Assembly (NCBI RefSeq): GCF_001422725.1
Contig: NZ_LMMA01000033.1
Location: 124,001-188,000 of the forward strand
Source: Flavobacterium sp. Leaf82
Lineage (GTDB): Bacteria > Bacteroidota > Bacteroidia > Flavobacteriales > Flavobacteriaceae
Length of the DNA: 64,000 bases
Reading direction: 5' to 3'
Under the pieces are notes generated by a model, which was not told the origin of the DNA, did not search any database, and saw nothing but the letters and a program-made list of their open reading frames with translations. A program made the translations under genes and the position numbers. Below, in pieces: positions 1 to 64,000 of the stretch. Position 1 is the stretch's first letter. Every line of letters begins with the position of its first letter.

Positions 1-233
1 TTTAAGTAAACTTTGGTGTTGTATTTTTCAGATAATCGCTTGGCAAAATATAGCGGACTAGGACGTCCAACATAATCTTTTAGCAATTGGTCAAACTCGG
101 CTTTAAAATCTGGCTCACTTGTTATTTTTAAATAATTCTGGCGTAATTCTTCTACATTTGGATAGAGCATTTCAGGAATGTAAGCTCCTCCAAATTCTCC
201 GTAATATCCTTTTTCATTGACGTTAAAATTCAT
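1..233 (-). CDS. trpB: Tryptophan synthase beta chain, N-terminal part (cut by window edge)
   Basis: The first 77 codons read MNFNVNEKGYYGEFGGAYIP and continue through a segment containing VGRPSPLY before the window ends. The opening GxYGEFGGxYxPE and the later GRPSPLY are hallmarks of the PLP-dependent beta subunit that condenses indole with serine. The start codon is at 231-233, only 11 nt after the trpF stop, so it is co-transcribed with trpF. The catalytic lysine lies outside the window. Being the last visible trp gene, it is probably followed by trpA, which cannot be seen. Confidence in identity is high. Confidence 0.93.
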   Translation of the reverse strand, partial: MNFNVNEKGYYGEFGGAYIPEMLYPNVEELRQNYLKITSEPDFKAEFDQLLKDYVGRPSPLYFAKRLSEKYNTKVYL

Positions 234-244
234 TTTTTGAAATT

Positions 245-868
245 TTAAAGGTTGACAATTTCAAGTTTTCGCTTGAAATTGGTTAATAAATTTTTATTTT
301 TTAATCCAGATTCGATTTCAAATTTACTATTTACATCAATAGCATAAACAGGTAATTTTAAATTTTTAATCGCTGCTATTTCTTCTATTCCAATACCGCC
401 GCTTAAGAAAAAGGGTTTATCAGATTTATAATTTTTTAATATTTTCCAATCGAATGTTGTTCCGTTTCCTCCCGGTAATTTTCCTTTAGTGTCAAACAGG
501 AAATAATCACAAACATTTTCGAACGGTTTGAGAACCTCAAAATCAAAATCGTCCCCAACTGAAAATACTTTTATAATTTCGACTTTCTTACTGATTTTAT
601 TTTTTAATTCTTTACAATATTCAACAGATTCATCTCCGTGTAACTGAACCGCTTGTAAATTGTGTTGTTTTATTTTTTCTATGATATTCTCAACAGATTC
701 ATTTACAAAAACACCAGTTTTTTTGATCGTTTTTATAAGTTCAGGAATCGTTCCGGTAAAATATCGGGCAGATTTCTCATAGAAAATAAATCCCATATAA
801 TCGGGTAGGAGCGCTCCTACTTCGAGAATGTTTTCGGGATATTTCATGCCGCAAATTTTGAGTTTCAT
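245..868 (-). CDS. trpF: Phosphoribosylanthranilate isomerase
   Basis: This 207-residue protein has the family opening MKLKICGMKYPENI (KICG motif with the catalytic Cys near residue 6), the segment FVNESVENI, the motif VQLHGDES, the catalytic Asp in FLFDTKGKLPGG, and the phosphate-binding FFLSGGIG. It is a TIM-barrel enzyme for the third step of tryptophan synthesis (PRA to CdRP). Length is normal for a monofunctional TrpF. It sits between trpC and trpB in the trp operon. The 160-nt gap to trpC holds a dispersed inverted repeat, not a gene. Confidence 0.96.
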   Translation of the reverse strand: MKLKICGMKYPENILEVGALLPDYMGFIFYEKSARYFTGTIPELIKTIKKTGVFVNESVENIIEKIKQHNLQAVQLHGDESVEYCKELKNKISKKVEIIKVFSVGDDFDFEVLKPFENVCDYFLFDTKGKLPGGNGTTFDWKILKNYKSDKPFFLSGGIGIEEIAAIKNLKLPVYAIDVNSKFEIESGLKNKNLLTNFKRKLEIVNL

Positions 869-958
869 TGTTTTTATTTTTTTACCGCAAAGGGGCTAAG
901 TTTTTATTTTTTTTGCGCTTATAAATGCTAAGTTCGCAAAGCTTTGTGTTTAGTTTTT

Positions 959-1017
959 GCCGCGAATTACACTAATTTTCACTAATTCAATTCGTGCTAA
1001 TTTGTGTAATTCGTGGC
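959..1017. repeat. Dispersed inverted repeat, GCCACGAATT family
   Basis: The arms CGCGAATTACAC and GTGTAATTCGTGG flank a short centre containing ACTAATT, giving a long imperfect hairpin in the trpC-trpF gap. Related copies lie at 27115-27249, 22900-22935, 23968-24000 and about 26125-26155. It interrupts no gene. It looks like a non-autonomous repeat typical of flavobacterial intergenic DNA. Confidence 0.75.
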
Positions 1018-1027
1018 AAACTTAAAA

Positions 1028-1807
1028 TTACAGCTGGCTAATAAATTCAGTTGCAGCTTGACCGGCGTTGTCGGTTTTCATGAAGTTTTCTCCAATTAAA
1101 AATCCACTGTAACCATAAGGTCTTAGTTCAGAAATAGCTTCGATTGATGAGATTCCGCTTTCAGAAACTTTTACAAAATCATCCGGAATTTGTGATGCTA
1201 GTTGTTTGCTGAAATCTAAGCTTACTTCGAAAGTTTTTAGGTTTCTGTTGTTTACACCAATCATATCAAGAGTTGGCATAATCGATTTTTCTAATTCTTC
1301 CTGATTGTGAACTTCCAATAGCACTTCTAATCCTAGTTTCTTTGCAAATTCAGATAATGATTTGATTTCTTCACGAGTTAAAACCGCTGCGATTAATAAA
1401 ATTAAATCGGCTCCAAAAGCTTTGGCTTCCAGAATTTGGTATTCATCAACAATAAATTCTTTTCGCAATAGCGGAATATTTACGCTTGCTCTTGCCAAAA
1501 GTAAATCATCAAGAGAACCTCCAAAATATTTTCCGTCCGTTAAAACCGAAATTCCGCATGCTCCTGCATTTTCATAGCCTTTTACAACTTCTTCAACTGT
1601 AAAACTATGATTGATTACTGATTTTGACGGAGAACGACGTTTATGTTCAGCGATAATTCCGGTTGAGCTTGTTCTTAGTTTTTGACTTAAAGAAATGGTT
1701 TCTCTTTCAAAAAATACTGAACTTTCCAATTGTGAAACCGGAATGATCGATTTTTTAAGAACGACTTCTCTTTGTTTATCAAATATTATTTTATCTAAAA
1801 TATTCAT
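1028..1807 (-). CDS. trpC: Indole-3-glycerol phosphate synthase
   Basis: At 259 residues this is a typical monofunctional IGPS. It starts MNILDKIIFDKQREV and shows IIAEHKRRSPSKSVI with the catalytic Lys and phosphate-site Ser, GISVLTDGKYFGGSLDDL, LLRKEFIVDEYQI, LLEVHNQEELE, IGVNNRNLKTF and VSESGI. The enzyme closes the indole ring of CdRP. It lies between trpD (48 nt upstream) and trpF. The trpD-trpC gap consists largely of short CTAAG-type repeats. Confidence 0.97.
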   Translation of the reverse strand: MNILDKIIFDKQREVVLKKSIIPVSQLESSVFFERETISLSQKLRTSSTGIIAEHKRRSPSKSVINHSFTVEEVVKGYENAGACGISVLTDGKYFGGSLDDLLLARASVNIPLLRKEFIVDEYQILEAKAFGADLILLIAAVLTREEIKSLSEFAKKLGLEVLLEVHNQEELEKSIMPTLDMIGVNNRNLKTFEVSLDFSKQLASQIPDDFVKVSESGISSIEAISELRPYGYSGFLIGENFMKTDNAGQAATEFISQL

Positions 1808-1809
1808 TT

Positions 1810-1850
1810 TTAAGGTGCTAAGTTTCTAAGGTACTGAGGTACTAAGTTTT
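1810..1850. repeat. Degenerate tandem repeat of CTAAGgtt-type units
   Basis: This 41-nt stretch between trpD and trpC is built of roughly 10-nt units such as AGGTGCTAAG, TTTCTAAGGT and ACTGAGGTAC. The same units recur at 2860-2898, 17706-17745, 17783-17818 and 29570-29612, always between genes. Confidence 0.7.
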
Positions 1851-1855
1851 TAATT

Positions 1856-2848
1856 TTAAAGAGATAACTCTTGTAGTTTTTTGAGTGCTTGATGTCCTTT
1901 TCCGGAGAATAAGCTTTCTTTTGCCAATTCAAATCCTTCTAGCGGAGAACATTTTGTAACCGTTGCAATTGCCATAGCCGCGTTTGCACAAACCACATTA
2001 TTTTGTGCTTCAGTTCCTTTTCCGGATAAAATATTGATAAAGATATCAGCCGATTCTTCGATGGTTTTTCCGCCTTCGATTTCGCTTTGAGATAAAAGTC
2101 TAACACCAAAATCTTCTGGTTTCAACATTCCTTCCATGTGTGATGTTATCGTTTTGGTTGGACCAGTTAAAGAGATTTCATCATATCCGTCAAGCGAATG
2201 TAAAATGGTGAAGTTAATATCGGTATTTTGATATAAATAAGCATACATCCTAGCTAATTCAAGATTGAAAACACCAACTAGCTGATTTTTTGGAAACGAC
2301 GGATTTACCATTGGTCCTAACATATTAAAGAATGTTTTTACTGCTAATTCTTTACGAATTGGTCCAACATTTTTCATTGCCGGGTGGAATAGGGGAGCGT
2401 GCAAAACGCAAATTCCCGCTTTGTCAATACATTCTTCTAAAAATGAAGGATCATTGCTGAATTTAATTCCCATTTTTTCCATTACATTACTTGATCCTGA
2501 AATAGAAGAAACACCGTAATTTCCGTGTTTTGCAACTTTTATTCCTGCGCCGGCAGATATAAACGATGCCAAAGTCGAGATATTAAAAGTGTCTTTTCCG
2601 TCACCACCAGTTCCGCATAAATCGATTGTATTGTAAGCTGATAAATCAACGCGAACACATAATTCTAATAAAGCTTCGCGAAATCCGGAAAGTTCATCAA
2701 TGGTAATGCTTCGCATCATAAAAACAGTCAAAAATGCCGAAATTTGGCTTGGATTGTAACTTCCGCTTGAGATATTAATCAATACGTTTTTTGCTTCTTC
2801 TTTTGAAAGTACTTCGTGGTTGATTAATTTATTTAGTATGTTTTTCAT
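1856..2848 (-). CDS. trpD: Anthranilate phosphoribosyltransferase
   Basis: The 330-residue protein has the TrpD glycine-rich PRPP-binding motif DLCGTGGDGKDTFNIST near residues 77-93, followed by KHGNYGVSS, and downstream HPAMKNVGPIRKEL and FFNMLGPMVNP. It transfers phosphoribose from PRPP to anthranilate, the second pathway step. Here it is a stand-alone protein, not fused to TrpG as in enterobacteria. It is in the trp operon between an inserted GNAT gene and trpC. Confidence 0.97.
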   Translation of the reverse strand: MKNILNKLINHEVLSKEEAKNVLINISSGSYNPSQISAFLTVFMMRSITIDELSGFREALLELCVRVDLSAYNTIDLCGTGGDGKDTFNISTLASFISAGAGIKVAKHGNYGVSSISGSSNVMEKMGIKFSNDPSFLEECIDKAGICVLHAPLFHPAMKNVGPIRKELAVKTFFNMLGPMVNPSFPKNQLVGVFNLELARMYAYLYQNTDINFTILHSLDGYDEISLTGPTKTITSHMEGMLKPEDFGVRLLSQSEIEGGKTIEESADIFINILSGKGTEAQNNVVCANAAMAIATVTKCSPLEGFELAKESLFSGKGHQALKKLQELSL

Positions 2849-2859
2849 TTTTTTTAAGG

Positions 2860-2898
2860 TTCTAAGTTGCTAAGGTTCTGAGTTACTAAGTTTTTTTC
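2860..2898. repeat. CTAAGgtt-type tandem repeat
   Basis: The sequence AAGGTTCTAAGTTGCTAAGG followed by TTCTGAGTTACTAAG lies just upstream of the trpD start. It is a second copy of the repeat at 1810-1850. Placed inside a transcribed operon spacer, it would be present in the trp mRNA. Confidence 0.7.
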
Positions 2899-2943
2899 TG
2901 AAAACTGTAACTGAGACTAAAAACTGCGACTGCGTTTACTTTT

Positions 2944-3348
2944 TCAATGTTCATCTCCCTGATAAATCCACATGGGCTCTGTTTTTCCGGCTCTTTCAAA
3001 TCCATTTTTCTTATAGAAATCAACAGATCTTCCGTCGGCGGTTAGCATTTGCATATGAAAGTGACTGTATTTCTCCTGCATTTTATCCATGATCAATTTT
3101 CCAATTCCTTTTCCCTGATATTCCGGAAGCACTAATAAATGCGGGTAATAAACCGTTAAGAATCCATCAGAAATTGCATTGCCAAGTCCCACCAATTTCT
3201 TTTCTTCCCAAGCCGTAATTAATGTTTCTGAATTTAAAAGAGCATTATATAATTCGTTTGGTTTATTTGCTGAACTCCATTCGTTTGCTTTGTATAAAAC
3301 CAAAATGTCTTCAATGTTGATTTCTTTAGTTTCTGAAATAGTTATCAT
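2944..3348 (-). CDS. GNAT family N-acetyltransferase
   Basis: The 134-residue protein contains the acetyl-CoA loop VLPEYQGKGIGKLIMDKM (R/Q-x-x-G-x-G/A type) near residues 77-94 and the C-terminal FYKKNGFERAG motif of Gcn5-related acetyltransferases. The substrate cannot be told from sequence. It lies in the same orientation between trpG and trpD, so it should be co-transcribed with the trp genes, although it has no known pathway role. A gap of about 150 nt to trpG could hold a secondary promoter. Confidence 0.88.
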   Translation of the reverse strand: MITISETKEINIEDILVLYKANEWSSANKPNELYNALLNSETLITAWEEKKLVGLGNAISDGFLTVYYPHLLVLPEYQGKGIGKLIMDKMQEKYSHFHMQMLTADGRSVDFYKKNGFERAGKTEPMWIYQGDEH

Positions 3349-3496
3349 TTTTTTGAGTCTTAAAGTCTAAAGTCGAAGGTCTTAAAGTCTTCTGATTTGT
3401 GATATTTGTTATTAGATATTTTTTGTTTTAAAGAAGGAAAGAATAAGCTATAATATGGACTTTATGACTTTCGACTTTAAAACTTTTGACTAACAT

Positions 3497-4063
3497 CTAA
3501 CTATTGATCCAGTTTTCTAAAATTAATTTTCCTTTTGGAGTCAAAACACTTTCCGGATGAAACTGAACCCCTCTTACATCAAAAGTTTTGTGTCTTAGCG
3601 ACATAATTTGTCCGTTTTCATCTATTGAGGTTGCTTCAAGAACTTCGGGTAAATCTGCGTCAACAACCCAGGAATGGTAACGACCAACTTCGAATTCATT
3701 GCCTAAACCTTCGAACAAAATTTCGTCTGAAACTACTGTTTTTACATTTGTTGCAACACCGTGATATACTTTATCAAGGTTTGAAAGTGTTCCTCCAAAA
3801 ACTTCTCCAATTGCTTGTTGTCCTAAACAAACGCCTAAAATACTTTTTGTTGGTGCATATTTTGCGATTACTGCTTTTAGCAAACCTGCTTCATCCGGAA
3901 TTCCAGGACCTGGAGAAAGTAGTATTTTATCGAAAGAAGCGATTTCATCAATTTCGAATTCGTCGTTTCTGTAAACAGTAACTTCGCAATTTAAATCTTC
4001 TAAATAGTGTACTAAATTATAAGTGAAACTATCGTAATTGTCTATAACTAATATTTTTTTCAT
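3497..4063 (-). CDS. trpG: Anthranilate synthase component II (glutamine amidotransferase)
   Basis: The 188-residue class I glutamine amidotransferase starts MKKILVIDNYDSFTYNLVHY and has LLSPGPGIP, the nucleophile motif GVCLGQQAIGEVFGG (Cys near residue 79) and the His-Glu pair in VQFHPESVLTP. It supplies ammonia to TrpE. A PabA role in folate synthesis is possible because PabA and TrpG are indistinguishable at this level, but its place between trpE and trpD favours TrpG. Confidence 0.95.
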   Translation of the reverse strand: MKKILVIDNYDSFTYNLVHYLEDLNCEVTVYRNDEFEIDEIASFDKILLSPGPGIPDEAGLLKAVIAKYAPTKSILGVCLGQQAIGEVFGGTLSNLDKVYHGVATNVKTVVSDEILFEGLGNEFEVGRYHSWVVDADLPEVLEATSIDENGQIMSLRHKTFDVRGVQFHPESVLTPKGKLILENWINS

Positions 4064-4149
4064 GTCTTTTGTTTTGTTTCAGGTTTCAAGTTTTCTTTGT
4101 TTCAGGTTTCAACACTTGAAACTTTAAACCAGAAACTTGAAACTATTTT

Positions 4150-4593
4150 TTATTTTTCTCGAACGTATTTTTCTGTAATAATGCGGTCGATTCCTAATTT
4201 TTCTACTTTTTCGATTCCTTTTTGAGTTAGCGTGTCATTTTTAATTTTTACTGTAAACTCAAATTTTCCATTTTCCCATTGACGATTGTTGAAAAACTCG
4301 AGATTTTCTGTATAAATACTATCTTTCAAAGTATATTTTCCGCCTCCGCCAAAGAATACTGCATTTGTCGAATCTTTTCCGTTATTTAAATCATGATTGA
4401 AAAAAGCAAAATGAGTATCGTTTATAATTTTAATCATTTTTGTTTTGGAATTGAAAGTCGAGAACGTTGAATCTTTTTCTGTTGTTTCTGCTGATATCAA
4501 ACGCCAGGTTCCAGCTATTGGGATTTCCTTTTTTTCCGAATTACAAGAGGTGATAGTAATGATTAAAACTAAAATTGAAATTGCTTTTTTCAT
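4150..4593 (-). CDS. Predicted lipoprotein of unknown function, lipocalin-like, inside the trp operon
   Basis: The 147-residue protein has a lipoprotein signal (hydrophobic stretch ending ITSC, Cys near residue 17). The mature part begins with IAGTWRLISAE, a pattern common in small lipocalin-like Bacteroidota lipoproteins, and is predicted to be mostly beta strands (HFAFFNHD, FGGGGKYTLKDS, FEFTVKIKNDTL). No catalytic motif is visible. It lies between trpE and trpG in the same orientation. A role in tryptophan synthesis is not expected, so its location looks like an operon insertion. Confidence 0.75.
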   Translation of the reverse strand: MKKAISILVLIITITSCNSEKKEIPIAGTWRLISAETTEKDSTFSTFNSKTKMIKIINDTHFAFFNHDLNNGKDSTNAVFFGGGGKYTLKDSIYTENLEFFNNRQWENGKFEFTVKIKNDTLTQKGIEKVEKLGIDRIITEKYVREK

Positions 4594-4660
4594 GATTTAT
4601 GGTTTTGTGGTTTTTATGGTTTGTTTGTTAATTGTTTCAGATCTTGCTAATCTTTGTTCC

Positions 4661-4791
4661 GACGGTTGAAACCGTCGGCTATGTTTATATAGATTATTTT
4701 TTAAACCTTGCCCGAGGTTTCAACCTCGGAAGACATATTGCATCTCATTCTATGTCCCTGCGACTGCGACTGATCCCGATAGCTATCGGGA
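4661..4791. repeat. Cluster of three short palindromes in the trpE-lipoprotein spacer
   Basis: Three hairpin-forming palindromes lie in about 130 nt: GACGGTTGAAACCGTC at 4661-4676, CCGAGGTTTCAACCTCGG at 4712-4729 and TCCCGATAGCTATCGGGA at 4774-4791. The first two share the GTTTCAACC core. They sit after trpE and could modulate distal operon expression or protect mRNA ends; no U-tract follows, so I do not call them terminators. Confidence 0.7.
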
Positions 4792-4802
4792 GTGACTAAA
4801 TA

Positions 4803-6203
4803 CTAAATCTTCTCCGCCATTTCAAGTGCTGTATTCAATGCTCTTAATTTATTATACACTTCCTGCATTTCGCTTTCTTCGTCTGAACTTGCTACGATTC
4901 CTGCTCCTGCCTGAGAATGTAACTGATGGTTTTTACTAAGGAAAGTTCGAATCATAATCGCGTGATTAAAGTTGCCTTCAAAATCCATGAAGCCAATTGC
5001 ACCGCCGTAAAAATTACGATTTGTTTTTTCGTAATCTTCTATCAATTGCATTGCTCTGTGTTTTGGAGCACCGCTTAAAGTTCCTGCCGGAAAAGTGTCT
5101 GCAACAACCTGCATTGTTGTAGCTTTTTCATGTAAATGTCCAGTAACTTTAGAAACCAAGTGAATTACATGCGAGAAAAACTGAACTTCTCTGTATTTCT
5201 CTACATTTACATCATGTCCGTTACGACTTAAATCGTTTCTCGCCAAATCGACTAACATTACGTGTTCGCTGTTTTCTTTTTTATCTTCAGAAAGTTGTTT
5301 GGCCAAAACTGCGTCATGCTCATCATTTCCGGTTCTTTTAAAAGTTCCTGCGATTGGGTGAATCTCGGCTTTTCTGTTTTTTACGATAATTTGTGCTTCG
5401 GGCGAAGACCCAAATATTTTGAAATCTCCATAATCAAAAAAGAACAAATAAGGAGATGGATTTATACTTCTTAAAGCTCTGTAAACGTTGAATTCATCAC
5501 CTTTAAATCCTTGTGTAAAACGACGTGATAATACCAATTGAAACACGTCTCCGCGGAAACAGTGTTTTTTGGCTAAAGCCACATTGTGTTTAAATTCTTC
5601 ATCTGTTAAGTTAGAGAAACCTTCGCCTTCTTTAGTGAATTTATATGAGGCAATATTTCTGGATTGTAGCAATTGCTCAATTTCGGCAATATTGTTTCTT
5701 CCGTCTACACTATGGCAAAAAATGTATGCCTCATTTTTGAAGTGATTAATAGCAATAATGTTTTGGTAAACTGCATAAAAGACATCTGGGATTAAAGTTG
5801 CACTATCTTTTTTAGCGATTGAAACCTTCTCGAAATAGCGAACCGCATCGTAAGAAATATATCCAAATAAACCATTGTTGATGAATTTAAAATCATTTTT
5901 CTCTGACTTAAACTGGCTTGAAAACTTCTGAATTACCTCAGGGATATCTGTCGAAGCATCAATGGCAATTTGCTCTGTTGATCCGTCAGGAAAAGTTTTG
6001 GAGATAATTTCGTTTTCAATTTTAATTGTCGCAATCGGATTACAGCAGATATACGAGAAACTATTGTCATTGCCATGATAATCACTACTTTCTAATAATA
6101 GACTATTTGGAAATTTATCTCTGATTTTAAAATAAGTACTTACCGGCGTAATCGTATCTGCCAGAATTTGTTTGTAATGTGTGTTGAGTATAAATGGTTT
6201 CAA
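4803..6203 (-). CDS. trpE: Anthranilate synthase component I
   Basis: The 466-residue chorismate-binding enzyme has an N-terminal LLESSDYHGND segment, which matches the LLES tryptophan feedback motif, then IKIENEI, GLFGYISYDAVRYFE, FQLVLSRRF, SPEAQIIV, HPIAGTFKRTG, MLVDLARNDLSR and the signature GTLSGAPKHRAMQLIEDYE near residues 374-392. It converts chorismate to anthranilate with TrpG. It is the first structural gene after the trp leader and attenuator. The feedback motif plus context favours TrpE over PabB. Confidence 0.96.
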   Translation of the reverse strand: MKPFILNTHYKQILADTITPVSTYFKIRDKFPNSLLLESSDYHGNDNSFSYICCNPIATIKIENEIISKTFPDGSTEQIAIDASTDIPEVIQKFSSQFKSEKNDFKFINNGLFGYISYDAVRYFEKVSIAKKDSATLIPDVFYAVYQNIIAINHFKNEAYIFCHSVDGRNNIAEIEQLLQSRNIASYKFTKEGEGFSNLTDEEFKHNVALAKKHCFRGDVFQLVLSRRFTQGFKGDEFNVYRALRSINPSPYLFFFDYGDFKIFGSSPEAQIIVKNRKAEIHPIAGTFKRTGNDEHDAVLAKQLSEDKKENSEHVMLVDLARNDLSRNGHDVNVEKYREVQFFSHVIHLVSKVTGHLHEKATTMQVVADTFPAGTLSGAPKHRAMQLIEDYEKTNRNFYGGAIGFMDFEGNFNHAIMIRTFLSKNHQLHSQAGAGIVASSDEESEMQEVYNKLRALNTALEMAEKI

Positions 6204-6251
6204 AGTATGTTGTTTTTTAATTTATAATATATTTTTCACTTGAGTTTTGGC

Positions 6252-6284
6252 CAAAAAAAAAGGCTTGTCGTGATGACAAGCCTT
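6252..6284 (-). terminator. trp attenuator: intrinsic terminator upstream of trpE
   Basis: On the minus strand the sequence is AAAAGGCTTGTC, loop ATCAC, GACAAGCCTTTT followed by more T (nine in all), a strong 12-bp stem with U-tract. It lies between the leader-peptide stop codon and trpE, 48 nt before the trpE start. Seven bases of its loop and 3' arm (6267-6273, TCACGAC on the minus strand) exactly complement 6324-6330, the bases around the leader stop codon, which provides a competing antiterminator. Confidence 0.92.
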
Positions 6285-6323
6285 TTATATTTTATAGTTT
6301 TACAATACCATAGGAAGCTTAGT

Positions 6324-6380
6324 TCACGACGTTTGACGTAAATTCTTCCACCACCAAGTATTGTTTATTATTGTTTTCAT
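6324..6380 (-). CDS. trpL: trp operon leader peptide with three tandem Trp codons
   Basis: An 18-codon ORF reads MKTIINNTWWWKNLRQTS then TGA. Three consecutive TGG codons at positions 9-11 are an attenuation signature. The start codon is 18 nt from the -7 box, so the untranslated leader is very short. A ribosome stalled on the Trp codons would leave the bases at 6324-6330 free to pair with the terminator, whereas a ribosome reaching the stop codon would cover them and permit termination. Lack of charged tRNA-Trp would thus switch on trpE and the rest of the operon. The ORF is too short for routine gene calling. Confidence 0.92.
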   Translation of the reverse strand: MKTIINNTWWWKNLRQTS

Positions 6381-6397
6381 ATCTTATTTTGATTTCA

Positions 6398-6426
6398 CAA
6401 ATATATAAATGTAATTTGAATTACAA
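6398..6426 (-). promoter_or_regulatory. trp operon promoter (Bacteroidota type)
   Basis: On the minus strand, TATATTTG at 6398-6405 matches the -7 consensus TAnnTTTG, and a TTG at 6424-6426 lies 18 nt upstream in the -33 position. It immediately precedes the leader peptide. The predicted transcription start is near 6391. Confidence 0.7.
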
Positions 6427-6503
6427 TACATAAATTGTAAAAAAAATCTTTTATTTATATTCAATTTTGTTAAATTATTTGAATGTTAAATGTTTTTAAA
6501 TAC

Positions 6504-7781
6504 TTAATTTCCAATTGCCAAAGTATTGTTTTGGTTCATTCTAAAATCAGGATTCCCTTTGATATTAGGCATTGCAAACAATTCACTATTTTTAATTCTG
6601 GTAAAATTTATTTCAAAATCAGGATTAGTATAATATTTCTGAATTGTTGGATTAGCTCCTCCGGCTTCACTCGTAATTCCGCCATTACAATTATTAATGA
6701 TTAAGTTTTTGAATGCGATTTTAGCTAGATTAGCTTCTCCATTTCCAATATTACCTTCCAGCAAAGCAAAAGGAGTAAAGCCGGAAACAATACTATTAGA
6801 TAAAGTAAAAAAAGTGTCTTCTCTTACATAAACAGATTCTCTAACAAGGCCTTGGTTATTTTCTTCTAAATTTACCAAAGTAATATTGCTGGCATTTATT
6901 TTAGTCAATTTTTTAGTCATATCCGTATTTCCTATTTTATCATAAGAATCTACTTCAAAACATCTGGATCCTGAAACATCAGAAGAAAATGGGTGACGAA
7001 TAGCAATGCTGTTATTTATATTAATCTGAGCTCCTTGTGTAAAATCGAAGTCATCATCTGTAGTTCTGTAAGAAACAAGATTGTTCATATTCAAATCTCC
7101 GCCATAACATTCGAAAGAATCATCGTTTGAAAAACTAATCTGGATATTACTCAAAACTGTTTTTCTGCCAACACCCGCTAACGAAAGTCCGTTAAGTTCC
7201 TTTGCAGCACTTAATTTTCTACCGGAATACTCAATACGAACATATTTTAAAATTCCTGAATTATCTTCGGCATCCTGACCCCCGTAATGATTTAACATTG
7301 GTTCTAGATCAAAAGGTAATGTGTGTACGCCACCAATAGTATTTATTGGCGCTTTTCCAAGTATAATGATTCCGCCCCAATCTCCTGGTTTTCTATCTGC
7401 AATTTCTTTGTTTGAAGTAAAAACAATTGGATCAGTTTCTAAACCTTCGGCCACAATTTTTGAACCGTTTGTGATAACAAGCGTTCCACAAGTTTTATCG
7501 TCGCCGCGAATAACTGTTCCCGGTTCTATGGTTAAAACGGCATTTTTAGTTACATAAACAACTCCAACTAATTGATAAGTATTGCGTTTTGTTAATCTGG
7601 TATCTTTATCAATTGTTCCTGCAATAATGTTTGTAGCTTCGCTATATTCAGTGTTGGCTGGCTTAAAATTGGTCCAGTTGCCCATCCAGTTCGTGTTACC
7701 TATAATTCCTTTAGGTTGTTGAGCTTGTATAAATAAAGTGCTTAGAAGAGTAATAATGACAATACATGTTTTTGTTTTCAT
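6504..7781 (-). CDS. Secreted parallel beta-helix-like protein of unknown function
   Basis: The 425-residue protein has a signal peptide cleaved after about residue 20 (IQAQ). Repeated beta-helix-like turns follow: LTIEPGTVIRGDDKTCGTLVI, GSKIVAEGLETDPIVF, GGIIILGKAPIN, YVRIEYSGRKL. The asparagine- and glycine-rich repeats, with segments such as NNLVSYRTTDDDFDF and SNDDSFECYGGDLNM, resemble secreted Bacteroidota proteins often annotated as surface or T9SS-associated. I see no T9SS C-terminal sorting domain; the C-terminus is short and polar. Its role is unknown. It lies between the trp promoter and the YceI gene. Confidence 0.8.
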   Translation of the reverse strand: MKTKTCIVIITLLSTLFIQAQQPKGIIGNTNWMGNWTNFKPANTEYSEATNIIAGTIDKDTRLTKRNTYQLVGVVYVTKNAVLTIEPGTVIRGDDKTCGTLVITNGSKIVAEGLETDPIVFTSNKEIADRKPGDWGGIIILGKAPINTIGGVHTLPFDLEPMLNHYGGQDAEDNSGILKYVRIEYSGRKLSAAKELNGLSLAGVGRKTVLSNIQISFSNDDSFECYGGDLNMNNLVSYRTTDDDFDFTQGAQININNSIAIRHPFSSDVSGSRCFEVDSYDKIGNTDMTKKLTKINASNITLVNLEENNQGLVRESVYVREDTFFTLSNSIVSGFTPFALLEGNIGNGEANLAKIAFKNLIINNCNGGITSEAGGANPTIQKYYTNPDFEINFTRIKNSELFAMPNIKGNPDFRMNQNNTLAIGN

Positions 7782-7920
7782 AACTATGATTTTGAATTTC
7801 TAGTTTTGTTTTTTAATTACCCCAAAATTAGAAGCCGAATGTTAATCAAAGTCCTGTATGTTGTTACGAAAGCGTTATGTGATTGTTAAGGAGGTTATGT
7901 TTTTGAAAATAAATAAAAAA

Positions 7921-7956
7921 AGAAACCCCAATAGTTAGTGAACTATTGGGGTTTTC
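7921..7956 (-). terminator. Intrinsic terminator after the MarR-nitroreductase-YceI operon
   Basis: The hairpin AAACCCCAATAGTT / AACTATTGGGGTTT with loop CACT lies 27 nt after the YceI stop and is followed on the minus strand by TCTTTTTTT. Confidence 0.85.
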
Positions 7957-7982
7957 TTGTTAAGAATTAGTAAGTCTTAAAA

Positions 7983-8549
7983 TTAGAATTTTAAAGCTAC
8001 AGCTAATTCAAAATCGTCATTGATAGTTTTGTCTCCTAAGTTTTCGAAGAAGTTACCAGAGTTGTATTTGATATCGTATTTAGTTCTGTCAACTTTGAAA
8101 GCAGTAGTTGCAGTGTTTCCAGCTACAGTAATGTCAAAAGTTACTGGTTTAGTAATTCCTTTGATAGTTAAGTCAGCAGTAACTGTATATACGTCAGTTG
8201 CTTTAGCTCCGATAGTTTTGAAAACTAATTTTGCAGTTGGGAATTTATCAGTTCCAAAGAAATCGTCAGCTTTCAAGTGACCATTCAATTTTCCTTGGTA
8301 TTCTCCAGTTAAATCAGTAGAAGTTAAAGAAGTCATATCAACAGTGAAAGATCCACCAGTTAATTTTTTTCCTTTAAAAACTACAGCTCCGTCTTTAAAG
8401 TTTACAGTTCCAGAGTGTTCTCCAGTTACTTTTTTACCTACCCATTTGATAGTAGATGCTTTTACGTCGATTTTTTTAGTTTGAGCATTTACTGAAATAC
8501 TAGCCGCTGCTACGAATAATGCTATTGCAATTGTTTTTAAATTTTTCAT
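7983..8549 (-). CDS. YceI family periplasmic protein
   Basis: The 188-residue protein has a signal peptide (cleavage near NAQT, residue 22) and the YceI pattern: IDVKASTIKWVGKKVTGEHSG at the start, GGSFTVDMTSLTSTDL, LKADDFFGTDKFPTAKLVF, ADLTIKGITKPVTFDI and a C-terminal INDDFELAVALKF. YceI proteins are lipocalin-like barrels binding isoprenoid-type lipids, with roles in stress. It is 32 nt downstream of the nitroreductase, so it forms an operon with it and the MarR regulator, and it is followed by a strong terminator. Confidence 0.93.
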   Translation of the reverse strand: MKNLKTIAIALFVAAASISVNAQTKKIDVKASTIKWVGKKVTGEHSGTVNFKDGAVVFKGKKLTGGSFTVDMTSLTSTDLTGEYQGKLNGHLKADDFFGTDKFPTAKLVFKTIGAKATDVYTVTADLTIKGITKPVTFDITVAGNTATTAFKVDRTKYDIKYNSGNFFENLGDKTINDDFELAVALKF

Positions 8550-8581
8550 GTTGTTTAAAATTGATTTTAGATTAATAATAA

Positions 8582-9214
8582 TTATATAGTGATAAATAAT
8601 TCTTCGTGAGATTTTCTAACTTTTTTGTAATGTTGAGCGTCGTCCTCATCATGTCTGTAACCAACAGTAGCAATAACTGAAGCGTTTAAACCAAGTTTGT
8701 CAAAACCTAGGATTTCATTGAATGCTGCAGGATTAAATCCTTCCATTGGCGTTGCATCGATTTTTAATTCAGCTGCAGCTGCTAATAGTGTTCCTAAAGC
8801 GATATAGGTTTGTTTTGCTGTCCAGATATTTTTAGCATCTTGAGATAAATTTGAAATTACTCCATTCATCATGTCAGCAAATCCCCCTAAAGCCTCAACA
8901 GGAACTCCTCTTGTTTCGCTGATATTTTTAATATAAGCATCTACAGATTCTGCTCCGGCATTTAAGTCGTTAGCAAAAATAAAAATTTGAGAAGCATCTG
9001 TAATTTGAGTTTGTCCGTAAGCAGCAGCTTTTAATTGCTCTCTAATTTCTGGATTTTCTACGATAACAACTTTATAAGGTTGTAATCCGTATGAAGAAGC
9101 AGCTAATCTAACAGCTTCTTTTAAAGTATTTAAATCTGCTGAAGAGATTTTTTTAGTCGCATCAAACTTTTTTGTTGCATATCTCCAGTTTAGATTGTCT
9201 AATAATGTGCTCAT
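8582..9214 (-). CDS. NAD(P)H-dependent nitroreductase, NfsB-like
   Basis: The 210-residue flavoprotein has the nitroreductase opening LLDNLNWRYATKKFD, the SSYGLQPYKVVIVENPEIR segment near residues 41-59 and the C-terminal RKSHEELF. It matches the FMN-dependent NfsB/dihydropteridine reductase group that reduces quinones and nitroaromatics. It starts 5 nt after the MarR gene, so MarR probably controls it. The real substrate is not evident. Confidence 0.93.
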   Translation of the reverse strand: MSTLLDNLNWRYATKKFDATKKISSADLNTLKEAVRLAASSYGLQPYKVVIVENPEIREQLKAAAYGQTQITDASQIFIFANDLNAGAESVDAYIKNISETRGVPVEALGGFADMMNGVISNLSQDAKNIWTAKQTYIALGTLLAAAAELKIDATPMEGFNPAAFNEILGFDKLGLNASVIATVGYRHDEDDAQHYKKVRKSHEELFITI

Positions 9215-9219
9215 AAATA

Positions 9220-9681
9220 TTAATTTTGTTGGGTTCGGTATTTTTCTAATAATTGATTTAATAATTCTAATTCTTCAGGACTTATATTCTCAGCAAACAA
9301 ACGCTCATGTTCATCTACTTTTGGATCTAATTCTTTTAACACGTCTAATCCTTTTTGAGTGATCAGAACTTCAATTTTACGTCTGTTACCAGGACAAACA
9401 TTTCGTGTAACAAAATCCTTTAGTAATAATTTGTCAACTAATCTGGTTGTATTACTCGTTTTAGCCAGCATACGTTCCTGTATGACACACATATTAGCAG
9501 GATTTCCTTTTTGTCCTCTTAGTATACGTAACACATTATATTGCTCTCCGGATAAATCATACGGTTTTATCAACTCGTTGAAATGATCCTGAATCACGTT
9601 TTGCGTGTACATGATATTCAGAATAACTTTTTTCGCATTATCCATCTTAACTGTACTTTTTATAACCTCTTCAATTGTCAT
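9220..9681 (-). CDS. MarR family transcriptional regulator
   Basis: The 153-residue winged-helix protein has LIKPYDLSGEQYNVLRILRG, the recognition-helix region MLAKTSNTTRLVDKLLLKDFV and the wing RKIEVLITQKGLDVL, all typical of MarR. It is the first gene of an operon with a nitroreductase and YceI. Two palindromes, centred 30 bp apart, overlap its promoter just upstream, which supports autorepression. Cysteines occur at two positions, but no clear redox-switch pattern is provable. It plausibly responds to quinones or oxidants, by analogy with YodB/HypR-type regulators; this is inference. Confidence 0.93.
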   Translation of the reverse strand: MTIEEVIKSTVKMDNAKKVILNIMYTQNVIQDHFNELIKPYDLSGEQYNVLRILRGQKGNPANMCVIQERMLAKTSNTTRLVDKLLLKDFVTRNVCPGNRRKIEVLITQKGLDVLKELDPKVDEHERLFAENISPEELELLNQLLEKYRTQQN

Positions 9682-9696
9682 AGTCGTAAGTGTATA

Positions 9697-9741
9697 ATTT
9701 GTATATACAAATGTATATCTTTTAATAGTTGTATATACAAA
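9697..9741 (-). promoter_or_regulatory. Promoter and tandem palindromic operators of the MarR operon
   Basis: ATTTGTATATACAAAT at 9697-9712 is a perfect 16-bp palindrome, and TTGTATATACAA at 9729-9740 repeats its core 30 bp away. On the minus strand the -7 box TACATTTG (9708-9715) overlaps the first palindrome and a TTTG at 9738-9741, in the -33 region with a 22-nt spacer, overlaps the second. A dimer on each site would block both promoter boxes. Confidence 0.8.
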
Positions 9742-9929
9742 TGTCGTGTTAATTTTTTGTTAATTCAAAGAAGGCGAAATAACGAGATAGATAATCTCTA
9801 TATAATTAGTATAAAAATAGTACAATTTTTTACTTAAAATATTGTCTAATAAATATTTAACGATTGTTTAATAACAATGTTGTCTTTGATGAAATAGAGC
9901 TTTAATAAATGTTCAATAAAGTCTGCACT

Positions 9930-9960
9930 AACCCGACAGGTTTTTAAAACCTGTCGGGTT
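9930..9960. terminator. Palindromic CCCGACAGG hairpin
   Basis: AACCCGACAGGTTTT / AAAACCTGTCGGGTT forms a near-perfect hairpin with almost no loop. On the minus strand it ends the module that begins with the structured element at 10027-10140. A similar CCCGAC hairpin follows the related element after 15990. No long U-tract follows here. Confidence 0.6.
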
Positions 9961-10026
9961 CATCAGGAATCAGGATGCAGGAATCTAAAATCTAAAATCT
10001 AAAATCAGAAATCTAAAATTATAATA

Positions 10027-10140
10027 GGGGCATGCCACCATCCAGACAAGAGGGCAAAATTACTTTGCGCGTATACGCCCTCTTATCAGGATGCTGTCGG
10101 GCTATCCGCACTGCTTCGGCAGTTAGCTTCTATCCCTCAT
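10027..10140 (-). ncRNA. Structured 3'-UTR element, copy A (GGGATAGAAGC / GGATAGCCCGAC family)
   Basis: On the minus strand it contains GAGGGATAGAAGC, a hairpin ACTGC-CGAA-GCAGT, then GCGGATAGCCCGACAGC, then a long hairpin with arms AGAGGGC and GCCCTCT inside ATCC/GGAT, ending GGTGGCATGCCC. Copy B at 15879-15990 changes the first stem to GCTAC-CGAA-GTAGC and the second to AAAGGGC/GCCCTTT inside ATCG/CGAT, so both stems show compensatory changes. It lies downstream of the OMP gene on the same strand. It may belong to a known flavobacterial RNA class such as Flavo-1, which I cannot confirm. Confidence 0.7.
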
Positions 10141-10159
10141 TCGGCTCACGTAAACAAGA

Positions 10160-10192
10160 AACCCGACAGGCTGTAAAGGCGTGTCGGGTTTA
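10160..10192 (-). terminator. Hairpin after the glp operon OMP gene
   Basis: On the minus strand, AACCCGACA, a loop of about 14 nt and TGTCGGGTT followed by TCTTGTTT lie 22 nt after the stop codon of the 10214 gene and just before the structured element. It could act as a moderate terminator for the glp operon. Confidence 0.65.
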
Positions 10193-10213
10193 ATAGAATA
10201 ATTTGTTTCAGTT

Positions 10214-10981
10214 TTAGAATAATGAAACTCCTAATTGCATACGAGTATATTTTTCAGCAGGATTCCACATTATGCCTGCAAAAACCGGAAGTTTATACTG
10301 AAATATCGAAATATCTTTAGAAGCTTTCAATCCAGTATTTACGATACCAAAATTACGATCCGGATCCTTTATATATAGATTTGTTTTTCCGTCAAGCGAG
10401 AATCCTGCTCCTACATAAGCATCTAGCGTTATTTCGTCATTTTTTATAATAGGGTATCCTAATTCTACGTAAGTCGAATATCTGTTTTTATAATTAGCAT
10501 CAGAGTTTAACTCTTTGTCGTTTCCATAAAGAATAATATCAGCTTCGATTCGCAACGGAAATTCCTGCGAAAAACGATACGAAGTCCTTAAATCAATAAG
10601 GTGAGTCGTAGTGTTTTTATCGTAATTAAAAACTTCCGGATGCTCAACATTTGTAGTGTTGAATAAATCCCAAAGACCAATTGTTAGTCCTTTATTTTTG
10701 TACTGAACGTAATAATCTACCTCAGTATATTTACCATCAAAACTGTTACCGCCCCAAACACCAACCGAAAAGTTTCGGTTTTTATCAAAGGTATAATGAA
10801 TATCTCCCATAGCCGTCATACTTGGACTGATAATTAATCCTCTCCAAAGGTGACTTGTTGCAAGCGTAACATTAAAATTTAATCGGCTTGGTTCTTTACT
10901 AGCCGTACTTTCCGGCGTTGATTCTTGAGCATAGCCAGCTAGTCCTATGAAGATTATCATAGAAAAAAAAAGATTTTTCAT
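10214..10981 (-). CDS. Putative outer-membrane beta-barrel protein of the glycerol operon
   Basis: The 255-residue protein has a signal peptide (cleavage near GYAQ) followed by alternating amphipathic beta strands (LNFNVTLATSHLWRGLIIS, FSVGVWGGNSFDG, VDYYVQYKNKGLTIGLW) and ends MQLGVSLF with a terminal Phe, the classic outer-membrane barrel signature. The SHLWRGLxxS segment resembles TorF-type putative porins. It lies 29 nt after glpF on the same strand, so a role in letting glycerol or glycerol phosphodiesters across the outer membrane is a reasonable inference, not shown. Confidence 0.8.
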   Translation of the reverse strand: MKNLFFSMIIFIGLAGYAQESTPESTASKEPSRLNFNVTLATSHLWRGLIISPSMTAMGDIHYTFDKNRNFSVGVWGGNSFDGKYTEVDYYVQYKNKGLTIGLWDLFNTTNVEHPEVFNYDKNTTTHLIDLRTSYRFSQEFPLRIEADIILYGNDKELNSDANYKNRYSTYVELGYPIIKNDEITLDAYVGAGFSLDGKTNLYIKDPDRNFGIVNTGLKASKDISIFQYKLPVFAGIMWNPAEKYTRMQLGVSLF

Positions 10982-11010
10982 AAAAATTTATGGATTAAAA
11001 GAAGATGTTT

Positions 11011-11742
11011 TTAATTAAGACTGAGATATAATGCTGCAGCCAAAGAAGCTCCAATTATAGGTCCTATAATCGGGATCCAGGCGTATCCCCAGTTGCTACT
11101 TCCTTTTATGGGTAAAATAGCATGCATAATTCGTGGTCCTAAATCTCTTGCGGGATTTATAGCATATCCGGTCGTACCTCCTAACGAAAGACCAATTGCC
11201 CATACAACTATTGCAACAGGCAGTGCGCCTATGGTTCCTAAACCAATTACTGCGTTGGTATCAGCTGCAATTTGTAAGCTTGGACCTGCAATGTAGAAAA
11301 TAGAAAATATCAAAACAAAAGTTGCAATTGCTTCGCTTATCAAATTAGATAAATTATTCTTGATGGCCGGTCCTGTAGAAAAACAGGCAAGTTTCGCGCC
11401 TTCATCTTCTGTTGCTGCAAAATGCTCTTTATGTGACAACCATACTAAAAATGCACCCAACATTGCTCCAATCATTTCACCTAATATATAGGTAGGAACT
11501 AAATCCCAACTAAATTTTCCTATAAGTGCTAAACCAAGAGTAACTACAGGGTTTAAATGTGCACCGCTAACGGGCCCTGCAATAGTTACACCTACAAACA
11601 CGGCAAATGCCCATGCGCTGGTAACGACTATCCAACCTGAATTATTACCAATTGTACCTTTAAGATTAACGTTTGCCACAACGCCATTTCCTAATAAAAT
11701 CATCACCATGGTGCCTAAAATTTCTGCTATAAAAGGAGTCAT
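11011..11742 (-). CDS. glpF: Glycerol uptake facilitator, MIP/aquaporin family
   Basis: The 243-residue six-helix channel starts MTPFIAEILGTMVMILLGNG and has the paired pore motifs SGAHLNPVVTLG and GYAINPARDLGPR. The second is the canonical NPA with the Asp that follows Arg in glycerol-type channels. The first is NPV instead of NPA. GGTTGYAINPARD fits the glyceroporin selectivity filter. It lies 15 nt after glpK. Glycerol conduction is strongly supported by the operon. Confidence 0.95.
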   Translation of the reverse strand: MTPFIAEILGTMVMILLGNGVVANVNLKGTIGNNSGWIVVTSAWAFAVFVGVTIAGPVSGAHLNPVVTLGLALIGKFSWDLVPTYILGEMIGAMLGAFLVWLSHKEHFAATEDEGAKLACFSTGPAIKNNLSNLISEAIATFVLIFSIFYIAGPSLQIAADTNAVIGLGTIGALPVAIVVWAIGLSLGGTTGYAINPARDLGPRIMHAILPIKGSSNWGYAWIPIIGPIIGASLAAALYLSLN

Positions 11743-11757
11743 ATCGTTCGTTTTTAG

Positions 11758-13257
<1,500 letters not shown>

Positions 13258-13307
13258 TTATAGTATAATTAAGTTAATAAAGTTCTGTTATTGAAATTCG
13301 CATCGTT

Positions 13308-14885
13308 TTATCGAAATTCTGATAGAAAAAATCCTTTTGAAATTTCTTTAAAATTTAAAACTTCCTGAGCGATCCACGCTTCATCATGTCCTAGTTCTTT
13401 AGCCAGTAATCTTGCTATTTTTTCAGAAGACTGAACCGCAGCTCTTGCATCTAAGAATAATAAACGAACACGTCTTGCTAAAATATCATCTACAGTTCTG
13501 GCCATTTCGTATCGAATCGCCCAGGCAACTTCTGCCATGGTAAACTCGTGATCAGGATGTACTTTTTCTTTTAGTTCAGGTTCATTTTGTTGTAACTCAT
13601 GTATTTTAGGAATGTCTGAACCATAAATATATAGGTGGTTTTCTCTGTCTAAAGTAGTTGTAGGCTGATTTCCGTGAATAGGAAGATGTTCTGTATTACA
13701 ACCTTTTGCAGGTATTTTACGTGTTTTGATTGCTTTATCTATAATGTCTTCGGCAATTTTTCTGTAAGTAGTCCATTTTCCACCAGTAATGGTGATCAAA
13801 CCAGTTTCAGAAACTATGATTTTATGGCTTCGTGAAACTTCTTTGGTGCTTTTTCCTTCTTCCTTTGGTGCTGCCAAAGGACGTAAACCAGCGTAAACTG
13901 ATAAAACATCGGCTCTGGTTGGTTTTTTTGCTAAAAAGCGTTGTGCTGTTTCCAGTACAAATTCAATTTCGCTTTCAAGAGCGATAGGTTCTAAACTTTG
14001 TTTTTTAATTAAAGTATCAGTTGTTCCTACTACAATTCGGTTATGCCATGGCACGGCGAATAAAACTCTTCCGTCGCTTGTTTTAGGAATCATTAAAGCA
14101 TGATCTCCCGGTAAAAATGATTTATCGAAAACCAAGTGAATTCCCTGACTTGGTACGATATATTTTTTGTAAACGGTATCGTTTAATTTCATTATTGCAT
14201 TGGTGAAAACTCCAGTTGCATTAATAATAGCAGATCCTTTTAAGTCATATTTGTCTCCTGTTTCCTGATCTAATACCTGAACACCAATAACCTGATTGTT
14301 GTCGTCTTTTAATAAGTTAACAACTTTACAGTAGTTTACAATACAAGCACCTTTTTCGGCAGCAGTTTGAGCAATATTTATGGCAAGACGTGAATCATCA
14401 AATTGTCCGTCATGATAAATAACACCGCTTGTTAAACCTTTTTCCTGCACGTTAGGAAGCATTTCGATTGTTTTCCTTTTCGAAATATATTTTGAGCGTC
14501 CTAAACTTAAACGTCCCGCCAGTAAATCGTAAATGGTTAAACCAATGGTGTAAAAATAACCACCCCACCAATTGTAGTTAGGAATAACAAAAGATTGATT
14601 TTTAACTAAATGTCCGGCATTTTTTGCCATCAATCCTCTTTCTTTTAAGGCTTCTTTTACTAAATGTACATCACCTTGCTCTAAGTAACGTACGCCACCA
14701 TGAACTAATTTTGTGCTTCGGCTTGAAGTTCCTTTTGCAAAATCTACTGCTTCGACCAAAACTGTTTTATAACCTCTGCTTGCAGCGTCAAGAGCAGTTC
14801 CAAGACCACTTGCTCCACCACCTATTACAATTACATCCCACTTTTCAGTGCTTTTTAGTTTCGATAACTGTTCTGAACGTTTCAT
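13308..14885 (-). CDS. glpD: Glycerol-3-phosphate dehydrogenase, FAD-dependent (aerobic type)
   Basis: The 525-residue protein has the N-terminal FAD-binding WDVIVIGGGASGLGTALDAA, GTSSRSTKLVHGGVRYLEQG, FAVPWHNRIVVGTTDT, VLSVYAGLRPLA and TITGGKWTTYRKIAED, with a C-terminal helical domain (VRLLFLDARAA). It oxidises glycerol 3-phosphate to DHAP and feeds electrons to menaquinone at the inner membrane. It is the first gene of the glp operon, divergent from the DeoR-family regulator 155 nt away. Confidence 0.97.
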   Translation of the reverse strand: MKRSEQLSKLKSTEKWDVIVIGGGASGLGTALDAASRGYKTVLVEAVDFAKGTSSRSTKLVHGGVRYLEQGDVHLVKEALKERGLMAKNAGHLVKNQSFVIPNYNWWGGYFYTIGLTIYDLLAGRLSLGRSKYISKRKTIEMLPNVQEKGLTSGVIYHDGQFDDSRLAINIAQTAAEKGACIVNYCKVVNLLKDDNNQVIGVQVLDQETGDKYDLKGSAIINATGVFTNAIMKLNDTVYKKYIVPSQGIHLVFDKSFLPGDHALMIPKTSDGRVLFAVPWHNRIVVGTTDTLIKKQSLEPIALESEIEFVLETAQRFLAKKPTRADVLSVYAGLRPLAAPKEEGKSTKEVSRSHKIIVSETGLITITGGKWTTYRKIAEDIIDKAIKTRKIPAKGCNTEHLPIHGNQPTTTLDRENHLYIYGSDIPKIHELQQNEPELKEKVHPDHEFTMAEVAWAIRYEMARTVDDILARRVRLLFLDARAAVQSSEKIARLLAKELGHDEAWIAQEVLNFKEISKGFFLSEFR

Positions 14886-14931
14886 ATAGTGTTGTTTTTG
14901 TTTCTTTTTCTTGTCTATTGTTTCTTTAAAG

Positions 14932-14958
14932 CAAAATTAACGAAACTAAACGAAACTA
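14932..14958 (-). promoter_or_regulatory. glpD promoter with AACGAAACTA direct repeats (putative GlpR operator)
   Basis: On the minus strand TAATTTTG (14932-14939) matches the -7 consensus. Immediately upstream are two exact 10-bp direct repeats, AACGAAACTA at 14939-14948 and 14949-14958 on the plus strand. Many DeoR-family repressors bind direct repeats of this AACGAAA type, so this is a plausible operator for the adjacent regulator. Confidence 0.6.
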
Positions 14959-15040
14959 AAGTAATAAAATAAGGTTTTTTTTGAATTATTTTTTTATCGT
15001 ACATTTATACCTTCAAAAATCTTAATATTATCAGGCTATT

Positions 15041-15811
15041 ATGGTTATTATAAACAAAAGGCAAGAGGAGATACTTAAAGAACTCGATAAAAGCGGATAC
15101 GTAAATGTGGCGGATTTATGCGAAATTCTGAATGTTTCAACCGTAACAATACGAAAGGATTTGAATTTTTTAGAAAATGAAAACTTGCTGCACCGTACTC
15201 ATGGTGGCGCAAGCAAACAGCCTATTTACGCTTTCGAAAGAGATTTAAGTGATAAAGAGGGGCTTCAGGTAGAGCAAAAAATGCAAATTGCAAAAGAGGC
15301 TTTAAAATATATTAATAATTTTGATAACATTATATTAGGTTCAGGATCTAATGTTCATTATTTGTCGCAAATCATTTCAGGATTTCAAAAACTAACCGTG
15401 ATTACACCTTCTTTAAAGGTATCTTTAGAATTGAGTAAAGAAACAAATATAGATACAATACAGTTGGGTGGTGATGTTCGTAAAAGTTCAAATTCTGTAA
15501 TTGGACCAATTTCTGAAGCAATTTTAAAAGAGTTTTCGTGTAATAAATTGTTTTTAGGAGCAGACGGACTTCACTTGGATTTTGGTTTAAGTACTTCGAA
15601 TGCGTCTGAAGCACATCTGAATCAGGTGATGATTTCACTGGCAGAAAAGGTGATTGTACTGGTAGATTCTACAAAAATGAATGTTAGAGGTTTTGGTAAA
15701 ATTTGTAATCTGGATAAAATCGATGTTTTGATTACGGATGATGGTATCGATATCGAAACCAAAACGAAACTAGAAGAAATTGGAGTAGAGGTTATAATTG
15801 CCTCAAAATAG
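15041..15811 (+). CDS. glpR: DeoR/GlpR-family transcriptional regulator of glycerol genes
   Basis: The 256-residue protein has the DeoR winged helix (RQEEILKELDKSGYVNVADL, LNVSTVTIRKDLNFLENENL, HRTHGGA) and the C-terminal sugar-phosphate-sensing domain with ILGSGSNVHYLSQ, LGGDVRKSSNSVIGP, KLFLGADGLH and VLVDSTKM. It is divergent from glpD and most likely responds to glycerol 3-phosphate. It is followed by the structured element copy B and a hairpin terminator. Confidence 0.9.
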   Translation: MVIINKRQEEILKELDKSGYVNVADLCEILNVSTVTIRKDLNFLENENLLHRTHGGASKQPIYAFERDLSDKEGLQVEQKMQIAKEALKYINNFDNIILGSGSNVHYLSQIISGFQKLTVITPSLKVSLELSKETNIDTIQLGGDVRKSSNSVIGPISEAILKEFSCNKLFLGADGLHLDFGLSTSNASEAHLNQVMISLAEKVIVLVDSTKMNVRGFGKICNLDKIDVLITDDGIDIETKTKLEEIGVEVIIASK

Positions 15812-15878
15812 TATTTTTATAAAAATTCGAAAAACGAAACTTCTGATTTTTTCGAAAGAGGTTCTTCGTTTGCGCGCG

Positions 15879-15990
15879 TGAGGGATAGAAGCTAGCTACC
15901 GAAGTAGCGCGGATAGCCCGACAGCATCGCGATAAAAGGGCGTATATTCGCACAGTAACTTTGCCCTTTTATTGCGATGGTGGCACGCCC
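15879..15990 (+). ncRNA. Structured 3'-UTR element, copy B
   Basis: It begins TGAGGGATAGAAGC, then hairpin GCTAC-CGAA-GTAGC, then GCGGATAGCCCGACAGC, a long hairpin with AAAGGGC/GCCCTTT inside ATCG/CGAT, and ends GGTGGCACGCCC. It lies 67 nt after glpR on the same strand. It shares both the element and the downstream TTTTAGATTTTAGATTTCTG spacer with copy A, and both are followed by CCCGAC hairpins. See copy A for the paired substitutions. Confidence 0.7.
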
Positions 15991-16034
15991 AGTTTAATTT
16001 TAGATTTTAGATTTCTGAATTTAGATTAAAAATA

Positions 16035-16066
16035 AAACCCGACGAGTTTTGAAACGTGTCGGGTTT
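16035..16066 (+). terminator. Hairpin terminator after glpR and element B
   Basis: AAACCCGAC / GTCGGGTTT arms enclose GAGTTTTGAAACGT, which can pair further internally (GTTT/AAAC). It resembles the hairpins around copy A and lies between the convergent glpR and GNAT genes. Confidence 0.65.
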
Positions 16067-16092
16067 GATTTGTAATCCTGAGATTGTATATT

Positions 16093-16614
16093 TTAAGCTA
16101 GCTTTTTTTCGAATGCCTTTCTGGCTGATCCTCTAAAATATACTTCGCCACAATAAGTATACTTTAATTTGTCTAAAATTTTAAGCATAGGCACATTGTC
16201 AAAATTGGTGTCTACTTTTATGCTATGAATATTTTTTTCGAGACATAAACCTTCGATGCTTTTAAAGAGTTTTGTTGCAATTCCTTTTCCTTTTGCCAGT
16301 TTTGATACGGCTACACGATGTACAACGCCATAATCTCCATTGGTCAACCATTTGCCTTCTATGTCTTCGTAAGCTGGTTCTTTGTCGAATATAATGGCAG
16401 AATAGGATAAAATGGTTTCGTTTTCTGTAAATACATATCCGTAACCGTTATTTATATCGTTGGTAATGCTAAGTTCGTTAGGATAGCCGTCTTGCCATTG
16501 CGAACTTCCTTCCTGGCGTCTTTGTTCGATGGCATCTTGTATGATGGTCCAGATAACTGGCAAGTCCGTAATATTCGCTTTTCTTAATAGTAGTTGTTCT
16601 GTTGTGTTGCTCAT
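16093..16614 (-). CDS. GNAT family N-acetyltransferase
   Basis: The 173-residue protein opens LLLRKANITDLPVIWTIIQD and has the acetyl-CoA motif VHRVAVSKLAKGKGIATKLF near residues 102-121 (K-G-K-G-I-A) and IKVDTNFDNVPMLKILDKL. Substrate unknown. It follows the YeeE/YedE gene at 16632 by 17 nt, so it may be the last gene of that transcript. Confidence 0.88.
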   Translation of the reverse strand: MSNTTEQLLLRKANITDLPVIWTIIQDAIEQRRQEGSSQWQDGYPNELSITNDINNGYGYVFTENETILSYSAIIFDKEPAYEDIEGKWLTNGDYGVVHRVAVSKLAKGKGIATKLFKSIEGLCLEKNIHSIKVDTNFDNVPMLKILDKLKYTYCGEVYFRGSARKAFEKKLA

Positions 16615-16631
16615 TTTTTATATTTTAAATC

Positions 16632-17111
16632 TTAATGAGGTAGTTTGTCTTTTATTAAACCGTAAAACCAAGTTCCCAAAATAGCACTTATTAAAGTAAT
16701 TACAATTACAGTAACTCCTGTACCAATTTGAGCAAAAAGCGGTCCGGGACAAGCTCCTGTGATTGCCCAGCCAAAACCGAATAATAATCCGCCATATATT
16801 TGCCCTTTGCTAAATACTTTAGGCTGAATTTCGATTTTTTCGCCTTGAATGGTTTTAATATTGAATTTTTTAATGATTTGAACAGATATAAGTCCCACTG
16901 CAACTGCACTTCCAATTACGCCATACATAAAGAAAGACTGTAATTGAAACATTTCCTGTATACGAAACCAACTTACAATTTCGGCTTTTACGAATACAAT
17001 CCCGAAAAAGATTCCAACGACAAGATATTTTAAGTTTGACAATCCTGAATCTTTAATTTGACTTCCGTTGATTCCTTCAGTGTCTGTATTTTTATTTTCT
17101 AAATTATTCAT
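16632..17111 (-). CDS. YeeE/YedE-type transporter, second half (DUF6691-like)
   Basis: The 159-residue membrane protein has an N-terminal hydrophilic stretch and four hydrophobic segments, with the family motif FGFGWAITGACPGPLFAQIGTG (Cys in GACPG). This is one half of the split YeeE/YedE (PmpA/PmpB) importers of thiosulfate-like sulfur compounds. Its partner lies 28 nt upstream at 17140. With the MBL-rhodanese next door, a sulfur-trafficking role is likely. Confidence 0.88.
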   Translation of the reverse strand: MNNLENKNTDTEGINGSQIKDSGLSNLKYLVVGIFFGIVFVKAEIVSWFRIQEMFQLQSFFMYGVIGSAVAVGLISVQIIKKFNIKTIQGEKIEIQPKVFSKGQIYGGLLFGFGWAITGACPGPLFAQIGTGVTVIVITLISAILGTWFYGLIKDKLPH

Positions 17112-17139
17112 TTTTGAAATTTTAAAGTGAAAGAATTCC

Positions 17140-17703
17140 TTAAAGAGAAAGTATATAAGGTAAAATCAAGTTTGCCATGATAAAACCGCCAATCATAAAA
17201 CAGATTGTAGCTACTAATGAAGGCCATTGTAAGTTTGAAATTCCCATAATAGCGTGTCCGCTTGTGCAACCACCAGCATAACGGGTTCCGAAACCTACTA
17301 AAAATCCACCCACGACAATCATGATAAAACCACGAAGTGTAAAGAGACTTTCCCAAGAGAAAAGTTCTTTTGGTAATAAACCCGAATGATCGGTGATTCC
17401 GTAAGTCGATAATTGATAAGAAAGTTGTGGCGTAATTTCAACCGGATTTGGATTTGCCAGGAAATAAGCCGCAATTACTCCACCAAGGAAAATTCCGAAA
17501 ACGAAGAATAAATTCCAGCTTTCTTTTTTCCAATCGTATTTAAAAAACGAAATATTTGCCGGAATACAAGCCGCGCAAATATGACGAAGCGAAGAACTAA
17601 TCCCGAAAGATTTGTTTCCGATAATTAATAAAATAGGAACTGTTAATCCAATTAACGGACCTGCAACATACCAAGGCCAAGGTTCTTTGATGATTTCTAG
17701 CAT
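17140..17703 (-). CDS. YeeE/YedE-type transporter, first half
   Basis: The 187-residue protein has several membrane spans, the N-terminal PWPWYVAGPLIGLTVPILLI, a mid-protein HICAACIPAN with two conserved cysteines, and FLVGFGTRYAGGCTSGHAIMG. The GCTSGH motif is the conserved sulfur-relay cysteine of YeeE-like transporters. It is paired with the 16632 gene. A 118-nt gap of CTAAG-type repeats separates it from the MBL-rhodanese gene. Confidence 0.9.
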   Translation of the reverse strand: MLEIIKEPWPWYVAGPLIGLTVPILLIIGNKSFGISSSLRHICAACIPANISFFKYDWKKESWNLFFVFGIFLGGVIAAYFLANPNPVEITPQLSYQLSTYGITDHSGLLPKELFSWESLFTLRGFIMIVVGGFLVGFGTRYAGGCTSGHAIMGISNLQWPSLVATICFMIGGFIMANLILPYILSL

Positions 17704-17705
17704 AT

Positions 17706-17818
17706 TTTTAAGGTTCTAAGGTGCTAAGATTCTAAGTTACTAAGGTTTCTTCTTTTGTGGTTTTAAGTTTAAAGACTAAAAATCTTAGAACCTCAGAACC
17801 TTAGTAACTCAGCGCCTT
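17706..17818. repeat. CTAAG/CTTAG repeats arranged as an inverted pair
   Basis: The units AAGGTTCTAAGGTGCTAAG and following (17706-17745) face the reverse-complement units CTTAGAACCTCAGAACCTTAG (17783-17803). The pair can form a long imperfect hairpin between the MBL-rhodanese and YeeE genes. It is the only place in the window where this repeat family is present in both orientations side by side. Confidence 0.7.
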
Positions 17819-17821
17819 TAT

Positions 17822-19237
17822 TTATTTTAATACTTTACTTTGACAAACAAAATCTGATTTTGGGATATTCGTTTTTGCGATTGCTCCAAAACCACCATCA
17901 ATTTCGGTGAAGTTTCTAAAACCGCGAGCTTGCAAGATCGAAGCTGCAATCATACTGCGATATCCTCCGGCACAATGCAAATAAAAATGCTCGTTTGGGT
18001 TAATATCTTTTACCCAGTCATTGATATAAGCTAAAGGTTTACTATATGCATCATCGATATGTTCAGCTTCGTATTCGGTTTCTTTACGAATGTCGATTAC
18101 TTTGTCTTCTTCAATTTTAAACTCGTTTGCAAATTGTTCTGCCGAAATTCTGTTAACTGTATCCACTTCAAAACCTGCTTTTTGCCAAGCTTCAAAACCT
18201 CCGTCAAGATGTCCAATAATAGCATCAAAACCTACACGGCTTAAACGCGTTACGGTTTCTTCTTCAAGACCGGATTCAGTTACTAATATAATAGGTTGTT
18301 TTACATTTGCTATTAAAGTCCCAACCCACGGCGCAAAATCGCCATTGATTCCGATATTAATAGATTGCGGAATAAATCCTTTGTGGAAATCGGCACTTTT
18401 TCTGGTGTCTAAAATTAATGCTCCGGTTTCTTCGGCAACAGCCTCAAATTCTTTTACATCAATCGCTTTCATTCCGTTATGCAAAACCGATTCAAAGCTT
18501 TCATAACCTTGTTTGTTCATCGCTACATTCATACTGAAATAAGCTGGCGGAGGCAATAATCCGTCTGTAACTTCTTCGATAAATTCAGCTTCGGTCATAT
18601 TAGCGCGCAAAGCATAATTGGTCGCTTTTTGATTACCAATAGTCGAAACCGTTTCTTTGCTCATGTTTTTTCCGCAAGCGCTTCCTGCACCATGCGCGGG
18701 ATAAACGATAACATCATCAGCAAGAGTCATGATTTTATCTCTTAACGAATGGTATAAAATCCCAGCCAATTGATCTTGTGTCATTCCGGCTGCTTTTTGA
18801 GCTAAATCCGGACGGCCAACATCGCCAATAAATAAAGTGTCTCCGGAGAAAATCGCGTGATCTTTTCCATTTGCATCAATTAGTAAATAAGTCGTACTTT
18901 CCATGGTATGTCCCGGAGTATGCAAGGCTTTGATCGTAATGTTTCCTACTTTAAATTCTTGTCCGTCTTTAGCAGAAATACAATCGAATTCGCAAGCCGC
19001 ATTTGGTCCGTAAACAATTGGTGCCTGAGTTTCTTTGCTTAAATCGACATGTCCGGAAACAAAATCAGCGTGAAAATGCGTTTCAAAAATGTATTTCAGT
19101 TTCACATCGTCACGTTCTAAGCGGTCTAAATAAGGTTGAATTTCACGAAGCGGATCAATAATCGCTGCTTCTCCGTTTGAAGTAATATAATAAGCACCTT
19201 GCGCAAGGCATCCGGTGTAAATTTGTTCTATTTTCAT
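17822..19237 (-). CDS. MBL-fold hydrolase with two rhodanese domains (persulfide dioxygenase / CstB-like)
   Basis: The 471-residue protein has an N-terminal metallo-beta-lactamase domain of ETHE1 type (THFHADFVSGH, LHTPGHTMEST, FSGDTLFIGDVGRPDL, YPAHGAGSACGKN) to about residue 250, then two rhodanese domains. The first (ILDTRKSADFHKGF) has LVTESG where the catalytic Cys loop should be, so it looks inactive. The second has YLHCAGGYRS with the active Cys. The architecture matches persulfide dioxygenase-sulfurtransferases that convert persulfide to sulfite and thiosulfate. It is preceded by a Crp/Fnr-type site. Confidence 0.93.
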   Translation of the reverse strand: MKIEQIYTGCLAQGAYYITSNGEAAIIDPLREIQPYLDRLERDDVKLKYIFETHFHADFVSGHVDLSKETQAPIVYGPNAACEFDCISAKDGQEFKVGNITIKALHTPGHTMESTTYLLIDANGKDHAIFSGDTLFIGDVGRPDLAQKAAGMTQDQLAGILYHSLRDKIMTLADDVIVYPAHGAGSACGKNMSKETVSTIGNQKATNYALRANMTEAEFIEEVTDGLLPPPAYFSMNVAMNKQGYESFESVLHNGMKAIDVKEFEAVAEETGALILDTRKSADFHKGFIPQSINIGINGDFAPWVGTLIANVKQPIILVTESGLEEETVTRLSRVGFDAIIGHLDGGFEAWQKAGFEVDTVNRISAEQFANEFKIEEDKVIDIRKETEYEAEHIDDAYSKPLAYINDWVKDINPNEHFYLHCAGGYRSMIAASILQARGFRNFTEIDGGFGAIAKTNIPKSDFVCQSKVLK

Positions 19238-19264
19238 GATACGTATTCTAAAAATATGGGATTA

Positions 19265-19308
19265 CAAAGGTAATCTACTTTTTGCTTAAAACAGGTGACT
19301 AATGTTAC
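19265..19308 (-). promoter_or_regulatory. Promoter with Crp/Fnr-type palindrome for the MBL-rhodanese operon
   Basis: On the minus strand the palindrome GTAACATTAGTCAC (19295-19308) lies exactly 22 nt upstream of a -7 box TACCTTTG (19265-19272). No clear -33 box is present, as expected for an activator-dependent promoter. The same motif with the same 22-nt spacing precedes the TauE gene. The Crp/Fnr regulator at 26401-27027 is the obvious candidate. Confidence 0.7.
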
Positions 19309-19330
19309 ACAAATTTGATTTTTCTGTAAA

Positions 19331-19536
19331 AAAAAGTTTGTTGGTTTTACCATATAAAGCCCATAGGAAATTCAAAAGCACGCATATAAATTAAACCAAA
19401 ATGAACGGGTTTTACCATATAAGTGATATAAGAAAATTTAAGATTTGGTTTAATATGCTTAAGGCTAAAATGAACTTATATAACTTATATGGTTTAAAAA
19501 AGATAGTTGGTTTTGCAATATCACTTATATGGTGAG
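19331..19536. repeat. Repeats containing CCATATAAG / CTTATATGG
   Basis: GGTTTTACCATATAA occurs at about 19333 and 19410, and the inverse TTATATGGTTT and CACTTATATGG at about 19485 and 19523, with CAAAATGAAC and TTTTAAGATTTGG-like pieces between. The stretch forms imperfect inverted repeats in front of the HD-hydrolase gene. No gene is seen in it. Confidence 0.6.
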
Positions 19537-19573
19537 AAAGAAAATCTACGTAATTTTACAACTGACGAAAATT

Positions 19574-20170
19574 ATGAATATGAACACAGAAGATTTATTG
19601 AATCAAATTGCTTTTATTAAAGAGATTGATAAAGTTAAATACATACAGCGAAAAACGAAATTGTTTAATAGCGACCGAAATGAAAATGATGCAGAACACA
19701 GCTGGCATTTGGCTTTAATGGCGATTGTTCTGGCTGAACATTCAAATGAACCAATTGATGTTTTAAAAGTCGTAAAAATGGTTTTGATTCATGATATTGT
19801 AGAAATCGATGCTGGAGATGTCTTTATATACGACACCAAAAAAAGTCACGATAATACAGATGAAGAAAGATTAGCGGCGAATAGAATCTTTGGTTTGCTT
19901 CCTGAAAAACAAGCTCAGGATTTTATTGCTATTTGGGAAGAATTTGAAGCCGGAGAAACCAACGAAGCAAAGTTTGCAAGATCAATGGACAGACTAGAAC
20001 CTTTATTGCAAAACACATCGAATAACGGAGGAACGTGGAAAGAATTTGATGTACCTTATAATAAAGTCTACGAGAAAAAAAGTATCATAAAAGAAGGTTC
20101 TGCCACTTTATGGAATTATGCCGAAGGATTAATAAACGAAAGTGTGACAAAAGGAATTTTGAAAAAATAA
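19574..20170 (+). CDS. HD-domain hydrolase, YfbR/oxetanocin-like
   Basis: This protein of about 198 residues has the HD-domain metal motif in NDAEHSWHLALMAIVLAEH and VLIHDIVEIDAGDVFIYD, followed by RLEPLLQNTSNNGGTW. This pattern is shared with 5'-deoxynucleotidase YfbR and related small HD hydrolases. I start it at the ATG at 19574 (MNMNTEDLLNQIAF); an upstream in-frame ATG at 19529 lies inside repeat sequence and adds an unconserved tail. Substrate is unproven, probably a nucleotide. Confidence 0.85.
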   Translation: MNMNTEDLLNQIAFIKEIDKVKYIQRKTKLFNSDRNENDAEHSWHLALMAIVLAEHSNEPIDVLKVVKMVLIHDIVEIDAGDVFIYDTKKSHDNTDEERLAANRIFGLLPEKQAQDFIAIWEEFEAGETNEAKFARSMDRLEPLLQNTSNNGGTWKEFDVPYNKVYEKKSIIKEGSATLWNYAEGLINESVTKGILKK

Positions 20171-20215
20171 TAGTTTTTTAAACACACAGCTCCAAGTACA
20201 ATATATCTACGATAT

Positions 20216-20316
20216 TGTCATTTCGACGAAGGAGAAATCTTCGCAAGTAACTCCGCAACGTAAACCCAATCTTTGTCGAGTCTCTCGTTAAGATTTCTCG
20301 TTCGTCGAAATGACAA
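20216..20316. repeat. Large inverted repeat, GTCATTTCGACGAA family
   Basis: The arms TTGTCATTTCGACGAAGGAG (from 20216) and CTCGTTCGTCGAAATGACAA (to 20316) also share AGAAATCT/AGATTTCT. The element is about 100 nt and lies between the HD gene and cydA. A related shorter element with TTCGAGCGAAGTCGAGA arms lies at 26164-26207. Confidence 0.8.
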
Positions 20317-20434
20317 ACTTTGTGCGCATCAGAATTAAATATAAGTGTTATCTACACATCTAAATTGTTGAAAAGTTTAACAAATATAACGTCATAAACT
20401 TTTTTTAAAGGCAGGAATTTCGGGTTTTAATGGG

Positions 20435-20442
20435 TAAATTTG
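20435..20442 (+). promoter_or_regulatory. cydAB -7 promoter element
   Basis: TAAATTTG matches the TAnnTTTG consensus 26 nt before the cydA start codon. A partial dyad TTGTTGAAAAGTTTAACAA lies upstream at 20365-20383, but its distance from the -7 box is larger than for the Crp-type sites seen elsewhere in the window. Confidence 0.5.
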
Positions 20443-20468
20443 TGGGACTTCATAAATAAAATACCACT

Positions 20469-21815
20469 ATGGAAGAAATGCTTTTTTATGACCGAATGCA
20501 ATTCGCCTTCACAATTACTTTTCATTATCTTTTTCCGCAACTTACAATGGGTCTTTCGCTGATCATTGTTTATTTTAAATGGAAATACCTACGAACTAAA
20601 GACGATCAATACAATCACGCCACTCATTTCTGGATGAAAATCTTCGCCTTGAATTTTGCGATGGGCGTTGTAACCGGAATCCCAATGGAGTTTCAGTTTG
20701 GAACGAATTGGGCAAAGTTCTCTGAATTAACGGGCGGAATCATTGGACAAACCCTTGCAATGGAAGGAATGTTCTCCTTTTTCTTAGAATCTTCTTTTCT
20801 TGGAATCTTTTTGTTTGGAGAAAAAATAATTGGACATAAATGGCATTTTGTAACCGGATTATTAATTATGATTGGTTCCTGGGCAAGCGGATACCTAATT
20901 ATTGCGACACATTCGTGGATGCAAAATCCTGTTGGTTATGAAATTCTTGAAAACGGAAAATTTGTTCTGACGAATTTTAAAGCTTTATTTCTGAATCCGT
21001 GGTTATGGCCTTCATATTTGCACAATCAGGCAGCTTCTTTAGTGACAAGTTCTTTTGTAGTTGCCGGAATTGGAGCTTTTTATATCCTGAGTAAAAAGAA
21101 TGTTGCTTTCGGGAAATTATTCTTAAAAACAGGTGTAATCTTCGGGTTGATTTCGAGTGTTATTGTAGCCGTTCCTACAGGGGATTTATTGGCGAAAAAT
21201 GTAGTGAAATACCAACCTGTAACTTTTGCTGCAATGGAAGGAATTTTTCATACTGAAAAGAAAGGTTCTGAAATTGTTTTAATTGGGCAACCCGATGTAA
21301 AAGACAAAAAACTAGACAATAAAATTGCCGTTCCTAATATCCTGAGTTTCCTGACTTACGGAAGCTGGCATGAAGAAATAAAAGGTCTGGATCAGTTTGA
21401 AGAAGACCTGCATCCAACTAATATTTCAGGTTTGTATTATGCCTATCATATAATGGTAGGACTTGGAACCATATTTATAGGTTTGATGGCTTTTGCCGTT
21501 TTCCAGTTGATTAGAAAGAAATTATTCGAAACCAAATGGGTTTTATGGTCGTTGATGTTCATGATGCCATTTCCGTATATCGCAAATACCACAGGCTGGT
21601 ACACAGCCGAATTAGGCAGACAACCCTGGCTGGTTTATAATTTAATGCGAACTACAGCAGGCGCATCGCCAACGGTTTCTTCCGGAAATACCTTGTTTAC
21701 TTTACTGGGATTTATAGGATTGTATCTTTTACTTGGAATGTTGTTTTTGCTTTTGATTGGAAAAATCATCAATAAAGGACCTCATAATGTTGAACTGAAT
21801 TCAGAAAAAATATAA
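20469..21815 (+). CDS. cydA: Cytochrome bd quinol oxidase subunit I
   Basis: The 448-residue membrane protein opens LFYDRMQFAFTITFHYLFPQ, with the heme-ligand His near residue 19, then GIPMEFQFGTNW, AMEGMFSFFLESSFLGIFLFG, the quinol-loop region WLWPSYLHNQAAS, and ANTTGWYTAELGRQPWLVY with the conserved GRQPW. It carries the hemes and reduces oxygen to water with high affinity. The Q-loop is short, as in non-enterobacterial enzymes. It is followed 2 nt later by cydB. Confidence 0.97.
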   Translation: MEEMLFYDRMQFAFTITFHYLFPQLTMGLSLIIVYFKWKYLRTKDDQYNHATHFWMKIFALNFAMGVVTGIPMEFQFGTNWAKFSELTGGIIGQTLAMEGMFSFFLESSFLGIFLFGEKIIGHKWHFVTGLLIMIGSWASGYLIIATHSWMQNPVGYEILENGKFVLTNFKALFLNPWLWPSYLHNQAASLVTSSFVVAGIGAFYILSKKNVAFGKLFLKTGVIFGLISSVIVAVPTGDLLAKNVVKYQPVTFAAMEGIFHTEKKGSEIVLIGQPDVKDKKLDNKIAVPNILSFLTYGSWHEEIKGLDQFEEDLHPTNISGLYYAYHIMVGLGTIFIGLMAFAVFQLIRKKLFETKWVLWSLMFMMPFPYIANTTGWYTAELGRQPWLVYNLMRTTAGASPTVSSGNTLFTLLGFIGLYLLLGMLFLLLIGKIINKGPHNVELNSEKI

Positions 21816-21817
21816 TT

Positions 21818-22894
21818 ATGGAATTTTTTTGGTACGTTGTTTTAATGGGAATTCTGGCTGTTTATATTGTATTAGACGGTTACGATTTTGGAGCAGGAAT
21901 TATTCATTTATTTTTAGCTAAAAACGAGAAAGATAAAAAGGCAATTACAAGCGCGATTGGTCCGTTTTGGGATGCTAATGAAGTTTGGATCATTGCTGCC
22001 GGAGGAGTTTTATTTTTCGCGTTCCCTACTTTATACGCTTCTTCTTTTAGCGGATTTTATTTGCCTCTAATTATGATTTTATGGCTTTTAATTTTCCGTG
22101 CGATCGGTTTAGAAATGCGCGGACAAGTGCATCACCCAATGTGGGAAGCCATTTGGGATAAAGCTTTTGGGATCGCAAGTTTACTTTTGGCATTATTCTT
22201 TGGGATTGCTTTAGGGAATATTGTTCGCGGTGTAAATCTGGGAATGGTAACTAACGGCGTTTCGACACAAGAGGCACATTATTTCTTTTTACCTTTATGG
22301 AATCCAACTTTTAGTCCGCAAGCAAATGAACTGGGGATTATAGATTGGTTTACCCTTTTCTTGGGTATTGTAAGTGTTGTCGCTTTAACGATTCATGGTG
22401 CAAACTGGATAATTTTTAAAACCAATTCAGAACTGAATCCGCAACTTAAAAATATCGTTTTTAAACTGAATATTGTTTTGTTGGTTTTGGTTGTTATTTC
22501 GTTGCAAATCTGGCATTTTATCGAGCCAAAACCCTTTCATAATTTTGTCGAAAATCCTATTCTTTGGTTTTTTCCTCTAATGACTTTTGTTGGAATTTTA
22601 GGATTATTCAAAGTCCGTTCGTATCAAAAAGATGGTTTAGGATTTTTATTCTCGTCTTTATTTTTGGTTGGAGGATTTGCTTCAACCGCCGTTTCGATTT
22701 TCCCCAATGTTTTGCCTTCTACCAATAAGGTAAATCCATCATTAACGATTTATAATACAGCCGCGGGAGAATATGGATTGAATGCCGGAATGAGTTGGTT
22801 TTTTATCGCTTTGTTTTTGGTTATTATTTATCTAATTGTTCAGTATCGCGTCTTTAATGGTAAAATGGATGATGTTGGGTATGGGGAGCATTAA
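21818..22894 (+). CDS. cydB: Cytochrome bd quinol oxidase subunit II
   Basis: The 358-residue protein has the CydB signature YIVLDGYDFGAGIIHLF near residues 16-32, FWDANEVWIIAAGGVLFFAFP, FRAIGLEMRGQ and NAGMSWFFIALFLV. It forms the heterodimer with CydA. No cydX-like small ORF is obvious after it. The spacing of 2 nt to cydA indicates translational coupling. Confidence 0.97.
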   Translation: MEFFWYVVLMGILAVYIVLDGYDFGAGIIHLFLAKNEKDKKAITSAIGPFWDANEVWIIAAGGVLFFAFPTLYASSFSGFYLPLIMILWLLIFRAIGLEMRGQVHHPMWEAIWDKAFGIASLLLALFFGIALGNIVRGVNLGMVTNGVSTQEAHYFFLPLWNPTFSPQANELGIIDWFTLFLGIVSVVALTIHGANWIIFKTNSELNPQLKNIVFKLNIVLLVLVVISLQIWHFIEPKPFHNFVENPILWFFPLMTFVGILGLFKVRSYQKDGLGFLFSSLFLVGGFASTAVSIFPNVLPSTNKVNPSLTIYNTAAGEYGLNAGMSWFFIALFLVIIYLIVQYRVFNGKMDDVGYGEH

Positions 22895-22951
22895 GTTTTT
22901 TAGCCACTAATTGCACAAATTTTCACGAATTATTTTTTAACATATGAATAA

Positions 22952-23962
22952 ATGAAAAAGATAATCTTTATAATAATACAATTTGTTTTTATTATCAGTT
23001 ATTCTCAAAATAAGGGGATTGAGCAATCCGGTGATTTCTTAGATACAAAATTCGAAATCGAAAAATATGTTCATGCAAATAGTGAAAGATTTAAAAAATT
23101 TGAATTAAAGAAAATAAACGATTTTGATCCTGATAAGTACGACTACGAAATGGACTTAATTTGTAAAAGAATAGGAGATTCATTAAAAATTACTAAAAAT
23201 TATTATAAAGCAGATTTTGATAATAATTCTTTAATGGATATCGTAATGATAGGAGATGACTATAATTGTGATGAATCTAGAACTATATCCTGTAATTTTA
23301 GATGTTTAGTGATGATGTGTTTCCCTCAAGATTTGGTAAAAATTTATAGTCTTAATCTAAGTTCTGGATGTTATATTCCGCAAATTATAAAGAAAAAAAA
23401 TCAAACTTTAATAAAAGTTCATCATCGTAAAATTGGGGTATTAAGTGATAAAGGGAATAATATAGAAGATCATACATTAATTTACAAATGTGATGGATTT
23501 ATTGATTATAATGAAAAACCAGTAAAACATTTTATAGAAAAGATTGAATTTTCAGCTTCTGGTTGTTATGGAACTTGTCCAGTATTTTCATTAGTAATTG
23601 ATAAAGAAAGAAATTCAACTTTTTTTGCTGAACGTTTTAATTTTGGAACAGAGAAAGAAAATATGAAGAAAATGTCGTCTTTTTTCAATAACAATAGGGA
23701 AGGCACTTTTAAATCTATAATAAAAGAAGAAAATTATCAGCAAATTTTGGAACTATTAGAATATATGAATTTTGAAAGTTTAAATAATGAATATGATGAA
23801 GCTCAAGACGATAATCAAAGTTCAACATTGAAAATTACATATGATAATGGCAAAGTGAAAACTATTGTAGATAATGGTTTAATAGGAAGTTACAGTTTGA
23901 AAAAGTTGTATGAATTGTTATTTGAATTAAGGAAAAATCAGAAATGGGAACTCAAGCTATAG
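22952..23962 (+). CDS. Exported DUF6438-domain protein of unknown function
   Basis: The 336-residue protein has a signal peptide (KKIIFIIIQFVFIISYSQ). The middle contains paired cysteines (DYNCDESRTISCNFRCLVMM), and the C-terminal half has IEFSASGCYGTCPVFSLVID, the GCYGTCP core of DUF6438. Codon use and AT content are higher than in cydAB. Its function is unknown. A hairpin terminator follows at 24023-24050. It follows cydB by 57 nt, but a repeat fragment lies between, so co-transcription is uncertain. Confidence 0.8.
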   Translation: MKKIIFIIIQFVFIISYSQNKGIEQSGDFLDTKFEIEKYVHANSERFKKFELKKINDFDPDKYDYEMDLICKRIGDSLKITKNYYKADFDNNSLMDIVMIGDDYNCDESRTISCNFRCLVMMCFPQDLVKIYSLNLSSGCYIPQIIKKKNQTLIKVHHRKIGVLSDKGNNIEDHTLIYKCDGFIDYNEKPVKHFIEKIEFSASGCYGTCPVFSLVIDKERNSTFFAERFNFGTEKENMKKMSSFFNNNREGTFKSIIKEENYQQILELLEYMNFESLNNEYDEAQDDNQSSTLKITYDNGKVKTIVDNGLIGSYSLKKLYELLFELRKNQKWELKL

Positions 23963-24022
23963 TGAACAGGCGAAGCAATTGCACAAATTTTCACGAATTA
24001 TTTTATAGCTTAATATTGAATA

Positions 24023-24050
24023 GCCGTTGGTTTTAACCAACGGTTTTTTT
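24023..24050 (+). terminator. Intrinsic terminator after the DUF6438 gene
   Basis: GCCGTTGGTT / AACCAACGGT arms with a TT loop are followed by seven T. The hairpin lies 60 nt after the stop codon. Confidence 0.85.
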
Positions 24051-24139
24051 ATTTTTAAATATTAAGGCTATAACCAAATACAAAATATATTTGTTTAAAG
24101 CAGGAGACAATTCTAATAGTACAAATTGAAAATAATAAG

Positions 24140-24415
24140 AGCTAAAAACGAGCTCTGAAAGAGCCTAAGCAACAGCATGGTGCGAAGCACTATGAATAAA
24201 AAAGATTGTTAGTTTAAGCCCTGAAAGGGCGAAAGCCTACTCGTACAGAAAAAAAACTAACATGTTTTATGTGTTGTTTATAAGGTAGTTATAGATTGTT
24301 TTGAATTTGTATTGTCATTTTGCTTTAGCCCTTTCAGGGCAATATTAATCGTTAATTTATTTCGTAGTGCGATGCACTACGCTAGTTATTTTGAGCTTTC
24401 AGCCCATTTTTGAGA
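24140..24415. repeat. Composite inverted repeat (GCCCTGAAAGGGC family)
   Basis: The left half carries GAGCTCTGAAAGAGC, GTGCGAAGCACTA and GCCCTGAAAGGGCGAAAGCC. The right half carries the reverse complements CCCTTTCAGGGC, TAGTGCGATGCACTACG and GAGCTTTCAGCCC. The whole 275-nt segment is a large imperfect inverted repeat with no gene. The interval 24415-24640 is AT-rich and I see only the XRE promoter in it. Confidence 0.7.
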
Positions 24416-24636
24416 TTTTGAAAATTTATAATCTTAAATTTCAGCTATTTATGAAGAAATAAAACTTTGTTATTAGTAGAAATGAAACTTTGTTATTAAT
24501 TGTATATTGTCATTTTAGATTCGTAATAGAAACCTGTCCGGAAAATTGTATTTTTGTTCTATATAGAAACATGTAAAATGTATCTTACAAAAGAGATGTA
24601 TTTTACTACACTACTAATTTTCTCCCGAATTTTAAA

Positions 24637-24644
24637 TATCTTTG
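24637..24644 (+). promoter_or_regulatory. -7 box of the XRE regulator, giving a nearly leaderless mRNA
   Basis: TATCTTTG matches TAnnTTTG and ends only 4 nt before the ATG at 24649. The paralogue at 62025-62027 has the same TATCTTTG box with the same 4-nt gap, so the transcript should begin at or within a few bases of the start codon. Confidence 0.65.
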
Positions 24645-24648
24645 AACT

Positions 24649-25062
24649 ATGAGCACAGCAACAAAACCAAAACATATCGGACGAAATATTAGCCGAATCA
24701 GAGAGCTTCGAGGAATGAAACAAGAAATACTTGCCGAAGCTATTGGTATAAGTCAACAAACTATTTCCAGCATCGAAGGAAGCGAAGAAATTGATACTAA
24801 AAGACTTGTGGAAATTGCAAAAGCGCTTGGAGTTACAGTAGAAGCAATTGAAAATTTTTCGGAAGAATCTGTTTTTAATTTTTTTAATAATTTTTACGAC
24901 AATAGCGCAAGTAATGGTCAAGGTGCATCTGGACCTATTTTTACTTTTAATCCTTTGGATAAGATGGTTGAACTTTACGAACGTTTGGTTCTTGCCGAAA
25001 AAGAATTAGTTCAGGCTGAAAAAGAAAAGGTAGCTTATCTTGAAAAACTTTTGAATAAATAG
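24649..25062 (+). CDS. XRE-family regulator with C-terminal coiled coil, paralogue 1
   Basis: The 137-residue protein has an HTH_3 domain (IGRNISRIRELRGMKQEILA, IGISQQTISSIEGSEEI, LGVTVEAIENFSEES) to about residue 75, a variable FFNNFYDNSASN linker, and a C-terminal helix rich in Lys/Glu (LYERLVLAEKELVQAEKEKV) likely to be a coiled coil. It is closely similar along its length to the 61611-62027 protein. Such flavobacterial regulators usually bind DNA as dimers. Its target is unknown and may be its own promoter. Confidence 0.9.
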   Translation: MSTATKPKHIGRNISRIRELRGMKQEILAEAIGISQQTISSIEGSEEIDTKRLVEIAKALGVTVEAIENFSEESVFNFFNNFYDNSASNGQGASGPIFTFNPLDKMVELYERLVLAEKELVQAEKEKVAYLEKLLNK

Positions 25063-25096
25063 AAATCTAAAAGACTTAAGTTCACGCAAATTTGCG

Positions 25097-25200
25097 TTAG
25101 GGATAGAAGCGGTATCTCCCGATTTAGAAAAACAAGGCTTTTTTGCCGTAGTTTTTGTTAATCTGGAATTTAGCGGATAGCCCGACCGAAGGGAACGCCC
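25097..25200 (+). ncRNA. Structured 3'-UTR element, copy C (variant)
   Basis: It has GTTAGGGATAGAAGC and TAGCGGATAGCCCGACC, as in copies A and B, but the first stem is replaced by a longer insert with AACAAGGC and GCCGTAGTTTTTGTT pieces, and the second hairpin is reduced to CCGAAGG before GAACGCCC. It lies 34 nt after the XRE stop on the same strand and is followed by a terminator. Confidence 0.6.
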
Positions 25201-25209
25201 AAAAAATAC

Positions 25210-25245
25210 AAATCCGTTTACTCTCAGGAATAAACGGATTTTTTA
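25210..25245 (+). terminator. Intrinsic terminator after element C
   Basis: AATCCGTTTA and TAAACGGATT arms enclose CTCTCAGGAA and are followed by TTTTAGTTTTT. It ends the XRE transcript and lies close to the convergent TauE gene. Confidence 0.85.
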
Positions 25246-25265
25246 GTTTTTGTCTACAAGTAAAA

Positions 25266-26051
25266 CTAAAATAAAACCTCTTTTGTAATAATATAAAATC
25301 CCATCACCAAAACAAACCAACCAAAAATGGGTTTTAGTTTTGTACCGTCTATTTTTTTAGAAAGCTGACTCCCAATAATCATTCCTAATAATGCCATTGC
25401 CGAAACGCCTAATAAAAAAGAATAATTTATGGGTGTGCCAATGTATAAATCGCCGCCAAAACCTATTGATGAATTAATGGTGATGATTAATAATGATGTT
25501 CCTACTGCTTGTTTCATAGGTAAATTGGCGAAAAAAAGCAGGGCAGGAATAATGAGAAATCCTCCGCCGGCACCTAGAAATCCGGTTATGATCCCAACGA
25601 TGAAGCCAATTATGCTTAATTGAATATAATTGGTTTCGGTTGCTTTTATTTCGGGTTTATTTTTTCTAATCATCGAGATTGCTGCGGTAATCATTAATAC
25701 CGAAAAGATAATCATGATCAAAAAATCTTTGGATACGGAATAAGAAGCAATCGAAAATAGGGTAGAAGCAATTTGAGGAAAAATAACTTCGCGAATAATC
25801 AAGATAGAAATTACCGAAGGAACGGCAAAATACAATGCCGATTTCAGCTTTAGATTTCCCATTTTATAATGACTGTAACTCCCAAACATGGCCGTTAATC
25901 CCACAATAAATAAAGAATATGAGGTTGCTTGCTCCGGATTTACTTTAAATAAATACACTAAAATAGGAATGGTTAAGATCGATCCGCCTCCGCCAATTAA
26001 GCCAAGCGAAATCCCGATGATTATCGAAGCAAAATAACCTAAATATTCCAT
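25266..26051 (-). CDS. TauE/SafE family sulfite exporter
   Basis: This membrane protein of about 261 residues starts MEYLGYFASIIIGISLGLIG and has the two TauE repeats GGGGSILTIPILVYLF and GFLGAGGGFLIIPALLFF, each followed by a hydrophobic span, plus VGTSLLIITINS. Such proteins export sulfite or sulfoacetate-type anions. I place the start at 26049-26051 because the in-frame extension to 26138 covers the promoter and a Crp-type site. It fits with the persulfide dioxygenase, which produces sulfite. Confidence 0.88.
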   Translation of the reverse strand: MEYLGYFASIIIGISLGLIGGGGSILTIPILVYLFKVNPEQATSYSLFIVGLTAMFGSYSHYKMGNLKLKSALYFAVPSVISILIIREVIFPQIASTLFSIASYSVSKDFLIMIIFSVLMITAAISMIRKNKPEIKATETNYIQLSIIGFIVGIITGFLGAGGGFLIIPALLFFANLPMKQAVGTSLLIITINSSIGFGGDLYIGTPINYSFLLGVSAMALLGMIIGSQLSKKIDGTKLKPIFGWFVLVMGFYIITKEVLF

Positions 26052-26067
26052 TCTATTTGTTTTGATG

Positions 26068-26111
26068 CAAAGGTGCTTGGATAAAAAGAAATCTTCAGTA
26101 ACATTTATCAC
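26068..26111 (-). promoter_or_regulatory. TauE promoter with Crp/Fnr-type palindrome
   Basis: On the plus strand GTAACATTTATCAC (26098-26111) is a dyad differing at two positions from the minus-strand GTAACATTAGTCAC site before the MBL-rhodanese gene. It lies exactly 22 nt upstream of a -7-like CACCTTTG (26068-26075). The identical geometry at both promoters suggests activation by a shared Crp/Fnr regulator. Confidence 0.7.
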
Positions 26112-26163
26112 ATAAGAATTACTAAACACTAATTTCACTAATTTGCACGAATAGATTTGTCAG

Positions 26164-26207
26164 TTCGAGCGAAGTCGAGAACCCACAAAGCATTTCGACT
26201 TCGCTCA
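26164..26207. repeat. Inverted repeat, TTCGAGCGAAGTCGAGA family
   Basis: TTCGAGCGAAGTCGAGA and TTTCGACTTCGCTCAA are reverse-complement arms around ACCCACAAAGCA. It is a typical flavobacterial intergenic repeat. The rest of 26112-26400 is AT-rich and holds AAGTTAAG-type fragments; I see no gene. Confidence 0.75.
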
Positions 26208-26400
26208 ATGAGACAAACTTTGCTTTTAAAATTTAAACTTTACCATTAAGATATTAAGAAAGTTAAGTTTAGCTTTTTTATCTTAATCTATAATCAAGGA
26301 AATTAAGTAGTTAGCCTTAATTTTTCTTAATCTCGTAATGGTTAATAAAAAATAAACCCGCGCAAACCCGTTTCATCCGTAAAATCCGTGGGCGAATAAA

Positions 26401-27027
26401 TTACTTCAAAAGTTCAATTTGGTTTCTATTAAGTTTCACCAAACCTCGTTGTTCCATTTTTTTGAGTAATCTGGAAACGACTTCTCTTGAGGTGTTTAAT
26501 TCGGTTGCAATTTCCTGATGTGATAAATTTACTTCCTGACATCCGCAGGCTTCAGAATGCCTTTTTAGGTAGAATTCTAAACGCTCGTCCATAGATCGAA
26601 AAGCGATATTGTCGACTACTTCCAGGACTTCTTCAAATCGGCTTCTATAAGTTTCTATTACAAATTCGTACCACGTTCTGTGTTCCATCATCCATTTATC
26701 CATCATTTGTAACGGAATCATCATGACAGAAACATCTTCGACTACTTTTGCCATGATTTGGCTTTTCTCGCTTTTGGCAGTGCAAATCATCGAAATAGCA
26801 CACGCTTGTCCGGGTTGTAAATAATACATTAAAAATTCTCCGCCGTCTTCGCCTTCGCGATAGATTTTGATTTTTCCTTTGGTAATCAAAACGGTGTTTT
26901 TTATGTATTGTCCGGTTCGCATCAGGATTGTTCCGGCTTCAAAATCTTGCAGGCTTCCGTTTTCTTCAATCGTCGAAATGAGTTCACTGGAGAAATTAGG
27001 AAATATATTTTTAAGTGAGTTTTGCAT
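26401..27027 (-). CDS. Crp/Fnr family transcriptional regulator
   Basis: The 208-residue protein has an N-terminal cyclic-nucleotide-binding-like domain (FEAGTILMRTGQYIKNTVLI, KIKIYREGEDGGEFLMYYL) and a C-terminal HTH (SHQEIATELNTSREVVSRLLKKMEQRGLV) near residues 167-196. Cysteines lie at ACAISMIC near residues 94-101 and in EACGCQEV just before the HTH. They could sense redox, persulfide or bind metal, which is inference. Its location beside the TauE exporter and the matching sites before the sulfur genes suggest it activates that regulon. Confidence 0.92.
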   Translation of the reverse strand: MQNSLKNIFPNFSSELISTIEENGSLQDFEAGTILMRTGQYIKNTVLITKGKIKIYREGEDGGEFLMYYLQPGQACAISMICTAKSEKSQIMAKVVEDVSVMMIPLQMMDKWMMEHRTWYEFVIETYRSRFEEVLEVVDNIAFRSMDERLEFYLKRHSEACGCQEVNLSHQEIATELNTSREVVSRLLKKMEQRGLVKLNRNQIELLK

Positions 27028-27114
27028 ATATTAATTGTGGTAATAATAGCCCACGGATTTTACGGATTGAACTGGTTTACACAGATAATTTTATTTATTA
27101 CCTGTGTTTTTTTT

Positions 27115-27249
27115 GCCACGAATTCCACAAATTTTCACTAATTAAAGTGTGATCATTTTGTTGTGAATTTTTCAAAGATAAAAATTCTCAAAATCATTTA
27201 ATCTGTGGCAATAAAAAAATAATTCGTGTTTATTTGTGAAATTCGTGGC
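27115..27249. repeat. Large inverted repeat, GCCACGAATT family
   Basis: GCCACGAATTCCACAAATTTTCACTAATT near the left end faces AATTCGTGTTTATTTGTGAAATTCGTGGC at the right end, written here as arms only; the left arm starts at 27115 and the right ends at 27249. About 75 nt lies between. The remainder of the Crp-rhodanese gap (to 27535) is AT-rich with no convincing gene. Confidence 0.75.
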
Positions 27250-27535
27250 TAACTTTTTTTATCATAATAAAATTAAAATGCACAATTTATTACAAAGATA
27301 GCAGATTGGAATGGTATAAATTATCAGAAAACTATATTTAAGATTTAAAAAGGCAAATGAAAAAATCCTATTTTCTATCGATTTTATAGACTGTATTTTT
27401 AAAAATAGTGAGTAAATTTGTATTTCACTGATTATAATACTTTCTCTAAAACGTTTTCTGAGAATAATAATCGAAATCGCATTTAGCACGTTTTTAATTA
27501 ATAGAAACGTCGTAATTTTACAAAAAACAGATACT

Positions 27536-27847
27536 ATGAATTTATCACAAGAAGATTGGGTTAATCAGCTTGCTGCTGACGAGAATGCAGTTATACTGGA
27601 CGTAAGAACTGAAGACGAATTTAATGACGGTTATATCGAGAATGCCGTAAACATTGACATTAATAAAGGTCAGGGTTTTATTTATGAAATCGAAGAATTA
27701 GATAAAAATAAAAATTATTATGTGTATTGCCGTTCTGGAGCCAGAAGCGCTAAAGCATGTCAGGTAATGAACGAATTGGGTATTAATAATGCCTATAATT
27801 TGCTTGGCGGAATCCTGGATTGGGAAGGTGAAACCATAAATCCATAA
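27536..27847 (+). CDS. Single-domain rhodanese-like sulfurtransferase
   Basis: The 103-residue protein is a single rhodanese domain: AVILDVRTEDEFNDGYIENA, then VYCRSGARSAKACQVMNE with the catalytic Cys loop CRSGAR near residues 71-76, and LLGGILDWEGE. It has no signal peptide, so it acts in the cytoplasm, carrying sulfane sulfur. It completes the dispersed sulfur gene set. A terminator lies directly after it. Confidence 0.93.
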   Translation: MNLSQEDWVNQLAADENAVILDVRTEDEFNDGYIENAVNIDINKGQGFIYEIEELDKNKNYYVYCRSGARSAKACQVMNELGINNAYNLLGGILDWEGETINP

Positions 27848-27854
27848 AACAAAT

Positions 27855-27879
27855 TAAGAGGCGAAAATAGCCTCTTTTT
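27855..27879 (+). terminator. Intrinsic terminator after the rhodanese gene
   Basis: AAGAGGC, loop GAAAATA, GCCTCTT and a run of T. It separates the rhodanese gene from gapN. Confidence 0.85.
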
Positions 27880-27922
27880 TCATTTAATATGCTATTAATA
27901 ACCAAACATAAATTACCAGACT

Positions 27923-29503
27923 ATGAGTTTAATACCTGAAGAATATCAGATTAAAACCCTTATAAATCAAGATACTTATCTTGTAAATGGCGAATTAAAA
28001 CAATGGACAGGACAAACCACACCTGTGTTTTCGACCATTTCATCTACAGAAAAATATACGCCAACTTTATTAGGATCAATTCCGTTTATGGCAGAGAAAG
28101 AAGCTGCCGAAGTTGTTGAAGCAGCAAATGACGCTTATAATAAAGGTCAGGGATTATGGCCAACCATGAAAGTGGTTGATCGTATTAAATGCATGGAAAA
28201 TTTCGTAAAGCAAATGAAGGAAACCCGCGAAGAAGTGGTGAAACTTTTAATGTGGGAAATTGGAAAAAACCTTGGCGATTCGCAAAAAGAATTTGACAGA
28301 ACCGTAGAATATATTCACGATACAATCGATAGTTATAAAGAACTAAACGGTCGTAGTTCGCATTTTGAAAAAGTACAAGGTGTAAACGCCATGATTCGTC
28401 GTGGACCACTTGGGGTTGTATTGTGTCTTGGACCTTACAATTATCCTCTTAATGAAACTTTCTCGTTGTTGATTCCGGCTTTGATTATGGGTAATACAGT
28501 AATTTTTAAACCTGCAAAACATGGAGTTTTATGTATCACGCCATTATTAGAAGCGTTTAGAAGCAGTTTTCCTAAAGGGGTTATCAATATTGTTTACGGT
28601 AGAGGTCGCGAAGTGGCTTCCCCGATAATGAAATCAGGAAAAATTGATGTTTTAGCGTTAATCGGAAACAGTAAATCTGCGATTGCATTGCAGGATCAAC
28701 ATCCAAACAAAAACAGATTACGTTTAATTTTAGGTTTAGAAGCTAAAAACCCGGCGATTATTTTACCGGACGCTGATTTAGATTTGGCAATTCAGGAATG
28801 TATCGCAGGAACTTTATCATTCAACGGGCAACGTTGTACGGCTTTAAAAGTGCTTTATGTACATGAATCTATTGTAGAGGAGTTTAACAGACGTTTCTCT
28901 GAAAAAGTAGATGGTTTGCAATTTGGAAATCCTTGGGAAAAAGGAGCTTCTTTAACGCCGCTGCCAGAAAGTGATAAACCAGCTTACATTCAGGGATTGA
29001 TTGACGATGCTACAAGCAAAGGCGCAAAAATCCTGAATGAAAAAGGAGGAAAACATACTGAAAATTATATTTTTCCAGCTGTTTTATATCCTGTAGATAA
29101 GAATATGCGTGTGTATCACGAAGAACAATTTGGACCTGTTGTACCTGTTATTTCTTTTAAAGATATTAATGAACCTCTTGAAGATATGGCAGAGTCAAAT
29201 TACGGACAACAAGTAAGTTTGTTTGGTAAAGACATAAAAACTCTTGCTCCGCTGATTGATGCTTTGGTAAATTTAGTTTGCAGAGTAAACCTCAACAGTT
29301 CTTGCCAGAGAGGTCCGGATGCTTTTCCGTTTACCGGTCGTAAAGATTCGGCAGTAGGAACTTTAAGTATTCCTGATGCTTTACGCTCATTCTCCATTCG
29401 TACGTTTGTTGCTTCAAAAGATATCGCTTATAATAATGAAATTTTGCAGGAATTGCTAAACAGCAAGGAATCTAATTTTATTAATACCGATTATATTTTG
29501 TAG
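27923..29503 (+). CDS. gapN: NADP-dependent non-phosphorylating glyceraldehyde-3-phosphate dehydrogenase
   Basis: The 526-residue aldehyde dehydrogenase has [53 protein letters not shown] with the catalytic Glu, and [15 protein letters not shown] with the catalytic Cys near residue 307. The N-terminal [12 protein letters not shown] and [30 protein letters not shown] near the C-terminus match GapN-type enzymes, which use NADP and yield 3-phosphoglycerate without ATP. A broader aldehyde specificity cannot be excluded. Confidence 0.88.
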
Positions 29504-29531
29504 TGATCAAGGTTATATATTAATTGTAGAT

Positions 29532-29572
29532 ACCGTCTTTTTCTTTAGAATCAGACGGTTTTTATTTTTTTT
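29532..29572 (+). terminator. Intrinsic terminator after gapN
   Basis: ACCGTCT, a loop of about 14 nt and AGACGGT with a T-rich tract. It lies 28 nt after the gapN stop. Confidence 0.75.
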
Positions 29573-29755
29573 AAAGGTTCTGAGGTTTTGAGTTGCTAAG
29601 GTTCTAAGTTTTTTATCGTAAAATCGTAAGGGATAATTTTTTTTGAATTTTAAGATTAATAGCTTCCAGCTTTAGTTGGATGGAAATATAAACGCAAACA
29701 AAGCCTTTAAAAAATTAAAACGTATTCCTCCAGTTAAAACTGAAGGCTATTCAGA
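29570..29755. repeat. CTAAGgtt repeat and a TAGCTTCCAGCTTT / AAAACTGAAGGCTA inverted repeat
   Basis: At 29570-29612 lies a CTAAG-type tandem repeat. At 29660-29752 an imperfect inverted repeat has arms TAGCTTCCAGCTTTAGTTGG and CCAGTTAAAACTGAAGGCTA. No gene is seen in 29504-29875. Confidence 0.65.
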
Positions 29756-29875
29756 AAAACTTTGTGCTTTTGTGACTTTTCGAAATTAATTTTTACAAAT
29801 AAATGTAACTTTAAACTAAAAAAAGCCTCTAAGTAGTATAGTCAATTTTAAATCATCAAAATTCTGAAACCACTT

Positions 29876-31747
29876 ATGAAAAAAACACTATTTAAATTCT
29901 TATTTGTTGCCTTTTTATTTTTGGCACAAAATACTTTTGCGCAGGAACTTTATATGCCCAGAAATATAAAAAATGCTTATGCAAAAGGCACACGTTCTCT
30001 TGACGGTAAACCAGGGAAAAATTACTGGCAGAATCATGGTAAATACACTATGGAAATAGCTGTAGATCCTAAAACTAAAATTGTTTCAGGAACAGAAACT
30101 ATTGTTTATGAAAACAACAGCAAGGATACTTTAAAGAATTTGCCTATTCGTTTTGTAAATAACCTGCATAAACCTTCTTCGCCAAGAAGCGGTAGTGTAA
30201 GCAATGATTTTTTAAGTGATGGATTAACAATTACGTCATTAAAAATTGCAGGCGAGGTTTATAAAGAAGATGCAAGAAAATGGGGAACGGTAGGAAATAT
30301 AAGAATGAAAAAACCTGTACCGCCAAATTCTAAAGTCACGATTAATATCGACTGGAATTATCCTTTGTCTAAAGAAAGCGGAAGAGAAGGGCAGATTGAT
30401 GAAACTACTTTTTTTGTTGCCTATAGTTATCCTCGCATTAGTGTTTTTGATGATTATAATGGTTGGGACAGATTGCCTCACACAGACCGTCAGGAGTTTT
30501 ATAATGATTTTAATGATTACACATTTTCGGTAAAAGCGCCCAAAAATTATGTGGTTTATGCAACCGGAGATTTACTGAATCCGGATGAAGTTTTACAGCC
30601 AGAATTTTCGGCTCGTTTGAAAAAGTCCTATAATACAGATGAAATTTTGCATATTGCAAATGAGCAGGAATTGAAAACTGGTGTTGTAACGAAACAAAAT
30701 GATTGGAATGTCTGGAAATTCGAAGCTAAAAATATATCTGATGTTTGTTTTGGTTTAAGTGATCATTATCTATGGGATGCAAGCAGTGTTGTGGTCGATA
30801 AAAAAACAAATCGCCGTGCAAGCGTTCAGGCGGCTTATGATATAAAAGGAACTGATTTTGTAAACTCGGTAAAAAATAACCAATATGCATTAGATTTCTT
30901 TTCGCATAGTTGGCCGGGAGTTCCGTATCCGTTTTCTAAAATGACAGCTTTTCAGGGTTTTGCAGATATGGAATACCCAATGATGTGTAACGATTCGCAA
31001 ATGGGAGATCCTATTTTTGCACAATTAGTTCAGGATCATGAAGTAGCACATACATATTTTCCTTTTTATATGGGAATCAACGAAACCCGTTATGCTTTTA
31101 TGGATGAAGGCTGGGCAACTACTTTCGAATATTTAATTGGGATTGCAGAACATGGTAAAGAAGCTGCAGATAAATTTTATAAGCAATTTAGGGTCGAAAA
31201 CTATATCAAAGATAAATCGACTGAAGAAGATCAGCCTATAATTTCGATGTCGTCTCAGGTTTCTGATGCCGGTTATGGAAACAACTCCTACGGAAAAGCC
31301 TCTTTGTCGTATCTTGCCTTAAAAGATTTACTTGGCGACGACTTGTTCAAAAAATCACTTCATGCATACATGGAAAACTGGAATGGCAAACATCCAATTC
31401 CGTGGGATTATTTTAATTCGATAAATACAGCTTCAGGGAAAAACCTGAATTGGTTCTTTAATAACTGGTTTTTTACCAACAATTATATCGATCTTTCGGT
31501 TAAAAGTATAAATAAGAATGTTGTTTCCGTAGAGAATACAGGAGGTTTTGCGATTCCGTTTGATGTTATTATTTCATACTCAGATAATACTACAGAAACA
31601 TTACATCAAACTCCGGCAATTTGGGAAACAAACCAAAAAATAGCTACGATTGTATTAAAAAACAAAAAGCAAATTAAACAAATATCTCTTGATGGAGGTA
31701 TTTTTATGGATGCTACGCCAGAGAACAATACTCTAGCAATAAAATAA
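29876..31747 (+). CDS. Secreted M1-family metallopeptidase
   Basis: The 623-residue protein has a signal peptide (cleavage near NTFAQ). A gluzincin zinc site reads DHEVAHTYFPFY with HExxH and the third ligand Glu in FMDEGWATTFEY 19 residues on, as in M1 aminopeptidases. The exopeptidase GxMEN motif appears as GFADMEYPMM, so it is altered. The N-terminal portion has an M1-like beta domain (MEIAVDPKTKIVSGTETIVY). It likely trims peptides in the periplasm or outside the cell. Confidence 0.92.
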   Translation: MKKTLFKFLFVAFLFLAQNTFAQELYMPRNIKNAYAKGTRSLDGKPGKNYWQNHGKYTMEIAVDPKTKIVSGTETIVYENNSKDTLKNLPIRFVNNLHKPSSPRSGSVSNDFLSDGLTITSLKIAGEVYKEDARKWGTVGNIRMKKPVPPNSKVTINIDWNYPLSKESGREGQIDETTFFVAYSYPRISVFDDYNGWDRLPHTDRQEFYNDFNDYTFSVKAPKNYVVYATGDLLNPDEVLQPEFSARLKKSYNTDEILHIANEQELKTGVVTKQNDWNVWKFEAKNISDVCFGLSDHYLWDASSVVVDKKTNRRASVQAAYDIKGTDFVNSVKNNQYALDFFSHSWPGVPYPFSKMTAFQGFADMEYPMMCNDSQMGDPIFAQLVQDHEVAHTYFPFYMGINETRYAFMDEGWATTFEYLIGIAEHGKEAADKFYKQFRVENYIKDKSTEEDQPIISMSSQVSDAGYGNNSYGKASLSYLALKDLLGDDLFKKSLHAYMENWNGKHPIPWDYFNSINTASGKNLNWFFNNWFFTNNYIDLSVKSINKNVVSVENTGGFAIPFDVIISYSDNTTETLHQTPAIWETNQKIATIVLKNKKQIKQISLDGGIFMDATPENNTLAIK

Positions 31748-31757
31748 ACTCATAAAA

Positions 31758-32150
31758 ATGTCAGGAGAAAAAGATTTGCAGCAATTACTTAAAACGATGA
31801 AACCGGAACATAATCCTGGTGATTATGTTTTTTGTAAAGTCGAAAATTTAGAAGGGATAAGTTTAATTGATATTGAAATGTTTTTTAAGGAAAAAGAAGC
31901 AATCACATTAATCCTCAAAAAAGAAATTGCTGATACATTACAATTAGATTATTCTGTAATAATGTCCTGGATAACTCTTACAGTTCACTCGTCGTTAGAA
32001 GCGGTGGGACTAACAGCTGCATTTTCGAAATCCCTTTCAGAGCAAGAAATAAGCTGTAATGTGGTAGCTGCTTTTTATCATGACCATATTTTTGTGAGCA
32101 AAAAAGACACAGAAAAAGCGATGGAAATCCTGCGTTTATTGTCAAGTTAA
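31758..32150 (+). CDS. ACT-domain-containing protein
   Basis: The 130-residue cytoplasmic protein begins MSGEKDLQQLLKTMKPEHNP and has a fold typical of small ACT-like proteins: YVFCKVENLEGISLIDIEMF, ITLTVHSSLEAVGLTAAFS, EISCNVVAAFYHDHIFVSKK. It lies 10 nt after the M1 peptidase, so is probably co-transcribed. These proteins bind amino acids or related effectors. No enzyme domain is attached, so the role is unknown. Confidence 0.85.
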   Translation: MSGEKDLQQLLKTMKPEHNPGDYVFCKVENLEGISLIDIEMFFKEKEAITLILKKEIADTLQLDYSVIMSWITLTVHSSLEAVGLTAAFSKSLSEQEISCNVVAAFYHDHIFVSKKDTEKAMEILRLLSS

Positions 32151-32186
32151 ATGTAGTCTGTAAATCTTTAAAAAAATGAATATCGT

Positions 32187-32223
32187 AAAAAAAGGAGTCT
32201 AATAACATAGATTCCTTTTTTTT
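32187..32223 (+). terminator. Intrinsic terminator after the ACT-domain gene
   Basis: AAAAAAAGGAGTCT and AGATTCCTTTTTTTT pair around AATAACAT with one G-T pair. It lies 36 nt after the stop. Confidence 0.75.
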
Positions 32224-32296
32224 ATTGAAATAAGCTGGTTTTTTATATTAATAAAACAAATGTGGGAAAACGTAATTAATATTCAGAATAAAAAAC

Positions 32297-32304
32297 TACG
32301 TTTG
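32297..32304 (+). promoter_or_regulatory. -7 element before the 32327 gene
   Basis: TACGTTTG matches TAnnTTTG and lies 22 nt before the ATG at 32327. No clear -33 box is seen. Confidence 0.45.
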
Positions 32305-32326
32305 CAAAATATAAACAACATTGTTA

Positions 32327-32944
32327 ATGAAAAGAAAACTATTTTTTATTGTTTTATTAATTGCTTTTAAAACTGTAGCACAAAATAATTCGAAACTTGC
32401 ATTTCAAAAAAGCAGATATGAGTTAGCCGTAGCCTCTTATAAAAAAGCAGATTTTAAAAATGCTATTGATTTGTTTTATGTTGCTTCTAAAATTAAACCT
32501 GACAGTGAAATAGGTCAGGAATCTATTAAAAAAGTAGATACTCTAAAAACAATTTTAAGAGAAAACATAATGACTCAGGCTTTAGGCACCTGGAAAATGA
32601 TTGGTGATAAACCAATTTGGGCAGCCAATCAAACGAGTACTGCAACAGCAAAAGATTTTGATGAAATAGTCGAGATCAAGCAAAACGAAATTTTATTTTT
32701 TGAGAAAAATAAGAAAACGCAGGAAAAGAAATTGGTAAAATCAGAGAAATTAGTTTACTACAATAAAGAACAGTCAGATTCAGGATATTCTGATATTATC
32801 TTATCAGACGGTACAGTTTGGAACTGTGCAATAAATGATGCCGCAAATGAATTGCACGTAATCAATGTAGGCAAGACAGGAGAAGATGGTGTCGAGAAAA
32901 TAGTCACCAATAATATAGAACGATTTTATGTTAAAGTAAAATAA
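32327..32944 (+). CDS. Exported protein with short TPR-like segment, function unknown
   Basis: This 205-residue protein starts at the ATG at 32327 (MKRKLFFIVLLIAF); a TTG two codons earlier is less likely. After a signal peptide it shows a TPR-like helix pair (YELAVASYKKADFKNAIDLF, IKPDSEIGQESI) and a beta-rich C-terminal half (TWKMIGDKPIWAA, EIVEIKQNEILFFEKN, VIVTNN-like end). No enzymatic motif is visible. It is followed by a bidirectional terminator shared with the 32998 gene. Confidence 0.78.
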   Translation: MKRKLFFIVLLIAFKTVAQNNSKLAFQKSRYELAVASYKKADFKNAIDLFYVASKIKPDSEIGQESIKKVDTLKTILRENIMTQALGTWKMIGDKPIWAANQTSTATAKDFDEIVEIKQNEILFFEKNKKTQEKKLVKSEKLVYYNKEQSDSGYSDIILSDGTVWNCAINDAANELHVINVGKTGEDGVEKIVTNNIERFYVKVK

Positions 32945-32945
32945 T

Positions 32946-32979
32946 AAAAAAAGGGAATCAAATTTGATTCCCTTTTTTT
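32946..32979. terminator. Bidirectional intrinsic terminator
   Basis: AAAAAAAGGGAATCAAA / TTTGATTCCCTTTTTTT is a near-perfect palindrome with A- and T-runs on both sides, between convergent genes. Confidence 0.9.
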
Positions 32980-32997
32980 ATGAGGTTAAAGGAAGTT

Positions 32998-33561
32998 TTA
33001 TAAAAATTTAAATCCAAGTGAGATATTAGATGCAGCAGTTTTTAAGTTTCTTCCGGAAGGATCAAGATCCGTAACTCCGGCAAGATATCTGTAATCCAAA
33101 GTCAGTTTCCATAAATCTACACCAACTCCGCCCAGAATACTGCTGTTATTTTTTTCGAAAGCAATATAATTTAGATTATTATTTGCTTTAATATCTGAGT
33201 AACTTTTCCAGTTGTATCCGGCAAAAATGCGAACATTTCCTAGTTTTCCTAACGGAACTATTTTAAAACCAATAATCAATGTAGCATCAGTTCCGGATAA
33301 CTCATATTCAGTTTCTGCAATCCCCGTTTGAGCAATGCTAAATTTTGATTTGGCATAACCAATTTCACCCTGACCATAAAACAGCAATAAATTAACTCTC
33401 GCAAATCCTGCAACCCCCATACCGGTTCCTGAGCTTTTTGAACTAAAGTCATCTGAAAGCGGAGAGGTTATATTATAAGAAACCTGAGGTCCAAATTGTA
33501 TTAATTGTGCAAAACCATTTGCACTAATACATAATAATATTACTAAAATGAATTTTTTCAT
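32998..33561 (-). CDS. Outer-membrane beta-barrel protein, PorT-like
   Basis: The 187-residue protein has a signal peptide (cleavage near NGFAQ) and then amphipathic strands: IQFGPQVSYNITSPL, GMGVAGFARVNLLLFYGQGEIGYAKSKF, ILGGVGVDLWKLTLDYRYLAG and the C-terminal ASNISLGFKFL. The pattern matches the eight-strand OMP_b-brl class. Its exact role is unknown. Confidence 0.82.
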   Translation of the reverse strand: MKKFILVILLCISANGFAQLIQFGPQVSYNITSPLSDDFSSKSSGTGMGVAGFARVNLLLFYGQGEIGYAKSKFSIAQTGIAETEYELSGTDATLIIGFKIVPLGKLGNVRIFAGYNWKSYSDIKANNNLNYIAFEKNNSSILGGVGVDLWKLTLDYRYLAGVTDLDPSGRNLKTAASNISLGFKFL

Positions 33562-33732
33562 AATTGGATTTGTTTTTAGATAGCATAAAAATAAATATTA
33601 TAAATCGAAAAAGAATGATTAATCTTATTTATTTTTTGCATGTTTTTGATAATGAGTTAAATGCAAAAGTTGGTTTAAAATGAATTTAATTTTTAAATCC
33701 AGTAAATTTGTATCCTTTAAATTAGAGAACAT

Positions 33733-34137
33733 ATGGAAATTAGAGAGATTGAATCTTCGCAAACCTGGCAGATCAGACATGAAGTAATGTGGCCCAATCA
33801 GCCTTTTGAATTTGTTCAGTTAGAAGAAGATGATTTAGGAATGCATTTTGGCGTTTTTGATCAGCAAAAATTGGTTTCAATCGTTTCCTGTTTTATAACA
33901 AATGATGAAATGCAGTTTAGAAAACTGGCAACTTTAGAAGATTTTCAGGGAAAAGGAATCGCTTCAAAACTAATAATTTACATTTTGGAACTTGCAAAAC
34001 AGAAGAATTTGAAAAAAGTATGGTGCAATGCCCGAAGCAACAAAAAAACATTCTACGAAAAATTTGGGATGGTTGATACTCACAAAATTTTTAACAAAGC
34101 AGGACAAGAATTTACCATAATGGAAATTTTACTATAG
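33733..34137 (+). CDS. GNAT family N-acetyltransferase
   Basis: The 134-residue protein begins MEIREIESSQTWQIRHEVMWP and has FRKLATLEDFQGKGIASKLI with the Q-G-K-G-I-A acetyl-CoA loop near residues 65-84, then CNARSNKKTFYEKFGM. Its start RHEVMWPNQP is seen in small acetyltransferases of unknown substrate. Single gene, flanked by AT-rich DNA. Confidence 0.88.
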   Translation: MEIREIESSQTWQIRHEVMWPNQPFEFVQLEEDDLGMHFGVFDQQKLVSIVSCFITNDEMQFRKLATLEDFQGKGIASKLIIYILELAKQKNLKKVWCNARSNKKTFYEKFGMVDTHKIFNKAGQEFTIMEILL

Positions 34138-34381
34138 AAATCCTAATAGAATTTGTTGAATAACTTATACAGCGTCAAATATTTGCGATTTTAATTGTTT
34201 TAGTGCCTTTTTAAATTCATCTTTAATATAATTGTGATTTGTAGACTTTTTTTTATGATTTTTTCGCATAAAAGATTAAGAATTTAATATTATTAGTTTC
34301 TAATAAAATAATGAAAACGTTTTCGCTTTTATTAAATGTTAAAGCTTATAAAAAAATCTTTTTTTGTTTCGATACTTTGAT

Positions 34382-34389
34382 TACTTTCG
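34382..34389 (+). promoter_or_regulatory. -7 element directly before the small secreted gene of the RND locus
   Basis: TACTTTCG resembles TAnnTTTG and ends 7 nt before the ATG at 34397, so the leader would be minimal. Both match and role are tentative. Confidence 0.4.
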
Positions 34390-34396
34390 CACCCAA

Positions 34397-34780
34397 ATGA
34401 GAAAGTTAATAGTATTTTTAGTATTCATGAATTTGCTTCTGCTTGGCGGAGGTCAATATCTTAATGCTGGTACTCCACAAAACTTTCATCAACACACTCT
34501 TGAGAAAAAGCACCGAGTAAAATTCACCAATCAGGATCAGGGATCTTCTATAATCGAAGATGCTGATGTAGATCTTGAAGAGGAATATCTTGGAAGTGAT
34601 GATCTTAAAGATGGACTTACGAATAAATTTTTTGCAACAAACTACAGTTTACTTGACAATTGGTATCTTTCCTTTTCAAGTCAGACTATTGTAAATAATT
34701 ACAATCGTTTTAAATTCTTCGTGCCATTCTGTGGCAACTCAAATCCTATTTACATTACCCAACAGGTTTTAAGAATTTGA
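34397..34780 (+). CDS. Small exported protein preceding the RND operon, function unknown
   Basis: The 127-residue protein starts at the ATG at 34397 (MRKLIVFLVFMNLLLLGG) with a hydrophobic signal. The middle is acidic (IIEDADVDLEEEYLGSDDLK) and the C-terminus is hydrophobic and aromatic (FKFFVPFCGNSNPIYITQQV). It resembles the 52703 protein in layout: a signal, an acidic D/E segment, a hydrophobic tail and a position just before a larger operon. It lies 173 nt before the efflux operon. It could be a sensor or regulatory leader protein; this is inference. Confidence 0.7.
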   Translation: MRKLIVFLVFMNLLLLGGGQYLNAGTPQNFHQHTLEKKHRVKFTNQDQGSSIIEDADVDLEEEYLGSDDLKDGLTNKFFATNYSLLDNWYLSFSSQTIVNNYNRFKFFVPFCGNSNPIYITQQVLRI

Positions 34781-34953
34781 TTCAACAGCATACATCGGTT
34801 ACCTAAGTTGTAATCCTGCATATCTTGTTGATGTATTTTTTCTACTTCTTCTTATATGAAAGTTAAGTTATAACTAAGGCTGCCTGATGCATTTTTTCAT
34901 CTAAAGGAATCACTGTATTCCAAGCATTCATCGCTTAATTTCCAAACTAAATC

Positions 34954-36036
34954 ATGAAAAGAATTATCTTGTTCACAGGCTTAATTGGCCTAGTGTGCCT
35001 TACTAGTTGTACAACTAAAAAAGAAGAAAAAGAAGAAGTGGAAAAATTTACCGCAACAAATCCGGTACTAATCGATACTTCGTTTGTAAAAGAATATGTT
35101 TCTCAGATTAAATCTGTACGTAACATCGAAATCCGCGCTCAGGAAAAAGGATTTCTACAAAACATTTATGTTGATGAAGGACAGTTTGTAAAAAAAGGAC
35201 AACTGTTGTTTAGAATTATGCCAAATATGTACCAGGCAGAATTGCTTAAGGCACAGGCTGAACAAAAATCTGTAGAAATAGAATTGCAAAATTCAAAATT
35301 ACTGGCAGATAAAAATATCGTTTCTAAAAACGAATTAAGTGTTGCTCAGGCAAAACTACAATCAGCAAAAGCTGAGGTTGCATTAGCAAAACTTCATTTA
35401 TCATTTACAGAAATCAGAGCTCCGTTTGACGGAACTATCGATCGTATTCCTTTAAAATTAGGAAGTTTGATTGACGAAGGTGAACTATTGACAAGTCTTT
35501 CAGACAATAGCCAAATGTTTGCTTACTTCAACGTTTCTGAACCTGAATATTTACAATATCAAACCAATGTTAAAGACCGCGCTGATAATAAAGTAAGCTT
35601 GGTTTTGGCTAATGGTGATACTTTTAAAGAACAAGGAAAAGTAGAACTTATCGAAAGTGAATTTAATAACGAAACCGGAAACATTGCTTTTAGAGCAAGA
35701 TTCCCTAACTCAGATAAATTGCTTAGAAATGGAGAAACAGGACAAGTAAAAATGTTAGTGCCTCTTAAAAATGCGATCATAATTCCGCAAAAAGCAACTT
35801 ATGAAATTCAGGATAAAAAATATCTTTTTGTTATCGATAAAAACAACAAAGTAACTTCCAGAGAAATTACAATTACAGGTGAAATTCCTGATTTGTACGT
35901 GGTTAAAAGCGGAGTTACTCAAAATGACAAAATTTTACTTGAAGGAGTTCAGAAAGTAAGAGAGAACGACAAAATTAAATATGAGTTCCAATCTCCAAAA
36001 GAGGTAATGAATCATTTGCGCGTAAAAGCAGAATAG
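34954..36036 (+). CDS. RND efflux periplasmic adaptor (MFP) lipoprotein
   Basis: The 360-residue protein has a lipobox ending LTSC (Cys near residue 19), the lipoyl-like pieces IEIRAQEKGFLQNIYVDEGQ and LRSP-type IRAPFDGTIDRIPLKLGSLI, a helical hairpin (YQAELLKAQAEQKSVEIELQ) and a beta-barrel region. This is the AcrA/MexA family. It links the RND pump to the outer membrane channel and precedes both in the operon. Confidence 0.95.
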   Translation: MKRIILFTGLIGLVCLTSCTTKKEEKEEVEKFTATNPVLIDTSFVKEYVSQIKSVRNIEIRAQEKGFLQNIYVDEGQFVKKGQLLFRIMPNMYQAELLKAQAEQKSVEIELQNSKLLADKNIVSKNELSVAQAKLQSAKAEVALAKLHLSFTEIRAPFDGTIDRIPLKLGSLIDEGELLTSLSDNSQMFAYFNVSEPEYLQYQTNVKDRADNKVSLVLANGDTFKEQGKVELIESEFNNETGNIAFRARFPNSDKLLRNGETGQVKMLVPLKNAIIIPQKATYEIQDKKYLFVIDKNNKVTSREITITGEIPDLYVVKSGVTQNDKILLEGVQKVRENDKIKYEFQSPKEVMNHLRVKAE

Positions 36037-36069
36037 ATTTAACTGGTTTAATCATTAAAAAAATATAAA

Positions 36070-39000
36070 ATGTTTAATAAATTTATTCAAAGACCTGTAC
36101 TGTCGATAGTAATATCGCTTATAATTGTCTTTTTAGGGGTATTGTCGGTATTAAACTTACCTATTACACAATTCCCTACAATCTCACCACCAATGGTGAA
36201 TGTTACCGCAGATTATCCAGGATCTAATGGTGAATTAATGATCAAAGCCGTTGTAATTCCTTTGGAAAGAGCCTTGAATGGAGTTCCCGGAATGAAATAT
36301 ATGGCTTCTGATGCCGGAAATGATGGTGAAGCTACGATCAAAGTGGTCTTCAACTTAGGAACAGATCCTAATCAGGCTGCGATCAACGTTCAAAACCGTG
36401 TGGCTTCGGTTACCAATAAATTACCTCCGTTAGTCATTAGAGAAGGTATTAAAATTACCCGAGAAGTACCGAGTATGTTGATGTACGTGAATCTTTACAG
36501 TACAGACAAAAATACCGATATGAAATTCTTGTATAACTATGCTGATATCAACGTACTTTCTGAATTGAAAAGGGTAAATGGTATTGGTTCAGGAGATATC
36601 TTAGGAACACGTGAATATGCTATGCGTATTTGGCTAAAACCAGATCGTATGCTGGCGTATAAAATTTCTGCTGATGAAATAATGGAAGCATTATCAAGTC
36701 AGAGTTTAGAAGCTTCGCCTGGTAAAACAGGAGAAAGTTCTGGTAAACGTTCTCAGGCATTTGAATATGTATTAAAATATTCAGGACGTTTTACAACAAA
36801 AGAACAATACGAGAATATCGTAGTAAAATCAAACGCTAACGGGGAACTTTTACGTTTGAAAGATGTTGCTAAAGTAGAATTTGGTAGTTCGATGTACGAT
36901 ATTTATTCGAACTTAAATGGTAGACCTTCTGCGGCTATTGTATTAAAACAATCGTTTGGTAGTAATGCCAATCAGGTTATCGAAGAGGTAAAAGCTAAAT
37001 TAGAAAAAATCAAGCAAAGATTCCCTAAAGGAATGGATTATGAAATTTCGTATGACGTTTCTAAATTTCTTGATGCTTCTATAGAAAAAGTAATTCATAC
37101 CCTTGTAGAAGCTTTTATTCTGGTAGGTATAGTAGTATTCCTTTTCTTAGGAGACTGGCGTTCGACGGTTATTCCGGCAATTGCGGTTCCAGTATCCCTG
37201 ATCGGAACGTTTGTGTTCATGACTTTCTTTGATATTTCATTGAACTTAATTACATTATTTGCTTTAGTTCTGGCAATTGGAGTCGTCGTCGATGATGCCA
37301 TTGTGGTAATCGAGGCGGTTCACGCCAAGATGGAAGAGGAGCATCTCTCGCCACTAAAAGCGACTAAAAAAGCGATGCACGAAATTGCAGGAGCAATTAT
37401 AGCGATTACCTTCTTAATGGCAGCGGTATTTATTCCGGTTGCGTTTATGTCTGGTCCTGTTGGAGTATTTTACAGACAGTTTTCTGTAACTATGGCAACA
37501 GCTATTATCCTTTCTGGTATTGTGGCTTTGACTTTGACACCGGCGCTTTGTGCGATGATGTTAAAAAACAATCACGGTGAGGTTAAAAAGAAAACTCCTG
37601 TGAATGTATTTATAGACGGATTCAACAATAAATTCAATTTAGCGCAAGGTAAATACCAAAATCTATTGGCTAAAATTGTAAGCAGAAGAGCGGTTACCAT
37701 TATTGCACTTCTTGCGTTTTGTGCCGGAACATGGTTAATTAGTAGTTCTGTTCCTTCCGGGTTTATCCCAAATGAGGATCAGGGTATGTTTTATGCAGTA
37801 ATTCAAACACCGCCAGGTTCATCATTAGAAAGAACAAATAATATTGCAGAAAGACTGCAAAAAATTGCAGAACATATCGATGGAGTAAAATCAGTTTCTT
37901 CACTAGCAGGTTATGAAATTTTGTCTGAAGGTACAGGTTCTAACTCAGGAACTTGTTTGGTTAACCTTAAAGACTGGAGTGACAGAAAGCATTCTGTTCT
38001 TGAGATTATGGCCGAAATGGAAGAAAAATCTAAAGATATTGCAGGTGCTAATATCGAATTTTTCCAACCGCCTGCTGTACCGGGATATGGTGCTGCCGGA
38101 GGATTTGAGCTTCGTTTGTTAGACAAAACAGGTTCTAATGATTACAAAAAAATGGAGCAGGTAAATAATGATTTTGTGAAGGAGTTAAATACTCATCCGG
38201 AATTATCTAACGTGTTTAGTTTTTATAGCTCTAGTTTTCCTCAATATATGATGAAAGTAGACAACGATATGGCACAGCAAAAAGGAGTTTCTATCGAAAA
38301 CGCCATGAATACGTTGTCAACTCTTGTAGGTAGTAACTACGAAATTAGTTTTATTAAATACGGAATCAACTATAAAGTAATCGTTCAGGCTTCTCCGGAA
38401 TACCGTGCGCAGCCAGATGACATTTTAAAGTTGTATGTAAAAAACAATCGTGACGAAATGGTTCCTTTTTCTGCTTTCATGAGATTAGAAAAAGTATACG
38501 GGCTTTCAGAAATTACAAGACATAATATGTACACTTCTACACAAATTAGTGGTTCTGCAGCAGCAGGTTATAGTTCTGGTACAGCGATTAAAGTGATTCA
38601 GGAAGTTGCTGCCAAAAAATTACCAAGAGGTTATGATATTGACTGGGCAGGTATTTCTGCCGATGAGGTTGCTCAGGGTAATCAGGCGATTTGGGTATTC
38701 TTAATTTGTTTAGGATTCGTTTACCTTGTATTAGCAGCTCAGTACGAAAGTTTTATTTTACCATTATCGGTAATTCTTTCTTTACCAGCAGGTATTTTTG
38801 GAGCTTTCTTATTATTGAAATTAACAGGATTAGAAAACAACATTTATGCTCAGGTAGCAATGGTAATGCTTATTGGTTTACTGGGTAAAAATGCCGTACT
38901 TATTGTAGAGTTTGCGATACAGCGACATGCAGCAGGAAAATCAGTACTTGAAGCAGCAATGGAAGGAGCAAAAGCAAGGTTTCGTCCTATTTTGATGACT

Positions 39001-39237
39001 TCATTTGCTTTTATTGCGGGATTATTGCCACTTGCTTTTGCTACAGGTCCGGGTAAAATTGGTAACAGAACCATTGGTACTGCTGCTGCCGGAGGTATGC
39101 TTATAGGTACTATTTGTGGAGTATTCGTAATTCCTGGCTTATATTTCATTTTTGCCAAAATTGCAGAGAAACATAAATTGGTAAAACATGAAGAAGAAAA
39201 TCCATTAACAGAAGAAATTGATAACAATCATGTATAA
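36070..39237 (+). CDS. RND efflux transporter permease, hydrophobe/amphiphile type
   Basis: The 1055-residue AcrB-like pump starts MFNKFIQRPVLSIVISLIIV and has NLPITQFPTISPPMV, the TM4 ALVLAIGVVVDDAIVVIEAV with the proton-relay Asp pair, GSNANQVIEEVKAKLEK, TPALCAMML, SGFIPNEDQGMFYAVIQTPPG, and late ALLGKNAVLIVEF-type helices. It exports amphiphilic drugs by proton antiport. The Asp-Asp in TM4 places it with HAE1 and not with the heavy-metal pumps. Confidence 0.96.
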   Translation: MFNKFIQRPVLSIVISLIIVFLGVLSVLNLPITQFPTISPPMVNVTADYPGSNGELMIKAVVIPLERALNGVPGMKYMASDAGNDGEATIKVVFNLGTDPNQAAINVQNRVASVTNKLPPLVIREGIKITREVPSMLMYVNLYSTDKNTDMKFLYNYADINVLSELKRVNGIGSGDILGTREYAMRIWLKPDRMLAYKISADEIMEALSSQSLEASPGKTGESSGKRSQAFEYVLKYSGRFTTKEQYENIVVKSNANGELLRLKDVAKVEFGSSMYDIYSNLNGRPSAAIVLKQSFGSNANQVIEEVKAKLEKIKQRFPKGMDYEISYDVSKFLDASIEKVIHTLVEAFILVGIVVFLFLGDWRSTVIPAIAVPVSLIGTFVFMTFFDISLNLITLFALVLAIGVVVDDAIVVIEAVHAKMEEEHLSPLKATKKAMHEIAGAIIAITFLMAAVFIPVAFMSGPVGVFYRQFSVTMATAIILSGIVALTLTPALCAMMLKNNHGEVKKKTPVNVFIDGFNNKFNLAQGKYQNLLAKIVSRRAVTIIALLAFCAGTWLISSSVPSGFIPNEDQGMFYAVIQTPPGSSLERTNNIAERLQKIAEHIDGVKSVSSLAGYEILSEGTGSNSGTCLVNLKDWSDRKHSVLEIMAEMEEKSKDIAGANIEFFQPPAVPGYGAAGGFELRLLDKTGSNDYKKMEQVNNDFVKELNTHPELSNVFSFYSSSFPQYMMKVDNDMAQQKGVSIENAMNTLSTLVGSNYEISFIKYGINYKVIVQASPEYRAQPDDILKLYVKNNRDEMVPFSAFMRLEKVYGLSEITRHNMYTSTQISGSAAAGYSSGTAIKVIQEVAAKKLPRGYDIDWAGISADEVAQGNQAIWVFLICLGFVYLVLAAQYESFILPLSVILSLPAGIFGAFLLLKLTGLENNIYAQVAMVMLIGLLGKNAVLIVEFAIQRHAAGKSVLEAAMEGAKARFRPILMTSFAFIAGLLPLAFATGPGKIGNRTIGTAAAGGMLIGTICGVFVIPGLYFIFAKIAEKHKLVKHEEENPLTEEIDNNHV

Positions 39238-40681
39238 ATTCAAATCATATCAATATGGTATTGCGTTAGTTATATGTCTTACGGTTGCGGGGTGTAAAGC
39301 CCCTGCGCCTGAGGCAGCACCTACAACCAGTACACCAGTTCCTGAGTCGTTTGGCACAACTGCTCAAACTCAGGATGCCAACAATAATACCTCAACTTTA
39401 CAATGGAAAGATTATTTTAAAGATCAAAACCTTGTAGACCTGATCGATGTTGCTTTAAAGAACAATCAGGAATTGAATATTACTTTACAGGAAATTGAAA
39501 TCGCTAAGAATGATATTCGTGTAAAAAAAGGACTTTTATTACCAACAGTAGGCGTTCGTGCCGGAGCTGGAGTAGAGAAAGTGGGTCGATATACCAGTCA
39601 GGGTGCAGGTGATGCTACTACAGAAATTAAACCGGGTGTAGAAACGCCGGATCCGTTAGGCGATTTTACTATTTCGGCTTACGCCAATTGGGAAGTGGAT
39701 ATCTGGAAAAAATTACGCAATTCTAAAAAAGCGGCCTTAAACAGATATTTAGCAACGGTTGAAGGTAAAAACTTTGTAATTACAAACCTTATTGCCGAAG
39801 TGGCTGATTCATATTATGAATTATTAGCTTTAGATAATCAGTTGGATATTGTAAAGCAAACAATCAAATTGCAGACCAATGCTTTAGAAATTGTAAAAAT
39901 TCAAAAGCAGGCTGCAAGAGCAACAGAATTAGGAGTTAAGAAATTTGAGGCTGAGGTTTTAACTTCACAAAGTCTTGAATTTGATATTCTTCAGAAGATA
40001 AAAGAAGCCGAAAATAAAATCAACTTTTTGTTAGGTAGATATCCGCAGGAAATCAAGAGAACAGATAGCAACAATTTCTTGAGTTTATTACCAGCTGCTG
40101 TTAGCTCAGGAATTCCGTCACAATTATTGGCAAATCGCCCGGATGTTAAACAAACTGAACTAGAATTAGTAGCTGCAAAATTAGATGTAAAAGTAGCCCG
40201 TTCTGAGTTCTATCCTTCATTGGATATTTCTGCAGCAGTTGGGGTTCAGGCTTTTAAACCGTCTTATTTGTTTACTTTTCCGGAATCGATTTTGTATTCG
40301 TTAGCTGGAGATCTTGCTGCGCCATTGATCAATAGAAATGCAATCAAAGCCGAATTTGCAAGTGCAAATGCAAGACAACTTCAGGCATTGTACAACTATG
40401 ATCGTACGGTTTTAAATGCCTATTTAGAAGTATCAAATCAGCTTTCTAAAATTGAAAATCTTCAAAAAGGATATGATCTTAAATCAAAACAAGTAGACGC
40501 TTTAAACACATCTATTGATGTGTCTAACGATTTGTTTAAATCTGCCAGAGTAGATTATTTCGAAGTTTTAATGACGCAACGTGATGCATTAGAAGCTAAA
40601 TTAGAACTGGTAGATACCAAAAAAGAACAACTAAATGCAGCTGTCCATGTTTATAGAGACTTAGGCGGCGGTTGGAAATAA
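39230..40681 (+). CDS. Outer-membrane efflux factor, NodT/OprM family lipoprotein
   Basis: This protein of 483 residues starts at the ATG at 39230, overlapping the permease stop by 8 nt, so it is translationally coupled. The lipobox ends VAGC. It has the two coiled-coil outer-membrane factor repeats with QWKDYFKDQNLVDLIDVALK, SAYANWEVDIWKKLRNSKKA, PSQLLANRPDVKQTELELVA and ARSEFYPSLDISAAVG. It completes the tripartite pump. Confidence 0.95.
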   Translation: MYKFKSYQYGIALVICLTVAGCKAPAPEAAPTTSTPVPESFGTTAQTQDANNNTSTLQWKDYFKDQNLVDLIDVALKNNQELNITLQEIEIAKNDIRVKKGLLLPTVGVRAGAGVEKVGRYTSQGAGDATTEIKPGVETPDPLGDFTISAYANWEVDIWKKLRNSKKAALNRYLATVEGKNFVITNLIAEVADSYYELLALDNQLDIVKQTIKLQTNALEIVKIQKQAARATELGVKKFEAEVLTSQSLEFDILQKIKEAENKINFLLGRYPQEIKRTDSNNFLSLLPAAVSSGIPSQLLANRPDVKQTELELVAAKLDVKVARSEFYPSLDISAAVGVQAFKPSYLFTFPESILYSLAGDLAAPLINRNAIKAEFASANARQLQALYNYDRTVLNAYLEVSNQLSKIENLQKGYDLKSKQVDALNTSIDVSNDLFKSARVDYFEVLMTQRDALEAKLELVDTKKEQLNAAVHVYRDLGGGWK

Positions 40682-40703
40682 TATTGCCTGTTAATTTGTA
40701 GAT

Positions 40704-40743
40704 AAAAAGCCTTTCAAGATTTAATTTTTGAAAGGCTTTTTTA
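40704..40743. terminator. Terminator between the RND operon and histidine kinase 1
   Basis: AAAAAGCCTTTCAA and TTGAAAGGCTTTTTT pair around GATTTAATTT. A- and T-runs on both sides make it bidirectional between convergent genes. Confidence 0.9.
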
Positions 40744-40798
40744 TGTCTGTTTGTCAAGAATTAAACTCTTGTACTACATATTAAACTTTAATTTTTAT

Positions 40799-42508
40799 TT
40801 ATTTAGGAATAGATATTTTTGCCTTAAACCCTTTATCAGGTTCTGTGTCAAAATCAATAGTTCCTTTAACAGCCTGAATACGGTTTTCCATGTTTTGGAG
40901 ACCATTTTTTACCATCTTAGTTTTTTCGGAACCCTTTCCATTATCAGTATAGTTTATTAAGATTGATTTTTGATCGCTTTCAAATTTTATAAGAACCAAA
41001 TTTGCTTTACTGTGTTTCTTCATATTCACCATTAATTCTTGTAAAATACGGCTAATGGTAATCTTTTTTATATCATCAATAATTTCCCAGTTTATACTTT
41101 CTATATTAGTTGCAATGATATTTCTTTCGGGGGTATTATATGTTGATAACATTTCTTTTATCCTGTTGGTAAAGTCTATTCCGGTATCAATTTTATTGTT
41201 CTCTCTCGAAATCCCTCTTACACGTCCGTAAATATCATCTAATTTTTGGAGTAGATTCTCTTTGGTACTTTCTTTAGATAACGGCTGAGATTCGGCAAAA
41301 GCGATGACATGAAATACATCGTTTGCTAATTCATCGTGTATTTTTTTTGCAATTCGGGTTTCAGTGTTATAGGAAGTCTTAAATTCTATGGCTCTGTTTT
41401 TATTCTTGTAGTAGCGTATTAAAATTGCAATTAAAATCACTAAAAAAACAAAGACAATTACAAAAACAATTCGTAAATATTTGTCTTTTTGAAGAGATAA
41501 AAGGTTTTCTGCTTTTTCTAAGCGAAGTTTTGCGTTTTCATCTTTTTCTTTTTTAGAATCGTATTTAATTTTAGCAAACTTATTTTTAAAGTTATTTCGA
41601 ACCTTAATAATACTGTCGTTTAAAGTAAAATACCTTTGCACATATGTACTATTTTTAGCACTGTGATCATTAGATATTAAAATTTGTAATGCTTCTAATC
41701 TTTCGTCAACACTATTTAGCTTTGTGGCTGCATTGTAAGCAGCTAGAGCATTTTCATTTGACTTCTGAATATCTTTTTTAGCATAATAATCAGCAAGGTG
41801 TAGATAACTTTCAATACTTCCATAATAATCCTTAAGTTTATTTCTGGTCTGGAGTGCTTTATTCATTAAATAAAATCCTTTTTCATCCATTCCTTTCTTA
41901 AAATAGGCATAACCCAAGTTATCCAAAAGTCTGGATACACTAAGTATGTCAGCTTTCTCCTTTACTATTTTTTTGCTTAAAAGAGATTCTAAAAGAGAAA
42001 TTGCTTTGTCGTATTTTTTTAGTTGAATATATACTGGTCCAATATTACTTAAAGGGTTTAGCTTTTCAATAGGATCGATATATTCTTTTGCAGATTCTTT
42101 ATAGTAAAAAATAGCGTCATCATAAAGAGTAAGTTCCTTATCAGCTATACCCAATATATTATTTATAGAAGCTGTATAAATACTCTTTTTTTTAACATAA
42201 AGTAGTGCTTCGGTTACTGTTTCCTTACTACCGTAATAATCTCCATTAACTTGTTGTATTGACGCCATTTCAATAAGTATATAACCAATATTAGCACTAT
42301 CTTTTAACGTTTCATAAAGTTTTTTTGATTTATAAAACTGGTAAAAAGAGGTATTGAAATTTTGTTTATTGTAATTTTCAATGGCTTTATTTCGTAAACT
42401 AGATGCCTCTTTTCGTATTGATTCTTTGTTTGTATTAAGATGCTTTTTTTCTTTACAGGAAAAAAGGAAAAGAAGTATAATAAAATAAAAAAACGGGGAC
42501 CGTAACAT
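40799..42508 (-). CDS. Lipid-anchored TPR sensor histidine kinase 1 (orphan)
   Basis: The 569-residue protein begins MLRSPFFYFIILLFLFSC with a lipobox (Cys 18). About 300 residues of TPR-type helical repeats follow (YNKQNFNTSFYQFYKSKKLY, GYAYFKKGMDEKGFYLMNKA), then a short coiled coil (KDENAKLRLEKAENLLSL), one transmembrane span near residues 347-364, and a HisKA_3/HATPase module with RIAKKIHDELANDVF (phospho-His near residue 391), ILQELMVNMKKHS and NYTDNGKG. The periplasmic part should sense a peptide or protein. There is no adjacent response regulator. It is a close paralogue of the 58221 kinase. Confidence 0.9.
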   Translation of the reverse strand: MLRSPFFYFIILLFLFSCKEKKHLNTNKESIRKEASSLRNKAIENYNKQNFNTSFYQFYKSKKLYETLKDSANIGYILIEMASIQQVNGDYYGSKETVTEALLYVKKKSIYTASINNILGIADKELTLYDDAIFYYKESAKEYIDPIEKLNPLSNIGPVYIQLKKYDKAISLLESLLSKKIVKEKADILSVSRLLDNLGYAYFKKGMDEKGFYLMNKALQTRNKLKDYYGSIESYLHLADYYAKKDIQKSNENALAAYNAATKLNSVDERLEALQILISNDHSAKNSTYVQRYFTLNDSIIKVRNNFKNKFAKIKYDSKKEKDENAKLRLEKAENLLSLQKDKYLRIVFVIVFVFLVILIAILIRYYKNKNRAIEFKTSYNTETRIAKKIHDELANDVFHVIAFAESQPLSKESTKENLLQKLDDIYGRVRGISRENNKIDTGIDFTNRIKEMLSTYNTPERNIIATNIESINWEIIDDIKKITISRILQELMVNMKKHSKANLVLIKFESDQKSILINYTDNGKGSEKTKMVKNGLQNMENRIQAVKGTIDFDTEPDKGFKAKISIPK

Positions 42509-42526
42509 ATAAATTTACTTTCCCCG
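42494..42526 (-). terminator. Terminator-like hairpin enclosing the start codon of histidine kinase 1
   Basis: On the minus strand CGGGGA-AA-GTAA, loop ATTTATATG, TTAC-GG-TCCCCG is followed by seven T and ATTTT. The ATG is the end of the loop. The noncoding 5' arm exactly complements the coding 3' arm. It can work as an attenuator between the lipoprotein gene and the kinase and also hide the start codon. The paralogous locus has the same structure. Confidence 0.75.
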
Positions 42527-42566
42527 AAAATAGTAATAAATTAGATACTAAAAACATATAAATTTA

Positions 42567-42749
42567 CTAAGCAGGTGGTGGCAATTTCGGTGGTGTAACT
42601 CCATCGCCTGGACCATCAGCATAAGTTGATTTTATAGGATTAATATTTTTTTGTATTTCTTGTTTAGGTTGAGTTTCATACTCATCCGGAGTACAAGAAA
42701 ATATAGTGAACAATAACGCAAAAGCGATTAATAGTATTAGTTTTTTCAT
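42567..42749 (-). CDS. Small lipoprotein with YADGPGD tail, copy 1
   Basis: The 60-residue protein has a lipoprotein signal (KKLILLIAFALLFTIFSC, Cys 19), a short polar region TPDEYETQPKQEIQ, and a Gly/Pro-rich tail STYADGPGDGVTPPKLPPPA. Copy 2 at 59976-60149 has the same plan: a lipobox, then DEYDE, then YADGPGD. It precedes the TPR histidine kinase on the same transcript. A role as ligand or modulator of the kinase is inferred from conserved linkage alone. Confidence 0.8.
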   Translation of the reverse strand: MKKLILLIAFALLFTIFSCTPDEYETQPKQEIQKNINPIKSTYADGPGDGVTPPKLPPPA

Positions 42750-42835
42750 TTTAATTTAATTTAGAAATTAGACATAGGTATTGCTGTCCGGATTTGATCC
42801 AGAACTTGATTGAGGCAATACCAAATTGCTTTTTT

Positions 42836-42898
42836 GGGAAGTAAAGTGTGTAGAACTGTAAGACGTTGTTTATACTTCCCGATTAAACTCGGTCTTAC
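42836..42898 (-). promoter_or_regulatory. Conserved 5' leader with predicted H-type pseudoknot, copy 1
   Basis: On the minus strand four segments alternate: GTAAGAC (42892-42898), GGGAAGTA (42873-42880), GTCTTAC (42858-42864) and TACTTCCC (42836-42843). Segments 1 and 3 pair (7 bp) and segments 2 and 4 pair (8 bp), so the order gives an H-type pseudoknot. It lies in a leader of about 220 nt that also has a GGTATTGC/GCAATACC stem near the start codon. The whole leader is conserved in copy 2. Confidence 0.6.
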
Positions 42899-42976
42899 GG
42901 TTTTTTACACTATTAATTTGAACTAGTTTATATTTATGTTTTAGTCTGCAGACAAAACCTGAACTAATTTCTTTGG

Positions 42977-43057
42977 CAAAGTAAAGGCGCTTTGAGCCCT
43001 TTGTAGATAGGGGATTCCCAGAATTCCCGCGTTTTCCCAAGATTCCTAAAAATTCCC
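42977..43057 (-). promoter_or_regulatory. Promoter and phased GGAA(T) repeat array of module 1
   Basis: A -7-like TTACTTTG lies at 42977-42984. Upstream, at 43010-43057 on the minus strand, GGAA occurs five times at spacings of 10, 9, 10 and 9 nt. No -33 box is clear. The layout suggests cooperative binding of a regulator on one face of the helix; the response regulator of module 2 is the natural candidate. Confidence 0.55.
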
Positions 43058-43059
43058 TA

Positions 43060-43842
43060 AAACAAAATACAATGCATAGTAATTTAGGTCTGTGAGAACC
43101 TGTTATTTGAATGTAAAACGAATCTGATCTCTATTATAATAGATGCAAAAAGTTCTGAAAAAGTTGGATTGAACTATAAAAAAAAGTTAAAAATGTAAAC
43201 TTGAAGAAATTAATAAATTGAGATTAATAATAGAACTAATCAAATCGCAGAAAAAGGAGAAATTAATCATAGAATTACGTTTGGTTTTTGAAAAATGAAA
43301 ATGAAGAGTCGAAAGAGAATCCTGAAACGGGAAATCTTTTGTTTGATTTTAAAATTATATTTTCTAAAAAAACAGTTTAGAAGATATAGCAAGGAAAAAT
43401 AATTATGGTATAAATTGGAGTTTTCGCTTTGGGACTATCTGCGTGTTTATATTTTGCGCAGAAAAAAGGGGAGATCGAATAATTTCTAAATGAAATTGGG
43501 AAGCATTTTGAAAAATAAAATGCTTAAAGAAGTAAAAAGAATAAATTTTTGAGGTGTAATTTAGGAGTTTAAAAAGTTTGTTTTTCGGCATATATTTATA
43601 GTTATTTATACTATAAAGATAAGTAAAATTAACCAATAAACCTAGTGATAACAAGGGAAATACACGTTTTTTTTACTTTTAAATGGATATTTTTTTGTAT
43701 AATTTTCCGGATGTTATTACTAATTTTAAAGTTATAAAATTTGCTTTTCCTTAGAAGTTGAATTGTAATAAAATTATCTATATTTATAAAATATTACAAT
43801 AGATTTTGATCTTGGTCACTATCAGTTTTAAAAATATTCTTT
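43060..43842. other. Gene-poor AT-rich interval with possible gene remnant
   Basis: No intact gene is supported here. On the plus strand near 43417-43480 a stop-bounded stretch reads IGVFALGLSACLYFAQKK, resembling a membrane-protein fragment, but stops lie just before and after it. The interval may hold a decayed gene. The rest is AT-rich. Confidence 0.35.
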
Positions 43843-44208
43843 ATGAAAAAGTTCCTGTTATTATTAATTGTTTTATGCACTTTTGGTTGTAAAAAGTATG
43901 TTGTTTCGTTTGAGCAGCCAACGAATAAGAAACTTGATAACTTAAAGCTGGAAATACTTCTGGATAAAAAGAAAGTTCAGGAAATTACTTTAAAAGCAAC
44001 AAATGCAATGCCTGGTTATGAAACGGCAGAACTACCAGTATCAGATGATGGAAAACACCAGCTTCAGGTTAAAGTAAAGGATACAACCTTTAGTTATGAG
44101 ATAAAGTATCCGGAAGAAAGATACATTCTTGTAACAGCCTACATGAAAACAAATGGAAAGGTTCATATTGGGATTTTAAAGCAACAATATAATTTTAGAC
44201 TTCGTTGA
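43843..44208 (+). CDS. Predicted lipoprotein, unknown function
   Basis: The 121-residue protein has a lipobox ending TFGC (Cys near residue 16) and a beta-rich mature region (KLEILLDKKKVQEITLKA, HQLQVKVKDTTFSYEIKYP). No domain is recognised. It is a single gene with a strong terminator after it. Confidence 0.75.
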   Translation: MKKFLLLLIVLCTFGCKKYVVSFEQPTNKKLDNLKLEILLDKKKVQEITLKATNAMPGYETAELPVSDDGKHQLQVKVKDTTFSYEIKYPEERYILVTAYMKTNGKVHIGILKQQYNFRLR

Positions 44209-44230
44209 TAAAAGATTTTATTTCAAATAG

Positions 44231-44265
44231 AAAAGCCTTTCACAATTTAACGTGAAAGGCTTTTT
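44231..44265. terminator. Bidirectional terminator between the lipoprotein and beta-glucosidase genes
   Basis: AAAAGCCTTTCAC and GTGAAAGGCTTTTT form a 13-bp stem around AATTTAAC. It serves both convergent genes. Confidence 0.9.
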
Positions 44266-44283
44266 ATATTTTTGAAATCAGTT

Positions 44284-45636
44284 TTAAGATAAAAAATCCT
44301 TAAACCATAATCCTGAATGTTTAATTGTTCTTTGTTGTGTTTCGAAATCTACATGAATTAACCCAAATCTGGCATTATAGCCTTCTGCCCATTCAAAGTT
44401 ATCAGTAAGACTCCAGACAAAGTAACCTTCAACATTTAAACCATCATTTCGGGCTTTTAGAATTTGTTCTAAATGATCCTGAATATAATGAGTACGCTTG
44501 ATGTCATAAACTTTTCCGTTTGAAAGTGTATCTGGAAATGCAGCACCGTTTTCAGTAATGATTATTTTTTTGATGCCTTTATATTCGTTGAATTTCTTAA
44601 GAACATGATAAAGAGCAGGAGGATAAACTTCCCATCCCATATCAGTTGAGATCACATTTCTTTTTTCGGCACTTACTAATTCGGCACCAATATACGGAAT
44701 CAACATTGCTGATTTTACGACTTCGCGCGTGTAACATTGCAGGCCTATAAAGTCAAAATCAAAAGACAAATTATTAAGATCGTCTTCTAAAATATAATTA
44801 TTAAGTTTTTTTAGCACAGGCAAATCGGCTTGCGGATAACCCAATCCTAAAATTGGCTCTATAAAAGTTCTGTTTAATAAAGTATCTACGCGTTTTGCAG
44901 CTTCAATATCTTTAGGACTTTGAGTTGCCGGCTCAATATGAGTGCAGGAAAAAGTAGTTCCTATATTCGCGTCAGGAATTAGATTTCGTACAATTTTTGC
45001 TCCAGCTGTCGTTGATAACGTTACATGATGCATGGCTTTAAGATAATTGCTTATCCCTTTTTTTCCCGGAGCATGAATACCCAGAAAATATCCTGCTCCT
45101 GTAAAAACAGAAGGCTCGTTGATAACCATCCAGTTTTTTACTCGATCGCCAAAATGTTGTGCACAAACTTCTACGTAGTCAGAAAACCATTTAACAGATT
45201 CCCGATTGGTCCATCCGCCTTTTGTTTCTAAAGCATTAGGTAAATCCCAATGATAAAGTGTAATCCAGGGTTCTATTCCGGAGGCTAATAAAGAATCGAT
45301 AATTTTGTTGTAATACTCTATTCCGGCTTGGTTTACGGGGTGAATTCCGGTAGGCATAATTCTGGACCAACTGATCGAAAACCTAAAATTAGGAATATTC
45401 AATTCCTTCATTAAGTCAATATCGTTTTGGTAAGAGTTGTAGAAATCGCAGGCAGTTAGGGCATGATGTCCGTTCTTAATCTTTCCTTTTTTTGATGTAA
45501 AAACATCCCAGATAGACGAACCTTTTCCATCGGCATCATGAGCCCCTTCAATTTGGAAAGCGGCGGTTGAAACACCCCACAAGAAATCATCTCCAAATTG
45601 GTCTTTGTTCAAAAATGAGTTCTCAATTTTATTCAT
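44284..45636 (-). CDS. GH1 family beta-glucosidase
   Basis: The 450-residue TIM-barrel glycosidase has FLWGVSTAAFQIEGAHDADG, RFSISWSRIMPTG, TLYHWDLPNALE, the acid/base motif MVINEPSVF (Glu near residue 169) and the nucleophile motif IIITENGAAFPD, with WSLTDNFEWAEGY near the C-terminus. It hydrolyses beta-glucosides or related sugars. It has no signal peptide, so it acts in the cytoplasm. It is a single gene, not next to a SusCD locus. Confidence 0.95.
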   Translation of the reverse strand: MNKIENSFLNKDQFGDDFLWGVSTAAFQIEGAHDADGKGSSIWDVFTSKKGKIKNGHHALTACDFYNSYQNDIDLMKELNIPNFRFSISWSRIMPTGIHPVNQAGIEYYNKIIDSLLASGIEPWITLYHWDLPNALETKGGWTNRESVKWFSDYVEVCAQHFGDRVKNWMVINEPSVFTGAGYFLGIHAPGKKGISNYLKAMHHVTLSTTAGAKIVRNLIPDANIGTTFSCTHIEPATQSPKDIEAAKRVDTLLNRTFIEPILGLGYPQADLPVLKKLNNYILEDDLNNLSFDFDFIGLQCYTREVVKSAMLIPYIGAELVSAEKRNVISTDMGWEVYPPALYHVLKKFNEYKGIKKIIITENGAAFPDTLSNGKVYDIKRTHYIQDHLEQILKARNDGLNVEGYFVWSLTDNFEWAEGYNARFGLIHVDFETQQRTIKHSGLWFKDFLS

Positions 45637-45820
45637 TCAAATAAGTATTTCCTTTTCTATATAATTTATTAATGAAGGAAAGAAGATTGCATAGCTCTTA
45701 AAAAAAGCCATTCTTTGAATGAAACCAGAAAATTTAGGTTGAAAAATTTCATAACGTTTAGTTTTATTCAAATTAATAAAACAGATATGAATTTAACGTA
45801 ATGTAAAGATTATTAAAATG

Positions 45821-46762
45821 TTAAGTAATTTTTGATGCTGTTTTTTCAGCAGTAATATTTTTTAAAAAGATTTCAAGTTTGTCCTTTCTGTCTTTAAGAG
45901 GTAATACCATACATGTTGCAATTACAAAAGGTAAAGTGAAAGCTCCGCCGGCATTTTGAAGAATTTCAAATTTTGCATTTACTAAGCCAATATTAATAAT
46001 TACACAAATTACAACAGACAGCACAACTAAAATACCGTCTATTTTTTTGGTTCCAGCAAAAACGATAGAACATAAAACAGCATTAAAACTAAAAAGTCCC
46101 ATATGAATTTCGTTTATAGGTTCGTGTCCGTGAAAAGAAATTGCAGAACTTATAGCAGAACCCAGCAAACCGTATAACGCAGCAATAGGAGAATTAATAT
46201 AAACGCCAATAAAGAAAAGAAGTCCCGCCCAGATATTTGCCTGAAAAATCACTTCGCCAAATCCGTTTGTTTCAGATGTAAAACTATCTATGTTCGATAA
46301 ATCAGGAACATTCATAAAGGCATCAGATGGACTTATATTAGTAAACTGATGGAGTAAGGTTACTAATATCCAGGTTACAAGAATAAAAGGGAAGGTGAAA
46401 ACGGCAATCTTTTTTTGTATAAAAAAATGCTGAATCACGGCTGCAGCTATCGATCCCAGAAAAATACAGATCCAGATTAGTAGTTCATTTTTAAATAAAA
46501 AAATAAGGGCAACACCTACTAATGCCGGACTAAATCCGTACAATCCCATGGTGATTTCTTTTTGATCGTATTTTAAAAATCGGGCAGTAAGAGTACCGGT
46601 AAAAGCGGCAAAAAGTACTGCAATTCCCATTGATAGCGATCCCATAAAAAGACCTATTGTAAAAAACAAGCCGGTGAGACTGTTTTCCTGCAGCATTATT
46701 TGTCCAATTCCTCTTAAAACTTCAGTGATAAGGGAGAACTTTTGCTCTCTGATTTTTTTCAT
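45821..46762 (-). CDS. Urea transporter (UT family)
   Basis: This membrane protein of about 313 residues begins MKKIREQKFSLITEVLRGIG and has LLRGIGQ-like QIMLQENSLTGLFFTIGLF, a second repeat with QANIWAGLLFFIGVYINSP, and GLYGFSPALVGVALIF with GLFSFNAVLCSIVF, the paired motifs of bacterial urea channels. It lies at the end of the urease operon. I chose the start at 46760-46762; an alternative ATG at 46802-46804 adds 14 residues. Confidence 0.88.
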   Translation of the reverse strand: MKKIREQKFSLITEVLRGIGQIMLQENSLTGLFFTIGLFMGSLSMGIAVLFAAFTGTLTARFLKYDQKEITMGLYGFSPALVGVALIFLFKNELLIWICIFLGSIAAAVIQHFFIQKKIAVFTFPFILVTWILVTLLHQFTNISPSDAFMNVPDLSNIDSFTSETNGFGEVIFQANIWAGLLFFIGVYINSPIAALYGLLGSAISSAISFHGHEPINEIHMGLFSFNAVLCSIVFAGTKKIDGILVVLSVVICVIINIGLVNAKFEILQNAGGAFTLPFVIATCMVLPLKDRKDKLEIFLKNITAEKTASKIT

Positions 46763-46827
46763 TTTATTTAATTTATAAGTTTTATCTATTTTTTTGATAG
46801 ACATTTTATTTGAGTCAGATTTTAGTT

Positions 46828-47526
46828 TTACCAACCCAGAAACACCATTCCAAAAGCGCAAATCGTAATTACAAAACCTCCTATAGCATTAGAATAACGC
46901 TCTAATTTTTCTGTTTTAATCAGACTATATCCATAACGCCCCAGCATGACCATGATTAACATTGTAACAACAGTAGAAATGGCAAAAACACTAATCAAAA
47001 CGGTAATCTCAGTTACAGATCGATGTGTTCCGGAAAAGAAAAGTAACGGAATTAAGGGTTCGCTTGGACCCATTACAAAAATGGCAAAAAGGACTAACGG
47101 AGTTACTTTAACTCTTTTGTCCGGCATAACAATTTCGCCATGTTTGTGCTCAAATACATATACATCTTCGCCTAAAACATCAAAATGTTTGTGTGGTTTG
47201 TTTTTATAAGCTTGCCAAATACCATAAATGAAATAAACAAGACCAAAGATTAAAAGTGCCCATCCGGAAATGTTTTCTCGTAAATCCTGAAACCAGCTTA
47301 TCTTATTCATCTGCCAGCCTAAAAATACTGCAACAAGTCCCAGAATAACTGAACTTAAGATGTGACCAAATCCACACACAATGGTTAGCAGGTAGGTTTT
47401 AAATGATGACCATTTTCTGGAACGCGATAAAACGATAAAAGGCAAATAATGATCCGGCCCTGACATTGTATGTATAGAACTAATAGAAATTGCGGTGAGC
47501 GATAATGCCCATAATGTTTCTGTCAT
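46828..47526 (-). CDS. UreH-like nickel/metal transporter of the urease operon
   Basis: The 232-residue protein has six hydrophobic segments and the NiCoT/UreH motif pattern: SSIHTMSGPDHYLPFIVLSR (HxxxxDH) and CGFGHILSSVILGL (GHxxSS). A middle His-rich loop (KPHKHFDVLG) follows. UreH-type proteins import or handle nickel for urease. It starts 1 nt after ureD. Nickel transport is inferred from family and context. Confidence 0.85.
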   Translation of the reverse strand: MTETLWALSLTAISISSIHTMSGPDHYLPFIVLSRSRKWSSFKTYLLTIVCGFGHILSSVILGLVAVFLGWQMNKISWFQDLRENISGWALLIFGLVYFIYGIWQAYKNKPHKHFDVLGEDVYVFEHKHGEIVMPDKRVKVTPLVLFAIFVMGPSEPLIPLLFFSGTHRSVTEITVLISVFAISTVVTMLIMVMLGRYGYSLIKTEKLERYSNAIGGFVITICAFGMVFLGW

Positions 47527-47527
47527 A

Positions 47528-48322
47528 TTAAACTATTTTGGATTTAACGCACCACATTTTTTCTTGTATTTTCTGGAAGCAATCAAAAATTTGTTCTCCT
47601 CCGTTGCCTAAAACTCTTACCACAAAACCATCGTTTTGAAGGGATGAAATACCAAATTGTAAATCCTTTTCGGGAGACATCATTTCAAAAATTTCTTCTA
47701 TGGAATCATCTGTATTATGATTTTTTGTATTTAAATATATCAAAGTGCCCTGATGCGTAAATTCTTCTAATGAACCTATGGCATCCAACGGAATTGCTTG
47801 TGGACGTAATAAAATATTGTCTTTAAAAATTAATTTTTGTTTGTGTATGACTTGTGTTTTATTCTGGAAATGATTGTATTTAAAAACTTCTCCATGGTGT
47901 TTTCTTCCACAGGTAATTATTTCTCCCATCATAAACTCGCAATTGTCTTCTATGTAAATGGTATTTGTGCTTATAAAAGTTGAGTTTTCATGCGGTACAA
48001 TTGGATGCGGCACATAAAAAAAAGAAGTATTAGGTTGCATCTTGACCGTAAAATTTTGCGTTGCATGATCATCCATATTAAATAAACGCTGGTATGATTG
48101 TGACAGAAGCTGTAAACGGGCATTCTCTTCAATCAGAATGTCCATATAATAATGATCTCCGCTTAAAATTCCCGGAGATGAACTTGTTATCATCAAATAA
48201 GCGGCACCATCTTTTTTTAATTGCCCCACAGGAATAACCCGAAAAGGAGGGCTTACAAAAACATCTTTCAAATATGATTTTCCGTCTCTGCAGCCCGTTA
48301 CGATATTAAGTTTAGAATCCAT
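47528..48322 (-). CDS. ureD: Urease accessory protein UreD
   Basis: The 264-residue protein has the UreD pattern LQLLSQSYQRLFNMDDHATQ, FYVPHPIVPHENSTF, EFMMGEIITCGRKHHGE and YNHFQNKTQVIHKQKLIFKD. It forms the UreDFG scaffold that loads nickel into apo-urease. It overlaps ureG by one base. Confidence 0.93.
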   Translation of the reverse strand: MDSKLNIVTGCRDGKSYLKDVFVSPPFRVIPVGQLKKDGAAYLMITSSSPGILSGDHYYMDILIEENARLQLLSQSYQRLFNMDDHATQNFTVKMQPNTSFFYVPHPIVPHENSTFISTNTIYIEDNCEFMMGEIITCGRKHHGEVFKYNHFQNKTQVIHKQKLIFKDNILLRPQAIPLDAIGSLEEFTHQGTLIYLNTKNHNTDDSIEEIFEMMSPEKDLQFGISSLQNDGFVVRVLGNGGEQIFDCFQKIQEKMWCVKSKIV

Positions 48323-48960
48323 TAACGGTATAAGTTTGGCTCCTCTATTTCTTCTAAAAGTGCATATTTTTTAATCCAGCCAATAACGCTTTCCAGACCT
48401 TCATCAGATCTTAAATTGCTAAAAACAAATGGTTTTCCCTGACGCATTCTGCGTGCATCATTTTCCATTACTTCTAAACTTGCACCAACCATTGGCGCTA
48501 AGTCAATTTTGTTAATCAGCAAAAGATCAGAACGTGTAATTCCGGGACCGCCTTTTCTTGGAATTTTTTCTCCTCCGGATACATCAATCACAAAAATTGT
48601 CACATCGGCCAGATCCGGACTAAAAGTTGCCGAAAGGTTATCACCGCCACTTTCTATCAAAATAAGTTCAATATTCGGGAACCTTTTTGCGAGTTCATCA
48701 ACAGCTTCAAGATTCATACTTGCGTCTTCGCGAATCGCAGTATGCGGACATCCACCGGTTTCTACACCTATGATTTTTTCTTTTGGCAAAAGACTGTTTT
48801 TGGTCATGAATTCGGCATCTTCCTTAGTATAGATGTCATTGGTAATTACGCCAATATCATATCTATCCATCATTTTTCTGGAAAGTCTTTCCAAAAGGGC
48901 AGTTTTACCGGATCCTACAGGACCGGCAACACCAATTTTTATATATTTTCTTTCTTCCAT
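48322..48960 (-). CDS. ureG: Urease accessory GTPase UreG
   Basis: The 212-residue GTPase has the P-loop [17 protein letters not shown] near residues 9-25, [32 protein letters not shown] (the CPH metal site), [15 protein letters not shown] and LINKIDLAP. It powers nickel insertion. The length and motifs are typical. Confidence 0.97.
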
Positions 48961-48981
48961 TTTAGTGTTTATTTTATTGTT

Positions 48982-49671
48982 TTAAGACATATAAAGTCTC
49001 GAATACAGCCTTTCATGCTGCATGGCGCGTATGTCGAATGCAATACTGCACATCCCGATCAGATTTTTGTCCAGACAAAGGGTTTCTGCTGCTAATTTTG
49101 CAATTTTGGGTTGAAAACGGAACATCATATCCTGACCGTCTAACTGGCTTAAAGGCACTAGCTTTACACTATTGGTAATCATACCGATACAGCTATTGTA
49201 AAAAAAAGCAAACAGGGATTCTTCAATCGGAATCTCCATTAAGCAGGCATACATTCCAAATGCAATGGCATAATGACCTGTTGCATCGCCATTATGGATA
49301 CTTTGCTCGTATTGCAATGCGAGATCAAATTCTTTATGGCGTCTAAAAATTTTAATGAATCGCAACCCTAATTTTTGGCTGGCGTCCCGCATTTCTCTGG
49401 GGGATTTAAATGCGGTACATTCCTGATCCAAAAGAATCAGGGCTTGCAAATCATTGTTTAATGTTTTTTCGTATGCCAATCGCATAAAAGAAGCATCATT
49501 GAATTTGATGTTGTGTTGCAACATATTTTCAATAAAAATTTCTGCTGTGGCGGTATTATTTACTTTATTATTCTGCACATAGGTTTCTAATCCATTCGAA
49601 TGAGAAAATCCGCCTATAGGCAATGTTGGATCTGAAATGTGCAATAAGCTGCCTAAAAATTTACTAAGCAT
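48982..49671 (-). CDS. ureF: Urease accessory protein UreF
   Basis: The 229-residue helical protein starts MLSKFLGSLLHISDPTLPIG and continues GFSHSNGLETYV, with the conserved REMRDASQKLGLRF and VPLSQLDGQ. It acts with UreD and UreG. It overlaps ureE by 8 nt. Confidence 0.93.
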   Translation of the reverse strand: MLSKFLGSLLHISDPTLPIGGFSHSNGLETYVQNNKVNNTATAEIFIENMLQHNIKFNDASFMRLAYEKTLNNDLQALILLDQECTAFKSPREMRDASQKLGLRFIKIFRRHKEFDLALQYEQSIHNGDATGHYAIAFGMYACLMEIPIEESLFAFFYNSCIGMITNSVKLVPLSQLDGQDMMFRFQPKIAKLAAETLCLDKNLIGMCSIAFDIRAMQHERLYSRLYMS

Positions 49672-50170
49672 TTTTTGAGGCGATATTGATTATTTTACTA
49701 AATAAAGAATTGCTTCCTGAATGCCCGTGAGGTTCTACGTTAGATTTTAGTATATTCAGTAATTGATGTTCTTCTTTTGCAGGTTCATATCCTCCGGCTT
49801 CCAGCCATCGAAACATGGGCATTTCAAAAGGCATTAAAACAAGTTCTCCCTGAATAAAAAGCGGCATATGTTTATTGCCAATTTCATAACAAACAGTTCC
49901 CATTTGTAACATGTTTTTTGGGGTAATCACTATGGTATCACAAGGTTTTATATGTACAACGATTGATTTCTCATCATTCTTAAAAAGGATATCACCGTCA
50001 TGCAAACGCTGTCCTTCTCTCAGGAATTTTATAGATAAATCTGTCCCGTCATTACTGGTTTTGCGTTGTATGCGTTTTGTAGCTTCATACCATTCGATTT
50101 CTAATAGGTCAATTTTTAGGTCGCCTAACGATTGCAGGACAGTATTACCTAATATTTCTTTAATAAGCAT
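49664..50170 (-). CDS. ureE: Urease accessory nickel chaperone UreE
   Basis: The 168-residue protein has the N-terminal beta domain (LIKEILGNTVLQSL, LKFLREGQRLHDGDILF) and the C-terminal metal-binding domain (FEIGNKHMPLFIQ-type ICYEIGNKHMPLFI, FRWLEAGGYEPAKEEHQ). The His in GNKH and the C-terminal EPHGHSGSNS could bind nickel, but there is no long poly-His tail. Confidence 0.92.
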   Translation of the reverse strand: MLIKEILGNTVLQSLGDLKIDLLEIEWYEATKRIQRKTSNDGTDLSIKFLREGQRLHDGDILFKNDEKSIVVHIKPCDTIVITPKNMLQMGTVCYEIGNKHMPLFIQGELVLMPFEMPMFRWLEAGGYEPAKEEHQLLNILKSNVEPHGHSGSNSLFSKIINIASKNA

Positions 50171-50208
50171 ATGATGATTTTTTTCTAAATGACACCTGAT
50201 CTAAATTC

Positions 50209-51924
50209 TTAGAACATGAAATACAGTTGGGCTAATGGTAGTTTGTCTGCTGGCTCACAAGTAATATGTTCACCGTCTACAAATACTTTATAATTCTCTG
50301 CATTTACTTCGATATTCGGAGTTCCGCTGTTGTGAATCATGTTTTCTTTTGAGATGTTACGACAGTTTTTTACCGGAAGCACCATTTTTTTCAAACCATA
50401 TTCTTCAACAATTCCTTTCTCGATAGAAACCTGAGATACAAAAGTGGCACAAGTACCATATTTAGCTTTTCCGTGTGCACCAAACATATTTCTGTAAATG
50501 ATAGGCTGAGGTGTTGGAATAGAAGCGTTTGGATCTCCCATTTTTGCTGCTGCAATAAATCCGCCTTTGTAGATTATTTCTGGTTTTACGCCAAATAAAG
50601 CAGGTTTCCACAGTACAAAATCGGCTATTTTACCAATTTCGATAGATCCTACATAATCAGAGATTCCGTGAGCAATCGCAGGATTTATAGTGTATTTAGA
50701 AATGTATCTTTTTACACGAAAATTATCATTTTCAGTATCTGTTTCCAGATATCCTCTTTGCGAGCGCATTTTACTGGCAGTTTGCCAGGTTCTGGTTACT
50801 ACTTCTCCCACGCGTCCCATGGCTTGAGAATCTGAACTCATGATACTAAAAACCCCCATATCCTGCAAAATATCTTCGGCAGCAATAGTTTCAGGACGAA
50901 TTCTGGAATCTGCAAAGGCAACATCTTCAGGGATATTTTTACTTAAATGATGACAAACCATTAGCATGTCTAAATGTTCATCGATCGTGTTTTTAGTATA
51001 TGGTCGTGTTGGATTTGTCGATGCCGGCAAAACATTCTTATACATCGCCGCTTTTATAATATCCGGAGCATGTCCGCCGCCGGCACCTTCAGTATGAAAA
51101 GTATGTATTACCCTGCCATTAATAGCGTTCATCGTATCTTCTAAAAACCCGGATTCGTTAAGCGTATCGGTATGTATAGCAACTTGCACATCATATTTAT
51201 CTGCTACAGTTAGCGATGCATCAATAACTGCAGGTGTTGCTCCCCAGTCTTCGTGAATTTTTAATCCAAGAGCACCAGCTTCAATTTGTTCTATTAAAGG
51301 TTGTTGGGTAGAGCAGTTTCCTTTACCAAAAAATCCTAAATTCATTGGATATTCTTCTGCGGCCTGAAGCATTTTTTCAAGGTTCCATTTTCCGGGAGTT
51401 ATGGTGGTAGCATTTGTTCCGTCGTTAGGTCCGGTTCCTCCACCAATCATTGTGGTAATACCGCTATACAAGGCCGTTTCTATTTGTTGTGGACAAATAA
51501 AATGGATATGTGTGTCAATTCCGCCAGCAGTCAGGATATAACCTTTACCGCCATGAACCTCTGTTGAGGCACTTATAATCAGGTTAGGATCTACACCATC
51601 CATAATATCAGGATTTCCGGCTTTACCAATTCCTACGATTTTACCGTCGCGAACACCAACATCTGCTTTTACGATTCCCCAGTGATCAATGATAATAACT
51701 CCGGTAATACAAAGGTCTAATGAACCTTGGTCTCTTACTGTCGTGGTAGATTGTCCCATACCATCACGAACGGTTTTTCCTCCGCCAAAAATTACCTCAT
51801 CGCCATATACGGCATAATCTTTTTCGATTTCGATAATTAAATCGGTATCACCTAATCTTATTTTGTCTCCTGCTGTAGGTCCGGCAAGATTGGCATATTT
51901 GTCTCTGGTTATTTTCAGGCTCAT
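50209..51924 (-). CDS. ureC: Urease alpha subunit
   Basis: The 571-residue catalytic subunit has [19 protein letters not shown] with the first nickel-ligand His pair, [19 protein letters not shown] with the carbamylated Lys, [28 protein letters not shown], the flap [13 protein letters not shown] with the active-site His, and [16 protein letters not shown]. It hydrolyses urea to ammonia and carbamate. The sequence appears fully intact. Confidence 0.98.
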
Positions 51925-52295
51925 TTTGATATGTTTTTAAAGTTCAGTTTGTCAACTAATTGTAGCGCCATTTCTTTATTATGAGATGAATTTCCATCTC
52001 CGTTTACAAGATTATTAAGGCCTATGATTTTGCGATTACCGCCAATTTTAACCAGATTCACTTCTTTGTGTTCTCCCGGTTCAAAACGAACAGCAGTTCC
52101 TGCAGGAATATTTAAACGCATGCAAAAAGCTTTTTCACGATCAAATTCCATGGCTTTGTTTATTTCAAAAAAATGAAAATGAGATCCTATTTGTATCGGG
52201 CGGTCACCTGTGTTAACTACTTGTATACTTGTTGTTTCCCTGCCTTCATTTAAGATAATGTCGCCTTCTTTTATAAATGTTTCTCCTGGTATCAT
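51921..52295 (-). CDS. ureB: Urease beta subunit
   Basis: The 124-residue subunit starts [20 protein letters not shown] and has [20 protein letters not shown] and [25 protein letters not shown] in shorter form as [16 protein letters not shown]. It is separate from UreA, as in most non-Helicobacter bacteria. It overlaps ureC by 4 nt. Confidence 0.97.
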
Positions 52296-52312
52296 TTTGA
52301 GTTTTTTAAAAA

Positions 52313-52615
52313 TTAACGAATTGGGTTGTGAACGGTTACGAGTTTTGTTCCGTCCGGAAAAGTTGCTTCTACCTGTATGTCATGAATCATTTCAGGAACA
52401 CCTTGCATTACGTCGTCGCGGGTAAGAACTTTGGCACCGCTTTGCATAAGTTCAGCTACGCTGTTGCCATCTCTTGCGCCTTCCATTACATAAGCGGTAA
52501 TGAGTGCAATACTTTCTGGATAATTAAGTTTCAGACCGCGGGCTTTTCTTTTTAAAGCCACTTCAGAAGCTAAGAAAACCATTAATTTTTCGGTTTCTCT
52601 GGGAGTTAAGTGCAT
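52313..52615 (-). CDS. ureA: Urease gamma subunit
   Basis: The 100-residue subunit starts [20 protein letters not shown] and has [29 protein letters not shown]-like [13 protein letters not shown] and [20 protein letters not shown]. It is the first structural urease gene. A spacer of 87 nt separates it from the small upstream gene at 52703. Confidence 0.97.
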
Positions 52616-52702
52616 GTTTATTTTATTTAAGATTATTAAATGGAAGAAATACGGTAATACTTTCAGGTTTTTGGATGAACCAAATACCGAATACAGAAAA
52701 AA

Positions 52703-53080
52703 CTAAGGGATTTTTATTGCATGATAACGCAAGAAAAGAGGAAGGTGAAATTGTATTGTAATCTGATGCTCTTTCAGGATTGAAGAGCGATTATCAAATG
52801 AATTAATTTGTAGGGAAGGAAATGTTTTATAAGAGATAAATAAGGGATTATCTAAATCTAAATCATCTAAAGAAATTGCAGCATTTATATCGCTGTCTGC
52901 TAAAGGAAATGTTTTATTTATTGCAGTTTCTTTTTTGAAATTATCCTTTAATAAAAAAGAATTTTGACTATCATGAAACAAATTAAAAGATAAAAAGAAT
53001 AGAAATAGAATACTGAAGAGTAAAACAAAACTTGTTTTATTCTTGATTTCTAAGACACTATTTATTTTGTTGTAAAACAC
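52703..53080 (-). CDS. Small exported or membrane-anchored protein upstream of urease, unknown function
   Basis: This protein of 125 residues starts at a GTG (53078-53080). A hydrophobic segment KTSFVLLFSILFLFFLSFNL near residues 15-34 is followed by an acidic stretch (PLADSDINAAISLDDLDLDN) and a tail HQITIQFHLPLFLRYHAIKI. No alternative ATG is evident, so the start is uncertain. It shares its plan with the protein at 34397. It may be the first gene of the urease transcript. A 24-bp palindrome lies just before it. Confidence 0.6.
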   Translation of the reverse strand: MFYNKINSVLEIKNKTSFVLLFSILFLFFLSFNLFHDSQNSFLLKDNFKKETAINKTFPLADSDINAAISLDDLDLDNPLFISYKTFPSLQINSFDNRSSILKEHQITIQFHLPLFLRYHAIKIP

Positions 53081-53081
53081 T

Positions 53082-53105
53082 TTTTGTAAATATTATTTTA
53101 CAAAA
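53082..53105 (-). promoter_or_regulatory. 24-bp palindrome at the head of the urease region (putative operator)
   Basis: TTTTGTAAA, six bases TATTAT, TTTACAAAA: perfect 9-bp arms directly before the GTG of the 52703 gene. It looks like a dimer-binding operator. No regulator gene is adjacent, so the factor is unknown. Confidence 0.5.
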
Positions 53106-53212
53106 TTAGCATATGTGTTTATTTTATATAATAATTTACCTGATAAATTTTTGTTAAAATATAAGAGAGTGATAATTGCATTATAATAAAAAGAATCTCT
53201 TTTTTATTAAAA

Positions 53213-53255
53213 AACTCACTTATTTACAAAGTAATTATTTGTAAATAAGTGAGTT
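53213..53255 (-). terminator. Long hairpin terminator after the 53304 gene
   Basis: AACTCACTTATTTACAAA and TTTGTAAATAAGTGAGTT form an 18-bp stem with a 7-nt loop; on the minus strand TTTT follows. The gene stop lies 49 nt upstream. Confidence 0.8.
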
Positions 53256-53303
53256 GTATTTTTATAATATGGCAACTAAAATATGAGTATAAGTAGTTTA
53301 AAA

Positions 53304-53513
53304 TCAATCTTCCCAACCACAAAGTGTGAGTCCTAGACCTTGTGCTTGCTTAAGAGATGTTTTTACCGTTCCGTGATTACAAGACGATAAACCGCGGCAA
53401 TTTTCATTAAAATGATATTTTTTTGCACCGGTTGATCCGCAGATATAAACTTTGGTTTCCGGTGGATGAAAAGAGGTCAGAAAAACAAATAGAAGTAGTA
53501 ATGTATATTTCAT
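53304..53513 (-). CDS. Small exported Cys-rich protein, unknown function
   Basis: The 69-residue protein has a signal peptide (KYTLLLLFVFLTSF) and a mature part VYICGSTGAKKYHFNENCRG then LSSCNHGTVKTSLKQAQGLG and LTLCGWED. The pattern YHxxxxCRGLSxCxHG and a terminal CGW resembles small Ada-like metal-binding domains seen in competence or nuclease proteins. Four Cys and two His suggest a zinc knuckle or disulfides. It follows the 53522 lipoprotein by 8 nt, so the two form an operon. Confidence 0.8.
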   Translation of the reverse strand: MKYTLLLLFVFLTSFHPPETKVYICGSTGAKKYHFNENCRGLSSCNHGTVKTSLKQAQGLGLTLCGWED

Positions 53514-53521
53514 AACGTTTT

Positions 53522-53932
53522 TTATTTGACAATTAATTGATATTCATTTCCATTTTTATCGCATGCTTTTAATTTGCCGTATGAAACCCATTCGGTATTA
53601 ATTTCAACATCAGCAATAGTATCGCCAATCAAAATTCCGGCACCGTATTTTCCCTGTACATTGATATTCCCGCAAACCGAATCGCCTTTGATGTTGATTC
53701 CTTTTACATCATAATTATATTCATAATGTCCCGGATTTCCGGTTCTGTATTCATATTGATACGTGGTGTTTACATGATACGTTTTTGCTTCTTCTGCTGT
53801 AATTGTTTTACGATCATCAGGCGTAATTACTTGTTTATATAATGAATTAATTTGCGGTAGAGGAGGAGCAGAAGCTCTTTTGCAGGAAAGTGTTACAAGT
53901 AATAAAAATAGAATAGAGTAGTTTTTTTGCAT
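53522..53932 (-). CDS. Small lipoprotein, unknown function
   Basis: This protein of 136 residues starts at 53930-53932 (MQKNYSILFLLLVTLSC, lipobox Cys 17); an upstream in-frame start adds 19 polar residues without a signal. The mature part has YQYEYRTGNPGHYEYNYDVK and YGKLKACDKNGNEYQLIVK and looks beta-rich. Its promoter carries the 24-bp motif shared with the TerB operon. Confidence 0.75.
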   Translation of the reverse strand: MQKNYSILFLLLVTLSCKRASAPPLPQINSLYKQVITPDDRKTITAEEAKTYHVNTTYQYEYRTGNPGHYEYNYDVKGINIKGDSVCGNINVQGKYGAGILIGDTIADVEINTEWVSYGKLKACDKNGNEYQLIVK

Positions 53933-54111
53933 AGGCTTTTTAGAATAAATTTTAAATCTGTAATTGGTGTTTTTTGGTATCTGTAACAAATAATTGTAAC
54001 AGGAATTCAGGTCTTAAATCTAATTAGAAATATGTTCTTTTAAATGCGTATTAATACTTGATTTTACCTTTAGTCATTTTAAAAAAATGACAGTTTCCAG
54101 TAATTATTTTT

Positions 54112-54157
54112 CAAATGTAAAACCAATACAAATCAGTATTTTATGGAAATCCATAAT
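54112..54157 (-). promoter_or_regulatory. Promoter of the 53932 gene with shared 24-bp motif, copy 1
   Basis: On the minus strand a -7 box TACATTTG lies at 54112-54119. Upstream at 54134-54157 is a 24-bp motif whose core ATGGATTTCCAT (54143-54154) is an inverted repeat. The same 24 bp, with one change, lies at 57443-57466 before the TerB-like operon. Confidence 0.6.
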
Positions 54158-54202
54158 AACAGAAAGTTTTAAAGAAAGTTTTTTGAATATTTTTATAAAT
54201 GG

Positions 54203-54231
54203 AAAAAAGAGGACATTAATTTCCTCTTTTA
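54203..54231 (-). terminator. Intrinsic terminator after the VWA-like lipoprotein operon
   Basis: On the minus strand AAAAGAGGA, AATTAATG, TCCTCTTTTTT; a 9-bp stem with U-run, 23 nt after the gene stop. Confidence 0.85.
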
Positions 54232-54254
54232 AACGTATAAAACTGATGTGATTT

Positions 54255-55157
54255 TTATTCCTTGTCTAGAATAAAATCCTTGATAATATTTTCCATATTT
54301 GATGGCAAATCAGCATTTTTAATTTCAAAATGGCTTATTTTCATTTCGGTAAACCATTTTGTCCAATATTCACGGATTACTTTTTCTTCGTACGGATTGT
54401 TTTTATTGGGGTTAATACCAATTACCAGAACTTCAAGATTCGATAAATCATCGTTTGCTTTAATAAAACCAAAATCCTGATCTTGTAATTTTTTATCCCA
54501 GTCTTTTGTGTTGAGTCCATTTTTTCTAATGAGTTCCGGAGTGATGTATGTTGTACGATTTCCTTCTTTCATTACCGTACTTTCATAAAACAGATATCCG
54601 TCAGTGAGTATAACAAGTATGTTTCGATATTTATTTTCAATGCATTGGTCTTTTACTTTATTGTCAAAAAAGCTCCATATATCTGATCCTACATATTTGT
54701 TGTCTTTTATAGCCGACTCGTATATTTTTGATGTCTTCGATGCATAATCTGAATTGATTGAATTCAATAATTTTTTTGAAGCATTATTTTTATCAATCGT
54801 AATTCTCAAATCCTTAGCAATGGTATTAATTGCCGGATCGAGAGGTTCCGGATTAAAAAACAACTGCATTTTATCATCAATCTGTCTTATTCTTTTTGAT
54901 TTTAAATGTTGCGTAAAAGCTTCAGAAACAGATTTTATATATCCCAAATCCCTTTGGTAATATTCCATAGTGGGGTTAGGATTTTTTTGAAGACTAATTC
55001 TATCCGATAAATCCAGGAGAATACTGATGTTGTAATTTTCTGAAACCGGACTTTTTGCCAACGTTTCTTTTTCTTCTTTCTCTTCAGAATCCTTCTTGCA
55101 CGAAACTGTAGAAACCAGCAATAATGAGATTGCTATTACGGTTAAAATGTTTTTCAT
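54255..55157 (-). CDS. VWA-like lipoprotein
   Basis: The 300-residue protein has a lipobox ending STVSC (Cys near residue 20), an acidic linker, then NISILLDLSDRISLQKNP, a MIDAS-like DxSxx start, followed by YRNILVILTDGYLFY and LEVLVIGINPNKNNPYEE, the strand and motif order of a von Willebrand A domain. It is the last gene of a five-gene operon and would lie on the periplasmic face or outer membrane. Confidence 0.78.
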   Translation of the reverse strand: MKNILTVIAISLLLVSTVSCKKDSEEKEEKETLAKSPVSENYNISILLDLSDRISLQKNPNPTMEYYQRDLGYIKSVSEAFTQHLKSKRIRQIDDKMQLFFNPEPLDPAINTIAKDLRITIDKNNASKKLLNSINSDYASKTSKIYESAIKDNKYVGSDIWSFFDNKVKDQCIENKYRNILVILTDGYLFYESTVMKEGNRTTYITPELIRKNGLNTKDWDKKLQDQDFGFIKANDDLSNLEVLVIGINPNKNNPYEEKVIREYWTKWFTEMKISHFEIKNADLPSNMENIIKDFILDKE

Positions 55158-55162
55158 ACTTA

Positions 55163-56431
55163 TTAATTTTTAGAATAAATCAAATGTTGAAAATCAGGAT
55201 CGATGAGGTTTAATTTGCTTAAATGTTCTTCTGAAAAAAGATCGCAATTTTGTAATAACTCCGTTTTTTCGGTGTGAGGTAAAGCAATTTCAGTATTAAT
55301 TGCCTGAAACCATCCTTCTTTATATTGATGATGATAATGCAGATATTCTTTTACAGGAAACACAAAACCGTCAATTTTAGATTGTAATTCAGATATTTTT
55401 CCTGTTATGGTTACTATTTGCTGTTTAAAATCATTGACCTTGTTGATGTAATCTGTTTTTAGTTTTTCGAGATCAAGAAGGTTTTCTTTTTTACCTCTAA
55501 TAAATGCCCTGATTTTATCGATGTTTTCAAATTCTTTCATCACAAAATCAAAAACAAGTCCCCAGATAATATAAACCACAAATCCGGCAAATATGATCAT
55601 CCAAAACTCAGCTTCGCCCAATGCGATATTCAAATTATAAGGTGCAGAATCTGTAGTTTTGTTAAATTCATATATTTTCTTTTCGATTTGATATGCTAAA
55701 AGAGCATCAAACAGAAATGTTGTAACAAATAGGGCAATCATTCTGAAGACGTTTTTAATACCTTTTCCTTTTTGCACCATATGTATTACGTAGCCTAAAC
55801 CCATAAATACAAACGGAATCGTAATTACCAAAACACCTTCAAGCCAGCTTGCCTTAAAAGAATTGGTCAACGCATTTGCATCAAAAATTGCAGCGGTTAA
55901 ACTATCATTTGCAAATTCTTTGAAAAAAGCAGAATAAGATGCCGAAATGTAAAACACCAATACATAAAGCGTTATAGGAAGCAACAAAAATAAACCAATA
56001 TAAAATTGTGCTTTTAAGCCCTTTCCGTCTTCGATTCCGTATTTATCAGGATTGCGTTTTACCTCGATAATTTCATTTTTGATCTGGTCGATTTCATCCG
56101 TAATATCCTGTTCTTTTTTCTCGTATATGCCTATTGCGGCTTCAGATTTTTTAAGCTCGGTTCTGTTTTTTTCCTGTTCCTCCTTATAAGGTTGTTTTAA
56201 TCTGTCTTGCTCCAGTTTTTGTTTTCGGCACTGATCTTCAAAACTCATATATAAGTTTTGCAGACACGCTTTTAGAACAATTGGTTTTCCGGTTGCTTTT
56301 ATCGATGCAGCAAATCCGCTTTGATAATACGTTATTCTGATTTGTTCTCTGTCTTCTTCATTTTCGTCTAAAGTTTTGATTTGAGAATCCTCTGTTTTTT
56401 TTAAACTGAATAGTTGTGATAGTGGTTTCAT
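55163..56431 (-). CDS. Multi-pass membrane protein with coiled coils, unknown function
   Basis: The 422-residue protein has an N-terminal Lys/Glu-rich coiled coil (about residues 65-140, IYEKKEQDITDEIDQIKNEI), four or five membrane spans between residues 140 and 300 (LKAQFYIGLFLLLPITLYVL, GVLVITIPFVFMGLGYVIHM, FWMIIFAGFVVYIIWGLVFD), a second coiled coil and a hydrophilic C-terminus. No family motif is recognised. It lies between the TerB-like and VWA-like genes with gaps of 3 and 5 nt, so these three are certainly co-transcribed. Confidence 0.8.
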   Translation of the reverse strand: MKPLSQLFSLKKTEDSQIKTLDENEEDREQIRITYYQSGFAASIKATGKPIVLKACLQNLYMSFEDQCRKQKLEQDRLKQPYKEEQEKNRTELKKSEAAIGIYEKKEQDITDEIDQIKNEIIEVKRNPDKYGIEDGKGLKAQFYIGLFLLLPITLYVLVFYISASYSAFFKEFANDSLTAAIFDANALTNSFKASWLEGVLVITIPFVFMGLGYVIHMVQKGKGIKNVFRMIALFVTTFLFDALLAYQIEKKIYEFNKTTDSAPYNLNIALGEAEFWMIIFAGFVVYIIWGLVFDFVMKEFENIDKIRAFIRGKKENLLDLEKLKTDYINKVNDFKQQIVTITGKISELQSKIDGFVFPVKEYLHYHHQYKEGWFQAINTEIALPHTEKTELLQNCDLFSEEHLSKLNLIDPDFQHLIYSKN

Positions 56432-56434
56432 AAC

Positions 56435-56845
56435 TTAGGAATTTAATTGACTAATAATTTCTTCTTTCTGAATATTTTTTTGAACACAATCAATAAGATA
56501 ACTGGATAAATCATTGATGTTTTCATCCAAAAAATTAAATTTTCGGCAATACTTTTTCAGCATATTTTCTTCATCATCCGTAATCTTTCCATCTGCCCAA
56601 ATGATTCTTGTAAAATCGTACAAGTATTCTATTTTGGTAGTTAAATTTTCCGGTACAATAAACTCTGTACTAATAGGATTTAGAAAAAGCTTATCAAGTT
56701 CCTCTCTCGGAATTCCGCGTTCGTCTGCAAAGTGATATAGCATCTGAAGTTCTAAAACATCAAATTGATCATCAGACAATGCCATTTGATATAATCTTAA
56801 AAAGTGGCTTTTTAGTTCGATAGTCATGTTAGTTGATTCATTCAT
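56435..56845 (-). CDS. TerB-like protein
   Basis: The 136-residue all-helical protein has ALSDDQFDVLELQMLYHFAD near residues 18-37 and FTRIIWADGKITDDEENML near residues 74-92. The pattern ADGxxxxxExxxL is diagnostic of TerB-fold domains, which bind metal or act at the membrane in Ter stress systems. Neighbours are a YidD-like and a membrane coiled-coil protein. Confidence 0.82.
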   Translation of the reverse strand: MNESTNMTIELKSHFLRLYQMALSDDQFDVLELQMLYHFADERGIPREELDKLFLNPISTEFIVPENLTTKIEYLYDFTRIIWADGKITDDEENMLKKYCRKFNFLDENINDLSSYLIDCVQKNIQKEEIISQLNS

Positions 56846-56860
56846 AGTAGGATAATTGTT

Positions 56861-57142
56861 TTAATTGATTAATCTATCTGCGATTTCTTCCCTGTCAATA
56901 ATTAATTGAGAAGGAAGAATCATTTGTATCTGATTGTTAATTGGATTTTTAAAAATTTGAAAGTTTCCTCTGCAATTTTTATATCTAAATTGAAATGCTT
57001 TTAATCCCTTTATTAATCCTTCTTTTTGAGTGACTTCAAAAACATAATTGGAACAGGATTTTTTAAAAATGCATTTTCTCCTTTTAGATTGAGGGATAAA
57101 ATTCCAATACAATCGAATGATGAATAATATCAAATATTTCAT
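56861..57142 (-). CDS. YidD-family protein, atypical location
   Basis: The 93-residue protein has the YidD pattern IIRLYWNFIPQSKRRKCIFK then KSCSNYVFEVTQKEG and LKAFQFRYKNCRGNFQIF. Canonical YidD is encoded between rnpA and yidC; here the gene is in a TerB operon and overlaps its upstream neighbour by 4 nt. It may be a paralogue serving a specific membrane process. Confidence 0.82.
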   Translation of the reverse strand: MKYLILFIIRLYWNFIPQSKRRKCIFKKSCSNYVFEVTQKEGLIKGLKAFQFRYKNCRGNFQIFKNPINNQIQMILPSQLIIDREEIADRLIN

Positions 57143-57372
57143 CTTTTCTGAAAAACAACCATTTGATTATTTGTTGTGTAACCTGGGCGGGCTCCAATTC
57201 CAAAACAGCCGTTATCTGGATGAACAAATGTTGATACACTTTCTAATCTTACATATTCCCAACCTTGATTTGTGAAACTTTTTATCAAGCTTTCAAGTTG
57301 TTCAGCAACATGATTTGAGTTTTCTTTTTTTGCATCAATTGATGCTACGAATGGTACTACTTTGTATTCCAT
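57139..57372 (-). CDS. Small DUF4177-like protein
   Basis: The 77-residue cytoplasmic protein reads MEYKVVPFVASIDAKKENSN then LESLIKSFTNQGWEYVRLES, the YKVxxF...GWExVxxE pattern of DUF4177-like proteins. It is the first gene of the five-gene operon. It may provide a small regulatory subunit; its function is unknown. Confidence 0.75.
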   Translation of the reverse strand: MEYKVVPFVASIDAKKENSNHVAEQLESLIKSFTNQGWEYVRLESVSTFVHPDNGCFGIGARPGYTTNNQMVVFQKR

Positions 57373-57442
57373 AATTTTTAGGTTTTTAAATTATTATTAA
57401 TATTAGAATTTTTAACAATTAAAACTTAAACCTATTTGAAAC

Positions 57443-57466
57443 CAGTATTTTACGGAAATCCATAAT
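57443..57466 (-). promoter_or_regulatory. 24-bp motif before the TerB-like operon, copy 2
   Basis: CAGTATTTTACGGAAATCCA and TAAT follow the same order as 54134-54157, with a single base change (T to C). It lies about 70 nt upstream of the 57372 start. The GGAAATCC core resembles the GGAATTCC units in the array at 60408-60498, so the neighbouring response regulator may bind it. Confidence 0.55.
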
Positions 57467-57492
57467 CAGCAATTTTTTAAATTCAGGCAATA

Positions 57493-57517
57493 AAAAAAAG
57501 CTCCCGAAGGAGCTTTT
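57493..57517 (-). terminator. Intrinsic terminator after the response regulator gene
   Basis: AAAAGCTCC, CGAA-type tetraloop, GGAGCTTTT and T-run on the minus strand, 29 nt after the stop codon. Confidence 0.88.
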
Positions 57518-57545
57518 AAAATTTATAATTCTATGATAATGAGAT

Positions 57546-58214
57546 TTAAATAATCCCCATATCTTTTACGATAGAAACCAAATGAACGGTATTATTTGCT
57601 TTAAAAAAATCTTTCAATTTCGAAAGTCTTTTTTCCATAGCACTTTTGCTATTGGGTTTTACACCCAAGTCTTTAAATATTTGTATGATTTCGTCTTGAG
57701 GCGTTCCGGATGATAAATGTTTTAAAATTTTAATATCGAGATCGTCTATTTCGAAATTGCTTTTTTCCTGCAATGCAGAGGCAACTTCGGGAGAAATATA
57801 TTTTCCTTCAGAGGTAGAAATGAGATTGATTGCTTTCTTTAATTCTTCGATACTTGTTAAACCCTTTAATACAAAACCATCAATATCTGCATTATCAAAA
57901 AGAGATTTAATTCGGTAACTTTTATCTTCTACAGAATAGGCAATGATTTTAATATCAGGTTGTAATTCCCGAACTTTTTGAACCAGTTCGTCACCATTGG
58001 TAATTTTTACTTCTCGATGATCTGTCTTGAAAGAAAGATCACTAATCAATAAATCATAAGGTTCATTTTTATTAATAGCTGCGCGTATTTTCAAAAACGC
58101 ATCATCACAATACTTTGAATGTTGAAACTCAACAATATTTAAATCTTTTAAAACTTGCTCAATTCCTAAACTGATAGCATCAAGATCTTCGGCTATTATT
58201 ACTTTTTTAAACAT
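57546..58214 (-). CDS. Response regulator, NarL/FixJ-like
   Basis: The 222-residue protein has an N-terminal receiver domain (KKVIIAEDLDAISLGIEQVL, DLLISDLSFKTDH with the phospho-Asp near residue 59, IIAYSVEDKSYR, GFVLKGLTSIEELK) and a C-terminal divergent helix-turn-helix (LDIKILKHLSSGTPQDEIIQ, NSKSAMEKRLSKLKDFFKAN). It starts 6 nt after the kinase at 58221, so the two form an operon. It likely binds the phased GGAATT arrays. Confidence 0.9.
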   Translation of the reverse strand: MFKKVIIAEDLDAISLGIEQVLKDLNIVEFQHSKYCDDAFLKIRAAINKNEPYDLLISDLSFKTDHREVKITNGDELVQKVRELQPDIKIIAYSVEDKSYRIKSLFDNADIDGFVLKGLTSIEELKKAINLISTSEGKYISPEVASALQEKSNFEIDDLDIKILKHLSSGTPQDEIIQIFKDLGVKPNSKSAMEKRLSKLKDFFKANNTVHLVSIVKDMGII

Positions 58215-58220
58215 AGGCTT

Positions 58221-59924
58221 TTATTTAGGCAGTGTTATTTTTACTTTGAATCCTTTTTCTGGTTCAGTGTCAAAAGTAATAGTTCCTTTTATGGATAAAA
58301 TACGGTTTTCCATATTTTGCAAACCATTTTTTACAATTTGATCTTTTTCACAACCTTTTCCGTTATCGGTATAATCAATAAAAACTATTTTCCCGTTACT
58401 TTCAAACTTTAAAACAACGATCGAAGCCTGACTATGTTTCTTCATATTGACCATTAACTCTTGTAAAATTCTCTGAATGGTAACCTTTTTAATAGTGTCT
58501 ACTAATTCCCAATTTACTTTTTCGATATTATTAATAATCACGTTTGTATTGCTGCTATTATAAGTCGAAAGCATTTCTTTTAGATTGACTGAATAATTTA
58601 TTCCGGTATCGATACTATTGTTTTCTCTCGAAATTCCGCGAACGCGAGTATAAATATGATTCAGTTTTTGTAGCAAGTTTTCTTTTATTTCCTCTTTGGT
58701 CAAAGATTGCGTTTGCGTAAAAGTCATGGCATTAAAAACATCATTTGCCAACTCGTCATGAATATCTTTCGCAATTCTGGTTTCGGTATCGTAGGCAGTT
58801 TTTATTTTCTCAATCCTGTTTCGGTTTTGGTAATATTTTCTGAGATATAATGATAAAAAGAGTAAAGCAATAAATCCAATTATTAAAAATATTCTTTGGT
58901 ATCTTGCTTCTTGAAGCGATAATTCATTTTCTGCTTTCTCTAAACGCAGTTTTTGGTTTTCGTCTTTTTCTTTTTTAGAATCGTATTTTATTTTGGCAAA
59001 CTTATTTTTAAAGTTATTTCTAATCTTAATAATACTGTCATTTAGATAAACATATTTTTGAGCATATTCTGTAGTATGAATGCTGGATGTATTCGAAATT
59101 AAAAAAGATAATGATTCCAGGCGTTCATCAATACTATGCAATTTTGTAGCAATTTGATATGCCGTTTTCGCATATTGATGAGATTTATCAGGATTTGTTT
59201 TCGAGTAATATTCTGCAAGATGTATATTGCTTTCGATATTACCATACGTATCGGCGATTTTGTTTCTTAGGTTAAAACTATCTTGCATTAATAAAAGTCC
59301 TTTTTCTGATAGCCCTTTTTTAAAATAAGCATAACCTAAATTATCCAAAATTTTTGCTTTGATATAATAATTTTCTTCAGCAAGTTTTTTGTTTACTATA
59401 GACTCCAAAATTTTAATGGCCTCATCATATTTCTTTTGCTCAATAAATACAACGGCAATATTGTTTAACGGATATTGTTTTGATGCTTCGTCTGTACAAT
59501 CTTTTAAAGCTTCTTTGTAATAAAAAATGGCATCATTGTATAACGAAAGTTCTTTATCTGCAATGCCGAACAAATTATTAATAGCCGCACTGTAAATATC
59601 TTTCTTTTTAATATAAGGTAATGCCTCGGTCAGGGTTTCTTTACTGCCATAATAATCGCCATTTATTTGCTGAATGGTAGCCATTTGAGTAAGATTGTAT
59701 GTAATATTACTACTGTCTTTTGTGGATTCGAATGCTATTTTTGATTTATTAAAATAATAAAAAGCACTATTGAAGTTTTTATTTTCCAGATTAGAGATTC
59801 CTTTTTCTCTTAAATTATAGCCTTCTTCTGAGACTGTTTTTTTGTGTATAGATGAAGTCGTTGTTTCTTTGCACGAAAGAAAAATCAGGAAAATAAGGAA
59901 ACAAAAAAACGGGGACCGTAGCAT
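58221..59924 (-). CDS. Lipid-anchored TPR sensor histidine kinase 2
   Basis: This protein of 567 residues starts MLRSPFFCFLIFLIFLSCKE with a lipobox (Cys 18), followed by TPR-type repeats (GYAYFKKGLSEKGLLLMQDS), one membrane span, and a HisKA_3/HATPase domain (IAKDIHDELANDVFNAM, ILQELMVNMKKHSQAS, DYTDNGKG). An in-frame upstream start at 59966 adds residues across the hairpin and is rejected. It is paralogous to the 40799 kinase over its full length and is coupled to a response regulator. Confidence 0.92.
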   Translation of the reverse strand: MLRSPFFCFLIFLIFLSCKETTTSSIHKKTVSEEGYNLREKGISNLENKNFNSAFYYFNKSKIAFESTKDSSNITYNLTQMATIQQINGDYYGSKETLTEALPYIKKKDIYSAAINNLFGIADKELSLYNDAIFYYKEALKDCTDEASKQYPLNNIAVVFIEQKKYDEAIKILESIVNKKLAEENYYIKAKILDNLGYAYFKKGLSEKGLLLMQDSFNLRNKIADTYGNIESNIHLAEYYSKTNPDKSHQYAKTAYQIATKLHSIDERLESLSFLISNTSSIHTTEYAQKYVYLNDSIIKIRNNFKNKFAKIKYDSKKEKDENQKLRLEKAENELSLQEARYQRIFLIIGFIALLFLSLYLRKYYQNRNRIEKIKTAYDTETRIAKDIHDELANDVFNAMTFTQTQSLTKEEIKENLLQKLNHIYTRVRGISRENNSIDTGINYSVNLKEMLSTYNSSNTNVIINNIEKVNWELVDTIKKVTIQRILQELMVNMKKHSQASIVVLKFESNGKIVFIDYTDNGKGCEKDQIVKNGLQNMENRILSIKGTITFDTEPEKGFKVKITLPK

Positions 59925-59941
59925 AAAACTTACTTTCCCCG
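59910..59941 (-). terminator. Terminator-like hairpin enclosing the start codon of histidine kinase 2
   Basis: On the minus strand CGGGGA-AA-GTA, loop AGTTTTATGC, TAC-GG-TCCCCG, followed by seven T. The ATG is in the loop, as in copy 1. The 5' arm is noncoding, so its conservation is not explained by protein constraint. Confidence 0.75.
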
Positions 59942-59975
59942 AATTTACTAATTTATTATATATCAACCAGTATTC

Positions 59976-60149
59976 TTAGTCTGGTTTTTTTGGTGGTGGA
60001 ATCGGTATAACAGCATCGCCGGGACCATCGGCATATGTTGGTACTGTAGGTTTAACTTCTTTTTTAACCTCATCGTATTCATCAGCTGTGCAAGAAACAA
60101 CAGTTGTACTCAATAGCGCAAACGCTCCCAATATAAATAACTTTTTCAT
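59976..60149 (-). CDS. Small lipoprotein with YADGPGD tail, copy 2
   Basis: A 57-residue ORF reads MKKLFILGAFALLSTTVVSC (lipobox Cys 20), then TADEYDEVKKEVKPTVPT, then YADGPGDAVIPIPPPKKPD. It is the counterpart of copy 1 and is easily overlooked because of its length. The first half after Cys is acidic and the tail is rich in Pro and Gly. It precedes kinase 2 by 51 nt. Confidence 0.82.
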   Translation of the reverse strand: MKKLFILGAFALLSTTVVSCTADEYDEVKKEVKPTVPTYADGPGDAVIPIPPPKKPD

Positions 60150-60234
60150 GTTTTTATAATTTTAAAAGTAAGCATGAGTATTGCCGTCCGGAGTTCATCC
60201 GGATCTTGTTAAAGCAATAATCATTTCGTGTTTT

Positions 60235-60298
60235 GGGAAGTGAAGTGCGTAGAACTATAAGAGGTTGATTTATACTTCCCGGATAAATCTTGTCTTAC
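60235..60298 (-). promoter_or_regulatory. Conserved 5' leader with predicted H-type pseudoknot, copy 2
   Basis: On the minus strand the four segments are GTAAGAC (60292-60298), GGGAAGTA (60273-60280), CTCTTAT (60257-60263) and ACTTCCC (60235-60241). Segments 1 and 3 pair over 6 bp, including one G-U, and segments 2 and 4 over 7 bp. The arrangement and leader length (about 220 nt) equal those of copy 1. Confidence 0.6.
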
Positions 60299-60374
60299 GG
60301 TTTTCCGTACTTTTAATTGAACTAGTTTTGTATTTTTGTTTTAATTCGATATCGAATAAGAACTAATTCTGAAG

Positions 60375-60498
60375 CAAAGGAACAACGCTTATGAGCCTGT
60401 TTTGATAGGGAATTCCGGGAATTCCGATGTATTTTTTGAAGTCCTGAGAATTCCGTAGAAGTCCTTGAAAATCCAATTACGAAATCCTTAAAATTCCG
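60375..60498 (-). promoter_or_regulatory. Promoter and phased GGAATT repeat array of module 2
   Basis: A -7-like TTCCTTTG lies at 60375-60382. The array 60408-60498 holds GGAATT, GGATTT, GGATTT, GGACTT, GGAATT, GGACTT, GGAATT and GGAATT units on the minus strand; four consecutive ones start exactly 10 nt apart. The array ends 8 nt before the start of the divergent 60506 gene, so it may control both directions. Confidence 0.6.
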
Positions 60499-60505
60499 CA
60501 AGCGT

Positions 60506-61528
60506 ATGCCAAACAATACTTTTGAAGATTATAAAATAGCTGTTAAAAAGAAGTATGAGATTGAAAAAAAAGGCGATCATTCTTTTTATTTGAGTAGTCC
60601 CACGAGAGCAAGACTTCGTAATTTGTGTTGGGAGTTATTTCAGCAGCAAAACAGAAATCAAGATGATTTAAATGTTTTTAGTTCTTTATTAGGACTAGCT
60701 TTTGATGTGAATAAAAGAAATAAGTTTGATGAACAAATAGATAAATTCAGACCTATTGATAATTATTTTAAAGGAGAAAGTGATCCCGCAAATGTTGACG
60801 CAGTAAATATGGCTGCAATTCTGGTAGATTTTGAAGCAAGACCTTTTAATAAATTTAGACTTAAAGAGTTATTTAAAGATGAAATTCAAGTTGATGATGA
60901 AGACGAAGTAGGATTCTCAAGTCCGGAAAGAGAACAAAGTGAACAAAAGAAGAAAATTGACAGTTCATTAATTTTGGATACATTTATTGATGAAAAGGAA
61001 AAAGAAAAAGGAAGGGAAAAAGGAATTGAAGATGAAACTCCAATATTTAGAACAAGAGAAAAAGTAACTGATATTGAAGTAAGACAGCCAACAATAAATT
61101 CATTTGCAAATACAAGTATTGAAAGAAATCATAAAAAGAAATTTCCACCAATAACGATAAAACACGCCATTGTATTTGCCTCAGTTTTTTTATTTATAGG
61201 ATTTGTAGTGATCTATTTTGCTTTTCCAAATAAGGAATGCATGCAATGGTCTGGCGATCATTATGAAATTGTAGATTGTGAATTGAAAATACAAGGTGTT
61301 GGCAAGTCATCTAATATCGAAATTTTAGATCCAACTCTCGTTAATCTCAAAAAGATTAAAGTTTGCGATACCACAACTTATTTTGATAAAAACGGAGTAG
61401 CGATTATTTGGTATGCTAAAACAGCAAACGGAATTGATTTTTTTAACGTTCATGGCAGACATCCGGAAAATAATAGTCCGTTACGACCTGTGACGCATTA
61501 TATCATAAATAAGTATGTAAAAAAATAA
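60506..61528 (+). CDS. Single-pass membrane protein of unknown function
   Basis: The 340-residue protein has a cytoplasmic N-terminal part (FYLSSPTRARLRNLCWELFQ near residues 27-46, a conserved-looking helix), a charged linker (about 120-220), one membrane span (IKHAIVFASVFLFIGFVVIY near residues 219-238) and an extracytoplasmic C-terminal part with MQWSGDHYEIVDCELK and FDKNGVAIIWYAKTANGIDF. No known domain is recognised. It is divergent from module 2 across its repeat array. Confidence 0.78.
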   Translation: MPNNTFEDYKIAVKKKYEIEKKGDHSFYLSSPTRARLRNLCWELFQQQNRNQDDLNVFSSLLGLAFDVNKRNKFDEQIDKFRPIDNYFKGESDPANVDAVNMAAILVDFEARPFNKFRLKELFKDEIQVDDEDEVGFSSPEREQSEQKKKIDSSLILDTFIDEKEKEKGREKGIEDETPIFRTREKVTDIEVRQPTINSFANTSIERNHKKKFPPITIKHAIVFASVFLFIGFVVIYFAFPNKECMQWSGDHYEIVDCELKIQGVGKSSNIEILDPTLVNLKKIKVCDTTTYFDKNGVAIIWYAKTANGIDFFNVHGRHPENNSPLRPVTHYIINKYVKK

Positions 61529-61552
61529 ATATTTAAGTAATATTTATTTCAA

Positions 61553-61595
61553 TAAAAAAGGGCGAGACTTTATATAAAGTCTCGCCCTTTTTTTG
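61553..61595. terminator. Bidirectional terminator between the 60506 gene and XRE paralogue 2
   Basis: AAAAAAGGGCGAGACTTTAT / ATAAAGTCTCGCCCTTTTTT is a near-perfect palindrome with A- and T-runs. Confidence 0.92.
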
Positions 61596-61610
61596 ATAAG
61601 TTACAACAGA

Positions 61611-62027
61611 TTATTTTCTGTTTAATACTTTTTCTAAATATTCCAGTTTATCTTTTTCAGCTTGTAATAAACGTTCGTAAAGTTTTCTGTTTTCTTCAAT
61701 TGATTCCATTAGCTTATCCAAGGAATTGAATGTACAATTATTTGCAAAAGTACCTTGGCTATTATTATTACTATTATCGTAGAAATTATTAAAATAATTA
61801 ATCGCGGCTTCGTCTGAGAAGTTTTTAAGAGCTTCGACGTTTACTCCCAATACTTTTGCTATTTCAATAAGTCTTTCTTCTTCTATGGTTTCGCTATTTT
61901 CGATAGCAGATATTGTTTGCTGGCTTATTCCTAAAGCTTGCGCCAAAGCTTCCTGCTTCATATCTCTAAGTTCGCGAATACGGCTGATTTTTCGCCCTAT
62001 ATGATTTGGTTTTGTAAGTGTGCTCAT
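61611..62027 (-). CDS. XRE-family regulator with C-terminal coiled coil, paralogue 2
   Basis: The 138-residue protein has the same plan as the 24649 protein: HTH (IGRKISRIRELRDMKQEALA, LGISQQTISAIENSETI, LGVNVEALKNFSDE), a variable NNFYDNSNNNSQG linker and a C-terminal Lys/Glu helix. Upstream, TATCTTTG (62032-62039) ends 4 nt before the ATG, so the mRNA should be almost leaderless. Confidence 0.9.
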   Translation of the reverse strand: MSTLTKPNHIGRKISRIRELRDMKQEALAQALGISQQTISAIENSETIEEERLIEIAKVLGVNVEALKNFSDEAAINYFNNFYDNSNNNSQGTFANNCTFNSLDKLMESIEENRKLYERLLQAEKDKLEYLEKVLNRK

Positions 62028-62031
62028 AATT

Positions 62032-62039
62032 CAAAGATA
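62032..62039 (-). promoter_or_regulatory. -7 box of XRE paralogue 2
   Basis: TATCTTTG on the minus strand, 4 nt before the start codon, as in paralogue 1. The remainder of 62040-62477 is AT-rich; I see no gene in it. Confidence 0.65.
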
Positions 62040-62477
62040 ATAATTAAGTGTAATCCGGCGATGTGTAAAAAACATATTTAGCATTGTACCATACCGTTAA
62101 AATAATTTGATATCATCTAAATAGATTCCTTGCCTGCCTTTATGAAGTAAAAATACAATTTTTAGCAGACCTAATTATTAGAACCAACAACTTGTTTCTA
62201 TAAAACCCGCTAATCTTTTGATATATCCTTACTACAAGAGTAAAAGGATAGTTTTACCTATATATAAGTCTCGTTGAAAATATTGCATATTATGCTTTTC
62301 TGAGATAAATACTACCGGATTTGTTGCAGGAATGTTATTTCGTAAAGCATTTCTTTAAACTTATGTGAAATTATGTAAATCAAATCGAAAATTATAGAAC
62401 ATTATTCATCGACTTTGAAAGTAATTTAGCATAAATAATTTTAAACAAATCAAACAATAATTTTTAAAAGAAATCAC

Positions 62478-62894
62478 ATGAAAACTAAAAGAATATTATT
62501 CGCAGTATTATTAAGCATCGGTTTATTTGCAACATCTTGTAGTAACGATGACAACGACGGAGAAACAATTGTACCAATCCAGGGGAAATATAATTTAAGC
62601 CAAACTGGAACAATCATTAACGGACAAGAAGTGTTAATCGACGCTCCTCAAAACGCAAGTGGTTGTAACAGAGATTACCTTGATCTAAGATTAAGCAACG
62701 CTGCAGTTATTGGTGATTATGATGGTACAAACTGTGCATTGACAGAAACTACTGGAACTTATGTAAGATCTCATAATGATTTAACTCTTACGGTAGGTGC
62801 TGTAAGTTCTACAAGTGATATCATGAATCTTACTAACAAAGAATTAAAAATAAAAGATAAAGTTACTGGTGTTATTACTGTTTATACAAGATAA
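62478..62894 (+). CDS. Lipocalin-like lipoprotein
   Basis: The 138-residue protein has a lipobox ending ATSC (Cys near residue 21), an acidic SNDDNDGE linker and a beta-rich part (IQGKYNLSQTGTIINGQEVL, NNDLTLTVG-type HNDLTLTVGAVSS, NKELKIKDKVTGVI). Cysteines in ASGCNRDYLDL and DGTNCALTE could form a disulfide. It resembles small flavobacterial lipocalin-family lipoproteins. Function is unknown. Confidence 0.78.
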   Translation: MKTKRILFAVLLSIGLFATSCSNDDNDGETIVPIQGKYNLSQTGTIINGQEVLIDAPQNASGCNRDYLDLRLSNAAVIGDYDGTNCALTETTGTYVRSHNDLTLTVGAVSSTSDIMNLTNKELKIKDKVTGVITVYTR

Positions 62895-62937
62895 TATCTA
62901 TCAGAAATTGATCTTTTAATGTTATGGATTAAAAGTA

Positions 62938-62976
62938 AAAACGGAAATGACTTTCTAAAAGTTATTTCCGTTTTTT
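62938..62976. terminator. Bidirectional terminator between the lipoprotein and PAS kinase genes
   Basis: AAACGGAAATGACTTT and AAAAGTTATTTCCGTTT pair around TCTA with mismatches and are followed by T-runs. Confidence 0.8.
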
Positions 62977-64000
62977 TTAGTTTAAATTTTGAACTACAGG
63001 AATATAGATATTAAATGTAGCTCCTTTATTTTTTTCGCCAGTGGCGGTGATAACTCCGTTATGGTTTTCTACAATTTTTTTTACGATTGCAAGTCCAATT
63101 CCTGTTCCGGTATATTCTAATTTTCCGTGTAAGCGCTGGAAAACTTCAAATATTTTTTTGCTGTATTGCGGTTCAAAACCAATACCGTTATCTGAGATAC
63201 TAATATGGCAATACTCCAGATCTTTTGATAAAAGCTCATTGTTTAAATCTTCGCCTTTTGCAAATTCACAATTTATTTTTATTACAGTACGAATATCAGG
63301 ATTCGAAAATTTAATCGAATTACTCGCAAGATTATACAATAATTGTCTAAACTGAAACGGAATAATACTTACTTCGCAGGTTTTATCAGTTTCGATTATC
63401 GCTTCTTTTTGTTCGAGTTCTTCTTTTAAATCTTCTTTTACGGCATCGATAATTTCAGAAAGATCTACTTTTTCAAATTTACGTTCCTGAATATTCGTTC
63501 TCGAATACGAGAGAAGATCATTTATAAGAGTTTGCATTCGCTGCGCAGCATTTTGCATTCGCAGGAATTTATCTTTTCCTGAATCTGATAAATTCTCAGA
63601 TTCTTTCTCGATAATTTGCGTTGCAAAAGTTTGAATTTTTCGCAAAGGTTCCTGCAAATCGTGACTCGAAATATAAGCAAACGATTGTAGTTCTTTGTTC
63701 ATTTGCTCCAGTTCTACATTTTTTTGCTCCAGTTCTTTTGTACGTGCGGTAACTTGTTTTTCGAGTTCTTGTGTAAATGCCTTTTCTGTCTGAATATCCG
63801 TAAAAGCACCAACCCATTTAATGATTTTGTTGTCTTTATTCAAAACCGGTTCACCAATAACGGCGTGCCATCTATAGGTTCCGTCTTTTCTTAAAACCCT
63901 TACATCTGTTTTATAAACTTCTCCGGTGGCTAAACTATTGCTCCAGGTTTTTGTGTTTTGTTCAAAATCATCAGGATGAATCATGGCTTTCCATTCGGCT
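62977..64000 (-). CDS. PAS-domain sensor histidine kinase, C-terminal part (cut by window edge)
   Basis: The visible part of about 341 residues has a PAS/PAC piece (MIHPDDFEQNTKTWSNS, VLRKDGTYRWHAVIGEPV, IVKWVGAFTDIQ-like KIIKWVGAFTDIQ), a coiled coil (RTKELEQKNVELEQMNKELQ), the HisKA box YISSHDLQEPLRKIQTFA with phospho-His, and HATPase boxes (LYNLASNSIKFS, ISDNGIGFEPQYSKKIFEVF, GTGIGLAIVKKIVENH). The frame continues past 64000, so the N-terminus and any further sensor domains are missing. Confidence 0.93.
   Translation of the reverse strand, partial: AEWKAMIHPDDFEQNTKTWSNSLATGEVYKTDVRVLRKDGTYRWHAVIGEPVLNKDNKIIKWVGAFTDIQTEKAFTQELEKQVTARTKELEQKNVELEQMNKELQSFAYISSHDLQEPLRKIQTFATQIIEKESENLSDSGKDKFLRMQNAAQRMQTLINDLLSYSRTNIQERKFEKVDLSEIIDAVKEDLKEELEQKEAIIETDKTCEVSIIPFQFRQLLYNLASNSIKFSNPDIRTVIKINCEFAKGEDLNNELLSKDLEYCHISISDNGIGFEPQYSKKIFEVFQRLHGKLEYTGTGIGLAIVKKIVENHNGVITATGEKNKGATFNIYIPVVQNLN

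Follow-up and report, generated by a model that had tools for sequence, protein, structure and literature searches.

Large histidine kinases with TPR domains are common in Bacteroidota, and to our knowledge the signals that they receive are mostly unknown. A stretch of 64,000 nucleotides from Flavobacterium sp. Leaf82 (here, the window) encodes two TPR histidine kinases, each preceded by the gene for a small lipoprotein, which raises the question of whether sensor and signal are encoded side by side. An earlier note on this DNA had suggested that the lipoprotein, or a peptide released from it, may be the ligand of the periplasmic TPR domain.

Organization of the two copies

Both copies have the order that the earlier note had seen, namely, a phased repeat array, a leader, a small lipoprotein, and a TPR histidine kinase. 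A genome search for the small lipoprotein recovered the second copy; the upstream region and lipoprotein of the two show a mean column identity of 79% in the alignment, and the kinases are 61% identical. Copy 1 lies on the minus strand and comprises an array of GGGAAT/GGAAT units that is its likely operator (43009..43057), a promoter-like TTACTTTG (42976..42983), a structured leader RNA supported by pair counts on 66 sequences (42750..42970, with a presumed 5' end), a lipoprotein of 60 aa with a lipobox identified by reading, a proline-rich tail (YADGPGD...), and the sequence ...STYADGPGDGVTPPKLPPPA (42567..42749), a hairpin around the start codon of the kinase (42487..42526; CGGGGA...TCCCCG and a T-run), and the kinase itself (40799..42508; 569 aa). 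A response regulator was looked for downstream of this kinase, and none was found.

Copy 2, on the same strand, has an array of GGAATT/GGATTT/GGACTT units (60408..60498), a promoter-like TTCCTTTG (60375..60382), a leader (60150..60370, again with a presumed 5' end), a lipoprotein of 57 aa (59976..60149), a start-codon hairpin with a T-run (59903..59941), a kinase of 567 aa counted from the ATG inside the hairpin (58221..59924), and a response regulator of 222 aa with a receiver domain and a weakly NarL/LuxR-like C-terminal part (57546..58214). The promoter-like element of copy 1 is of the -7 type, in terms of the Flavobacterium promoter consensus. The array of copy 2 lies between this operon and a divergent gene on the plus strand, here termed X (60506..61528), whose product is a putative membrane-tethered regulator on the basis of its structural model, covariation, and sequence. 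Copy 1 retains only a relic of X on the plus strand (43288..43470), comprising the last ~60 codons at the membrane-anchor end and missing the N-domain (tblastn against residues 150 to 210 of the X protein of locus L086; 57% identity, E = 2e-13). X, its relic, and the start-codon hairpin had not figured in the earlier note. Copy 1 probably acts as a satellite, relying in trans on a borrowed response regulator and DNA-binding protein, the latter being X or a solo X paralogue on contig C23. We considered whether X had moved from copy 1 to C23, but a solo paralogue coexists with the X of a second module in other genomes, and the C23 gene therefore looks like a separate paralogue.

Distribution of the cassette

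The expectation that homologous kinases would usually have a lipoprotein neighbor was borne out. A small exported protein precedes the kinase in all 78 testable near relatives; at one further locus (L070) the contig end is too near for lipoprotein and leader, and another (L059) has no leader match. Among 46 divergent Flavobacterium loci, 38 have the small protein before the kinase, and all 38 have X (the small protein was recognized by script in 31 of 44, by reading in L098, L104, L110, L124, and L126, and likewise by reading in L096 and L097, outside the 44-locus table). In the remaining 8, neither X nor the small protein is intact and the leader pair is also absent; the small protein was judged missing by eye in L132, L135, L138, and L143 and by script in L133, L134, L136, and L137. 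Loci L128 and L129 stand outside the analysis, and L130 and L131 are 10-base placeholders. The order is kept, with a small protein in front of the kinase, in all 17 loci from other genera, which were chosen from search matches rather than at random, and three loci outside the family retain most of the cassette. A response regulator adjoins the kinase in 70 of 81 loci by reading frames, counting the window copies, and in 71 of 79 by tblastn; it is absent at copy 1 and at most sister loci of copy 1.

The earlier description of a duplicated module was thus right about the two copies but undersold a cassette that is family-wide and apparently undescribed, with the window copies as one instance. 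A literature search by titles and the openings of abstracts found no such cassette described, and assignment to a defense family yielded nothing convincing.

The small exported protein

The YADGPGD tail, by which the earlier note had named the neighboring lipoprotein, is not general in its exact letters: DGPG occurs in 41 of 79 loci. The common tail core in near relatives reads GP[GDE][DE]; the GPGD core is missing from the tails of other genera, which are either poly-proline or acidic, and L096 and L097 each have three repeats of the tail unit within a single precursor. A Pfam scan of both window lipoproteins at E ≤ 1 gave a single match, to a conotoxin model (E = 0.096), and no RcsF or NlpE homology.

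In Escherichia coli, the lipoproteins RcsF and NlpE trigger a stress response when their export fails. By analogy, the cassette might be an envelope sentinel, in which a lipoprotein that is normally bound for the outer membrane or cell surface but fails to be exported stays periplasmic, meets the TPR kinase, and sets off a stress response; we regard this as unlikely, though deserving of weight. In all 78 parsed near-relative lipoproteins, positions +2 to +6, counted from the lipobox cysteine, carry a net negative charge of 2 or 3, compared with charges of -3 to +2 in the 80 parsed kinases (2 of 80 lipoproteins and 1 of 81 kinases were not parsed). The motif TSDDFE is similar to SDDFE, the surface-export consensus of F. 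johnsoniae, and CDKDDN of L096/L097 agrees with C-X-K-(D/E)2-X, the consensus of C. canimorsus, as given in PMC5080379. However, lipoproteins from other genera begin with CTPTALTD, CTPTSIND, or CTKQSLNN, and the L095 protein has no lipobox but a signal of the signal-peptidase-I type (by reading), so that surface export is no constant of the cassette; on the evidence of the other genera, we give the surface-export signal a lesser place in the mechanism. L035 has lost its lipobox cysteine, which together with L095 indicates that lipidation is not essential. The sentinel is also compatible with the tail acting as a ligand; the two readings diverge only over what makes the dose vary.

Covariation of the tail with the TPR domain

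Each kinase combines a TPR domain with a membrane helix and the core of a histidine kinase, and reading of the signal sequence predicts that the TPR domain is periplasmic. Structure searches place the TPR fold closest to peptide-bound LGN/Pins and the core closest to DesK (Foldseek E = 6e-8). The core also matches the NCBIfam UhpB and LiaS models (E = 1e-15 to 5e-12, below the curated cutoffs) and, in copy 2, Pfam HisKA_3 (E = 0.067, not listed for copy 1), and it has an H-box read as IHDELAND. On these sequence and model grounds, we place it in the HisKA_3/DesK-type class. Besides both window copies, the kinase alignment took in 47 of the 78 kinases from the loci and, from this genome, three C5 paralogues.

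Across 66 loci, the mature lipoprotein covaries with the TPR domain of its kinase (rho = 0.31, partial 0.26, reached in 0 of 500 permutations), as judged by partial Mantel tests, which can be liberal on related loci. The tail alone gives a partial value of 0.37 with the TPR domain and the linker gives 0.11; the tail gives -0.13 with the kinase core and 0.05 with kinase residues 1 to 24, the part nearest the lipoprotein gene. The covariation of the mature protein with the TPR domain exceeds that with the kinase core, the regulator, the leader, and the signal peptide, and there is none with the C-domain of X (partial 0.006). Kinase columns associated with the tail favor the A helices of the TPRs (19 of the top 40 versus 90 of 395 variable columns, with helix names by our assignment on the model), and columns 414, 415, and 463 of the kinase core also rank high. 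As evolutionary evidence, these observations support recognition of the tail by the TPR domain, and to that extent they sustain the original proposal that the lipoprotein may be the ligand.

Two further explanations were weighed. If the lipoprotein were merely a cotranscribed envelope protein, linked to the kinase for regulatory convenience, the divergence of the tails across genera would be expected and the start-codon hairpin could serve to uncouple the two proteins; we consider this quite unlikely in view of the tail-TPR covariation beyond that of the other parts and of the joint presence or absence of the genes across the 46 divergent loci. Alternatively, a peptide cut from the lipoprotein might leave the cell as a pheromone and report population density or kin to the kinase. 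A small exported precursor next to a presumed receptor, the repeated tail units of L096 and L097, and the rapid evolution of both mature protein and receptor (mean distances of 0.55 and 0.37) would agree with this, but lipidation keeps the protein in the membrane and a periplasmic receptor would require the peptide to cross the outer membrane, making a pheromone improbable.

The leader RNA and the start-codon hairpin

The leader looks like a pseudoknotted RNA from its pattern of base pairs. In copy 1, the pseudoknot arms pair 42892-42898 with 42858-42864 and 42873-42880 with 42836-42843, followed by a hairpin that pairs 42815-42822 with 42777-42784. In an alignment of 66 of the 79 leaders, 89.1% of cells pair, versus 31 to 51% with slid partners; one of five measures is neutral (further pair types, 32 versus 32.0 in shuffles). 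RNAalifold, which does not model pseudoknots, on its own shows the invariant helix and one hairpin and not the first pseudoknot arm. Of 63 regions searched across genera, 52 contain the P3 pair; the score of that search for the first arm accepts any helix of that topology and not always the counted one. Among the 37 divergent loci with X, 28 carry the strict leader motif, as does L113, whose X lies further off. Rfam gave no gathering-level match at the window leaders or anywhere in L101, L154, L162, and L163. An open reading frame in the leader (NRKTEFIREV) was considered, and its frame is apparently maintained by the RNA base pairs.

The start-codon hairpin fits a strict pattern in 64 of 81 loci, and the remaining 17 have near forms by reading. 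Because the script found some inverted repeat even in control kinases, the comparison rests on arm and folding energy; the script missed the forms in L096, L097, and L095, which were read by eye. Loci L132 to L134, which lack X, retain the hairpin.

The phased array and gene X

The arrays are far from chance expectation. In 51 loci, including copy 2, GGA[AT] occurs 207 times versus 27.4 in shuffles, with distance peaks at 10, 20, 30, and 39-40 bp. A further 16 loci have a different unit, ACTT, which is present 130 times versus 17.2 and peaks at distances of 10, 20, 30, and 40. The double unit without mismatch is found nowhere in this genome except in its two arrays, and TTTG lies 38 bp after the last array unit in 41 of 55 measured loci. 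A repeat-unit test covered 15 of the 17 other-genus loci. It gave a clear result, reached in at most 3 of 200 shuffles, for L153, L160, L161, L163 (whose unit is AT rich only), L164, and L167 and not for the other 9; the repeats of L165 and L166 were recognized by eye.

An AlphaFold2 model and the sequence agree that X has a helical N-domain (residues 1 to 122), a membrane helix (218 to 239), and a C-terminal beta domain (242 to 340), the last of which is lacking, by reading, in L168. The X alignment comprised the protein of the window and 63 of 71 from other loci. Searches for relatives gave little: the X of the window has no Pfam match at E ≤ 1, and across the 64 members nothing in Pfam or NCBIfam was convincing (44 Pfam families, each matching one or two members, best E = 0.0015; best single NCBIfam match, an anti-sigma factor model in 1 of 64 members, E = 6.7e-5). 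A sequence search for solved relatives likewise yielded nothing convincing, and Foldseek returned no relative at E ≤ 0.001. Helix-turn-helix DNA-binding proteins are among the best structural matches of residues 5 to 120, at weak Z scores of 2.4 to 3.0; unrelated proteins match the same residues at 2.0 to 2.2, and such low scores may reflect only a common arrangement.

Covariation with the array was compared across 67 loci, again by partial Mantel tests with their possible liberality. The array profile correlates with X residues 31 to 85 at a rho of 0.59 (0 of 300 permutations; partial 0.51 given all others) and with residues 86 to 120 at 0.49 (partial 0.33), compared with 0.18 for residues 1 to 30 (partial -0.19), 0.10 for the C-domain, 0.04 for the leader, and 0.09 for the kinase (11 of 300 permutations; partial 0.05). 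Further, in some relatives from other genera, the N-domain of X is exchanged for another domain, likewise unassigned, and the upstream repeats then differ, for example, TTTC or TGTC units at 10 to 11 bp; the repeats of L161, L164, and L167, which go with another N-domain, are among those clear against shuffles. X is thus the likely binder of the array, and on sequence evidence the array goes with X rather than with the two-component system. The response regulator was rejected as the preferred candidate for array binding because identical output domains accompany different arrays (L051/L065, L032/L045, and L030/L055). That the regulator nevertheless binds it, and that array and X covary only as neighbors recombining together, is very improbable: X does start close enough to the array for one event to exchange both, and the whole regulator correlates weakly with the array (rho = 0.095, 8 of 300 permutations, partial 0.07), but within X covariation is lowest for the segment closest to the array and highest for residues 31 to 85, and the C-terminal part of the regulator reaches 0.07 (31 of 300 permutations; partial -0.008).

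A proposed mechanism

We consider it probable that the locus is a self-contained envelope signaling cassette in which X acts on the array, the leader and hairpin set dosage, and the exported tail is the TPR ligand. Gene order, conservation, RNA structure, array phasing, and the array-X and tail-TPR covariation are read from the sequences, and from them we infer binding and activation by X, the role of the tail, the expression ratio, and the topology. X would sit in the inner membrane, bind the helically phased array through its N-domain, and activate a promoter that seems activator dependent. One transcript would carry the leader, the small exported protein, the kinase, and, in copy 2, the response regulator, and the pseudoknotted leader, together with the start-codon hairpin, would keep the amount of exported protein high and that of the kinase low. 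The C-terminal, proline-rich tail of the exported protein would dock in the concave groove of the periplasmic TPR domain and set the state of the kinase, which the response regulator would read out.

More tentatively, the cassette may be a composite signaling unit of Flavobacteriaceae and some relatives in which, jointly, X with its exchangeable head and phased operator drives its own ligand and TPR kinase, the pseudoknotted RNA and start-codon hairpin set the ligand/receptor ratio, and head/operator and tail/groove form separate lock-and-key pairs that insulate paralogous copies. Such a cassette would offer a candidate ligand that is encoded beside its sensor, coevolves with it, and is small enough to be synthesized and so directly tested. 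X would contribute a DNA-binding domain outside any Pfam family, with an operator specificity readable from sequence, and the leader a structured RNA kept across genera with no Rfam match. Together, these parts would give a tractable model for the wiring and balance of an envelope sensor and its ligand and for their insulation between copies in one genome.

Comparison with known systems

In the RRNPP systems of Gram-positive bacteria, the gene for an exported precursor lies beside that for a cytoplasmic TPR receptor, which is a DNA-binding protein or a phosphatase, and the mature peptide is reimported and bound in the TPR groove. The cassette likewise has a gene for a small exported precursor beside a TPR receptor, and its tail may be the ligand; however, this receptor is the predicted periplasmic sensor of a DesK-type membrane histidine kinase rather than a cytoplasmic protein, and we know of no reimport. 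The RRNPP parallel drawn in the earlier note is therefore an analogy only. In the envelope stress systems Rcs/RcsF and Cpx/NlpE, a sensor kinase in the membrane takes its input from a small lipoprotein, and a similar pairing is seen here. In contrast to those systems, lipoprotein, kinase, regulator, leader RNA, and membrane-tethered X share one locus, and the surface signal of the lipoproteins is not general.

X itself resembles ToxR/CadC-type regulators, which have an N-terminal DNA-binding domain, one membrane helix, and a periplasmic C-domain: by model, covariation, and reading, it has a putative DNA-binding N-domain, one membrane helix, and a C-domain, and its putative target operon is divergent. 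It differs in that its N-domain is exchangeable and its putative operator is a 10-bp-phased array, and the ToxR/CadC domain Trans_reg_C is not among the 25 families listed of the 44 Pfam families matched by the 64 X members. The kinase core and its pairing with a regulator recall DesK/DesR, VraS/LiaS, and UhpB (HisKA_3), from which the cassette is set apart by its TPR sensor, its companion exported protein, and its proposed control by X and a pseudoknotted leader.

Organization and genomic distribution of the cassette

Copy 1 (40799-43057, minus strand) contains the array, leader, 60-residue lipoprotein, and TPR kinase claimed in the earlier note. As also claimed, the order recurs in copy 2 (57546-60498, minus strand), which additionally encodes a response regulator, absent downstream of the copy 1 kinase. 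The noncoding DNA described as common to both copies is borne out by their upstream regions, which align with a mean column identity of 79%. In the whole genome, the leader motif (up to three mismatches allowed), matches to the lipoprotein (E value up to 0.1), and the double array unit without mismatch are confined to these two copies. Five more kinase relatives (27 to 40% identity) occur elsewhere in the genome, along with two weaker matches confined to the kinase core. Three of the five stand in tandem on another contig, C5 (locus L011, 6893-12845, minus strand), where three TPR kinases of the same family accompany one response regulator and no small lipoprotein is found among the listed reading frames; they form a sister branch within that family.

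The near-relative set comprises 79 loci from a scan of genome contigs, drawn from the best 80 of 313 stretches encoding a relative and nearly all labeled Flavobacterium. The homologue search proposed earlier has a uniform outcome: the kinase has a small exported protein in front of it in both window copies and in 78 of the 78 loci with enough sequence (L070, whose stretch stops at the contig end, was left out), with the lipobox cysteine lost in L035. The leader start motif is present in 77/79 loci, and the regulator lies immediately behind the kinase in 70/81, counting the two window copies. Across the genus, 88 of 199 genomes carry the divergent gene X, a putative membrane-tethered regulator, or a short paralogue (E ≤ 1e-8), and 107 of 199 encode a member of this kinase group, with the sister branch counted (E ≤ 1e-70).

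Among 46 divergent loci analyzed, 38 have a divergently transcribed X, all with the small protein; X lies within 1.2 kb in 37 of these and, by match coordinates, about 2 kb off in L113. The remaining 8 are without X, the leader pair, or an intact small protein; L132 retains a headless remnant of the last. X matches, resting mostly on the membrane helix and C-terminal domain, were found in 64 of 249 genomes spread over the family (60/235 genera), and X, small exported protein, kinase, regulator, and order are kept in all 17 loci that we picked by hand from other genera. Classwide, 10/295 genomes match X. By reading, the 3 of these outside the family have X transcribed divergently from genes for a TPR-type kinase and a regulator, a leader-like region separating the two sides, and a short secreted reading frame that is visible by eye and absent from the script's list.

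Gene X and its predicted operator

X (60506-61528, plus strand, beside copy 2) mostly spans 300 to 380 codons; L068, L076, and L086 have a short form of about 210. Its structural model has an eight-helix N-domain (residues 1 to 122; nearly all blocks with a pLDDT of at least 90), a putative membrane-spanning helix at 218 to 239, and a predicted beta domain at 242 to 340. Searches of Pfam and NCBIfam gave no convincing family match, and a profile search against solved structures gave no match; in structural comparison of the N-domain, HTH DNA-binding proteins ranked top, but with low Z scores. Among the complete C-domains examined from L153 to L167, the two cysteines of CM.W..DHYE...C occur together or are both missing, which suggests a disulfide and hence a periplasmic location. 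Contig C23 encodes a solo short paralogue of X without the membrane helix (L094, 1516-2097, minus strand), with no array visible beside it; short copies of a similar kind turn up among the matches of many related genomes.

X and the operon flank the array in copy 2 and in most relatives. Fifty-one loci have arrays of GGA[AT] units and 16 have arrays of ACTT units, in both cases with a 10-bp period. The array profile covaries with X residues 31 to 85 (rho 0.59, partial 0.51), less with residues 86 to 120 (0.49, partial 0.33), and little with residues 1 to 30 (0.18, partial -0.19). The last of these segments is physically nearest the array, so the covariation is not accounted for by linkage alone. 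Values for the X C-domain (rho 0.10), regulator (0.10), kinase (0.09), and leader (0.04) were reached by 5, 8, 11, and 52 of 300 permutations, respectively. In 7 of the 17 loci from other genera, the X N-domain is swapped for a different one without a Pfam family, and the upstream repeats differ too, clearly so against shuffles in L161, L164, and L167. On the basis of these sequence comparisons, the array is very probably the operator of X. Copy 1 retains just the final third of a short X gene; the copy 1 array is therefore probably read in trans by the copy 2 X or the solo paralogue on C23.

Flavobacterium promoters usually have a -33 element. In its place, 41 of 55 measured loci have the last array unit, 38 bp ahead of the TTTG of a promoter-like element, an arrangement suggesting that the binder is an activator.

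Leader RNA and kinase start-codon hairpin

The leader is predicted to form an H-type pseudoknot (GTAAGAC/GTCTTAC with GGGAAGT/ACTTCCC), downstream of which lies a two-part hairpin. In 66 sequences, 89.1% of cells pair, versus 31 to 51% with slid partners; covariation scores 0.165 versus 0.117 in shuffles (reached by 0/500), and 14 pairs are changed on both sides versus 9.7 (3/500), with no excess of further pair types (32 versus 32.0). One pair of the first arm changes from G-C to A-U in 19 of these sequences; the second arm is invariant, so the set offers no covariation for it. Across 63 regions, divergent and other-genus loci among them, the second-arm pair was found in 52 and covaries (GAGAAGTA/TACTTCTC in L154, AAGAAGTA/TACTTCTT in L153), and some first-arm helix scoring at least 7 occurs in 34 versus 12.7 in shuffles.

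A further hairpin encloses the kinase start codon; 64/81 loci have its strict form, CGGGGA...TCCCCG and then T, and the rest have near forms. Its arms change together in divergent loci (TCGGGAAATG/CATTTCCCGA and, by reading, TTCGAAGAAT/ATTCTTCGAA). X-less L132 to L134 retain it; at the corresponding position, the X-less kinases of L135 to L138 and the C5 copy show no more than weak repeats (folding energy, -3.3 to -7.7). The hairpin may serve attenuation or conceal the start.

Lipoprotein tail and TPR domain

The mature lipoprotein covaries with kinase residues 25 to 280 (rho 0.31; partial 0.26 once kinase core, regulator, leader, and signal peptide are controlled for, reached by 0/500 permutations), hardly with residues 1 to 24 (0.05), and not with the kinase core. 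The partial value with the TPR domain is 0.37 for the tail and 0.11 for the linker. Top partial values fall at kinase segments 281 to 308, 141 to 168, and 29 to 56, all ahead of the predicted membrane span, and those beyond residue 309 are at most 0.07. The kinase columns that follow the tail favor the A helices of the TPR repeats, with three core columns also ranking high. The TPR domain resembles peptide-bound LGN/Pins and the kinase core DesK; the precursors of L096 and L097 each carry three copies of the tail unit DWG[HY]PPIKPPK. Together, this evidence supports a contact between tail and groove, and we lean toward the lipoprotein being a ligand of the TPR domain. That part of the earlier proposal gains support; its comparison with RRNPP regulators is an analogy.

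Two tandem small lipoproteins lie between leader and kinase in L047; L053 has two small-lipoprotein reading frames, with the leader about 690 bases upstream, suggesting a similar pair.

Neighboring genes and RNA matches

Behind the response regulator (54255-56845, minus strand) lie genes for a TerB-like protein (PF05099), a 422-aa membrane/coiled-coil protein, and a 300-aa lipoprotein. Of 71 near-relative loci with room, 43 encode the TerB-like or 422-aa protein within the same fetched locus, and all three types lie behind the regulator in L170, from another order of the class. They are possible output genes of the cassette.

Elsewhere in the window, a Bacteroid-trp leader RNA match lies at 6275-6400 (minus strand), and a 5_ureB_sRNA match (97 bits) at 51474-51773 (plus strand). 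By itself, the latter is no sign of that RNA; the Rfam model is antisense to the conserved urease gene ureB, presumably the sole cause of the match.

Comparison with known systems

Acidic residues follow the lipid cysteine in near relatives, a feature shared with surface lipoproteins as PMC5080379 describes them. Because other genera do not keep these residues, a surface sentinel would be one possible use of the cassette and not its core. No description of such a cassette was found in searches of open-licence PubMed Central papers. Its parts, a two-component system and a membrane-tethered regulator, are of known kinds, and it is their combination that we did not find described. A stronger reading, which we hold tentatively and at somewhat less than even odds, is a composite unit in which X head with operator and tail with receptor form two separate lock-and-key pairs. 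The cassette works somewhat like RRNPP and RcsF systems but lacks some of their testable defining features.
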